Under the pieces are notes generated by a model, which was given only the letters and a program-made list of their open reading frames with translations, was not told the origin of the DNA and did no database searches. A DNA stretch of 36,010 nt, from positions 1-36,010 of the IMG/VR virus record IMGVR_UViG_3300042924_000765. The stretch is one strand, 5' to 3'. The stretch's first letter is position 1. Every line of letters starts with the position of its first letter. The position numbers and the translations under genes were made by a program. This DNA comes from a virus. Positions 1-36,010 of the stretch are shown piece after piece.

Positions 1-76
1 GAAGGCCGGCCTGAAGGTGCGTGACTTCGAGGTCGCCGAGGATGTCGTCCAAGACAATCTCAGCGTCATGCAGCAG
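1..76. repeat. Terminal direct repeat, left copy (circular contig overlap)
   Basis: Bases 1-76 equal bases 35935-36010 except for one position (g at 32, t at 35966), which changes Val to Phe in the scaffolding protein. The repeat lies inside a coding gene, and the reading frame is continuous across the join. It is therefore best explained as overlap from assembling a circular or circularly permuted genome, not as a biological terminal repeat. Confidence 0.85.
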
Positions 77-385
77 GGCATGATTGTTCAAGGTGCCGAC
101 AACCCGGCCCTGGTCGTTTATGCTTTGGGCAAGAACCCGAAAAAGGCGAAGGAAATCGCTTCCATCACAGATCCCGTGAAGTTCGCCTTCGCGGTTGCGA
201 AATTGGAGACGCAGTTGAAAATCTCGAACCGTAAGGCTCAATCGTCACCCGAGCGCAAGATCAGCGGCACCGCCCGCCCGTCTGGCGCGGTTGACAGCAC
301 CCTAGACCGCCTGAGGACTGAAGCAGAAAAGACTGGCGACTATTCCAAGGTTTTCCAGTATAAGAAGCAGAAGGCCAAGGGCTAA
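1..385 (+). CDS. Scaffolding protein, C-terminal part (gene continues from 35471-36010)
   Basis: This is the C-terminal portion of a P22 gp8-like scaffolding protein, which directs procapsid assembly around the portal and is absent from the mature virion. The frame is open at the left edge and matches the frame that runs off the right edge. Joining 35471-36010 to 77-385 gives about 282 residues; P22 scaffold has 303. This portion is basic and ends KQKAKG, as expected for the coat-binding helix-turn-helix end of scaffolds. It lies between portal and coat, the usual place. The role comes from position and composition rather than a signature motif. Confidence 0.75.
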   Translation, partial: KAGLKVRDFEVAEDVVQDNLSVMQQGMIVQGADNPALVVYALGKNPKKAKEIASITDPVKFAFAVAKLETQLKISNRKAQSSPERKISGTARPSGAVDSTLDRLRTEAEKTGDYSKVFQYKKQKAKG

Positions 386-410
386 CCCCCACACATGAAG
401 GACCGCTAAA

Positions 411-1706
411 ATGGCGAACTCGTTTAGTAAAGAAGAGCGCGTAGCGTTCGAGAACATCCTCGAAGGCTTCAACGACGCTTTGGTAATGTCGCGCAACGTG
501 TCGGTTTACAACACCGACGGCTCGATGATGGAACGCACCAACGACGTGATCTGGCGTCCGCAGCCCTACATTGCGACCTCGATCAACGGCGCACCGCGCA
601 CCGACATCTCGGCTCAGTTCGTTGACTTCACCCAGCTTGCTGTCCCGGCAACGCTCGGCTTCAACAAGACCGTGCCGTTTGCTCTGGACGCTCTGGAACT
701 GCGTGACCAGCTTCAGGAAGGCCGCCTTGGTGATTCCGCAAAGCAGAAACTTGCTTCGGACATCAACGTCGCCATCATGAACGTGGCTGCTGCTCAGTCC
801 ACCCTCGTCGTGACCCGCTCCGGCTCTGCCGGCGGTTACTCGGACGTGGCCGAATGCGATGCCGTGTTCAACGAGCAGGGCGTGCAGATGTTCGACCGTT
901 ATCTGGCGCTGTCTTCGCGCTCGTATAACGGCATGGCGTCGGATCTCGCTGGCCGTCAGACCATGACGGGCAAGCCGACCACCGCCTATGAGCGTTCGTT
1001 CGTTGGTGAAGTCGCTGGCTTCCAAACCTACAAGATGGACTATGCCAACCGCATCCTGGGGAACACCACCCCGGTCGGTGACATCACCATCAACGGTGCG
1101 AACCAGTACTACACCCCTCGTGCGACCTCGACCGCAGGCACGGGTGAAACCAACAACGTGGACAACCGCTACCAGTCGCTCAACATCACGTTGGCTGCCG
1201 GCGCTGTTGTGCGTGTTGGTGACTGCTTCAAGTTGGCAAGCGTCAACGCGCTGCACCACATCACCAAGGGCGACACTGGCCAGGCCAAGACGTTCCGCAT
1301 CATCTCGATCACCTCGGGTGGCGGCACTGCAGGCAACAACACCGTTGTCATCTCCCCGCCGATCATCTCGGCTCAGGGCGGCACCGATGCTGAACTGCAG
1401 TACAAGAACGTCTCGGCCACCCCGGCCAACGGTTCGACCGTCACCATCCTGAACGTGGACGCTGCCGACATCAACGTGTTCTGGCAGAAAGACGCTCTGG
1501 AAATCCTGCCGGGCCGTTACGCAATCCCGACCAACGCTGGCGTTGACGTGATGCGTGGCACCACCGACCAGGGCATCGAACTGGTGATGCAGAAGTTCTA
1601 CGACATCAACACCGCCATCACGAAGTATCGTATGGACACGTTCTTCGGTGTTGTGAACAAGCAGCCTGAAATGTCGGGCATCATGCTGTTTAATCAGGTT
1701 CCATGA
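411..1706 (+). CDS. Major coat protein, P22 gp5-like
   Basis: This 431-residue protein has the length and character of P22-family coat proteins (P22 gp5 has 430). It builds the icosahedral shell by an HK97-like fold. The N-terminus MANSFSKEERVAFENILEGF is an amphipathic helix. It is followed by a conserved-looking segment around residues 45-75 (WRPQPYIATS, then VDFTQLAVPATLGFNKTVP) that I recognise as typical of this family. It sits directly after the scaffold gene with a 25-nt gap and a GAAGGA ribosome site. Third codon positions are strongly G/C, as in the other structural genes. Confidence 0.9.
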   Translation: MANSFSKEERVAFENILEGFNDALVMSRNVSVYNTDGSMMERTNDVIWRPQPYIATSINGAPRTDISAQFVDFTQLAVPATLGFNKTVPFALDALELRDQLQEGRLGDSAKQKLASDINVAIMNVAAAQSTLVVTRSGSAGGYSDVAECDAVFNEQGVQMFDRYLALSSRSYNGMASDLAGRQTMTGKPTTAYERSFVGEVAGFQTYKMDYANRILGNTTPVGDITINGANQYYTPRATSTAGTGETNNVDNRYQSLNITLAAGAVVRVGDCFKLASVNALHHITKGDTGQAKTFRIISITSGGGTAGNNTVVISPPIISAQGGTDAELQYKNVSATPANGSTVTILNVDAADINVFWQKDALEILPGRYAIPTNAGVDVMRGTTDQGIELVMQKFYDINTAITKYRMDTFFGVVNKQPEMSGIMLFNQVP

Positions 1707-1718
1707 TCTGATAGCATC

Positions 1719-1743
1719 GGGGGCGGGGAAACTCGCCCCCTTT
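1719..1743 (+). terminator. Candidate intrinsic terminator after coat gene
   Basis: A 7-bp stem GGGGGCG (1719-1725) pairs with CGCCCCC (1734-1740) around an 8-nt loop and is followed by TTTC. The T-tract is short, so termination would be partial. This would fit high coat expression relative to downstream genes. Confidence 0.5.
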
Positions 1744-1767
1744 CACCTTTGACAATGGGATAGCACC

Positions 1768-1935
1768 ATGCCGCTGACAAAAGGTTACAGCCGCAAATCC
1801 ATCGGCGAGAATATCAAGATGGAAAGCAAGACGAAGCCGCGCAAGCAGGCCATCGCCATTGCGCTGAACACAGCACGCACTGCCGCCATGAAGGCCGGCA
1901 AGCCGTCCAAGGCACCGAAAGGCAAGAGCAAATGA
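1768..1935 (+). CDS. Small basic protein, DUF6496-like
   Basis: A 55-residue lysine-rich protein that begins MPLTKGYSRKSIGENIKMES and contains QAIAIALNTAR. This pattern resembles the DUF6496 family of small phage proteins, often found near head genes. Its function is unknown; the composition suggests nucleic-acid binding or a packaged basic protein. It overlaps the next gene by ATGA, so translation is probably coupled. The family assignment is from recalled pattern only. Confidence 0.7.
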   Translation: MPLTKGYSRKSIGENIKMESKTKPRKQAIAIALNTARTAAMKAGKPSKAPKGKSK

Positions 1936-2159
1936 CCACCATGCTCTACAAGTCACCCGGCCAGTTCAAGCGCAGCGCAAGCGAGACGTTTGATCTGTGC
2001 ATCGTGGACGACGACGAGATTGAAGCCTCCATCAAGGCGGGCTGGCACTACACCGTGCGCGAGGCTATCGCAGCCGCCAGCGGTGTTTCGCAAGATCCTG
2101 AACCTGAGACCAAGGCCAAGCCAAAGCGTGGCCACACGCGCAAATCTGAGGCTCTGTGA
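1932..2159 (+). CDS. Hypothetical protein between coat and gp4-like gene
   Basis: A 75-residue protein that I do not recognise. The N-terminal half is mixed acidic (CIVDDDEIEASIKAGW) and the last 25 residues are lysine- and arginine-rich. ATG at 1932 overlaps the stop of the previous gene (ATGA). Its own stop overlaps the next start (TGATG), so it belongs to a tightly coupled head-gene unit. A small head protein is possible by position only. Confidence 0.65.
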   Translation: MTTMLYKSPGQFKRSASETFDLCIVDDDEIEASIKAGWHYTVREAIAAASGVSQDPEPETKAKPKRGHTRKSEAL

Positions 2160-2644
2160 TGGCATACACCAAGCGCGACATCGTGAACCGGGCATTCGAG
2201 GAAATCGGCCTTGCGGCCTATGTCTACGATCTGGCCCCGCAGCAGCTTGAGGGCGCGTTGCAGCGCCTTGATGCGATGATGGCAACGTGGAACGGCAAGG
2301 GCATCCGCCTGCGTTATCCTTTGCCATCGTCCACGGCTGCCAGCGATCTGAACCAAGACATCGGCGTTCCCGATGACGCGCTTGAAGCCATGCACCTCAA
2401 TCTGGCGGTTCGCATCGCGCCGGGATATGGTAAGACCGTATCGCCCGACACGAAGGCCAACGCGCAGCTTGCCTATAAGGCGCTGTTGTCTCGCTCGACT
2501 TTCCCGGTTGAAATGCAGCTTGGCGATATGACGATCCCCAGCGGCCAGGGCAACAAGGGCTGGCGCTATTACAACGACGCATTCCTGCGTCAACCGATTG
2601 ACCCGCTGACGGTTGGCCCGGACAGCGCATTGACATGGGAATGA
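2159..2644 (+). CDS. Tail accessory factor, P22 gp4-like (head-tail adaptor)
   Basis: This 161-residue protein matches P22 gp4 in length (166) and place. That adaptor forms a ring under the portal after DNA packaging. The N-terminus AYTKRDIVNRAFEEIGLA, followed by a helix holding LQRLDAMMATWNGKGI, is typical of this adaptor class. I chose ATG 2159 over the in-frame GTG three bases upstream because it overlaps the preceding stop (TGATG). In P22, gp4 also has a muralytic activity; nothing here tests that. Confidence 0.8.
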   Translation: MAYTKRDIVNRAFEEIGLAAYVYDLAPQQLEGALQRLDAMMATWNGKGIRLRYPLPSSTAASDLNQDIGVPDDALEAMHLNLAVRIAPGYGKTVSPDTKANAQLAYKALLSRSTFPVEMQLGDMTIPSGQGNKGWRYYNDAFLRQPIDPLTVGPDSALTWE

Positions 2645-2648
2645 CGCG

Positions 2649-3092
2649 ATGACCAACATCAATCAGCTTTCTTCGCTCGACACGATCCAGCTTGGCGATC
2701 TTCTCGCCGTCTGGTCCACGAATAACGGCGACACGCGCAAGGCATCGATGAGCCTGCTGCTGTCGTTCATGCAGGCCAACCTGACGCTGCCCGGATCGCT
2801 GACGACGCAATACGCGGCACCGAGCGCCACCGGGTTCTCGGTCACTGTATCGGCGGCCAACACATGGCTGCTGCTGACGCCTACGGCGACATTCGCGGCT
2901 GGCACCATCGTGCTGCCGGCATCTGCCGCCGACAAGGCCGAGGTGAGCGTCAACTGCACGCAGATCGTCAGTTCGCTGACTGTCTCGGCAGGTGGCACCA
3001 CTGTCACCGGCGCCCCGACCACCTTGGCCGCTGCCAACGCCTTCTTCACCATGCGCTTCGATGCGGCAACCAACGCCTGGTATCGGGTATAA
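2649..3092 (+). CDS. Hypothetical beta-rich virion protein
   Basis: A 147-residue protein lying between the gp4-like and gp10-like genes. An N-terminal helix-containing part (residues 1-45, NINQLSSLDTIQLGDLLAVW) is followed by Ser/Thr/Ala-rich, probably all-beta sequence ending in FFTMRFDAATNAWYRV. The N-terminal pattern recurs in phage head-tail and fibre proteins that carry a small beta domain. P22 has no gene at this position. A virion role (head decoration or neck) is inferred from context. Confidence 0.6.
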   Translation: MTNINQLSSLDTIQLGDLLAVWSTNNGDTRKASMSLLLSFMQANLTLPGSLTTQYAAPSATGFSVTVSAANTWLLLTPTATFAAGTIVLPASAADKAEVSVNCTQIVSSLTVSAGGTTVTGAPTTLAAANAFFTMRFDAATNAWYRV

Positions 3093-3096
3093 CCTC

Positions 3097-4497
3097 ATGA
3101 TGATCCCCTTGCTGAGCGGAATTTTTACCGACAGCACGCCCGACTTTCGGACGGGCTATCCTGTCAACCTTGTGCCTGTGCCGAAATCCACGGGCATCTC
3201 GGAGGGCTATCTTCGCCCGGCAGAGGGCATCGTCAAAATGGGTGACGGCCCAGGCTCGAACCGTGGCGGCCTGAACTGGAACGGCGTGCTTTACCGCGTG
3301 ATGGGAACCAAGCTGGTGACTGTCGCGCAAGATGGCACGGTCATAGTGATCGGCGACGTGGGCAGCGGTGGGCGCGTGACGTTCACCTACAGCTTTGACT
3401 ATCTGGCGGTTGCGTCTGGCGGGCGGCTCTATCTTTACGACGGCACCACGCTGGCGCAGGTGACTGACCCGGATCTTGGCACGGCTCTGACGGTGGTCTG
3501 GGTCGATGGTTACTTCATGACCACGGACGGCGAGTTTCTCGTCATCACGGAACTGAACAACCCCTTTGCCGTCGATCCGCTGAAGTATGGATCATCCGAA
3601 GCAGACCCTGACCCGGTGAAGGCACTGCTGAAGCTGCGCAATGAGATCTACGCGCTGAACCGCCACACCATTGAGGTGTTCGACAACACCGGCACGGCGG
3701 GCTTCCCCTTCCAGCGCATCAGCGGCGCCCAGATGCAGAAAGGCACGCTTGGCACGCACACCTGCTGCGTCTTCGGCGAGAACATCGCGTTCATGGGCAG
3801 CGGCACCAATGAGAACATCTCGATCTACATTGGGGCCAACGGCACTGTGTCAAAGATCGCCACGCGCGAGATCGAGGAGATCCTGGCCGGGTACACCGAA
3901 GCCCAGCTTTCCACCTCGTTCATGCAGGAGCGCACCGAGGGCGCGCATCAGTTCCTCGACATCCACCTGCCGGATCAGACCATCGTGTTCGACGCCGCAG
4001 GATCGCAGGCTGTCGGGCAGCCTGTCTGGTTCTTCCTGCGCACCTCGCTGGTCGGCCTCGGTCGGTGGGCTGTGTGCGATGCTGTCTGGGCTTATGATCG
4101 GTGGAACGTCTGCAAGCCCGCTGACACCGACGTGGGCTATCTCGACAAGAGCATCGCCACGCACTGGGGCGAGACCATTGGCTGGGAGTTTGGCACGGCT
4201 ATCGTTTACAACGAAGGGCGCGGGGCGATCTTCCATGAGATGGAACTTGTCAGCCTGACGGGCCGCGTGCAGCCCGGCGCCGATCCGACCGTGTGGACAT
4301 CCTATTCTCTGGACGGGCTGACATACAGCGTCGAGAAGCCGGCGCGCGTTGGCAAGCTGGGCGAATACAACAAGCGAGTGGTCTGGCTTCAGCAGGGCCA
4401 CATGCGCAACTGGCGTTTGCAGAAGTTCCGCGGCACCAGCGAGGCGCAGCTTGCAATGGCACGGCTGGAGGCGCGGGTAGAACCGCTGGCGTTCTGA
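3097..4497 (+). CDS. Packaged DNA stabilization protein, P22 gp10-like (tail hub)
   Basis: This 466-residue protein corresponds to P22 gp10 (472), the hexameric hub that plugs the gp4 ring after packaging and receives needle and tailspikes. The start MMIPLLSGIFTDSTPDFRTGYPVNLVPVP and the following repeated beta segments (YDGTTLAQVTDPDLGTALTV, GYFMTTDGEFLVIT) are characteristic of the family's beta-propeller-like body. ATG 3097 is used; it lies 5 bases past the previous stop. An in-frame start further upstream would run through the preceding gene. The stop overlaps the next start (TGATG). Confidence 0.9.
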   Translation: MMIPLLSGIFTDSTPDFRTGYPVNLVPVPKSTGISEGYLRPAEGIVKMGDGPGSNRGGLNWNGVLYRVMGTKLVTVAQDGTVIVIGDVGSGGRVTFTYSFDYLAVASGGRLYLYDGTTLAQVTDPDLGTALTVVWVDGYFMTTDGEFLVITELNNPFAVDPLKYGSSEADPDPVKALLKLRNEIYALNRHTIEVFDNTGTAGFPFQRISGAQMQKGTLGTHTCCVFGENIAFMGSGTNENISIYIGANGTVSKIATREIEEILAGYTEAQLSTSFMQERTEGAHQFLDIHLPDQTIVFDAAGSQAVGQPVWFFLRTSLVGLGRWAVCDAVWAYDRWNVCKPADTDVGYLDKSIATHWGETIGWEFGTAIVYNEGRGAIFHEMELVSLTGRVQPGADPTVWTSYSLDGLTYSVEKPARVGKLGEYNKRVVWLQQGHMRNWRLQKFRGTSEAQLAMARLEARVEPLAF

Positions 4498-5294
4498 TGG
4501 CAGATCCGACCCCGCTAAATCGCAACCAGATCGCCGCCTTTGTCGGCAATGACCCGGACGCCATCCGCGCCATCGAGCGGCTGTTCAAGGTCGCTGGCCA
4601 GTTGACGCCTGCCGATATTGCCACCCTGACGCAGTTGATCGTGGACAACACGCTTGCGCTGGGTGCGGCGGACAACAAGGCCGAAGTGGCACTTTCTGAG
4701 GCATTTGATGCCAAACGGCACGTTGATCTGTTGGCCGTCGCGCCCAGCCCTGCATCGCAAGAGCAGATCGACAACTTGCAGCAGCAGATTTCTGCGTTGC
4801 AGCAACTGCCGCCACCTAAAGAGTTTAGGACGCCGCGCTATGGGTCGTTCTATGACACTACCATCCAAACGGCGGCTGCGATCAATACCGCCTATGCAAT
4901 GACGTTCAACACGACCGATCTGTCTCAGGGCGTCTATCTTGGGACGCCGGCATCGCGCGTTTATGTTGATCGACCCAACGTCTACAACATCCAGTTCTCT
5001 ACGCAGTTGGACAAGACATCTGGCGGCACCGGGCTGGTATGGATTTGGCTGCGCAAGAACGGTGTGAACGTCCCGGACAGTGCTGGCCAAATACGCATTC
5101 AGGGCAACAACGCAGAAATACTTGCGGCGTGGAATTACGTCATTCAGTTAAACACCGGCGACTACATCGAACTGATGTGGGAAGTTGATGACACTTCTGT
5201 CATTCTGTTGGCCGAGGTCGCTTCGGCAATTCATCCATCTGTGCCGTCTGTCATCTTGACGGTCACAGATAACGTAAGCTCTCTGGAGGTCTAA
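4497..5294 (+). CDS. Putative tail needle or neck fibre with C1q/TNF-like head
   Basis: This 265-residue protein occupies the place of P22 gp26, the tail needle (233 residues). Residues 1-80 are helical. A short coiled coil with a Gln-rich heptad pattern (EQIDNLQQQISALQQLPPP) lies at about 86-105. The C-terminal 150 residues look like a jelly roll (YNIQFSTQLDKT, then WIWLRKNGVNVPDS, then IQLNTGDYIELMW). That pattern is common in phage C1q/TNF-like knobs, and phage Sf6 carries such a knob on its needle. The needle assignment is inference; a separate neck fibre is the alternative. Confidence 0.6.
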   Translation: MADPTPLNRNQIAAFVGNDPDAIRAIERLFKVAGQLTPADIATLTQLIVDNTLALGAADNKAEVALSEAFDAKRHVDLLAVAPSPASQEQIDNLQQQISALQQLPPPKEFRTPRYGSFYDTTIQTAAAINTAYAMTFNTTDLSQGVYLGTPASRVYVDRPNVYNIQFSTQLDKTSGGTGLVWIWLRKNGVNVPDSAGQIRIQGNNAEILAAWNYVIQLNTGDYIELMWEVDDTSVILLAEVASAIHPSVPSVILTVTDNVSSLEV

Positions 5295-5296
5295 TC

Positions 5297-5632
5297 ATGG
5301 CTGTTGTCACAAAGGTTCTGATCCCGGCTAAGACAGCCGAAGTGTCTCAGACCGCCCAATACACCGCAACCGGCGTTACCACGATCATCGATAAGTTCAC
5401 TGCGACCAACTACGACACGGTGGCGCGCACGATCAGCGTCAACCTTGTGGTGTCTGCCGGATCGGCCAGCAATGACAACCTGATCGTCAAGACGAAGACG
5501 CTTCAGCCGTCCGAGACCTACACCTTCCCTGAACTGGTCGGGCAGGTGATTGCGCCTGGCGGCTTCATCTCTACGATTGCCAGCACTGGCACCTCCATCA
5601 ACATCCGCGCTTCAGGTCGGGAGATCGCATAA
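5297..5632 (+). CDS. Hypothetical beta-rich structural protein
   Basis: A 111-residue, almost entirely beta-strand-like protein (TATNYDTVARTISVNLVVSAG, then PSETYTFPELVGQVIAPGG). Proteins of this type are frequent next to neck and fibre genes of podophages, but I know no assigned function. It starts after a GGAGG ribosome site and its stop overlaps the next start. It could be a minor tail or decoration protein exported to the virion surface. Confidence 0.6.
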   Translation: MAVVTKVLIPAKTAEVSQTAQYTATGVTTIIDKFTATNYDTVARTISVNLVVSAGSASNDNLIVKTKTLQPSETYTFPELVGQVIAPGGFISTIASTGTSINIRASGREIA

Positions 5633-5997
5633 TGGAATACGAAGAAATTGAATACGGCCTGCCGAAGATGAAGATCGCCAGCGCAGCCGACAACAAGAAG
5701 AACAAGCAGGTGGCGATTGATAGCTGGCAGTTCGGCCCGGCAGAACCGTCGCTTGATCCGAAGGCGAACAAGCCGTTCTGGGCTGGGCTGGCGAAAGCTT
5801 GGGACATGAGCGAGAAAGAGGCCCGCCGTCGCATGTGCCTCAACTGCGAATATTTCTGCGTGGACCCGATGATGCAGGCCATGATGGAAAGCATCCCGGT
5901 GACGGACTATGACGCCTCGGGCGGTGGTCGCGGATACTGCAAGAAGTTCGAGTTTGTCTGTTCCGCCCTGCGCGCCTGTCAGGCGTGGGATGATTGA
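5632..5997 (+). CDS. Hypothetical Cys-containing protein
   Basis: A 121-residue protein with six cysteines in the C-terminal half: CLNCEYFC (residues 69-76), YC near 103, and C near 109 and 116. This could bind a metal or an iron-sulfur cluster. The N-terminal half is charged (KMKIASAADNKKNKQ). It lies between beta-rich tail proteins and an acetyltransferase. I do not recognise a named family. ATG 5632 overlaps the preceding stop. Confidence 0.6.
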   Translation: MEYEEIEYGLPKMKIASAADNKKNKQVAIDSWQFGPAEPSLDPKANKPFWAGLAKAWDMSEKEARRRMCLNCEYFCVDPMMQAMMESIPVTDYDASGGGRGYCKKFEFVCSALRACQAWDD

Positions 5998-6009
5998 GGG
6001 CTTGGCAAA

Positions 6010-6552
6010 ATGAAGGATTTGCGCGATACTGCCGACGCTGAGACCAACGGCATCCAGCAGCCACACCGCACTGAGGGCTGCGAGTTGCGCGTTCGTTTGG
6101 CAGAGAAATCAGACAAGGCCGGGATCATCGAGCAGGCGCGTGCGTTCTTCGCCGCCTCTCCGATGGGCCAGCGCGTTGCATTTGACGCTGAAGGCTTCGA
6201 CGCATTTCTGGATTATGCCGAGGCATCGGACGCGGCTCAGGTCTGGGTGGCTGACAAGGATGGCGATGTTGTCGGCATTGCTGCGGCTATCGCCTTCCCG
6301 CTTTACTTCGCCCCGAGCGTTAAGGTCGCGCAAGAATTGTTCTGGTGGGTCGATCCATTAGAGCGTGGCAGCACCGCAGGCAAGCAGATGCTGTTTGCGA
6401 TTGAAGGATGGGCCGAGCAGATCGGCGCCAGCCAGCTATTCATGATTGCGCTTGAGAACGAGAAGTCAGACACGATGGAGCGGATCTATTCTCGCAGCGG
6501 CTTCTCGCCAATTGAGCGCACTTTCACCAAGGAGATCCGTTATGGCCATTAG
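6010..6552 (+). CDS. GNAT-family N-acetyltransferase
   Basis: A 180-residue protein with a GNAT-like layout. The N-terminal strand CELRVRLAEKSDKAGI is followed by a central strand pair (AQVWVADKDGDVVGIAAAIAF). The segment WWVDPLERGSTAGKQMLFAIEGWAEQIG corresponds to the acetyl-CoA-binding region, although the usual Q/R-x-x-G-x-G/A is weak. The end TMERIYSRSGFSPIERTF matches the family's late strand. The acceptor is unknown. It overlaps the injection-protein gene by 11 bases, so it is translated with virion genes. Confidence 0.8.
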   Translation: MKDLRDTADAETNGIQQPHRTEGCELRVRLAEKSDKAGIIEQARAFFAASPMGQRVAFDAEGFDAFLDYAEASDAAQVWVADKDGDVVGIAAAIAFPLYFAPSVKVAQELFWWVDPLERGSTAGKQMLFAIEGWAEQIGASQLFMIALENEKSDTMERIYSRSGFSPIERTFTKEIRYGH

Positions 6553-7237
6553 CACGGGGCTTGCGCTTCTCGGCGGGTCGCTTCTGAGCGGTGTCGTGCA
6601 ATCTCGCGCGGCCAGTAAAGCTGCCGGCGCGCAGACAGCATCAGCGCAGGCTGGCATTGACGAGCAGCGCCGCCAGTTCGACGCCATCCAGGCGCTTCTG
6701 AAGCCGTTTGTTGAAACCGGGACAACCGCCCTTTCTCGGCAGTCTGCGCTGATGGGTCTGGGTGGTGCGGAAGCACAAACGGCTGCGATCCGCGCGCTTG
6801 AGCAAGGGCCAGAGTTTCAGTCTTTGGTCCAGCAAGGTGAAAGCGCTATCATGCAGAGCGCGGCTGCCACTGGCGGCCTGCGCGGCGGCAACATCCAAGC
6901 GGCTCTGGCGCAGTTCCGCCCGCAGATCCTGTCTGGCCTGATCGAGCAGCAGTATAGCCGTCTGGGCGGTCTGGCAACGGCGGGACAAAACGCTGCCGGC
7001 AATCTCGGGACTGCTGGGATGCAGACCGGCGCGAATGTGTCTAACCTTCTGGCGCAACAGGGCGCGGCGCGTGCTGGCTCTGCGCTGGCTGGTGGTCGCG
7101 CGTTTGGCAACATCCTTGGCGATGTCGGCTTGATGCTGGGCCGTGGTGCAGCCTATCAGGGGATGACGCCCGTAGGCGGAGGCGCTCCGCTAACATTCGG
7201 GCAGGCCATGCTTGGCGGCGCAGGGGGCGCGTTCTAA
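6542..7237 (+). CDS. DNA ejection protein, P22 gp7-like
   Basis: A 231-residue Ala/Gly/Gln-rich protein with an N-terminal hydrophobic segment (ISTGLALLGGSLLSGVVQS) and long helical stretches. P22 gp7 has 229 residues and the same place, first of three ejection proteins delivered into the cell envelope before the DNA. The middle motif ATGGLRGGNIQAALAQFRPQ is common in DNA-transfer proteins of podophages. ATG 6542 was chosen; upstream in-frame sequence lies inside the acetyltransferase gene. Confidence 0.8.
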   Translation: MAISTGLALLGGSLLSGVVQSRAASKAAGAQTASAQAGIDEQRRQFDAIQALLKPFVETGTTALSRQSALMGLGGAEAQTAAIRALEQGPEFQSLVQQGESAIMQSAAATGGLRGGNIQAALAQFRPQILSGLIEQQYSRLGGLATAGQNAAGNLGTAGMQTGANVSNLLAQQGAARAGSALAGGRAFGNILGDVGLMLGRGAAYQGMTPVGGGAPLTFGQAMLGGAGGAF

Positions 7238-8538
7238 TGGAACCGATCAACTACATGCTCGACATCCAAAGCCCGATCCAGCAGGCGCTGACTGGCTATG
7301 GCCTGGGTCGGCAAGACATTGAGCAGCGTCAGATCATGGACGAGCGCGCACAGATGATGGATCTGCGTGCGGCGCAGGAAGCCCGTGCGGTGGCAGCGGC
7401 TGAAGAACAACGTGCAGCGGCGGCACAGGCCCGTGCCAAGTCAGACGCCATGCAGGCCCAGCTTGTCGGGCTGCGTGAGCAGGCTTTGAATGGCACCCTG
7501 ACTGTTGATGCGCTGAACCAGTTTTCTCTGGCCAACGCCGAAACCTTCGCAGACTTCACGACTGCGTTTCAGCAGATGGAGGCCAACAAGAGCCGACCGC
7601 AGGTGCAGTTCGCCATCGAAACCGCTATCCCGGCTTTGAGCGGCAACCCCGAGCGTTCCTTGGCCATCATTGACGAGCGCATTGCAGCCGCTGAGAACGC
7701 CGGAGAACTGCAAGAGGCTCAGGCTCTGCGCGCAGATCGGGCCATCATTGAGGCAGATCCGCAGGCCTATGGCGTGTCGTCTCTTAGCATGCTGGTGGCC
7801 ACCGGCGCGATTGACGACAAGCAGGCTGAGACGATCCTGAAGCTGTCTGGACAGGGGCAGGCAGCGCCAGAAGGCGCATCGCCTGTCGGCAAGATCGCGC
7901 AAGACGTTAATGCTGGCCTGATCCCCAAGAGTGTTCTTGATGCTGCAATCAAGGTGGATGCACAGGCAGCGGATGGCTCGTTGACGCTCCAGCAGAAGAT
8001 CGCAGAGGAAGCCCGCCTTCGTGGTGAATATGCGAAGCGCACGGAGGATCTGTCTGCGGCTGAACGCAATTTCTCAATCATCGAAACGTCGTCGATGGAC
8101 CAAAGCGGCGCAGGCGACATCGCTCTTGTCACGTCGTTCATGAAGATGCTGGACCCTGGTTCAGTGGTGCGTGAAACCGAATTTGCGACTGCTGCCAATG
8201 CGGGCGGTCTGCTTGCAAAACTGAGTGGCATTGCGAAAAAGGTTGAAGACGGACAGTTCCTAAGCGAACAGCAGCGCGCCGACTTCAAGCGCCTTGCCGG
8301 CGAATATCTGAATGCGGCAAAGACGCAAGAGCAGGGCGTTCAGCAAAGTTTCAACCTGATCGTTGAGAACTACGGACTTGATCCTGTCAACGTGTTTGGT
8401 GCGCGTGCGGTGACTGCTCCGGCACCTGCTGTCGGCGATGCAAAGGCTGCATTCATGGCCAACCCGAATGTTTCGGCGCTGGCCCCGGAGGTCCGTGAAA
8501 TGGCTTGGGAAATTTACCAAAAGCAAACGGGGCAATAA
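7237..8538 (+). CDS. DNA ejection protein, P22 gp20-like
   Basis: A 433-residue, highly helical, Ala/Gln/Glu-rich protein, second in the gp7-gp20-gp16 position (P22 gp20 has 471). Residues 25-75 form a likely coiled coil (ERAQMMDLRAAQEARAVAAA). The start overlaps the stop of the previous gene (TAATG) and the stop overlaps the next start. In P22 this class helps form the trans-envelope DNA channel. The assignment rests on order, size and composition. Confidence 0.7.
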   Translation: MEPINYMLDIQSPIQQALTGYGLGRQDIEQRQIMDERAQMMDLRAAQEARAVAAAEEQRAAAAQARAKSDAMQAQLVGLREQALNGTLTVDALNQFSLANAETFADFTTAFQQMEANKSRPQVQFAIETAIPALSGNPERSLAIIDERIAAAENAGELQEAQALRADRAIIEADPQAYGVSSLSMLVATGAIDDKQAETILKLSGQGQAAPEGASPVGKIAQDVNAGLIPKSVLDAAIKVDAQAADGSLTLQQKIAEEARLRGEYAKRTEDLSAAERNFSIIETSSMDQSGAGDIALVTSFMKMLDPGSVVRETEFATAANAGGLLAKLSGIAKKVEDGQFLSEQQRADFKRLAGEYLNAAKTQEQGVQQSFNLIVENYGLDPVNVFGARAVTAPAPAVGDAKAAFMANPNVSALAPEVREMAWEIYQKQTGQ

Positions 8539-10439
8539 TGGCAGATCTAGACCCAATCGCGCTTGCTGCTGCAATTGCCGAGGCGACGGCCAAAGTTGAG
8601 GGACAAAAGCCTCAAGGCAAGACCGCCGATCTGGAGCGCCAACTCGGGCTGACTGGGCGCGCTGCGTCTCAAGGCGCCGCTGGCCTTGTTGGCCTTGCCT
8701 ATGACCCGATTGCTGCGGTGCAGAACTATCTGTTCGGGACAGAGACGCAGCCGCTGCGTGAGCAGGTCAAGCGCGCGCTGACCGACCTTGGCGTGCCTGA
8801 GCCAGAGACGGCCACCGAGCGCGTGATCGGCGCGATCAGCGAAGGCGCAGTGGGTGCTGGCGGTCAAGCCGCCTTGGCACGCGGTGCAGAGCGCGCCTTG
8901 ACTGCTGGAGCGCAACGCGTGGCTGGCCAGCTTGCGGCACAGCCCGGCGCGCAGGCTGTAGCTGGCGGCACTGGTGGTGGCGCGGCGCAAGCCGTCGCAG
9001 AAGCAGGTGGCGGACCTGGCGCGCAGCTTGCGGCTGGTCTGGCTGGCGGTGTCGCTGGCGGTCGCGCCGCTGGCATCAGAACAGAAGCCCCGCCGGCTGC
9101 TGTGCCTGCTGCTGTGCGTGAGGCTGAAGATGTTGGCATCCGTGTGATGACCACCGACGTTCTTCAGCCGACGACCTTTGCTGGCCGCTGGCTGCAACGC
9201 ACTGGCGAGATGATCCCTGGCGCCGGAACGGGTGGCCCGCGTGCTGCACAACAGCAAGAGCGCATCGATGCGTCTGTTGATCTCCTGCGGAACTATGGCG
9301 TCACTGAAGCGTCAGCCGCTGACAACACCATCATCTCAAACGTGGCGAAGGATCTTCTGGCCCGTCGCGGCGAGAACCTGACCAAATACACCGGCATGAA
9401 GACCGAGGTGATTGAGCGTCTGTCTCAGCCGAATACGACAGTCCCCGTGGCAAAATCTGTCGCCAAGATTGACGAGGAAATCGCGCGCCTGAACAGCATC
9501 AGCCCGACGCAGTTTAAGCCTGTGATCGATCGGCTGATAACTTGGCGTGACGATCTTACCGGCACGCGCGAAGTGACACTGCCAAATGGCCAGAAGCAGG
9601 TTGTGGTTCAAGGTCAGCCTTTGGCGACCATCGAGGTTCTGCGCAAGCAGATCGGCGAAGCATTCACTGATCCAAGCCTGGCCGCTGTTCGTAGCGAAGG
9701 CGAGAAGGTTCTCAGCCGCATCTACGCGCCGCTGCGCGAGGACATGGCAGACTACATCAAAGCCAACGGCCAGCGCCGTGATTTCGACAAGTGGAACATT
9801 GCCAACAAGCAGCTTGCCAGCATGGCCGGCGAACTTGAACTTGGTGCGATGAAGGCCGCTCTGGCAAAGGGTGACACATCGCCTGAAGTCATCCGCACGA
9901 TGCTGTTCTCGGCCAAGCCCAGCGATGTAAAGGCGCTTTATCGCGGCCTGTCCGCTGAAGGCAAGCGCAACGCCCGCATCGCTGTCTTGCAGGAAGCCTT
10001 CAACAAGGTCGGCGGCAACTTTGAGAACCTAAGCCCCGATCAATTCAAGCGCCAACTGATCCGCCTTGGATCGCCTATCGGCGTGTTCTTCTCCGGGCAG
10101 GATCTGAAGGCTGTCGAGGGCCTGACCCGTGCGCTGAAGATGACCGAGCAGGCCGGGCGCGCTGGCGTTTCGCCACCGACTGGCGTGCAGGCTGTTCCTG
10201 TCGTCGGCGCGGCTGTCTTGACCGACATCCTCGGCGGCGCTGGTGCCGGCATCGTTGGCGGCGCGACCATCGGCGGCATTGCACGTCTGTATGAAAGCGC
10301 GCCTGTCCGCAACATCCTGTTGAAACTGCCGCAGGTCGCCAAAGGCAGCCAGCAGGAGCAGGAACTCATCAAGCAGCTAACGGTGGCCCTGCGCGCCGAG
10401 AAGGCGGCTGAGGAACAGCCCCAGGCAGCCCCGCAATGA
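8538..10439 (+). CDS. DNA ejection protein, P22 gp16-like
   Basis: A 633-residue protein, third of the ejection set (P22 gp16 has 609). Residues 85-185 are extremely Gly/Ala-rich and could be membrane-active. Another hydrophobic Gly-rich stretch is near 555-590 (VGAAVLTDILGGAGAGIVGG). The middle is helical with basic patches. I used ATG 8538, which overlaps the previous stop. In P22, gp16 helps DNA cross the inner membrane. No enzymatic motif such as a transglycosylase was seen. Confidence 0.75.
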   Translation: MADLDPIALAAAIAEATAKVEGQKPQGKTADLERQLGLTGRAASQGAAGLVGLAYDPIAAVQNYLFGTETQPLREQVKRALTDLGVPEPETATERVIGAISEGAVGAGGQAALARGAERALTAGAQRVAGQLAAQPGAQAVAGGTGGGAAQAVAEAGGGPGAQLAAGLAGGVAGGRAAGIRTEAPPAAVPAAVREAEDVGIRVMTTDVLQPTTFAGRWLQRTGEMIPGAGTGGPRAAQQQERIDASVDLLRNYGVTEASAADNTIISNVAKDLLARRGENLTKYTGMKTEVIERLSQPNTTVPVAKSVAKIDEEIARLNSISPTQFKPVIDRLITWRDDLTGTREVTLPNGQKQVVVQGQPLATIEVLRKQIGEAFTDPSLAAVRSEGEKVLSRIYAPLREDMADYIKANGQRRDFDKWNIANKQLASMAGELELGAMKAALAKGDTSPEVIRTMLFSAKPSDVKALYRGLSAEGKRNARIAVLQEAFNKVGGNFENLSPDQFKRQLIRLGSPIGVFFSGQDLKAVEGLTRALKMTEQAGRAGVSPPTGVQAVPVVGAAVLTDILGGAGAGIVGGATIGGIARLYESAPVRNILLKLPQVAKGSQQEQELIKQLTVALRAEKAAEEQPQAAPQ

Positions 10440-10491
10440 CCCTATCCAAACCCCTGCATTTCGTGTTAAAAGTCACGCGAAAGGATGCCAA

Positions 10492-11331
10492 ATGCCGCTG
10501 ACGCAACTCGCCCCGCCGTATCCGATTTTTACTGATCGAGACGGGACGCCGCTCGACGCGGGCTATCTGTATTTCGGCACCGCAGGCTTGAACCCCGAAA
10601 CCAATCCGATCCAAGTTTACTACGATGTGAACCTGACGCAGCCAGCAGCCCAGCCTCTGCGCACGTCGAATGGCTACGTCATGCGCAACGGATCGCCGGC
10701 GCTGATTTACGCAAACGCGCAGTTCTCTGTGACGGTTCGCGACAAGGCAAGCCAGCTTGTGATCTACAGCCCGGTCGGCTTCGGCGTTGCCCCTGGATCG
10801 GCTGCGGTTGGTGGGTCTGCGCTAATTTACGACGACTTTATCGGCGATGGCGTGACAGTCAACTATACGCTGACAGGCGCTGTCCTTGTCGGCGCTGCGG
10901 CTGACGTGTTCATCGACGGCGTTTATCAGTCGAAAAACAATTACTCAATCACCGGCGGCGTGCTGACGTTCACAACGGCCCCACCTTATCTTTCGGCGAT
11001 TGAGATCGTTTCGGCAGGCGTCAACAACGTCGGCGGCACTAATGCCGCAAACGTCGTATTCAACTCTGGCTTCACTGGCGCTATCAATCGCACGGCGCAG
11101 GCCAAGATGGCCGAGATCCCATCTGTCAAGGATTTCGGCGCGGTCGGCAACGGCGTGACAAACGATGCCGCAGCCTTCACGGCTGCATGGGCGGCCACCG
11201 CCCCGCAGGCGGTTTATGTGCCTGCCGGATCTTATGCCATCACCGGGACAGTGACCGGCAAGTTCTTTTCATTTGGCGTTGTGACAGTGGTCGGTGGAAC
11301 CGTGACCACGATCACCAACCTCGTGCCATAA
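10492..11331 (+). CDS. Tailspike head-binding adaptor with truncated spike N-terminus
   Basis: A 279-residue protein. Residues 1-110 resemble the P22 tailspike head-binding domain (PYPIFTDRDGTPLDAGYLYF, IQVYYDVNLTQPAAQPLRTS, ALIYANAQFSVTVRD), which docks on the tail hub. Residues 120-185 hold a second beta domain. After it comes a pectate-lyase-like entry motif (VKDFGAVGNGVTNDAAAF), but the protein stops about 60 residues later, so the beta helix is missing. A GAAAGGATG ribosome site precedes ATG 10492. It probably acts as an adaptor for the spikes encoded downstream. Confidence 0.8.
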   Translation: MPLTQLAPPYPIFTDRDGTPLDAGYLYFGTAGLNPETNPIQVYYDVNLTQPAAQPLRTSNGYVMRNGSPALIYANAQFSVTVRDKASQLVIYSPVGFGVAPGSAAVGGSALIYDDFIGDGVTVNYTLTGAVLVGAAADVFIDGVYQSKNNYSITGGVLTFTTAPPYLSAIEIVSAGVNNVGGTNAANVVFNSGFTGAINRTAQAKMAEIPSVKDFGAVGNGVTNDAAAFTAAWAATAPQAVYVPAGSYAITGTVTGKFFSFGVVTVVGGTVTTITNLVP

Positions 11332-11341
11332 GGAGGCGGCG

Positions 11342-11911
11342 ATGACGATCAGGCAAAACGGCGGCATCTTCGGTCGCAACCCTACCTTCAACAACGTCAC
11401 TGTCGATGGCATACTGACCGTCGATCAGATCGTTGAGAAAACTGGCGCGGCTGGCATCACGCTGGATGGCGTCACGCTCAAGGACGGCAATGTGGTTCTG
11501 GCCAACGGCAACGGCATCGACTTCTCCGCCACCTCTGGCACTGGCACAAGCGAACTGTTCGATGACTATGAAGAGGGGACGTGGACGCCGACTGTAACGT
11601 CTGCTTCTGGGACGTTTACGACAGTTTCCGCAAGCGGCTTCTACACAAGGATCGGTCGCGTTGTTTCGTTCTCCATGAGCATCGTCATCACTAATGCAGG
11701 AACAGCCGCAGGAAACATGACGGCTACGCTACCGTTCGCTGCTACTTCGATCAATGCAATTGCGTCAGGCCGTGAAATCGTTGCTACGGGATCAGGTTGC
11801 CAAGGGACAATTTCTAGCGGTTTTTCGAACTGCATCATACAGCGGTATGATACCGTAAGCATCATCGGAAGCGGTCGCACTGTGATCGTGACCGGAACAT
11901 ATATTTCGTGA
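11342..11911 (+). CDS. Tail fibre protein with GTWTP-type domain
   Basis: A 189-residue protein. The N-terminal part repeats a fibre-shaft-like pattern (FNNVTVDGILTVDQIV, ITLDGVTLKDGNVVLANG). It then has the widespread fibre motif LFDDYEEGTWTPTV at about residues 76-89, leading into an all-beta C-terminal domain. Such domains are found at tips of phage fibres and spikes. A GGAGG ribosome site lies just upstream. Position between adaptor and spike suggests that it is part of the receptor-binding apparatus. Confidence 0.75.
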   Translation: MTIRQNGGIFGRNPTFNNVTVDGILTVDQIVEKTGAAGITLDGVTLKDGNVVLANGNGIDFSATSGTGTSELFDDYEEGTWTPTVTSASGTFTTVSASGFYTRIGRVVSFSMSIVITNAGTAAGNMTATLPFAATSINAIASGREIVATGSGCQGTISSGFSNCIIQRYDTVSIIGSGRTVIVTGTYIS

Positions 11912-11919
11912 GGTGAAGC

Positions 11920-13446
11920 ATGGCCCTGACAAAAGCACACAACCGGATGATCGAAGGTGCTTCACTGAACGTGAAGGACTTTGGGGCTGTTGGAGATGGG
12001 GTTACTGACGACACCGCAGCTTTCAATTCGGCAATCGCAGCCTTAAATGCTGACAACAATCCAACGGTGTTGATCCTAGACGGCGTATTCGTGGTAAATG
12101 GAAGCCTCAATCCAATTACCCAACGGCGCAAGGTTATCAGCGGTTACGGTGCAACGATCAACCATGATGGTGGGACGCTGTTCACGTTTGGTGTCGGCGG
12201 CAATGTCGGTGTAATCGAGGGCATCCAATACTTCTGCCCATCTTCACCGACAGCAGGCACCTATTTTCTTGATCTGGATGGCGCGAACCAATGCTCTATC
12301 CGCGACATTACAGGTCTAGTAAATGGCTTTGCCAAGGTCGGTCTTTCAAACTTCGTCGGCGGGTATATTTTCGAGAACGTAAACCTTTCCACGGTAAACG
12401 GAACTCAAACCATCATTGACCATGGAACAGGTGCGGTTTCTCAGATCAACAATCTCGTCCTGACCGCTGTCGGGACAAGCCGAGTGCTTGACGAGACAAC
12501 GCCTACAGGGGCCACCGCAACTGCAATCAAGTTTTCTGATGCTTGGGACACTGGCATCTGGTCAGGGCTTTTGCTCAACGGCTACCTTTACGGTCTGGAC
12601 GTGAACCGCACTGCTGCAAGCGTAAACATTTCGAACTTCCGCCTGTCGAACTTCTATTTTGACTTTTGTGCAAACGGCATTCGGCTGAAGAACACGGCTC
12701 TGGGTGGTGGGATAAATAACTGGTTTTTCTCGAACGGCTGGTCTGTCGGCATGGATGGATACGGCATACAGCTTGACACTGGGTCGTTCTCGGAGATCAA
12801 CTTTGTCAACGTGCAGTCAATGCTCGCAGGGAAGAACAACTGGCGCTTTTCTGGTTCAGGCTTCACTGACGTTTCTGTTGTCAACTGCATCGGGGCATTT
12901 GCAAACCGATACAACGCAACAAACACAGGCTCGGATCAGGATGACTTTGTTTCTCTGACAGGGGACATCACTGTGACTGGGTGTCGATTTGGGCAATCAG
13001 CCGATGGCTTCGTTGCGTCTGGCGTGCCTAATTGGCAGGGCCGTTACGGCTTGAACATCGGACCTAATATTATCAATTACATCATCACAGACAACAAGCT
13101 GGAGGGTGCGACGGCTGACTGCTCTCTTAGCTACGCTGGAAATAAACTCCCAGTTGGGAATGAGTTTTCAGCTATCGTGAAAAACAACATTGTTGTCGGT
13201 GGGGCAGCCCGCCCTGCATACGCTGTCACAAGCACAGTTACGGCTCCGGCATCAACCGTTGTCCAGACCAACGACACCCCGTTCACGTTTGATCTTTACA
13301 TCTACGGAGGGACGGTTTCCGCTGTGAACCATAACGGAACCACAGTGGCAGGAAGCGGCAACGTGTCTTTGGAGGTTCGGCCCGGTGATACTTGGTCCGT
13401 CACATATTCTGGCGCACCAACCATTCGCCGGGTCATTCAATCTTAA
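11920..13446 (+). CDS. Tailspike with pectate-lyase-like beta-helix (receptor binding)
   Basis: A 508-residue protein. It begins with a short helix (ALTKAHNRMIEGASL) and then NVKDFGAVGDGVTDDTAAF, the entry of a pectate-lyase-3 type right-handed beta-helix. About 350 residues of strand-turn repeats follow, then a small C-terminal beta domain. It has no head-binding domain of its own and so probably attaches through 10492-11331. Third codon positions in the first 60 codons are only about half G/C, clearly lower than in head genes, which suggests acquisition by transfer. The surface-glycan substrate is unknown. Confidence 0.8.
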   Translation: MALTKAHNRMIEGASLNVKDFGAVGDGVTDDTAAFNSAIAALNADNNPTVLILDGVFVVNGSLNPITQRRKVISGYGATINHDGGTLFTFGVGGNVGVIEGIQYFCPSSPTAGTYFLDLDGANQCSIRDITGLVNGFAKVGLSNFVGGYIFENVNLSTVNGTQTIIDHGTGAVSQINNLVLTAVGTSRVLDETTPTGATATAIKFSDAWDTGIWSGLLLNGYLYGLDVNRTAASVNISNFRLSNFYFDFCANGIRLKNTALGGGINNWFFSNGWSVGMDGYGIQLDTGSFSEINFVNVQSMLAGKNNWRFSGSGFTDVSVVNCIGAFANRYNATNTGSDQDDFVSLTGDITVTGCRFGQSADGFVASGVPNWQGRYGLNIGPNIINYIITDNKLEGATADCSLSYAGNKLPVGNEFSAIVKNNIVVGGAARPAYAVTSTVTAPASTVVQTNDTPFTFDLYIYGGTVSAVNHNGTTVAGSGNVSLEVRPGDTWSVTYSGAPTIRRVIQS

Positions 13447-13471
13447 TGCGCTTCGAGCGTGGACAGTCCTG

Positions 13472-13492
13472 AGTGAGTTCGCAAGGCTCACT
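13472..13492 (+). other. Small hairpin between tailspike and next gene
   Basis: AGTGAG (13472-13477) pairs with CTCACT (13487-13492) around a 9-nt loop, directly upstream of the AAGGAG ribosome site of the next gene. There is no T-tract, so an mRNA-stability or processing element is more likely than a terminator. The element is weak. Confidence 0.3.
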
Positions 13493-13511
13493 AACAGCCA
13501 AGGAGATAAAA

Positions 13512-13766
13512 ATGGCACTGACTAAAGAGACAAAAAACGACAAGATCGAGGTTCTGCAACTGGCAGCGGGTTATCCCGTCGTGCAGGTTCGCACGGCCAC
13601 CATCATTGCAGAGGATGGCGTGGAGATCAGCCGCACCTTCCATCGCCATGTGCTGACGCCTGACGCTGATCTGTCGGGTGCTGATGCAGACGTGGCAGCC
13701 ATCGCTGGCGCGGTGTTTACGGATGAAGCGCGGGCGGCTTACGCGGCTGCCAGGGATGGTGTATGA
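13512..13766 (+). CDS. Hypothetical small protein
   Basis: An 84-residue protein. Residues 12-50 contain strands (IEVLQLAAGYPVVQVRTATI, then ISRTFHRHVLTP). The rest is an Ala/Asp-rich helix (DADVAAIAGAVFTDEARAAYAA). Similar small proteins often follow tail-fibre genes in podophages, with no function assigned. ATG 13512 follows AAGGAGATAAAA, a strong ribosome site. Its stop overlaps the start of the next tiny gene by ATGA. Confidence 0.6.
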   Translation: MALTKETKNDKIEVLQLAAGYPVVQVRTATIIAEDGVEISRTFHRHVLTPDADLSGADADVAAIAGAVFTDEARAAYAAARDGV

Positions 13767-13849
13767 TGAACGGTAAGCCGGTGCAAACCGTGAGACCAAT
13801 CTTCGGGCCTGTCGTGATGGCAGTGTTCCGCCCCGTAATCGTCAAATAA
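13763..13849 (+). CDS. 28-residue hydrophobic peptide
   Basis: A short ORF MMNGKPVQTVRPIFGPVVMA followed by VFRPVIVK, coupled by ATGA to the gene before it and followed at 13850 by a GGAGG site for the next gene. Its hydrophobic and proline-containing character might allow membrane association. No family is recognised. The evidence is gap filling, coupling and clean spacing. Confidence 0.45.
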   Translation: MMNGKPVQTVRPIFGPVVMAVFRPVIVK

Positions 13850-13856
13850 GGAGGCG

Positions 13857-14153
13857 ATGATGCCCGCGACAACCAAGACGCTTTCCGCGCAAAATACCTT
13901 TACCGATGCGGTTCTCATCATCGGCGACTTCAACCTGTCGATCTCTGGGACATTCGTTGCCACCGTGACCGTGCAGCGTTCGACCGATGGCACCACCTGG
14001 CGCGACGTTGACACCTGGACGGCACCGTCTGAAGAAGTCGGCTACGACCCGATGAAGAACTATTATCGCGGTGGCGTTAAGACCGGCGACTACACCTCTG
14101 GCTCGGTCACGATCCAGTTGAACGGCTACGACAACTGGCCGCCGCGTTACTGA
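13857..14153 (+). CDS. Small beta-rich structural protein
   Basis: A 98-residue protein with Ig-like or jelly-roll strand patterns (DAVLIIGDFNLSISGTFVAT, VTVQRSTDGTTWRDVDTW, GSVTIQLNG). Proteins with the phrase VTVQRSTDGTTW are frequent phage virion proteins (decoration or tail). Two ATGs, at 13857 and 13860, follow AAGGAGGCG; either may start translation. Exact role unknown. Confidence 0.65.
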   Translation: MMPATTKTLSAQNTFTDAVLIIGDFNLSISGTFVATVTVQRSTDGTTWRDVDTWTAPSEEVGYDPMKNYYRGGVKTGDYTSGSVTIQLNGYDNWPPRY

Positions 14154-14154
14154 T

Positions 14155-14313
14155 ATGGCCAAGGGTTTGTACAGCAACATCGCTGCTAAACGCGCGCGCA
14201 TCAAATCCGGATCTGGCGAGAAGATGCGCAAGCCTGGCACCAAAGGCGCACCCACGGCGGCGGCTTTCAGAGCCTCTGCCGTGACGGCCAAGCCGAAGAA
14301 AAAGGGCAAGTGA
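14155..14313 (+). CDS. Small lysine-rich phage protein
   Basis: A 52-residue basic protein (MAKGLYSNIAAKRARIKSGS, then GEKMRKPGTKGAPTAAAFRA). This opening is a recurrent pattern in small proteins encoded near structural genes of podoviruses and marine phages. It is probably a nucleic-acid-binding or packaged protein, but no function is known to me. Its stop abuts the ATG of the next gene. Confidence 0.7.
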   Translation: MAKGLYSNIAAKRARIKSGSGEKMRKPGTKGAPTAAAFRASAVTAKPKKKGK

Positions 14314-14609
14314 TGGCAAAGACGCCGGCCTGGACGCGCAAAGAAGGCAAGAACCCCAAGGGCGGCTTGAACGCCAAGGGGCGCGCGTCTGCGAAGGCTG
14401 AAGGCATGAGCCTCAAAGCCCCGGTGAAGTCCGGCGACAATCCTCGCCGGGCTTCGTTTCTGGCGCGTATGGGCAACATGCCGGGGCCTGAGTATAAGGA
14501 CGGCGAACCCACGCGCCTGCTGCTGTCTTTGAAGGCCTGGGGCGCATCCAGTAAAGCCGACGCCAAGAAGAAGGCCAAGGCGATCTCGGCCCGCAACAAG
14601 GGGAAGTGA
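14313..14609 (+). CDS. Small basic protein, DUF6321-like
   Basis: A 98-residue protein whose pattern [20 protein letters not shown], then [20 protein letters not shown], resembles the DUF6321 family of tailed phages. These proteins are conserved, basic and of unknown function. ATG 14313 overlaps the preceding stop (TGATG) and is preferred over GTG 14310. The C-terminus is lysine-rich. Confidence 0.75.
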
Positions 14610-14611
14610 CC

Positions 14612-15166
14612 ATGAACTACATCGAGATGGCCACCGCTATCGCCCGCGAGGAGGGTGTTGACCCCGATCTGTTCCTGCGGCTGATCCAGCAGGAAAGCAG
14701 CTTTAACCCGGACGCGGTGTCATCTGCCGGCGCGATTGGCCTTGGCCAGCTTATGCCAGGCACGGCGGCGGATCTCGGTGTTGATCCATATGAGCCTGAA
14801 GAGAACCTGCGTGGCAGCGCCCGCTATCTGCGCCAGCAGCTTGACACCTTCGGCGACACAACCTTGGCCCTGGCCGCCTATAACGCTGGCCCCGGCAACG
14901 TGCGCAAATACGGTGGCGTCCCACCGTTTCAAGAAACGCAGAATTACGTCAGCAAGATCCTTGGCACGGGCGCCGCCGATCGGGCCTTCAACGGAGCGTC
15001 GGCCAATCTGCCGCTGGCGATGGGTCAGCCTGCCGGCGAAGACTATGGCATCGCCTCAACGGCTCAGATGCCTATGTTCCGGCTTCCACAACTGCGCAGC
15101 ACGCAGTCGGATGCACTGGCGGCATACGATCCTTATGCTATCCTACAGCAGTTCAATTTGAAATAA
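14612..15166 (+). CDS. Lytic transglycosylase (SLT/GEWL domain)
   Basis: A 184-residue murein-cleaving enzyme. The catalytic region is [20 protein letters not shown] with Glu at about residue 26, followed by [17 protein letters not shown] and the [15 protein letters not shown] motif near 90-105. All three are hallmarks of the SLT fold. It may act in cell entry, as a virion-borne murein hydrolase, or in lysis. It lies just before the lysis genes. ATG 14612 follows GGGGAAG; the in-frame GTG at 14606 is less well spaced. Confidence 0.88.
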
Positions 15167-15185
15167 TCTTGCGCCGGGGACTGAG

Positions 15186-15410
15186 ATGGACGTGTTGGAA
15201 GCAATCATGAAGTGGATCGTCGCACCCGTCGCAGGGTTTGTGTTCTTGCAATACAGGACGCAGCAATCGCATGCCACCGACATTGCCGTGCTGAAGGCCG
15301 AGGCCGCAGCCAACAAACAGGCGCACGACCGCGAGTTCAAGCAGCTTCAGGATAATTTCAAGGCCGTGTTCACCAAGCTGGACACCATAGAAATGGCTCT
15401 CAGAAAATGA
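15186..15410 (+). CDS. Small membrane-anchored coiled-coil protein
   Basis: A 74-residue protein with one N-terminal membrane segment (MKWIVAPVAGFVFLQY, about residues 8-23). A long charged helix follows (IAVLKAEAAANKQAHDREFK). It resembles small lysis-cassette proteins of podophages, possibly a holin partner, although function is unproven. It overlaps the amidase start by ATGA. Confidence 0.65.
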   Translation: MDVLEAIMKWIVAPVAGFVFLQYRTQQSHATDIAVLKAEAAANKQAHDREFKQLQDNFKAVFTKLDTIEMALRK

Positions 15411-15916
15411 GACCGCTAAACGAGATCATCATCCACTGCACGGCCACGCGGCCTGACTGGTGGTCTCAGCGGTCAACGGCTGACAAGGTGGCCGAGGTCA
15501 AACGCTGGCATGTCGAGGATCGCGGCTGGAAGGACATCGGCTATCACTTTCTGATCGACCGCAATGGTTATACGGTTAACGGGCGGCCACTGGATCAGAT
15601 CGGCGCGCATACTGTCGGGAAAAATATCGGCACCATCGGGATCGCGCTTTTTGGTGGTCATGGATCGGCGGCTGACGACAAGTTCGCGGATCACTTCACG
15701 CCGGATCAGGATCAATCCTTGCGGGCGCTTCTGGTGCGCTTGATGAAGCAATACCCGAGCATCAAGACGATCTCGGGGCATAACCAGCACGCGGCCAAAG
15801 CCTGCCCAGGTTTCTCTGTGCCAAGCTGGTATGCGAAGGCAAGACCCCAGCCTGCGCCTGTTGCGCCGAAGGTTGGGTTTTTTGCGGCTCTGGCCGCCAA
15901 TCTCAGGAGGTCATGA
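15407..15916 (+). CDS. Endolysin, N-acetylmuramoyl-L-alanine amidase (T7 lysozyme-like)
   Basis: A 169-residue amidase_2-family enzyme that cuts the bond between muramic acid and L-Ala. Zinc and catalytic residues are visible. HCTAT provides His at about 10, and GYHFLIDRNG provides the Tyr that corresponds to T7 lysozyme Tyr46. SGHNQHAAKACPGF near 123-136 provides the second His, the Lys and the Cys. No signal peptide is present, so it needs the holin for release. ATG 15407 overlaps the preceding gene. Confidence 0.92.
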   Translation: MRPLNEIIIHCTATRPDWWSQRSTADKVAEVKRWHVEDRGWKDIGYHFLIDRNGYTVNGRPLDQIGAHTVGKNIGTIGIALFGGHGSAADDKFADHFTPDQDQSLRALLVRLMKQYPSIKTISGHNQHAAKACPGFSVPSWYAKARPQPAPVAPKVGFFAALAANLRRS

Positions 15917-15917
15917 C

Positions 15918-16082
15918 ATGACTGGTGAACAAATCGCAGGCGTCGTGCGCGCCATCGTTGCTGCCGCTGGCGGCTATTTCGTCGGCCAGGGGCTGGTCGA
16001 TGCTGAGACTGTGACGGCCATCGGCGGCGCTGCTGCTACGCTGGCCGCTGCCGTTTGGTCGATCTACTCCAAGCGCGCATGA
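15918..16082 (+). CDS. Holin-like small membrane protein
   Basis: A 54-residue protein with two hydrophobic stretches (VVRAIVAAAGGYFVGQGLV and VTAIGGAAATLAAAVWSIYS) and a basic C-terminus, located directly after the endolysin. It resembles a recurrent small phage-holin family described for Pam3-like phages. It would form inner-membrane holes for endolysin release. ATG 15918 follows AGGAGG with 8-nt spacing. The stop overlaps the Rz-like start (ATGA). Confidence 0.75.
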   Translation: MTGEQIAGVVRAIVAAAGGYFVGQGLVDAETVTAIGGAAATLAAAVWSIYSKRA

Positions 16083-16297
16083 TCTGGCAGGCGCTGGTCG
16101 GCGCTGTCTCGAAGCTGTTTCTTTTTGTCGCCATGCTGGCAGCAAGCTGGTTTGGCGGCAAAAAGACGGCTCAGGCTGACGCCAAAGTTGAAGGGCTTGA
16201 AGATTATGTTGAGACACGCCAACGCATGGACGAGGTGGGCCGCATGTCTGATGCTGACGCTGCCCGTGACTGGCTGCGTGAGCGTGGCAAGCAATGA
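16079..16297 (+). CDS. Rz-like inner-membrane spanin
   Basis: A 72-residue protein with an N-terminal signal anchor (LVGAVSKLFLFVAMLAASWF) and a charged periplasmic helix (DAKVEGLEDYVETRQRMDEV). This is the i-spanin layout. It overlaps the holin gene by ATGA, and an Rz1-like lipoprotein is embedded in another frame from 16206. Spanins fuse inner and outer membranes at the last step of Gram-negative lysis, so the pair supports a Gram-negative host. Confidence 0.8.
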   Translation: MIWQALVGAVSKLFLFVAMLAASWFGGKKTAQADAKVEGLEDYVETRQRMDEVGRMSDADAARDWLRERGKQ

Positions 16298-16433
16298 GGC
16301 GATCTGCGACGGGACCGAAGCGGCGCGGACGGAACATGCGGCGGCGCTGGCTGACGATGGCGGGCCGCTTTCGCTGGTCACGGGCGCGCGGCTGATCCGC
16401 CTGATCGATGCCGGGTGTGCCAATGACACCTAG
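16206..16433 (+). CDS. Rz1-like outer-membrane lipoprotein spanin, overlapping Rz
   Basis: A 75-residue protein read in a different frame from the Rz-like gene. Its N-terminus MLRHANAWTRWAACLMLTLP leads to VTGC, a clear lipobox (L-x-x-T-G-C) with the lipidated Cys at residue 25. The mature part would be about 50 residues. Rz1 genes embedded in or overlapping Rz are known from lambda-type phages. The 3' end overlaps the next gene by about 10 bases. Confidence 0.75.
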   Translation: MLRHANAWTRWAACLMLTLPVTGCVSVASNEAICDGTEAARTEHAAALADDGGPLSLVTGARLIRLIDAGCANDT

Positions 16434-17565
16434 ACAGCAACAGGCCGTTGAGGCCTTCAAGCGCACCGGCAACGTGTCCGAGGCGGCCCGCGAGTTTGGC
16501 ATCAATCACCGAGATTTCCAGCGCCTGCTAGACCGGGCGGGCTTCACGCCGGATGTTCGCAAAGATTACCGCCTTGACCCGGCCATCGCTGACAGCATGA
16601 AGGCCGCCGGCACAAATATGGTCCCGTCGCTGGCGTGGGTGAAGGTTCCGGCCAAAGACGAGGAGCCGGGCTATTCCGTCATGCTGCGCCCCGAGGCAGA
16701 GCAGCCTGAAGCCGTTGCTGAGCGCATACGCGCGGCGCTGGAGGGCATGCAGCCTGCAGCGCCTGTGCCGGCCCCTGAAAGCGTGATGGCCGATCTGTGC
16801 GCTGTTTATCCTCTCATGGACGCCCACGTTGGCATGATGGCGTGGGGCCGTGAAACAGGCTCACAGGACTATGACCTCGGCCACGCGGCCCAGGACATGC
16901 GGCACGCCTTTGCCAAGGTGCTGGCGCTCACGCCTGCGGCGGAGCAAGCCGTGCTGCTGATCGGCGGCGACTACTTCCACAGCGACGACACCAGATCCGA
17001 GACGCCCGCCAACCGTCACAAGCTGGACGTTGACGGGCGGTTCTGGAAGGTGCTGGACGTTGGCATCGGCATCATCGCCGAGACGATCCACAAGTTGCTC
17101 CAGAAGCACGCCCAGGTGCTGGTGCGCGTGCTGCGTGGCAACCATGACCCGCACTCGAGCATGACGCTCAATTTCGCCTTGGCAGAGCGTTATCGCAACG
17201 AAGGCCGGGTGTCGGTCGAGAAAGATCCGCGCGACCTGTTTATGCTGCAATGGGGCAAGTGCGCGATCTTCGCCCACCACGGCGACAAGGGAAAGCCGCA
17301 ACAGATGGCGCTCTATTTGTCGGATGTCTGCCCGTTCTGGTCGCAGACGCGGCACCGGCACTATCTGACGGGCCACGTCCACCATGACCAGGCCAAGGAT
17401 CTCGGGCCGCTGCGCTATGAGAGCCTGCGCGCCTTCTGCCCGCCTGACGCCTATGCCGCCGGCATGGGATACGGTGGCCGACGCGCTTTGCAGTCGATGA
17501 CCTTCCACAAGATGGACGGCCTAGTGATGCGGGCGTTGGACCCAATCGACAGGTTTTTGGATTAA
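16423..17565 (+). CDS. Metallophosphoesterase with N-terminal HTH segment
   Basis: A 380-residue calcineurin-like phosphoesterase. Metal-binding motifs occur in order: MDAHVG, GGDYFHSDD, RGNHDPH, FAHHGD and TGHVHHD. Residues 1-50 hold a helix-turn-helix (FKRTGNVSEAAREFGINHRD), which suggests DNA targeting. It could be a nuclease or phosphatase of the Mre11-like fold. ATG 16423 is chosen because the homology-like part starts there; ATG 16408 would add five residues. Neither has a strong ribosome site, so translation may depend on coupling to the spanin gene. Confidence 0.88.
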   Translation: MTPRQQQAVEAFKRTGNVSEAAREFGINHRDFQRLLDRAGFTPDVRKDYRLDPAIADSMKAAGTNMVPSLAWVKVPAKDEEPGYSVMLRPEAEQPEAVAERIRAALEGMQPAAPVPAPESVMADLCAVYPLMDAHVGMMAWGRETGSQDYDLGHAAQDMRHAFAKVLALTPAAEQAVLLIGGDYFHSDDTRSETPANRHKLDVDGRFWKVLDVGIGIIAETIHKLLQKHAQVLVRVLRGNHDPHSSMTLNFALAERYRNEGRVSVEKDPRDLFMLQWGKCAIFAHHGDKGKPQQMALYLSDVCPFWSQTRHRHYLTGHVHHDQAKDLGPLRYESLRAFCPPDAYAAGMGYGGRRALQSMTFHKMDGLVMRALDPIDRFLD

Positions 17566-17566
17566 T

Positions 17567-17649
17567 CGCGAGGGGCGCTATGGGTTAAACCGAGCCGTAG
17601 CGCGAACATGGTTATCGACCAACACAAAGCCTGTGCTGCGCCCCTCGCG
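17567..17649. other. 83-nt inverted-repeat element between convergent arms
   Basis: A perfect 12-bp arm CGCGAGGGGCGC (17567-17578) pairs with GCGCCCCTCGCG (17638-17649) around 59 nt. The interior can form further small hairpins (GGTT/AACC, TGGT/ACCA, CACA/TGTG), giving a multi-branched fold on either strand. It fills most of the gap between a rightward and a leftward gene, so it could end transcription in both directions by structure or be a small RNA. There is no T-tract. Confidence 0.55.
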
Positions 17650-17663
17650 GATTTCGTATCAAA

Positions 17664-17975
17664 TCACCCCAAAGCCTGCAACCGCTTTTGACGCTCGATG
17701 TCGTCGATGGCGCGCTGGATCGCGGCAGGGCTGGCCGACAGCTTGACCTTGGGCTTTGTCTCGCCATCGATCACGTCAACCCACACCTTGCTCTTCGGGC
17801 TGACCCGCTGCGGCGAGAACTGGTGCATGGGCAGCACAATCCCGAAACGCTCACAGGCGGCGGCAATGCTGGATCGGTGCATGCCGTAATGGGCCGCTGT
17901 GAGCGTCAGATGCCAGCCTTGGTCCTTGGCGGCTTGGATCATGTCGCGGGTGATTACTCGTCTCGGCGGTGCCAT
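17664..17975 (-). CDS. Putative HTH DNA-binding protein
   Basis: A 103-residue protein, last gene of the leftward operon. Residues 8-45 (ITRDMIQAAKDQGWHLTLTA, AHYGMHRSSIAAACERFGI) look like a helix-turn-helix of the type that scans for small-terminase or recombinase-like sites. The remainder is basic with a C-terminal helix (AAIQRAIDDIERQKRLQAL). ATG 17975 lies 22 bases inside the upstream gene. A regulatory role is inferred only. Confidence 0.65.
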   Translation of the reverse strand: MAPPRRVITRDMIQAAKDQGWHLTLTAAHYGMHRSSIAAACERFGIVLPMHQFSPQRVSPKSKVWVDVIDGETKPKVKLSASPAAIQRAIDDIERQKRLQALG

Positions 17976-18142
17976 TCGTATCGGTCCTTGATTTTAGTGA
18001 TGGTTTCTAGGTTGGGCCTCACCATATACATGATGAGGTCCAGTTGCTCTTGGGTCGCCCACAACCCGCTTGGCACGCGCACGAAGCCAGCGGCGCGGAT
18101 GGCCTGTGCTTGGGGCGATGTGTCGTGCCGGGTGCGTGTCAT
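17954..18142 (-). CDS. Hypothetical small protein
   Basis: A 62-residue charged protein (FVRVPSGLWATQEQLDLIMY, then MVRPNLETITKIKDRYEWHR). I recognise no family. Its start overlaps the preceding stop (ATGA), as in most genes of this operon, which supports it as a real translated unit. It overlaps the HTH gene downstream by 22 bases. Confidence 0.6.
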   Translation of the reverse strand: MTRTRHDTSPQAQAIRAAGFVRVPSGLWATQEQLDLIMYMVRPNLETITKIKDRYEWHRRDE

Positions 18143-18351
18143 GGGGCTTTGATCTCTGCGATGGTGGTTTGGGCAATCACATTCCCCTCACTGTTTCCGT
18201 ATCTATCGCCGTTACCTAGTCGGGCCAGTCTATCCAAAGCCTCCACCGCCTTGGCCAGCTTGGCCGTCATGGCTTCGATGCGGTCGGCCAGTTCCCCGGT
18301 CACGTCCTCGGCCCGCTTGCCGTCGCCCTTCAAAACGCGGATGTCAGTCAT
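18139..18351 (-). CDS. Coiled-coil small protein, paralogue 1
   Basis: A 70-residue protein with the family core DRIEAMTAKLAKAVEALDRL, a helical heptad pattern, and the shortened tail TTIAEIKAP. Start ATG 18351 is placed by the AAAGGAGAAAGCC site that lies inside the coding end of the upstream gene. It shares core and tail with 18344-18589, 18582-18818 and 19280-19777, so it is one of a tandem paralogue set. Function unknown. Confidence 0.7.
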   Translation of the reverse strand: MTDIRVLKGDGKRAEDVTGELADRIEAMTAKLAKAVEALDRLARLGNGDRYGNSEGNVIAQTTIAEIKAP

Positions 18352-18589
18352 GGCTTTCTCCTTTGATCTCTGCGATCTCTTCGATGAAGTCAGATATCTC
18401 CTCATACAATGTTGAGCTGAGATCGCGTTTCTCCTTAACTAAGGATTTTCCAAGCAGACCTACCGCCTTCGCCAGCTTGGCTTCGAGGGCTTCGATGCGG
18501 TCGGCGGATTGGCGGCACCAAACGCAGGCTCTTTCTTTGGCCGCATATATTGGAAAGCCGCAAGCGCCACAGCATGTTTTGTCAGTCAT
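18344..18589 (-). CDS. Zinc-ribbon plus coiled-coil small protein, paralogue 2
   Basis: An 81-residue protein. Residues 5-25 hold a Cys pair pattern (CCGACGFPIY, then CVWC), typical of a small zinc ribbon. The shared coiled-coil core SADRIEALEAKLAKAVGLLG and the shared tail EIAEIKGESHD follow. Start ATG 18589 follows AAAGGAGAGAGCC. The combination of a ribbon with the repeated core suggests domain shuffling inside the operon. Function unknown. Confidence 0.72.
   Translation of the reverse strand: MTDKTCCGACGFPIYAAKERACVWCRQSADRIEALEAKLAKAVGLLGKSLVKEKRDLSSTLYEEISDFIEEIAEIKGESHD
18349..18375 (-). repeat. Gene-junction cassette, copy A
   Basis: 27 bases that differ from copies B and C at one position. 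Read on the minus strand they encode the end of the upstream tail, supply the ribosome site, and hold the ATGA stop/start overlap with the downstream gene. Confidence 0.7.
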
Positions 18590-18818
18590 GGCTCTCTCCT
18601 TTGATCTCTGCGAGGGTGGCGCGGGCATTGTCGATGCGAGCCACCGCGATCTTGCGCCAGCCTTCATACATCTTCTTGAAGTTGATGCCGTTCTTCCATG
18701 TGTGGACAGGGACAGACGCCTCGGCAGCAATCTCCCGCAACGCCTCCACCGCCTTGGCCAGCTTGGCTTCAAGGGATTCGCACTGTTCGGCAAGGCTCTC
18801 AATCATATCATCACTCAT
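18582..18818 (-). CDS. Coiled-coil small protein, paralogue 3
   Basis: A 78-residue protein. It starts MSDDMIESLAEQCESLEAKL, then has the AKAVEALREIAAEA heptad core, a middle aromatic part (WKNGINFKKMYEGWRKIAVA), and the tail ARATLAEIKGESHD. Tail DNA doubles as the ribosome site of the next gene. Start ATG 18818 is set by AAAGGAGAGAGCC. Function unknown; the pattern is common in small phage early proteins. Confidence 0.7.
   Translation of the reverse strand: MSDDMIESLAEQCESLEAKLAKAVEALREIAAEASVPVHTWKNGINFKKMYEGWRKIAVARIDNARATLAEIKGESHD
18587..18624 (-). repeat. Gene-junction cassette, copy B
   Basis: 38 bases identical to copy C except for one base. The minus strand encodes ATLAEIKGESHD, contains AAAGGAGAGAG as ribosome site for the next gene, and ends in ATGA. 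Confidence 0.75.
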
Positions 18819-19287
18819 GGCTCTCTCCTTTGATCTCTGCGAGTGTGGCGCGGAGGGCCATGGCATCCCACCAAGCGTTGTGTTGCACTGCGCCTTTCAT
18901 TGTCGTGGGGTAGCAGTCCACGTTACGAACGATGAACGTCATCTGCGGAAAGTCAGTCGATTGCCAGCCGCCGTCAAAGCCTGTGCTGATGGCGCGGCAG
19001 AAGCGGCCAATGTCCACGGGACTGTCTGCGATGATCGTGGGGTTCTGGCAACCCGCGATGAACGCGCGCAACTGCCCTCCGACTTCATCTGGTTGCAGCG
19101 CCATTGGCAAGTCAGCCCGGTGAGAGTGCATTACTGGCATGACATTGGCCAACACCCAAGGATCGGACGCTTGGCGATCCACGCGGATATGGGCGCCGTA
19201 ACCATCAGCCCGGACAATACCGATACTAAGAAGCGGGCCATTGTGGCCGTCAAACTCGCAGTCAATGTAGAATGTTTCGTCACTCAT
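18811..19287 (-). CDS. DEDD-type 3'-5' exonuclease-like protein (RNase H fold)
   Basis: A 158-residue protein with an exonuclease signature. FYIDCEFDG provides Asp9 and Glu11, IIADSPVDIGRF provides Asp near 88-92, and HNAWWDAMALR provides His136 and Asp141, the DEDDh set. Length is near that of compact phage exonucleases. It likely degrades nucleic acid 3'-5', but the substrate is unknown. Oddly, its last residues (ATLAEIKGESHE) are the same tail as in the unrelated coiled-coil neighbours. Start ATG 19287 follows AAAGGAGAGAGCC. Confidence 0.8.
   Translation of the reverse strand: MSDETFYIDCEFDGHNGPLLSIGIVRADGYGAHIRVDRQASDPWVLANVMPVMHSHRADLPMALQPDEVGGQLRAFIAGCQNPTIIADSPVDIGRFCRAISTGFDGGWQSTDFPQMTFIVRNVDCYPTTMKGAVQHNAWWDAMALRATLAEIKGESHE
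18816..18853 (-). repeat. Gene-junction cassette, copy C
   Basis: Same cassette as copy B with one substitution. It joins the DEDD exonuclease gene to coiled-coil paralogue 3. Confidence 0.75.
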
Positions 19288-19777
19288 GGCTCTCTCCTTT
19301 TTGCGTAGCAAATTTGTCGCTGTGCGCCTTGATCTCTGCGAGGGTGGTGCTAAAGCGTTCTGCTAGGTCCACGGCCTCTGTAAACCTTTCATCATTCGGG
19401 TCGGTTAGGATCGCTATGACTGTGAGCAAACTGTTAATAACCAACGCCTTTGCCAGCTTGGCTTCAAGGTCACGCACAGCCTGCGTCCCGATCCTGTCGC
19501 ACTCGGCATAGGCGTCACGGTGTCTCTCGCAGGTCGCCAGCTTGGCTTCAACCTCGCCGTGGATGCGCGACACTTTAAGCAGGGCTTCGTATGTTTTCTT
19601 GCGATCCGCCTCCACCTCCTCCGCATAAGCCTCGGCCTCCTTGGCGTCCTGCCGTGCGGCGGTCAGTTGTTCGGTCAGGGCTTCGATGCGGGCGGCGGCT
19701 TCCGCTCGGTCATGGCCAAATTCAGGCCAGTCGCGCTTTGCATCCCGCAGCCGTGCGATCAGTTCTGCGTCAGTCAT
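19280..19777 (-). CDS. Long coiled-coil protein, paralogue 4
   Basis: A 165-residue helical protein. The N-terminus MTDAELIARLRDAKRDWPEF is frequent in phage early genes. Residues 20-120 are a continuous coiled coil with two copies of LEAKLA-type core (VEAKLATCERHRDAY, then DLEAKLAKALVINSLL). The C-terminus has the shared tail, but with ten extra residues (AHSDKFATQK) between TLAEIK and GESHE. ATG 19777 follows GAGGAGAAC. Function unknown. Confidence 0.72.
   Translation of the reverse strand: MTDAELIARLRDAKRDWPEFGHDRAEAAARIEALTEQLTAARQDAKEAEAYAEEVEADRKKTYEALLKVSRIHGEVEAKLATCERHRDAYAECDRIGTQAVRDLEAKLAKALVINSLLTVIAILTDPNDERFTEAVDLAERFSTTLAEIKAHSDKFATQKGESHE
19285..19347 (-). repeat. Gene-junction cassette, copy D, with 30-base insertion
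   Basis: The ribosome-site half (19285-19300) and the tail-coding half (19331-19347) match copies B and C. They are separated by 30 bases that keep the frame and add ten residues to paralogue 4. A further degenerate copy E lies near 18140-18167. Confidence 0.65.
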
Positions 19778-19848
19778 TTTGTTCTCCTCAGCGGGCAGTC
19801 TCGCCCTTGATTACAATCACCCGTGCAGGGTGGGCATGTTTCGCTCAT
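19774..19848 (-). CDS. 24-residue Cys-rich peptide
   Basis: The ORF MSETCPPCTGDCNQGRDCPL plus RRTK is linked by ATGA at both ends to its neighbours and preceded by GAAGGAGATGGAGCC. Four cysteines (5, 8, 12, 18) form a C-x2-C-x3-C-x5-C pattern that could hold zinc. Very similar mini-proteins with CTGxCxQGRxCP recur in many phages, so it is likely real despite its size. Function unknown. Confidence 0.65.
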   Translation of the reverse strand: MSETCPPCTGDCNQGRDCPLRRTK

Positions 19849-20036
19849 GGCTCCATCTCCTTCGTCACGGGCAGCGTCTCGCACTGCATCTTGTGGTCGT
19901 AGTCGAGGCTGTCGCCAACGGCTACCATCGCCGCCTTGCAAGCCTCTGGCGTCATGTAGGGAATGCCGAAGGTGTCACCACTTAGATGGCCGCTGTGCAT
20001 TGTAATCCACAGTATCGTCATGGTCTCAAGCATCAT
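19845..20036 (-). CDS. Hypothetical small protein with two cysteines
   Basis: A 63-residue protein (TMTILWITMHSGHLSGDTFG, then IPYMTPEACKAAMVAVGDSL). The hydrophobic start, a Cys in a helix and a second Cys near the end (MQCETLPV) resemble small exported phage proteins of the DUF1482 type; this is tentative. ATG 20036 overlaps the stop of the upstream gene (ATGA) and follows GGGAGAT. Confidence 0.6.
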   Translation of the reverse strand: MMLETMTILWITMHSGHLSGDTFGIPYMTPEACKAAMVAVGDSLDYDHKMQCETLPVTKEMEP

Positions 20037-20455
20037 TCATCTCCCGGCAGGTCGTAGCAGGTCAGCCGCACCACGCGGCCATCTGCCACCATCTCGGCCA
20101 GCTTGGCTGCGACCACGGCGTCCGACATGTTAAGATCCTCGGCGATTTCCTCGACGGTGGCGCGACCATCAGCTTGCAGGTTGCCCAAGATGAAGGCGGC
20201 CAGCGTATCACGCGGTGATACAGGCGCCGGCGCCCGGTCGGATGCCAGCGAAACAGCCAGCCACGGCGTCTTGTCGGGCCGCGTAGGGTTCGGCACCAGC
20301 ATGGCCGACACGCGGTCGCCAGGGCGCAGGTTGCTGTCGTGCATGACACGCGACGGCACGAATACGCCTTCGTGCATGTCGTCCGCTACGACGGCGAACC
20401 CGGTGCCTGTGGCGATGATGTTGCTGATGATGATTTCGGTGAGGTCATTCTGCAT
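20033..20455 (-). CDS. Putative regulator: OB-like N-domain plus winged helix
   Basis: A 140-residue protein. Residues 10-70 contain a cold-shock/OB-like strand pattern (GTGFAVVADDMHEGVFVPSR, LRPGDRVSAMLVPN). Residues 80-135 form a winged-helix-like unit (DTLAAFILGNLQADGRATVE, EIAEDLNMSDAVVAAKLAEM, VADGRVVRL). It could bind RNA and DNA and act as operon regulator. ATG 20455 lies within the upstream gene's last codons, after GGAAAGC. No exact family is known to me. Confidence 0.65.
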   Translation of the reverse strand: MQNDLTEIIISNIIATGTGFAVVADDMHEGVFVPSRVMHDSNLRPGDRVSAMLVPNPTRPDKTPWLAVSLASDRAPAPVSPRDTLAAFILGNLQADGRATVEEIAEDLNMSDAVVAAKLAEMVADGRVVRLTCYDLPGDE

Positions 20456-20636
20456 TTTTGCTTTCCAGTTCGTTGCGTGCGTTGATTGCGTCTTGGGCGT
20501 AAAGGCTAAGGACCGTGATTTCTTCGCCAACCCAGCCAGGGCGAACCCCGGTGCCGTAGCGTTTTTCCAGATCCTCGATCTTGGCCAGCCTGTCGGCGAT
20601 GTAGGCGTCCAGGCTTTCGATTGTTTTGTCGGTCAT
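20445..20636 (-). CDS. Hypothetical small helical protein
   Basis: A 63-residue protein (MTDKTIESLDAYIADRLAKI, then EDLEKRYGTGVRPGWVGEEI), mostly helical and charged. No family recognised. Its start overlaps the upstream stop (TGATG), and its 3' end overlaps the putative regulator by 11 bases. Its position and coupling support expression with the leftward operon. Confidence 0.6.
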   Translation of the reverse strand: MTDKTIESLDAYIADRLAKIEDLEKRYGTGVRPGWVGEEITVLSLYAQDAINARNELESKNAE

Positions 20637-20827
20637 CAGTAAATCCCCAATCTGTCCAAGGCGAAGTATGATTTCTTGTAGCTCTCTATCAGACGATCAA
20701 CGCTGTCGATCTTGGCGGCGATCTGCGGGTTTGGTGGCGCTTCATCGAAATCGGTCAGCGTCTCGCGGTAGTCCCACAGCGCGGTCAACACGATGTGAGT
20801 GTCCATTGCTCCAAGTCTGACGGCCAT
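20636..20827 (-). CDS. Hypothetical small helical protein
   Basis: A 63-residue protein (MDTHIVLTALWDYRETLTDF, IAAKIDSVDRLIESYKKSYF). The second possible start, at Met8 (20806), also fits the homology-like part. Helical throughout, with an aromatic-rich end. It lies between a small membrane peptide gene and another helical protein. No function recognised. Confidence 0.55.
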   Translation of the reverse strand: MAVRLGAMDTHIVLTALWDYRETLTDFDEAPPNPQIAAKIDSVDRLIESYKKSYFALDRLGIY

Positions 20828-20828
20828 G

Positions 20829-20927
20829 TCACCACCCCATCCCGTGGCCGATCAGCAGCAGGCCATAGCCGCCGCCGAAAATTGCGATGACGCCGATCAG
20901 GTCGGCGAGGATGTCACGAATACGCAT
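20829..20927 (-). CDS. 32-residue single-pass membrane peptide
   Basis: The ORF MRIRDILADLIGVIAIFGGG continues YGLLLIGHGMGW. It is a charged start followed by one membrane-spanning stretch. The same layout (RIRD-LADLIG, hydrophobic, GHG-GW) recurs in small ORFs of alphaproteobacterial phages, as I recall. It fills an otherwise empty 100-base gap in the operon. Function unknown. Confidence 0.6.
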   Translation of the reverse strand: MRIRDILADLIGVIAIFGGGYGLLLIGHGMGW

Positions 20928-20930
20928 GGC

Positions 20931-21125
20931 TTATTTCCCTTTGTTTGCATTAATTGCGGCGATCAAGCGCAGGCGCAGTTCGGCGCGGCGCAGCAGAAAC
21001 ATGATCTCGCCAGTGTCGTGGTAGTTCGGGTGGTCGTCGGTGTAATTGCGTTCGATGTCGCGGTCGATGCACTCAAGAGCCGCCTCGGCCTGCTCCAGCG
21101 TGATGAGGATGGTTGGGTCTGACAT
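20931..21125 (-). CDS. Hypothetical small helical protein
   Basis: A 64-residue protein (MSDPTILITLEQAEAALECI, then RNYTDDHPNYHDTGEIMFLL, RRAELRLRLIAAI). ATG 21125 follows AATAGGAGCAAACAAG, a good ribosome site. The upstream in-frame ATG at 21179 would read through the preceding gene. The EQAEAALECID and EIMFLLRRAELRLR helices look like a small helical bundle. No family recognised. Confidence 0.62.
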   Translation of the reverse strand: MSDPTILITLEQAEAALECIDRDIERNYTDDHPNYHDTGEIMFLLRRAELRLRLIAAINANKGK

Positions 21126-21139
21126 CTTGTTTGCTCCTA

Positions 21140-21313
21140 TTAAAAAGGTGGGTCCGGTTGGTCTTTGGTTGGTTTCCACTGTGGCGGCGCGTAGGCCGCC
21201 GGCTGCGGGCGGGGTGCTGGCCGGGCGATGACGCCCAGCAAGTCTAGTTCATCGTCGCGTTGCTTGTGATAAAGCCAATCGCCGTAGTCTTCTTCGTAGC
21301 GGTAGCGGGTCAT
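21140..21313 (-). CDS. Hypothetical Pro-rich small protein
   Basis: A 57-residue ORF (MTRYRYEEDYGDWLYHKQRD, DELDLLGVIARPAPRPQPAA, then YAPPQWKPTKDQPDPPF). The start overlaps the upstream stop (ATGA). The aromatic, acidic N-terminal half and proline-rich C-terminal half suggest a small interaction protein. No family recognised. Confidence 0.55.
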   Translation of the reverse strand: MTRYRYEEDYGDWLYHKQRDDELDLLGVIARPAPRPQPAAYAPPQWKPTKDQPDPPF

Positions 21314-21564
21314 GCGTTCATCTCGTAAGTGTCAATGGCTGCGCGGAGCCATCCCAGCTTGTCTTCAGCCATAATCAGCTTCTCAAGATGCATCATCTCG
21401 TCTGCATTGGTGTACGCGCTGTCTTTTGCTTCGCTGTTGGGGATCGCGTCCCACACTGCGAGCGCCTTGATCTCGGCGGCGATGTAAGCGGCAAAAGCTG
21501 CATCGTCAGTTTCGTCTGCGATCATTGCGAGATATTCGGCTGAGGTGTTTGCGAAGCGTGCCAT
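21310..21564 (-). CDS. First gene of the leftward operon, hypothetical
   Basis: An 84-residue helical, acidic protein (RFANTSAEYLAMIADETDDA, then KALAVWDAIPNSEAKDS). ATG 21564 follows AACAAGGAGACGAACAA, a strong ribosome site. The longer in-frame reading back to 21819 overlaps the opposite-strand HTH gene and lacks support. As first gene after the divergent control region it is probably expressed early. No family recognised. Confidence 0.65.
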   Translation of the reverse strand: MARFANTSAEYLAMIADETDDAAFAAYIAAEIKALAVWDAIPNSEAKDSAYTNADEMMHLEKLIMAEDKLGWLRAAIDTYEMNA

Positions 21565-21697
21565 TTGTTCGTCTCCTTGTTTGCTAGTTCGTGCCACCAC
21601 CATACATCCTACCACACCGCGTGCAAGCAAATAATTGCGCTTGACTGAAAAATATTTGAACAATATGCATGGGGCAGAAGCAACACAGGAGGACGCT
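21565..21697. promoter_or_regulatory. Divergent control region between leftward and rightward operons
   Basis: 133 bases without a gene between divergent units, and the AT-richest stretch seen. The rightward promoter candidate is TTGACT (21641-21646), then 17 nt, then TATGCA (21664-21669). A leftward candidate on the minus strand is TTGCAC, 16 nt, TATGGT (roughly 21626 back to 21599). CAAGC (21624-21628) and GCTTG (21639-21643) form a small inverted repeat touching the rightward -35 box, a possible operator for the adjacent HTH protein. Confidence 0.55.
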
Positions 21698-21916
21698 TTG
21701 GAAGCGCAGACCGCAATCAGACAATGGTGCGACAGGGACGGGAGAAAGCTCGGATGGCTGGCAGCCCAGATCCCAGCCGCCCAGGCCAGCCTATCGCGTT
21801 GGCTCAAAGGAAAATCCATGCCGGCGCCAATCTACCGCAATCGCTTGGCCGATCTGACGGGCATCGACATGGTGCGCCATGAACGCAACTGGATTAAACC
21901 GGGAGATCTGGCATGA
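21698..21916 (+). CDS. Cro-like HTH protein, probably TTG start
   Basis: About 72 residues. The segment LGWLAAQIPAAQASLSRWLK followed by GKSMPAPIYRNRLADLTG is a lambda-Cro/YdaS-like helix-turn-helix. The in-frame ATG at 21665 overlaps the -10 box of the best promoter. TTG 21698 sits 5 nt after a perfect AGGAGGA and after the likely transcription start, so I prefer TTG. It probably represses its own or the leftward promoter. The stop overlaps the next start (ATGA). Confidence 0.72.
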   Translation: MEAQTAIRQWCDRDGRKLGWLAAQIPAAQASLSRWLKGKSMPAPIYRNRLADLTGIDMVRHERNWIKPGDLA

Positions 21917-22179
21917 AGCGCGATCAAATCTTGGACACCGCCAAACAATATGTGACGGTTGACCGGGCCGCCACGCATGGTGACGCTGAAAACAACTTCG
22001 GCCTCATTGCCTCATACTGGGGCGCGCATTTGGACACTAACGTCACAGCTCACGACGTGGCCGTGATGATGACTTTGTTTAAGCTGGCGCGCATGAAGTC
22101 AAACCCAGCACACGTAGACAGCCCAATTGATGCGGCGGCATATTCCGCGCTGGCCGGCGAGATCGGATCGGAAGCGTGA
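21913..22179 (+). CDS. DUF6378-like phage protein
   Basis: An 88-residue protein with the recurrent pattern ILDTAKQYVTVDRAATHGDA, then VAVMMTLFKLARMKSNPAHV, DSPIDAAAYSALAGE. I recognise this as the DUF6378 family, widely present in phage early regions and related in look to MazG-type or dUTPase-like helical proteins. No activity is proved. The conserved HGD and KLAR segments are intact. Confidence 0.8.
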   Translation: MKRDQILDTAKQYVTVDRAATHGDAENNFGLIASYWGAHLDTNVTAHDVAVMMTLFKLARMKSNPAHVDSPIDAAAYSALAGEIGSEA

Positions 22180-22730
22180 TGCAAATTTGGCTGAAAGTTC
22201 GTGAGCCTCATCAGGATTATGAGGTCAGCAATCAAGGTGCAATCCGAAAGGCGATCAACGCATCGCATCCAGAACGTAAGAAGCCGTTCTGGTATGCAAA
22301 GCCATTTCACTCAAAAGGATGCTTGCGGGTGGCGATAGGGAGCGGGAAGAAGTTCACTGTCAGCAGATTGGTCTACGACACTTTTGTTGGGGATTTGCAA
22401 GATGGCTTGGTGGTCGCCCATCTCAATGGGAGATATGATGACAACAGGCCGGAAAACTTGGTGCAAGTTCCGCAGGTCGAAAATATTGCCCACAAACGCG
22501 AACACGGGACTTGGCAGGCATGCGAAAAACATCCGTCTGCTTTGGACAAACACTCATTTGAAAAGGCTGAGGCTGTCAGAAATATGCTGATGTCAGCTAG
22601 GCGCGTTCCATCTGGAAGACTTGGAAAAGGAGAGCGCAAGAGAATAGCCACTGAATGCTGTGTTGATCTTGAGTTTGTCACAACAGTGCAAAAAGGAGGC
22701 TGGACGCATGGCTCGATACATCGGCATTGA
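22179..22730 (+). CDS. HNH homing endonuclease (NUMOD4 plus HNH_3)
   Basis: A 183-residue free-standing homing endonuclease. The NUMOD4-like start (YEVSNQGAIRKAINA) is followed by RLVYDTFVGDLQDGLVVAHL and NGRYDDNRPENL, the HNH_3 catalytic region with His and Asn residues. The C-terminal part may bind DNA (KGERKRIATECCVDLEF). In its first 30 codons 14 end in G/C, against 23 of 30 in the adjacent RuvC gene, which fits a recent mobile insertion. It overlaps the RuvC gene start by 23 bases. Confidence 0.88.
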   Translation: MQIWLKVREPHQDYEVSNQGAIRKAINASHPERKKPFWYAKPFHSKGCLRVAIGSGKKFTVSRLVYDTFVGDLQDGLVVAHLNGRYDDNRPENLVQVPQVENIAHKREHGTWQACEKHPSALDKHSFEKAEAVRNMLMSARRVPSGRLGKGERKRIATECCVDLEFVTTVQKGGWTHGSIHRH

Positions 22731-23145
22731 TTTGGGCAAGCAAGGCGCCATCGCGGTCATGGACGGTGACGACATGAGCGTGCGCGTTTACGACATGCCC
22801 GGCACCATCGAAGAAAAGCGTGCGATCCTGTCCGAGATCGGCATCGTGCGATGCGCTTGGATCGAAAAGCCGTTTTTCCCAAGAATGATCGGGACGGCCA
22901 ACGTGGCCCGGATCGCGCAGGCCTACGGCGAGATGAAAGCGTGCCTGTTCTACGCTGGTGTGCCGACGAATGAAGTCGCGCCAGCTGCGTGGAAAAAGCA
23001 CTTCGGCCTGTCTGCAGACAAGGACGCATCCAGAGCATACGCATCAAGCGTGTTCCCGGATCAGTCAAATCTGTGGGCGCGCAAAAAAGACGACGGTCGG
23101 GCAGAGGCTGCCCTGATCGCTTATTACGGATGGAGGAAGAAATGA
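22708..23145 (+). CDS. RuvC-like Holliday junction resolvase
   Basis: A 145-residue nuclease of the RNase H fold. Acidic residues are in the usual places: YIGIDLGKQG (Asp8), AWIEKPFF (Glu53), DDGRAEAALIAYYGW (Asp129 and Glu133). It resolves branched DNA before packaging. ATG 22708 follows AAAAGGAGG with good spacing; earlier in-frame codons lie in the HNH gene. The stop overlaps the next start (ATGA). Confidence 0.9.
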   Translation: MARYIGIDLGKQGAIAVMDGDDMSVRVYDMPGTIEEKRAILSEIGIVRCAWIEKPFFPRMIGTANVARIAQAYGEMKACLFYAGVPTNEVAPAAWKKHFGLSADKDASRAYASSVFPDQSNLWARKKDDGRAEAALIAYYGWRKK

Positions 23146-23345
23146 AACTGCACGAACTGAAAAGCATCATCGACGGATTGGTCGAAATACATGGCGACGA
23201 TATGGAGGCGGTTTTCAAATACCGCTTCGGATCTGGCCGCACATCGCAAGGCCCGGTTACTTGCTATCAGGTCTCGCCGCCGAATCAGGGGGTGCGCGGC
23301 TATGTGCGCTTCACCATCGACTATGCAAGAGGAGAACCGCAATGA
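23142..23345 (+). CDS. Hypothetical small protein between resolvase and exonuclease
   Basis: A 67-residue protein (MKLHELKSIIDGLVEIHGDD, then YVRFTIDYARGEPQ), linked by ATGA to both neighbours. The start follows GGAGGAAG. The helix-plus-strand layout is unremarkable and I recognise no family. Its place between recombination enzymes suggests an accessory role. Confidence 0.65.
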   Translation: MKLHELKSIIDGLVEIHGDDMEAVFKYRFGSGRTSQGPVTCYQVSPPNQGVRGYVRFTIDYARGEPQ

Positions 23346-24154
23346 TCCGCGACATGACAAACGAGGCGTATCACGCACGCCCAGAAATCAGCAGCAGCGA
23401 TGTCAAAGCTGTCGCTGGCAAGTCGCTGGCCCACTGGAAAGGCAAGGTCTGGAAAGACAGCAGCGCCTTCGCCCTGGGCAGCGCCGTGCATGCTCTTGTG
23501 CTGGAGCCGGAAAAAAACCTTGTCCTGCGTGGCCCCGAAGATCGCCGTGGCAACAAGTGGAAAGAGGCCCAGCTTGCCGCCGATCTGGATGGCCAAATCC
23601 TGCTGACTGAAGGCGACTACGATCTGGCCGAGAAGATCGCGGCGCCGATCATCAGCCATGAGGTCGTCAAAGGCTGGATCGCCGATCCCAGCTTTGTCGC
23701 CGAGGCCAGCTTCTTCGCCACCGATCCGCAGACGGGCGTCAAGATCAAGTGCCGCCCGGACGGATACCTGCCAAACGCCGGCATCGTGTTTGACATCAAG
23801 ACGACCCGCGATGCCAGCCCGGACGGCTTTCCGCGTGAGATCCGCAACTATGGCTACGATTTGCAGGCAGCATTCTACCTGCGCTGCCTGCGTGCTGCCG
23901 GGCATGACGCGCACACCTTCATCTTTGTCTGCGTGGAGAAAGAAGCTCCCTACGCGGTCTGCCTGCACGCGCTGACGGATCGCTACGTCGCTGCCGCCGA
24001 TCTGCGCGTCACCGACACCCTTGAAAAAATATCCAGAGCAGAGGCATCAGGTGTCTTCCAAAGCGGATGGCCTTTGCTTAATCATGTCGATCTGCCGCGT
24101 TGGCAGACCGAAGAGCCTGAAGCCGACGTGTTCGACGAAACCGTTGACTTCTGA
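23342..24154 (+). CDS. RecE-like exonuclease (PD-(D/E)XK, exonuclease VIII type)
   Basis: A 270-residue protein. Signature segments are YHARPEISSSDVKAV near the N-terminus, ALGSAVHALVLEP (His50), IKCRPDGYLPN (Asp140), IVFDIKTTRD (Asp151, Lys153) and YDLQAAFYL. Together these form the RecE C-terminal / DUF3799-type nuclease core. It makes 3' overhangs for single-strand annealing. No separate RecT or Erf annealase is seen, so the SSB-like neighbour may assist. ATG 23342 follows AGAGGAGAACC. Confidence 0.9.
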   Translation: MIRDMTNEAYHARPEISSSDVKAVAGKSLAHWKGKVWKDSSAFALGSAVHALVLEPEKNLVLRGPEDRRGNKWKEAQLAADLDGQILLTEGDYDLAEKIAAPIISHEVVKGWIADPSFVAEASFFATDPQTGVKIKCRPDGYLPNAGIVFDIKTTRDASPDGFPREIRNYGYDLQAAFYLRCLRAAGHDAHTFIFVCVEKEAPYAVCLHALTDRYVAAADLRVTDTLEKISRAEASGVFQSGWPLLNHVDLPRWQTEEPEADVFDETVDF

Positions 24155-24181
24155 TTACCACCGCCAGAGAGGAGAAAACCA

Positions 24182-24829
24182 ATGGCAAATAACGATGACT
24201 TCATGAAGGTCTTGGCTAAAAACGTCACCCTTCAATATCCGAAACTGAACCAGACCTATCGGTTCAACACCCAGAAGCAGGCAAGCGAACCCTGCGCGCC
24301 CACCGCGTCCAACGCAGCGTGGTCGGTCGCCTTCGAGATGACCAAGGACGAGGCGCGTCCGCTCTTTGAGCAACTCAAGGCACACTACGACGCCTGCCGC
24401 GCCCGCAACCCCAAGCTGCCTCAGTTCACCAAGGTCTTTGGCATGAAAAAGCTGAAGGACGAACACGGCACGGAGACGGGCATCATCCAGTTCACCGCCA
24501 AGCGAAACGGTATGAAGAAGGACGGCACCGCCAACAAATGGCCGACCGTGATCGACGGGCAGAAAGCCCCGCTGGCCGACCTGAGCATTTGGGGCGGCTC
24601 CAAAGGCACCGTGCGCGCTTGGGCCGTCGCTGTGGTCGATCCTGATGGCCTCGGCGGCGTCAGCCTGCTCCTCGACGCCGTGCAGGTCACAGAGGCACGC
24701 TACGGCGACGGCGGCATGGATGACTTCGACACCGTGGAGAGCAAGGCCGATCCGTTCGAGCAGAAGCCGCTGGCAGAAGAAAAGCGCCAGAGCATCAAAG
24801 AAGAATTGGCAGACGACATCCCGTGGTGA
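24182..24829 (+). CDS. Single-strand DNA-binding protein, DUF2815-like
   Basis: A 215-residue protein. The N-terminal part (VLAKNVTLQYPKLNQTYRFN) and the central KVFGMKKLKDEHG plus IIQFTAKRNGMKKDG resemble DUF2815 phage SSB-like proteins with an OB fold. It ends in an acidic tail, ELADDIPW, in the manner of SSB tails that recruit partners. It follows the exonuclease gene and precedes the primase-helicase, as expected for a replication-recombination unit. GAGAGGAGAAAACC precedes ATG. Confidence 0.85.
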   Translation: MANNDDFMKVLAKNVTLQYPKLNQTYRFNTQKQASEPCAPTASNAAWSVAFEMTKDEARPLFEQLKAHYDACRARNPKLPQFTKVFGMKKLKDEHGTETGIIQFTAKRNGMKKDGTANKWPTVIDGQKAPLADLSIWGGSKGTVRAWAVAVVDPDGLGGVSLLLDAVQVTEARYGDGGMDDFDTVESKADPFEQKPLAEEKRQSIKEELADDIPW

Positions 24830-24839
24830 CATAAAGAAG

Positions 24840-24870
24840 AACCCCGGCAAGCGAGCAACTTGCCGGGGTT
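24840..24870. terminator. Perfect 12-bp hairpin between SSB and primase genes
   Basis: AACCCCGGCAAG (24840-24851) pairs with CTTGCCGGGGTT (24859-24870) around a 7-nt loop. Downstream on the plus strand there is only TTCAAATT, so plus-strand termination would be weak. The minus strand has a better T-rich run. It may be an attenuator, a partial terminator or an mRNA processing and stability site. Confidence 0.55.
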
Positions 24871-24902
24871 CAAATTAACGGAAGCGAGAGGAGAACCTTC
24901 CA

Positions 24903-24956
24903 ATGCAAATAATACAGGCCAATCGCGCCTATTACAAGGACATCAAGCATGTCTGA
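24903..24956 (+). CDS. 17-residue leader ORF before primase-helicase
   Basis: The ORF MQIIQANRAYYKDIKHV has a strong AGAGGAGA ribosome site and ends eight bases inside the next gene, in another frame. This arrangement would couple primase translation to the leader. The primase has its own AAGGA site within the leader, so the leader could be fortuitous. Confidence 0.4.
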   Translation: MQIIQANRAYYKDIKHV

Positions 24957-27282
24957 TGTCCGCTTCCTGACAGCGCCAGGATCTTTCTTCACGCTCATCG
25001 ACAAGCCCGGCGAATACTACCCTGGCATCGGCTGGAACGAGATCGTCAAGCTGGTGCAGACCCCGCAGGCCAAAGAAAAGCGCGACGCTGACTTCTTTAT
25101 CCCGTCAACCTACCGGGCGCACGACGGACGCGCACACGAAGCCCAGCGTGAGCATGGCGCGTACCGTGCGCTTGCCATCGACGTGGACCGTGGCAACCCA
25201 TCGATCGACGATGTGCAAGAGGCCGTGCAGGCCGTCTGCGGTGATGTCAGCATCCTGATCTACTCATCCGCTGGCGCATCTCCAGAGAACCGCAAATGGC
25301 GCGCCATCATTCCGCTGGCCGCCGTCGTCACAGGTGCCGAATACGAAGAGATCCAGACAGCCTTCTTCGATCTGCTGCACGTCAATGGCGTACACCCCGA
25401 CGGCGCCCTGGCACGCTGCGGCCAGCCGATCTACCTGCCCAACGTGCCGCTAGACAAACGCAACCCCGACCTGACTCCGATCTTCTACCAGCACCGCATC
25501 ATTCGCGGCAAACCGCTGCGCCTCGACGCCGACAGCCCGATCCTGCAAGAACTGCACCGCAAGGCAGAACAGCGCCGCTTGGCCGCAGAGCAGGCCGACC
25601 GTGCGCGGGCCGAGCGTGAGCGACAGCGTGCAGATCGCCGGCAGAAGTTTCCCGACGAGGTCAGCCCGGTCGATGCCTTCAACGCTGACCACAGCATCGA
25701 GGATCTGCTCCTGCGCTATCAATATGAGCGGCGCGGATCATCCCAGCATTACCGTTCTCGGTATCAAACGAGCCACAGCTACGCGACAGAGAACTTCTTA
25801 TCGCATTGGGTAAGCCTGTCAGGATCAGACGCAGCCGCCGGCGTGGGCAGGCCGAAGTCTCTGGGCGAGAACTCCTATTGCTGGGGCGATGCGTTCGATC
25901 TGTTCGTCCACTACGAACACAACGGCGACTTTGACGGCGCCGTGCGCGCCTATGGTGCCGAGATCAACCCGGCCCGCAACGAGATGCCAGACAATGGCAT
26001 GGACGATTTCGACTACATCGCCCCGACCGCTGCGTCAGAGGCACCCGCCAGCGCGATCTCTGCCGAAGATGATGCAGCACCGCCCGAGATCCCCGACGCG
26101 CCAGCAGACGCGCCTGACGCAGCCCCAGACTGGCCCAGCCTCTACGACATGTTTGACGAGGCCAGCATCGAGCCGCGCAAGTGGATCTATGCCCACCACT
26201 ACCTGCGGTCCTTCGTCAGCGTGCTGGCCTCCGCTGGCGGCATCGGCAAGACATCTCTCCAGATCGTTGAGGCCCTGGCCATCGTGACAGGGCGCCCGCT
26301 GCTGGGCGAGGATGTCAAAGAGCGCACCAACGTGTGGATCGTCAACCTTGAAGACCCGCTGGAAGAGATCCAGCGCCGCGTGCTGTCTGCCATGCGCCAC
26401 TACGGGATCAAGCCCGCAGAAGTGCAGGGCCGTTTGTTCGTCAACGCTGGCCGAGACTTCAGCCTCAAGTTCGGCATCCAGACCCGTGACGGCGTCCTGC
26501 CCAACACCAAGCTGGTCGAATACCTCTGCCGCAAGATCCCCGAAAAGCAGATCGGCTGCGTGTTCATCGACCCCTTCGTCGGCGCCCACAACATCAACGA
26601 GAACGACAACATGGCTGTGAACGCCATTGTGGCGGAAATAAGGCGCGTGGCTGACGAGACTAAATCGGCCATCGGTCTGGTCCACCACATCCGCAAAGGC
26701 AACGGAGAAGACGCCAGCATCGACAGCGTGCGTGGCGCAGGCAGCCTGATCGGTGCAGCCCGAGCAGCCCGCGTCATCAACCGCGTCTCAGAAGATGACG
26801 CCATGAAGCTGGGCGTGGAGCCTGATAAGGCCAAAGGCATCTTTAGGGTGGACGACGGAAAGGCCAACCTCGCCCCGCCCGCTGACAAGTCAACCTATCG
26901 CCAGATGATCGGTGTGAAGATCGACAACGGCGAGTGGATCGGCGTGTGCGTGCCATTCGAACTGCCAGACGAATGGAAGGGCATGACCGACAAGGTGGTC
27001 AACGAAATGCTGCGCCTGATCGAACTCGGGCCAGTGACCAGCGACGGGTCGGAAGAATACTATTCAATCCGCCCGCAAGACCGTGACCGCTTTGTCGGGC
27101 GCGTCATCACGACCTTTGCCTTCGATGACCCGACACACATGAAGAACGATGGACAGGCCAAGCGCATCATCAAGACGTGGCATGAGCGTGGCCTGATCGA
27201 GGAGTTCGAATATCGGTCCGAAAGCCAGCGGAAAGACCGCAAAGGTGTGCGCCCTGTGGGCCGTGTTGGAGAGCAAAATTGA
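24949..27282 (+). CDS. Primase-helicase fusion (RepB-like primase plus RecA-fold helicase)
   Basis: A 777-residue replication protein. Residues 50-170 look like an archaeo-eukaryotic-type primase: YRALAIDVDRG with Asp78 and Asp80, and SSAGASPENRKWRAIIPL. Residues 395-640 are a RepA-like hexameric helicase: Walker A SAGGIGKTS at about 428-436, Walker B CVFIDPF with Asp541, and VHHIRKGN. The middle is charged and Pro/Ala-rich. It should unwind and prime at the adjacent repeat cluster. No phage DNA polymerase is seen, so host polymerase is probably recruited. Confidence 0.88.
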   Translation: MSDVRFLTAPGSFFTLIDKPGEYYPGIGWNEIVKLVQTPQAKEKRDADFFIPSTYRAHDGRAHEAQREHGAYRALAIDVDRGNPSIDDVQEAVQAVCGDVSILIYSSAGASPENRKWRAIIPLAAVVTGAEYEEIQTAFFDLLHVNGVHPDGALARCGQPIYLPNVPLDKRNPDLTPIFYQHRIIRGKPLRLDADSPILQELHRKAEQRRLAAEQADRARAERERQRADRRQKFPDEVSPVDAFNADHSIEDLLLRYQYERRGSSQHYRSRYQTSHSYATENFLSHWVSLSGSDAAAGVGRPKSLGENSYCWGDAFDLFVHYEHNGDFDGAVRAYGAEINPARNEMPDNGMDDFDYIAPTAASEAPASAISAEDDAAPPEIPDAPADAPDAAPDWPSLYDMFDEASIEPRKWIYAHHYLRSFVSVLASAGGIGKTSLQIVEALAIVTGRPLLGEDVKERTNVWIVNLEDPLEEIQRRVLSAMRHYGIKPAEVQGRLFVNAGRDFSLKFGIQTRDGVLPNTKLVEYLCRKIPEKQIGCVFIDPFVGAHNINENDNMAVNAIVAEIRRVADETKSAIGLVHHIRKGNGEDASIDSVRGAGSLIGAARAARVINRVSEDDAMKLGVEPDKAKGIFRVDDGKANLAPPADKSTYRQMIGVKIDNGEWIGVCVPFELPDEWKGMTDKVVNEMLRLIELGPVTSDGSEEYYSIRPQDRDRFVGRVITTFAFDDPTHMKNDGQAKRIIKTWHERGLIEEFEYRSESQRKDRKGVRPVGRVGEQN

Positions 27283-27285
27283 TGT

Positions 27286-27461
27286 GCGCCACTGGATTTC
27301 AAAATGCTGTTTCAGTGGCGCGCCAGCGGCGCAAATCGACTGCGCCACTGGTGATTTCGCCCTATAGGGTAAACCCAGCGGCGCAAGGCGCGCCACTGCT
27401 GCCTGCCTAGCGGCGCAGCAGCGGCGCACCGCACTGGGTTTTACCCAAGATCAGGGCGAAC
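27286..27461. repeat. Iteron-like repeat cluster, putative replication origin
   Basis: This non-coding stretch holds eight copies of CAGYGGCGC or its complement, one with a changed first base. Plus orientation: 27313, 27324, 27376, 27408 (T first) and 27419. Minus orientation: 27286, 27342 and 27390. A long imperfect inverted repeat surrounds the last copies, with arms at 27356-27378 and 27434-27460 (TTCGCCCT...GGGTAAACCCAG against its complement). Repeats beside the primase-helicase gene suggest the origin of replication. Confidence 0.6.
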
Positions 27462-27490
27462 CCGCAAAACGAGATGAGAGGAGCAAAACG

Positions 27491-28075
27491 ATGGCACAGA
27501 GACCAACCCGGCAGAAGAAAGACGACCGCATCCTGCACAAAGGAGCGACGGCCAATGAGATCAGAGCGGACCTATCGCTGGCACCATTCGACAAGGCTGT
27601 CCGCGAGATGGACAAGCGGTGGGGCGTAGATCGCCTGCCAGAACTTGTCTCGGTCGAGAGCGCCGCGAAATGGGGCAAGGCCGTCGCTGGCCTGAACGGT
27701 GCCATCGATGCACAAGATCCCGACAAGGTGAAGTTCTGGGTCGAGGTCTGCCTGCGCGGGCTGGCCGCGATGGACGCCGAAGCCGTCAGCCTCGGTCGGC
27801 CCGTGTCCGATCCCATGATCTGGGAATACGAATATGAGGGAACCACCTTCGGCATCATCGAGGATGGACGCGAATGGCCGGCAGCCTACGCCAAGCGTCC
27901 AGGCATCGCCATCCACACCATGCGCGAGGTGGCAGTGGCCCTGCACGCTCACCGCAATGGCCTTGTGGACGCGATCAAGCTATCCTTCCCCGGCGCCGAG
28001 GTGAAAGCCGTGCGCCGACCGCAGGCCGATCTGGAAGATGACTTTGACTTTCTCAGCGACGGGGTGATTGAGTGA
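27491..28075 (+). CDS. Hypothetical protein downstream of putative origin
   Basis: A 194-residue protein. A basic start (MAQRPTRQKKDDRILHKGAT) leads into helices (VESAAKWGKAVAGLNGAIDA, KFWVEVCLRGLAAMDAEAVS). An aromatic strand part follows (WEYEYEGTTFGIIEDGREWP), and the tail is acidic (DLEDDFDFLSDGVIE). No family recognised. The acidic tail and place within the replication arm allow a role as a replication accessory protein. It overlaps the next gene by GTGA. Confidence 0.65.
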   Translation: MAQRPTRQKKDDRILHKGATANEIRADLSLAPFDKAVREMDKRWGVDRLPELVSVESAAKWGKAVAGLNGAIDAQDPDKVKFWVEVCLRGLAAMDAEAVSLGRPVSDPMIWEYEYEGTTFGIIEDGREWPAAYAKRPGIAIHTMREVAVALHAHRNGLVDAIKLSFPGAEVKAVRRPQADLEDDFDFLSDGVIE

Positions 28076-28908
28076 ACGCCTATATCCTGCCAGACGGAAA
28101 CGTGCAAATCAGCTTCAGCGGTGGGCGCACGTCGGCTTACATGCTGCACCAGATCGCCGAGGCCAACAGCGGCATCCCTGATCGCTGCAAGGTGGTCTTT
28201 GCCAACACTGGCCGCGAAATGCCGCAGACCCTAGACTTCGTGCAGGAGGTTGGTGACCGCTGGAGCATCCCGATTGTCTGGGTCGAACGCATCAGCCAAA
28301 AGCCCGGCTTCAATGTCGTCTCGCACAACAGCGCATCAAGAGACGGCGAACCCTTCGAGGAACTGATCCGAAAGCGCAAATACCTGCCGAACCAGCAGGC
28401 CAGGTTTTGCACGGGTGATTTGAAGGTGAAGCCGTCTCGCGATTACCTGCGGTCTATCGGGTGGGAATATTGGATATCTGCTCTTGGCATCCGCGCAGAC
28501 GAACCTGGCCGCGTCAACCGTGAGCCTCAGAAAGAGCGTTGGCAGCGTTGGTATCCATTGGCCGACGCTGGTGTGTCCAAGCATCACGTCATGGCATTCT
28601 GGGCAGCGCAGCCATTCGATCTGCGCTTGCAGAACATCAAGGGCAACACGGCGCTGGGCAACTGTGATGGATGCTTTCTGAAGTCAGAGGCAACGCTTGC
28701 CATGCTGGCAAGAGACTTCCCAGATCGGCACGCATGGTGGGAGCGCATGGAAGCCCAGACCACAGAGGCCACGACATCAGCAGCCGCGCGCTTTCGCAAG
28801 GAATACACACGCAAGAGCCTGCGTGACTTCGTAGAACGGCAGGGCGATTGGATATTCAGCACCGAAGGCGTGCTGTGTCAGCAGGACGGGGGAGATTGCA
28901 CAGGATGA
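28072..28908 (+). CDS. PP-loop PAPS-reductase-like protein
   Basis: A 278-residue protein with a P-loop-like PP motif FSGGRTSAYML (residues 15-25), followed by KVVFANTGREMPQTLDFVQE, typical of phosphoadenosine phosphosulfate reductase-like ATP pyrophosphatases (also DndC). Cysteines at FCTGDLK and NCDGCFLK could bind a cluster or zinc. It may modify nucleotides, tRNA or DNA, or affect sulfur metabolism. It starts with GTG overlapping the preceding stop. Confidence 0.85.
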   Translation: MNAYILPDGNVQISFSGGRTSAYMLHQIAEANSGIPDRCKVVFANTGREMPQTLDFVQEVGDRWSIPIVWVERISQKPGFNVVSHNSASRDGEPFEELIRKRKYLPNQQARFCTGDLKVKPSRDYLRSIGWEYWISALGIRADEPGRVNREPQKERWQRWYPLADAGVSKHHVMAFWAAQPFDLRLQNIKGNTALGNCDGCFLKSEATLAMLARDFPDRHAWWERMEAQTTEATTSAAARFRKEYTRKSLRDFVERQGDWIFSTEGVLCQQDGGDCTG

Positions 28909-29123
28909 AAGATCCAACCGACATCACCGGCCTGCACCGCGGCATGTTCCCGCTGACACTGCATGAGGCCAAGAAAGGCGACCGCATACTTTACTGGATC
29001 GGCCAACACTGCGGCGGCCCACACCGCCTCGATGCCGCAGCCGCATCAGACGCCGGCATGTGCCTACTGTTCTGCAAGCGGCACGGAAAAGGAATGTTTG
29101 CGTATTTGGCCATCAAGCGGTAA
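28905..29123 (+). CDS. Hypothetical small protein
   Basis: A 72-residue protein (GMFPLTLHEAKKGDRILYWI, then CLLFCKRHGKGMFAYLAIKR). It has an SH3-like or small beta look, with GDRILYWIG and a basic end. It overlaps the upstream gene by ATGA and is the last gene before the terminator. No family recognised. Confidence 0.65.
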   Translation: MKDPTDITGLHRGMFPLTLHEAKKGDRILYWIGQHCGGPHRLDAAAASDAGMCLLFCKRHGKGMFAYLAIKR

Positions 29124-29166
29124 GGTGTCAGCACAACACCTCCCTGTTGGACACCTGCCTCTACTT

Positions 29167-29200
29167 GCCCAGCCGCTCCTCCTCGGCTGGGCTTTCTTTT
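29167..29200 (+). terminator. Strong intrinsic terminator at end of replication arm
   Basis: A 9-bp perfect stem GCCCAGCCG (29167-29175) with CGGCTGGGC (29184-29192), 8-nt loop, followed directly by TTTCTTTT. It separates the early/replication arm from the packaging genes. Confidence 0.88.
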
Positions 29201-29215
29201 GCCTGAACCTTGCGC

Positions 29216-29229
29216 TAAACTGCGCCCCA
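29216..29229 (+). promoter_or_regulatory. Candidate start box before small terminase
   Basis: TAAACT (29216-29221) could be a -10 box. It leads into ACTGCGCCCCA (29219-29229), which matches ten of eleven bases of ACTGCGGCCCA at the portal promoter. No good -35 box is visible, since the region overlaps the terminator T-tract. Confidence 0.35.
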
Positions 29230-29268
29230 GCGACCGGGCCGCATCGCCCGAGATGAAGGTGGGAAATC

Positions 29269-29652
29269 ATGCCAGCAGGACGCCCGAGCAAATACGATCC
29301 AGCCATGTGCGAGACCGTGATCCAATGCGGGCGCGAAGGCATGGGCAAGGCCGAAATGGCCGCAGAACTCGACATCGCCTATTCGACTTTCGATCTGTGG
29401 ACGCAAGAACACCCAGAATTTTCGGAAGCCGTAAAGCATGCACAGCGCCTCTCCCAAGCATGGTGGGAAAAGATGGGCCGCGTCTCGACCTTCGGCGGCG
29501 TCGATGGCTTCAACGCCACAAGCTACATTTTCCAGATGAAGAACCGTTTCCGTGCCGACTGGAACGACACGGTGAAGAGCGAACACAGCGGCCCAGACGG
29601 CGGCGCGATCATCCAGAAGATCGAGCGCGTCATCATTGATCCGAAGGACTGA
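29269..29652 (+). CDS. Terminase small subunit
   Basis: A 127-residue protein. The start MPAGRPSKYDPAMCETVIQC and the helix-turn-helix GMGKAEMAAELDIAYSTFDL followed by WTQEHPEFSEAVK are typical of phage small terminases that recognise the pac site. P22 gp3 has 162 residues, so it is compact. It starts after GAAGGTGGG. It is separated from the large subunit by a large polyvalent protein, which is unusual. Confidence 0.85.
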   Translation: MPAGRPSKYDPAMCETVIQCGREGMGKAEMAAELDIAYSTFDLWTQEHPEFSEAVKHAQRLSQAWWEKMGRVSTFGGVDGFNATSYIFQMKNRFRADWNDTVKSEHSGPDGGAIIQKIERVIIDPKD

Positions 29653-29655
29653 CGA

Positions 29656-32091
29656 ATGAAGCTGATCGATCCGGCAACAGGGCAGGCAGTCTGGGACAGC
29701 AACGACCCCAACGCTGGCCCCGTCCCGCCTGCGCCAGAAGGCCGTCAGTGGGTGCGCGTGGATGAGCCGGGCGACACGATGGCACCGCGCCGCACAGCGC
29801 CGGGCATCCTCGACATCGGCAACGGCGTCACCGAGCGGCTTGCGTTCCTGAACCAGACGTTCAACCCGGTCGAAGGCATCGGCAGCGCCATGCGGGCCGG
29901 ATCTCGCATGGTGGCGCCAGATCAAAGCTATTGGGACCGCATCGCATCACTGGGCGAGATGGCGTCAGGCGTGGCCAGCATCGCCGCGCCTATCGCTGCC
30001 GCCAAGGCTATCGGCGTGCCTGCTGCCAGCGCGATGATGGAGGGTCTTCTAGGGTTCTCGCCAGCGCAGCAAGCAGCAGGCGACACCATGCGCGCTGTTG
30101 GCCGTGATGTCGTGGAGCGCCTTAATCAGCCCGGCCAGATGCCGACGGTTTACAGCAACCCGATCCCCGGCGTTGGCCGCCCGCCGTTGACGTTTGATGA
30201 GGTCGCTAGGGCGATGCAGGAGGCACCTCTGGCCGAGGTCCGACGCATTACGCCAAGCGATATTCGTGACGCCAGGATCATCCCTACGGTGGCAGACCTG
30301 ACGCGCACTGGAGGATATTACACAGGCATCGACGCATCAAAGGTTGATGTGCCAGAGCCGATGATGGGAGGCCCTCGCTATCCTCTCTTGCAGTCTAGCC
30401 AACAGGCTGGCCTTGCGTGGGCTGTCCAAGGCAAGAGCATCGGGACCAAGAAGGCTGGATCTGGCGCCGATCTGATTGCTGTCACGGCGATGAACCCGAC
30501 AAGCCATCAGTCAAACATCAGCTTTATCAACTCACTGATCAAGACAACGTCGGCATATGTCAGGGACGGGCGCATCCAGCCCGAGGTATTGGGCGAGTTG
30601 GACGCCAGGGTAAGAACCTCGGCGGCTGGCGGAGATCCCGCGTTGGCACGCCTTGAGCGGTTCCCAGGATTTGAAAGCCCCAACCTGCAAGAGTTCATCA
30701 ACGGCGCAAGCTTCCAAGAGCGCAGCAGGATCGCCGACATCATCGGAAGCAAGGGCATGCAAGAGCAGGGCATGCCAAACGTAAACCGACTTCTTCAGGA
30801 AACGGTTGACCCGCTTTACGCAGGGGCAAACCCACGCGACACGCTCTTGTTCATTGAGCCAGACTTTAGCGCCCCGCCCGTCGATCTGTTGGCGGAGGGT
30901 TTGCCAGTCCATCCAAGTTATCGCTATGGCATCAGGGGACGCGTCTTCGGCGCGCTTGATCAGAACATCTCGACCTTTGAGATGTTTCCAGATTTCTGGG
31001 GCGAGAAGAACGTCAACGCATTCGGCGAGAGCTTCAACAAGGGTGGCCGCCGTGCCTTCGACATGTCGCTGCCGGTCCAAGAGGTCACAGGCAAGCAGGT
31101 CGAGAACCTCGAGCGTCTGTTGCAGTCCAGCAGCAATCAGTTCCCAGTTGGATCGGCTATGCGTCTGTCTCCAATCGACACGCGGATCGTCACCAACTCC
31201 CTACTGAACAGGTGGAAGCCGACCAACCAGCCAGTCAACACTGGCGGCGCATCTCCGCAGGCATTTGTTGATGCCATCACCAACAGCAAATATCGGCCTG
31301 CTCTGACGAACTACACCGCCCAGGACATCAAGGCCGGCGCGAAGTCTGGCGATCTTATCGCGTATCAGCTTGGCGATGACGACGTGTTCTTCGCCATTGA
31401 CGCAAAGCCCGATTACTCATGGGCCGGCGTTGACATGATACCGGGCGATAAGGCTTTGGTCGGTGTCGTCAGCAATGCGCCCGGCGCGAAAGGGACAGCC
31501 GCCCCGAGCGTGATGGCAAAGGCCATCGAGGACGGCGTCACGGTTCTTGACGCCTTCGCTGTGCCGTCAAAGAAGTTTCCTAATGGCTTCCTGCCGACCT
31601 ACTACAGAAAATTCGGCTTTGAGGAAGCTGGCCGGGTTCCTTTTGACAAGGAAATGTATATATCTGACCACGGAGAGCAGGCGTATAAAGATCTGCTGGA
31701 AGCTTGGCGGTCAGACGGATGGGACGAAAGCATGGGCATGCCGCCCGTCATCGTCATGCGGTGGAGTGGGAATGATGCAGACAGAGCAGCAACGGCGGCA
31801 GGCATTCGTGGCGCAGGTGCGCCAAGTCATCGGGCCGCGCCTGAAGGACTTATCCCAGAGGCAGAAGGACTTGCTGGACGCGGGGGTGAGCGACCTGTTT
31901 CGACAGAACAGGCCGGTGGCGGACGAGGAGTTGCTGGGGGAACTGGAACTGGTGACGGACTTCGTCTCGCCCCAGGGACAGGAGAAGCTGCAAAAGGCAT
32001 ATTGGGACTTACGCCTGAGCAACTCAGAAACCGGGGCATCCCAGAAGACCAAATCCAGCAACTGATGCAGTTGCGTGAACTAGAAAGATGA
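29656..32091 (+). CDS. Large polyvalent-type protein with GNAT-like domain
   Basis: An 811-residue protein between terS and terL. Residues 40-130 are Ala/Gly-rich and hydrophobic. The middle (150-520) resembles domains of large phage polyvalent proteins of unknown enzymatic type. Residues 520-700 look GNAT-like (VTVLDAFAVPSK, FLPTYYRKFGFEEAGRVPFD, PPVIVMRW). The last 105 residues are Gly-rich and unlike the rest; they overlap a second gene in another frame. Polyvalent proteins are thought to be injected with DNA to act on the host. The stop overlaps the terL start (ATGA). Confidence 0.7.
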   Translation: MKLIDPATGQAVWDSNDPNAGPVPPAPEGRQWVRVDEPGDTMAPRRTAPGILDIGNGVTERLAFLNQTFNPVEGIGSAMRAGSRMVAPDQSYWDRIASLGEMASGVASIAAPIAAAKAIGVPAASAMMEGLLGFSPAQQAAGDTMRAVGRDVVERLNQPGQMPTVYSNPIPGVGRPPLTFDEVARAMQEAPLAEVRRITPSDIRDARIIPTVADLTRTGGYYTGIDASKVDVPEPMMGGPRYPLLQSSQQAGLAWAVQGKSIGTKKAGSGADLIAVTAMNPTSHQSNISFINSLIKTTSAYVRDGRIQPEVLGELDARVRTSAAGGDPALARLERFPGFESPNLQEFINGASFQERSRIADIIGSKGMQEQGMPNVNRLLQETVDPLYAGANPRDTLLFIEPDFSAPPVDLLAEGLPVHPSYRYGIRGRVFGALDQNISTFEMFPDFWGEKNVNAFGESFNKGGRRAFDMSLPVQEVTGKQVENLERLLQSSSNQFPVGSAMRLSPIDTRIVTNSLLNRWKPTNQPVNTGGASPQAFVDAITNSKYRPALTNYTAQDIKAGAKSGDLIAYQLGDDDVFFAIDAKPDYSWAGVDMIPGDKALVGVVSNAPGAKGTAAPSVMAKAIEDGVTVLDAFAVPSKKFPNGFLPTYYRKFGFEEAGRVPFDKEMYISDHGEQAYKDLLEAWRSDGWDESMGMPPVIVMRWSGNDADRAATAAGIRGAGAPSHRAAPEGLIPEAEGLAGRGGERPVSTEQAGGGRGVAGGTGTGDGLRLAPGTGEAAKGILGLTPEQLRNRGIPEDQIQQLMQLRELER
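31772..32065 (+). CDS. Nested gene in second frame inside the polyvalent protein gene
   Basis: A 97-residue helical protein (MMQTEQQRRQAFVAQVRQVI, RLKDLSQRQKDLLDAGVSDL, LLGELELVTDFVSPQGQEKL). GGAG at 31763 gives a ribosome site for ATG 31772 or 31775. By hand count 79 of 97 codons end in G or C, against 35 of 97 for the overlapping frame. The phage's genes normally have G/C-rich third positions, so this is probably the older selected frame. Function unknown; the position before terL suggests packaging or head work. Confidence 0.7.
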   Translation: MMQTEQQRRQAFVAQVRQVIGPRLKDLSQRQKDLLDAGVSDLFRQNRPVADEELLGELELVTDFVSPQGQEKLQKAYWDLRLSNSETGASQKTKSSN

Positions 32092-33314
32092 AGCTCCAGC
32101 TAAAGACCCCACGCTGGTCTCTGCCGATCCTGAAGCGCCCCGACGCCCGCTATCTCGGGGCGTACGGTGGCCGAGGCTCAGGCAAGTCGCATTTCTTCGC
32201 AGAGATGTTGATTGAGCGCAGCGTCAGCGAAAAGGTTGACGCTGTCTGCGTGCGCGAGGTGCAGAAGTCTCTGGCCCAATCGGTCAAGAAGCTGATTGAG
32301 AACAAGATCGAGGAGATGGGCGTCGGCCACATGTTCGAGATCCAGCAGACGCAGATCAAGTCAGCCCAGGGCGGCGTGATCGTATTCCAGGGGATGCAGA
32401 ACCACACGGCAGACAGCATCAAGTCGTTGGAAGGTTTCGACATCGCGTGGGTGGAAGAAGCGCAGTCGATCAGCCAGTTCTCGCTGGACATCCTGCGCCC
32501 GACCATCCGCAAGCCCGCATCGCAGCTTTGGTTCACATGGAACCCGAGATACGACACTGACCCGATCGAGCAGTTGCTGCGTGGGCCTGGAGCGCCTGAC
32601 AAGACGGTGGTGATCGAGGTCAACTACAGCGACAACCCTTGGTTTCCCGAGGTGCTGCGCGAGGAAATGGAATACGACAAGCGGCGCGATCCTGACAAAT
32701 ACATGCACGTCTGGAAGGGCGAGTATGTCCGCAACAGCGAAACCCGCGTGTTCAAGAACTGGACCATCGAGGAGTTCGAGGCACCGCCAGACGCCGTGCA
32801 TCGCCTTGGTGCAGACTGGGGCTTTGCCACCGATCCGACCGTTGGCGTGCGCTGCCACATTATAGGACGGAAGCTATATATTGACCACGAGGCCTACCAG
32901 GTCGGCTGCGAGATCGTGGACACGCCGGCTCTGTTTATGACGATCCCCGACGCTGAACGCTGGCCGATGGTGGCCGACAGCGCGCGGCCCGAGACCATCA
33001 GCCACATGCGCAAGAACGGCTTCCCGAAGATCCAGCCCGCCGTCAAGGGGCCGAAGTCGGTCGAGGAGGGCGTCGAATGGCTGAAGTCTTTCGACATCGT
33101 TGTGCATCCCCGCTGCAAGCACACCATCGATGAATTGACGCTCTACAGCTACAAGACCGACCGCGACACGGGCAGCATTCTCCCGATGCTGGAGGACAAG
33201 GAAAACCACGTCATCGACGCTCTGCGCTATGCCTGCGAGGGCGCACGTCGGGCAGGCAAGCAGGAGAAGGCGAAGCCCCGCCTCGTTCCCGTCATGATGC
33301 CGATGGCACGGTGA
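32088..33314 (+). CDS. Terminase large subunit
   Basis: A 408-residue Terminase_3-type packaging motor. Walker A is GGRGSGKS (27-34), Walker B is DIAWVEEAQS with catalytic Glu at 123-124. The coupling motif region is WFTWNPRYDTDP. Nuclease acidic residues are Asp243 (GADWGFATDP), Asp297 (VADSARPE) and Asp377 (NHVIDALRYA). It is shorter than P22 gp2 (499). It translocates DNA through the portal and cuts concatemers. Confidence 0.93.
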   Translation: MKLQLKTPRWSLPILKRPDARYLGAYGGRGSGKSHFFAEMLIERSVSEKVDAVCVREVQKSLAQSVKKLIENKIEEMGVGHMFEIQQTQIKSAQGGVIVFQGMQNHTADSIKSLEGFDIAWVEEAQSISQFSLDILRPTIRKPASQLWFTWNPRYDTDPIEQLLRGPGAPDKTVVIEVNYSDNPWFPEVLREEMEYDKRRDPDKYMHVWKGEYVRNSETRVFKNWTIEEFEAPPDAVHRLGADWGFATDPTVGVRCHIIGRKLYIDHEAYQVGCEIVDTPALFMTIPDAERWPMVADSARPETISHMRKNGFPKIQPAVKGPKSVEEGVEWLKSFDIVVHPRCKHTIDELTLYSYKTDRDTGSILPMLEDKENHVIDALRYACEGARRAGKQEKAKPRLVPVMMPMAR

Positions 33315-33352
33315 TTGATATTCTGTTGGGCCTGTCATATACTGCGGCCCAA
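33315..33352 (+). promoter_or_regulatory. Portal-operon promoter with inverted repeat over -10
   Basis: TTGATA (33315-33320), 17 nt, TATACT (33338-33343) is close to the sigma-70 consensus. TTGGGCC (33326-33332) and GGCCCAA (33346-33352) form a perfect 7-bp inverted repeat centred on the -10 box, a likely operator or start-site hairpin. It lies in the only gap between terL and portal. Confidence 0.7.
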
Positions 33353-33375
33353 ATATCCAGCGAAAGGCGCGCACC

Positions 33376-35445
33376 TTGGCCCGCATGACCAAAGACCAGC
33401 GGCTTGCAAACGTCCATGCAGAAGCATTGGCCGAGTTCGATGACATCCAAGGCGTGATGCGCGATGAGCGTTTGCAGTGCCTGGAGGATCGCCGTTTCTA
33501 CTCCATCGCCGGCGCGCAGTGGGAGGGAAACCTCTATGAGCAATATCTGAACAAGCCCAAGTTCGAGGTGAACAAGGTCCACCTCGCCGTCATGCGGATC
33601 ATCAACGAATACCGCAACAACCGCATCACGGTTGACTTCGTCAGCAAGGACGGCACCGCCGACGACAAGCTGGCCGACGTGTGCGATGGGCTGTTCCGGG
33701 CCGACGAGCAGGACAGCGGCTCCAACGAAGCATACGACAACGCATTCGAGGAGGCCGTCGGTGGCGGCTTCGGTGCGTTCCGCCTGCGTGCCGTCTATGA
33801 AGACGAATACGACGAAGAGAACGAAAAGCAGCGCATTCGGATCGAACCGATCTACGACGCTGACAGCACGGTCTTCTTTGATCTGGACGCCAAGCGCCAG
33901 GACAAGGCCGACGCGCGGCTCTGCTACGTTCTGACCGCGATGACCCGCGACGCATACCGGGCAGCATGGGATGACGATCCGACCACCTGGCCGAAGGGCA
34001 TTGAGCAGTGGGCCTTTGACTGGGCCACGCCTGATGTCGTCTATGTGGCCGAGGTCTACCGCGTCGAGGAAGCGTCAGAAACCATCCGCATCTTCCAAAC
34101 CATCGACGGGCAGGAAGAAAAGTATTCGGAAAAGGACTTCGAGGACGACGAAGAACTTGAGATGATGCTGGAGGCTGTCGGCACCAAAGAGGTCCGCCAG
34201 CGCCGCGTCAAGCGCCGCAAGGTGCGCAAGTACATCATGTCAGGCGGCAAGGTGCTGGAAGACAGCGGCTACATCGCCGGCGACCAGATCCCGATTGTCC
34301 CGGTCTACGGCAAGCGTTGGTTCGTGGACAACATCGAGCGGTGCATGGGCCACGTCCGTCTGGCCAAGGATGCCCAGCGGCTGAAGAACATGCAGCTTTC
34401 CAAGCTGGGCGAGATCAGCGCGCTCTCGACCGTTGAGAAGCCGATCTTCACGCCCGAGCAGGTGGCTGGCCACGAAATGATGTGGTCCGAGGACAACCTG
34501 CGGAACTATCCCTATCTGCTGTTGAACACCGTGACCGACGCCAACGGTGGCGAGGTTCTGTCTGGCCCGGTCGGCTACACCAAGCCGCCGCAGATCCCGC
34601 CTGCATTGGCTGGCCTGTTGCAGATCACCGAGCAGGACATGAGCGATCTTCTGGGCAAGCCCGACGCTGCCGAGGAGGTCGTCTCCAACGTCAGCGGCAA
34701 GGCCGTCGAACTGATCCAGCAGCGCCTGGACATGCAGACCTTCATCTACATGTCGAACATGTCAAAGGCGATCAAGCGTTGCGGCGAGATCTGGCTTTCT
34801 ATGGCGCGCGACATCCTTGTCGAGCCTGGCCGCAAGATGAAGGCCGTTGGCGTTGGCGGTGAGTTGTCCAGCATTGAGATGGGCAAGCCGATCCTGAACG
34901 TCGAAACCGGCGAAGTGGAATATGAAAACGACCTGAGCAACGCCAAGTTCGACGTGGCTGTTGATGTCGGCCCGGCCAGCGCCACCAAGCGCAGCGCCAC
35001 GGTTCGCGCGCTGTTGGGCATGATCCAGCTTGCGCCAGATCCCGAGACGCAGCAGGTGCTGACATCGATGGCCATGATGAACATGGACGGCGAGGGCATC
35101 GGCGAGGTGCGCGCATACTTCCGCGACAAGCTGATCAAGATGGGCGTCATCCAGCCGACCGAGCAAGAAGGCGAGAAGCTGTTGGCCGAAATGCAGGCCG
35201 CGCAGCAGCCCGATCCGCAGGCGCAGTATCTGCAAGCCGCCGCGATGGAAGCGCAGGCCAAGGCAGGCCAGGCTCAGGCCAACACAGAATACACCTTGGC
35301 GCGTGCGGAAGAGACCCGCGCCAAGACCGTCGAGGTGCTTGCTGGTATTCAGCAGAAAGAGCGCACCAACGTAGTGAACACGGCGAAGGCTCTGCAAGAA
35401 GCTGTCGCCCCCGGAATGCGGCAACCACCCAGCCGCACAATGTAA
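33376..35445 (+). CDS. Portal protein, P22 gp1-like
   Basis: A 689-residue protein near the size of P22 gp1 (725) with the family's early pattern (YSIAGAQWEGNLYEQYLNKP, VNKVHLAVMRIINEYRNNRI). It forms the dodecameric DNA channel. The C-terminal 100 residues are a long Gln/Ala-rich helix (QAKAGQAQANTEYTLARAEE), corresponding to the P22 barrel. TTG 33376 is 9 nt after GAAAGG; ATG 33385 is an alternative with worse spacing. Confidence 0.9.
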   Translation: MARMTKDQRLANVHAEALAEFDDIQGVMRDERLQCLEDRRFYSIAGAQWEGNLYEQYLNKPKFEVNKVHLAVMRIINEYRNNRITVDFVSKDGTADDKLADVCDGLFRADEQDSGSNEAYDNAFEEAVGGGFGAFRLRAVYEDEYDEENEKQRIRIEPIYDADSTVFFDLDAKRQDKADARLCYVLTAMTRDAYRAAWDDDPTTWPKGIEQWAFDWATPDVVYVAEVYRVEEASETIRIFQTIDGQEEKYSEKDFEDDEELEMMLEAVGTKEVRQRRVKRRKVRKYIMSGGKVLEDSGYIAGDQIPIVPVYGKRWFVDNIERCMGHVRLAKDAQRLKNMQLSKLGEISALSTVEKPIFTPEQVAGHEMMWSEDNLRNYPYLLLNTVTDANGGEVLSGPVGYTKPPQIPPALAGLLQITEQDMSDLLGKPDAAEEVVSNVSGKAVELIQQRLDMQTFIYMSNMSKAIKRCGEIWLSMARDILVEPGRKMKAVGVGGELSSIEMGKPILNVETGEVEYENDLSNAKFDVAVDVGPASATKRSATVRALLGMIQLAPDPETQQVLTSMAMMNMDGEGIGEVRAYFRDKLIKMGVIQPTEQEGEKLLAEMQAAQQPDPQAQYLQAAAMEAQAKAGQAQANTEYTLARAEETRAKTVEVLAGIQQKERTNVVNTAKALQEAVAPGMRQPPSRTM

Positions 35446-35470
35446 TGGGTGAGAAAATCGCGAGGATCGC

Positions 35471-36010
35471 ATGACTGAATTGGCAGAACAGATCGAAGAG
35501 GACTTTGAAGTCGAAACTGAAGAAACCGAAGTTGACGAGGCCGAGATGGCCGAAGGCGATGAGGCCGAAGCAGAAGACGAAGAAGTTGTGATTTCGATCG
35601 ACGGGGAAGCGCCAGCCCCGGAGGAAGATGAGGAAGCCCGCGCCCCTGATTGGGTCCGGGATCTTCGCAAGCAGTATCGTGAAGAGAAACGTCGTGCCAA
35701 GGAACTGGAACAGCGTCTAGCACAGGTCGAACAGCGGAACACACAGGCGGTCGCGCCCCTTGGACCGAAGCCAACGCTTGAGAAAGCCGATTACGACACC
35801 GATCGATATGAGAAGGATCTGACTGCGTGGTATGAGAAGAAGCGCCAGCATGACGAGCGCGAGGCTGCCGTAAAGTCTGAACACCAAGCTGTTCAGAAAG
35901 AATGGGAGCGCAAGCTGGAAAGCTATCAGGGGGCGAAGGCCGGCCTGAAGGTGCGTGACTTCGAGTTCGCCGAGGATGTCGTCCAAGACAATCTCAGCGT
36001 CATGCAGCAG
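35471..36010 (+). CDS. Scaffolding protein, N-terminal part (continues at 77-385)
   Basis: The first 180 codons of the scaffolding gene. Residues 1-60 are strongly acidic (EEDFEVETEETEVDEAEMAE), followed by PDWVRDLRKQYREEKRRAKE and coiled-coil helices. This is a common scaffold layout of podophages. The frame runs off the window exactly at a codon boundary and continues at position 77 of the left end. GAGGAT precedes ATG 35471. Confidence 0.78.
   Translation, partial: MTELAEQIEEDFEVETEETEVDEAEMAEGDEAEAEDEEVVISIDGEAPAPEEDEEARAPDWVRDLRKQYREEKRRAKELEQRLAQVEQRNTQAVAPLGPKPTLEKADYDTDRYEKDLTAWYEKKRQHDEREAAVKSEHQAVQKEWERKLESYQGAKAGLKVRDFEFAEDVVQDNLSVMQQ
35935..36010. repeat. Terminal direct repeat, right copy
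   Basis: Repeats bases 1-76 with a single mismatch at 35966 (t instead of g). See the left copy for interpretation as circular overlap. Confidence 0.85.

Follow-up and report, generated by a model that had tools for sequence, protein, structure and literature searches.

The 3' end of a long gene in an IMG/VR virus record raises the question of whether the same bases encode a second protein and, if so, how the two reading frames came to share them. The stretch analysed here (the window, 36,010 bases) exhibits an 811-codon ORF on the plus strand (29656-32091), and inside this ORF a second frame, displaced by +1, is also open. Overlapping genes are commonly viewed as short-lived and as typical of very small viruses, and a gene nested in this way would probably escape gene callers in which long same-strand overlaps are forbidden. 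An earlier note on this DNA had described two open frames over about 290 bases and had taken the inner one for a gene. The first part of this description holds, both frames being open across 31772-32065.

The start of the nested frame needs correction. The earlier note had the gene begin at the ATG at 31772, a position where relatives exhibit ACA, ACG, CAG, GCG, CTG, ATA or AAG. The conserved start is instead the following codon, at 31775, for at about this position 81 of 84 distinct relatives have ATG and the remaining three GTG or TTG. Since ATG 31775 is conserved and ATG 31772 is not, the predicted product is 96 rather than 97 amino acids long (31775-32065, plus strand, stop codon TGA at 32063-32065). 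The ribosome site noticed before is present: a Shine-Dalgarno-like GGAG lies at 31763-31766, 8 nt upstream of ATG 31775, and is encoded in the M-(K/R)-W-x-G stretch, which is conserved in the long protein. A similar site (GGAG, GGAAAGG or the like) precedes the nested start in most of the 84 relatives and is absent in four.

In the scans for relatives, the queries were profile alignments, terL and the nested and long proteins; all relatives except one are uncultured virus contigs. Of the long family, 85 distinct 3' ends had sufficient sequence, and 84 were left once duplicate overlaps were removed. The +1 frame is open at the same site, for at least 65 codons, in all 84 distinct relatives, with identity in the core of the long protein as low as about 30%. 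The open stretch in relatives measures 77-115 codons and follows directly after the long-protein motif GWDES.G.P.V..M(K/R)W.G. Control windows of 75 codons, taken along 1,200 bases upstream, have an open +1 frame in only 0-13% of the relatives and an open +2 frame in 0-1%; at the nested site itself, the +2 frame is open in none of the 84. No relative (0/84) keeps the C-terminus of the long frame alone with stops in the nested frame. An open frame of this length in the window by itself is only mildly surprising, with P ~0.05 when the long-frame codons are drawn from the gene's own usage and P = 0.41 when codons are shuffled within the overlap. Permutation of synonymous codons is weak on single sequences and was therefore applied jointly across lineages; given the long proteins, the product over 16 lineages of less than 60% nucleotide identity yields a joint chance of ~1e-17.

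Selection on the two frames was measured by pairwise counts, each change being classed by its effect in both frames, among pairs of no more than 0.30 divergence. These counts are simple, without multiple-hit correction, and the contrast that they reveal fades above 0.4 divergence, where the nested dNN/dSN is 1.04. For changes altering the long protein, the nested frame exhibits a dN/dS (dNN/dSN) of 0.53 (bootstrap over loci, 0.46-0.59), and its dNS/dSS is 0.19 where changes leave the long protein unaltered. The same measures for a pseudo +1 frame upstream, serving as a control, are 1.32 and 0.87. The long frame exhibits 1.02 and 0.36 in the overlap against 0.22 and 0.14 upstream. Changes that leave the long protein as it is but alter an amino acid in the other frame drop from a rate of 0.52 upstream to 0.16 in the overlap. 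Since the third positions of nested codons are the first positions of long codons, the pattern of substitutions also tells which frame is constrained: upstream, 68% fall at long third positions, while in the overlap 46% fall at nested third positions and 28% at long third positions. In 160 of 171 close pairs, conservation is higher in the nested protein than in the long one. By these counts, the nested frame is under purifying selection and under stronger constraint than the long frame in the overlap. The long frame is much relaxed there, yet still constrained where the nested frame is silent.

The nested protein is about 70-96 residues long and is characterised by the pattern LS..Q..LL...L.....(V/I)(T/S)..EI.G.YE....H..P. 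An AlphaFold2 model built with 36 relatives (mean pLDDT 89.5, pTM 0.73) exhibits four helices (residues 4-23, 28-43, 50-64 and 67-93) and is weak over about the last 15 residues only; the helical protein expected from the sequence is thus recovered in the prediction. No family match was found in Pfam (20 nested members), PHROGs or PDB sequences. TBD was rejected as a family for the nested protein, its best value over the 20 members (0.0035) arising from a 12-residue stretch of the window's protein, a chance-level match. The Foldseek matches of the model (E = 1.6 in the PDB, mostly DnaK; E = 1.3 in BFVD) were dismissed as generic helical ones. Annotated phage genomes (INPHARED) and plasmids contained no relative of the nested or the long protein at the limits used, two matches at E = 8-9 being disregarded. 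For scans with the nested protein alone, a first, divergent alignment had no stretch conserved enough, and a narrower alignment worked. Two such scans returned 60 loci, each of them nested in a member of this one long family, and no free-standing nested copy. Among the fetched loci, the long frame is open in 211 of 211 profile matches. Within the limits of the searched collections and papers, the nested protein represents a new family.

The long gene (29656-32091) encodes, according to its ORF, its relatives and Foldseek, an 811-aa polyvalent protein with a GNAT-like domain. Its conserved core (aa 181-703; 30196-31770), delineated by the alignments, folds confidently with AlphaFold2 and exhibits a match to phrog_2563 in 23 of 38 relatives. 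The GNAT fold was recognised by structure matching: the top PDB matches of the core in Foldseek are N-acetyltransferases (8zt3_E, prob 0.99; 3efa, prob 0.90; a third at 0.72; best E = 0.01), and the strand/helix order of GNAT proteins is found in the C-terminal part of the core (approximately 31354-31764). The core is followed by a Gly-rich linker (aa 721-774; 31816-31977) lying wholly inside the nested gene. The Gly-rich character described earlier for the long frame in the overlap is borne out, and the linker is also predicted to be disordered (model residues 541-594, pLDDT all below 50 and mostly 23-29). The last helices of the long protein (aa 773-808; model residues 593-628) are again confident. 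They belong to a C-terminal motif conserved in relatives (GILGLTPEQLRNRGIPEDQIQQ..., 31996-32088), which overlaps just the variable C-terminus of the nested protein. The gene is flanked by a terS-like gene upstream (29269-29652; phrog_309, E = 8e-29) and by terL downstream (32088-33314; Terminase_3, Pfam PF04466, E = 5e-38), both on the plus strand, terL being outside the unit. One relative (L034), whose open frame spans 1,970 codons or more, carries ART-PolyVal (E = 3e-12) and PcfJ domains. With several domains, conflict domains in this relative, and a place beside packaging genes, the long gene fits the GNAT-type polyvalent proteins of phages as described by Iyer et al. (2017, PMC5512222); such proteins are thought to be packaged and delivered.

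From the conserved open frame, start and ribosome site, together with the selection on its amino acids, the nested frame is almost certainly a genuine gene, and there is a high probability that it is translated by internal initiation as proposed. In the arrangement that we favour, a gene of about 70-100 codons would sit out of frame (+1) in the linker directly after the GNAT-like domain. Its translation would start independently at the conserved ATG on the message of the polyvalent gene, with a Shine-Dalgarno spelled by the conserved M-K/R-W codons of the long protein. One message would thereby yield both proteins, the nested product being a small four-helix protein. The long protein would tolerate the overlap because at this point it consists of a disordered spacer that links the GNAT domain to the C-terminal helical tag.

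How did the overlap arise? Somewhat favoured is a de novo origin compatible with this arrangement, in which the nested gene was overprinted in a pre-existing disordered linker in the ancestor of the family and then kept. Homologues of the nested protein were found only within the long family, in contrast to the GNAT domain with its wider relatives, and de novo frames in internal viral overlaps are most often in the +1 position (PMC8227390); a birth inside the existing linker is favoured on these two grounds. Also in line with it is one relative (L084) in which the GNAT core and the nested gene are both gone and the long protein's two end motifs exist without them, the C-terminal motif being kept before terL. 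On the other hand, a good fold and a conservation exceeding that of the long frame at this site are unusual for a young gene, and the relatives found include no outgroup without the nested frame. What is left in L084 is a 67-codon ORF between terS and terL (L084:3801-4004), in which the N-terminal motif (DEDFLAAGYTPEEISAYRG) is fused directly to the C-terminal one (TPEQLRNQGIPEDQIEQ). These motifs are similar to one another, and the ORF suggests end tags around an exchangeable cargo.

The function of the nested protein is a more tentative matter, as neither sequence nor structure searches gave a relative that points to one. It could be a dedicated partner of the GNAT polyvalent protein, restraining its activity or chaperoning it in the producing cell, although we put this somewhat below an even chance. 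Co-occurrence with the GNAT core follows from the overlap itself and is therefore weak evidence for a physical partnership. A function unrelated to the GNAT protein (e.g. in host takeover or anti-defence), with the overlap as the only link, is also a reasonable possibility: many small overlapping viral proteins are accessory (PMC8227390). Recombination never splits the pair, although the cassette is exchanged between phages, which speaks for a functional tie, but the overlap alone would enforce this. A doubtful extension of the partner idea is that the nested family exists only as a passenger in GNAT-effector linkers, a built-in immunity protein or chaperone, with effector and antidote encoded on the same bases. 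If true, recombination could not part the effector from its antidote when cassettes swap between phages. The GNAT toxin-antitoxin modules TacT/TacA, AtaT and KacT (PMC9177977) similarly pair a GNAT enzyme with a small partner protein, and TacT2 is weakly present among the Foldseek matches of the long protein (prob 0.28). However, their antitoxins are RHH/DUF1778 proteins encoded in a gene of their own. An RHH/DUF1778 identity was rejected for the nested protein, as no such Pfam match was obtained with 20 nested members and its model has four helices.

The history put forward in the earlier note is improbable. It held that read-through of the polyvalent gene ran over a small gene lying before terL, and created a new C-terminal tail of the long protein by overprinting; for this, the polyvalent gene would have lost its stop codon. 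The disorder and the weaker constraint of the long frame in the overlap would agree with such an event, and so would the codon usage of GC-rich relatives, in 12 of 12 of which the nested usage is the better fit. The distribution of the gene, however, does not support an origin before terL. Judging from gene order, the nested gene travels with the GNAT core and not with terL: it is present with the core away from any adjoining terL in three relatives (L156, L157 and L329, the last preceding genes that resemble capsid genes), is absent beside a TerL of 98-100% identity where the polyvalent cassette is a different one, and appeared as a stand-alone gene in neither of the two nested-only scans. 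A tail newly made by read-through is likewise not supported, as the conserved C-terminal motif of the long protein lies mostly beyond the nested gene, and the long gene of L028/L229, L193 and L290 extends over 362-487 residues from its GWDE motif on, far beyond the nested gene. An older overrun, before the radiation of the family and away from terL, may have occurred.

The codon bias which the earlier note had offered as evidence also fails to generalise. Its third-position G/C count for the nested frame (79 of 97 codons) is reproduced, and that for the long frame is 35 of 96 (35 of 97 in the note). In GC-rich relatives (own GC3 0.70) the nested GC3 is 0.79. In 43 AT-rich relatives (own GC3 0.31) it is still about 0.59, and there the nested usage is the better fit in only 9%, so that AT-rich relatives favour the long frame. 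The nested GC3 stays high even there because each nested third position coincides with a first position in the long frame, which is rich in Gly/Ala/Asp/Arg codons. Codon usage was thus rejected as a guide to the older frame, GC-rich and AT-rich relatives contradicting each other. Codon bias of a nested frame can mislead; the apparent fit here is a matter of frame geometry.

Two explanations without a separate nested gene product fare much worse than internal initiation. Programmed frameshifting into the +1 frame, giving a fusion of the long and nested sequences, is very unlikely: the frame is indeed +1 and in the window it is open upstream as far as 31514, but in most relatives the +1 frame is closed by a stop about 5 codons ahead of the conserved ATG, and conservation extends to the ATG and the Shine-Dalgarno but not to the codons from this stop to the ATG. 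Least credible is a chance open frame without product, due to a long frame rich in GC and Gly, for although the probability of an open frame is often 0.1-0.4 for single loci (0.05-0.41 for the window) and the GC3 contrast is largely an effect of frame position, the frame is kept in every relative, many of them AT-rich, with purifying selection, a conserved start and Shine-Dalgarno, and a confident fold.

An overlapping gene is a known kind of arrangement; judged by the searched collections and papers, what is new is the family, its setting and how deeply it is conserved. Like the overprinted overlaps of viruses (PMC8227390), the present one has two same-strand frames, an internal +1 displacement, one disordered partner and selection in both frames. 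Those overlaps are best studied in viruses with small genomes, and the de novo ones tend to be taxonomically narrow; in contrast, the nested gene is found in tailed dsDNA phages, and it is kept at about 30% core identity and across genome contexts. The out-of-frame HNH insertions of the ShiLan type in phage methylase genes (PMC11855218) also hide a complete gene in a host frame that stays open as a loop. They are, however, mobile and encode an HNH endonuclease, whereas here a small helical protein is found in every relative. The nested protein exhibits no HNH match in Pfam, PHROGs or the PDB nor among significant Foldseek matches, and an HNH insertion was thus rejected. A mobile insertion was rejected as well: none of the 84 relatives has the core with an empty site, and L084 lost the core and the nested gene together. 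The GNAT polyvalent proteins (PMC5512222) share with the long gene the multidomain build, the GNAT-like domain and the location beside the portal-terminase genes, ART-PolyVal being present in L034. They differ in that an overlapping partner gene was not found in the searched part of that text, and in that the long core has no Pfam GNAT match. A fully embedded gene is thus retained without exception in tailed-phage relatives whose host proteins have diverged to as little as about 30% identity, across moved contexts, and standard annotation would miss the whole protein family. The locus offers a clean case in which to study how a folded protein in another frame is accommodated by a disordered linker, and whether the overlap locks an effector to its partner.

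Several minor observations concern the neighbourhood. A PAPS-reductase-like gene (28072-28908; PF01507, phrog_424) lies directly upstream of the packaging genes, and a P22-like portal (33376-35445; PF16510, E = 3e-160) adjoins the Terminase_3 TerL. Cassettes are swapped at the start of the long gene (29656-30135): in L045, L047, L048, L054 and L065 the first 150 residues are common and TerL is 85-100% identical, while the middle and end domains differ. The swapped cassette of L054 has a sub-threshold ART-PolyVal match, and several swapped cassettes end in (G/S)(T/S)RNYV(I/V)FDENLI.IV.KYGIAG. The terS gene (29269-29652) is swapped independently, TerS being 37-57% identical where TerL is 99% identical, with the last 20-25 residues in common (SGPDGGAI..KIERVIIDPKD). 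In L028:4001-7390, a contig shared with L229, the long gene leads into a second N-terminal-like segment (SLMNVGGIGDRLALVNKYLNPVEAIGGAMRAG) and an apparent ART-type domain, a tandem of two cassettes. The sole relative in cellular genomes (L236) is on a proteobacterial MAG contig (CAIKZZ010000023.1), perhaps a provirus or a binned phage contig, where the long frame enters unrelated-looking sequence after the nested gene.
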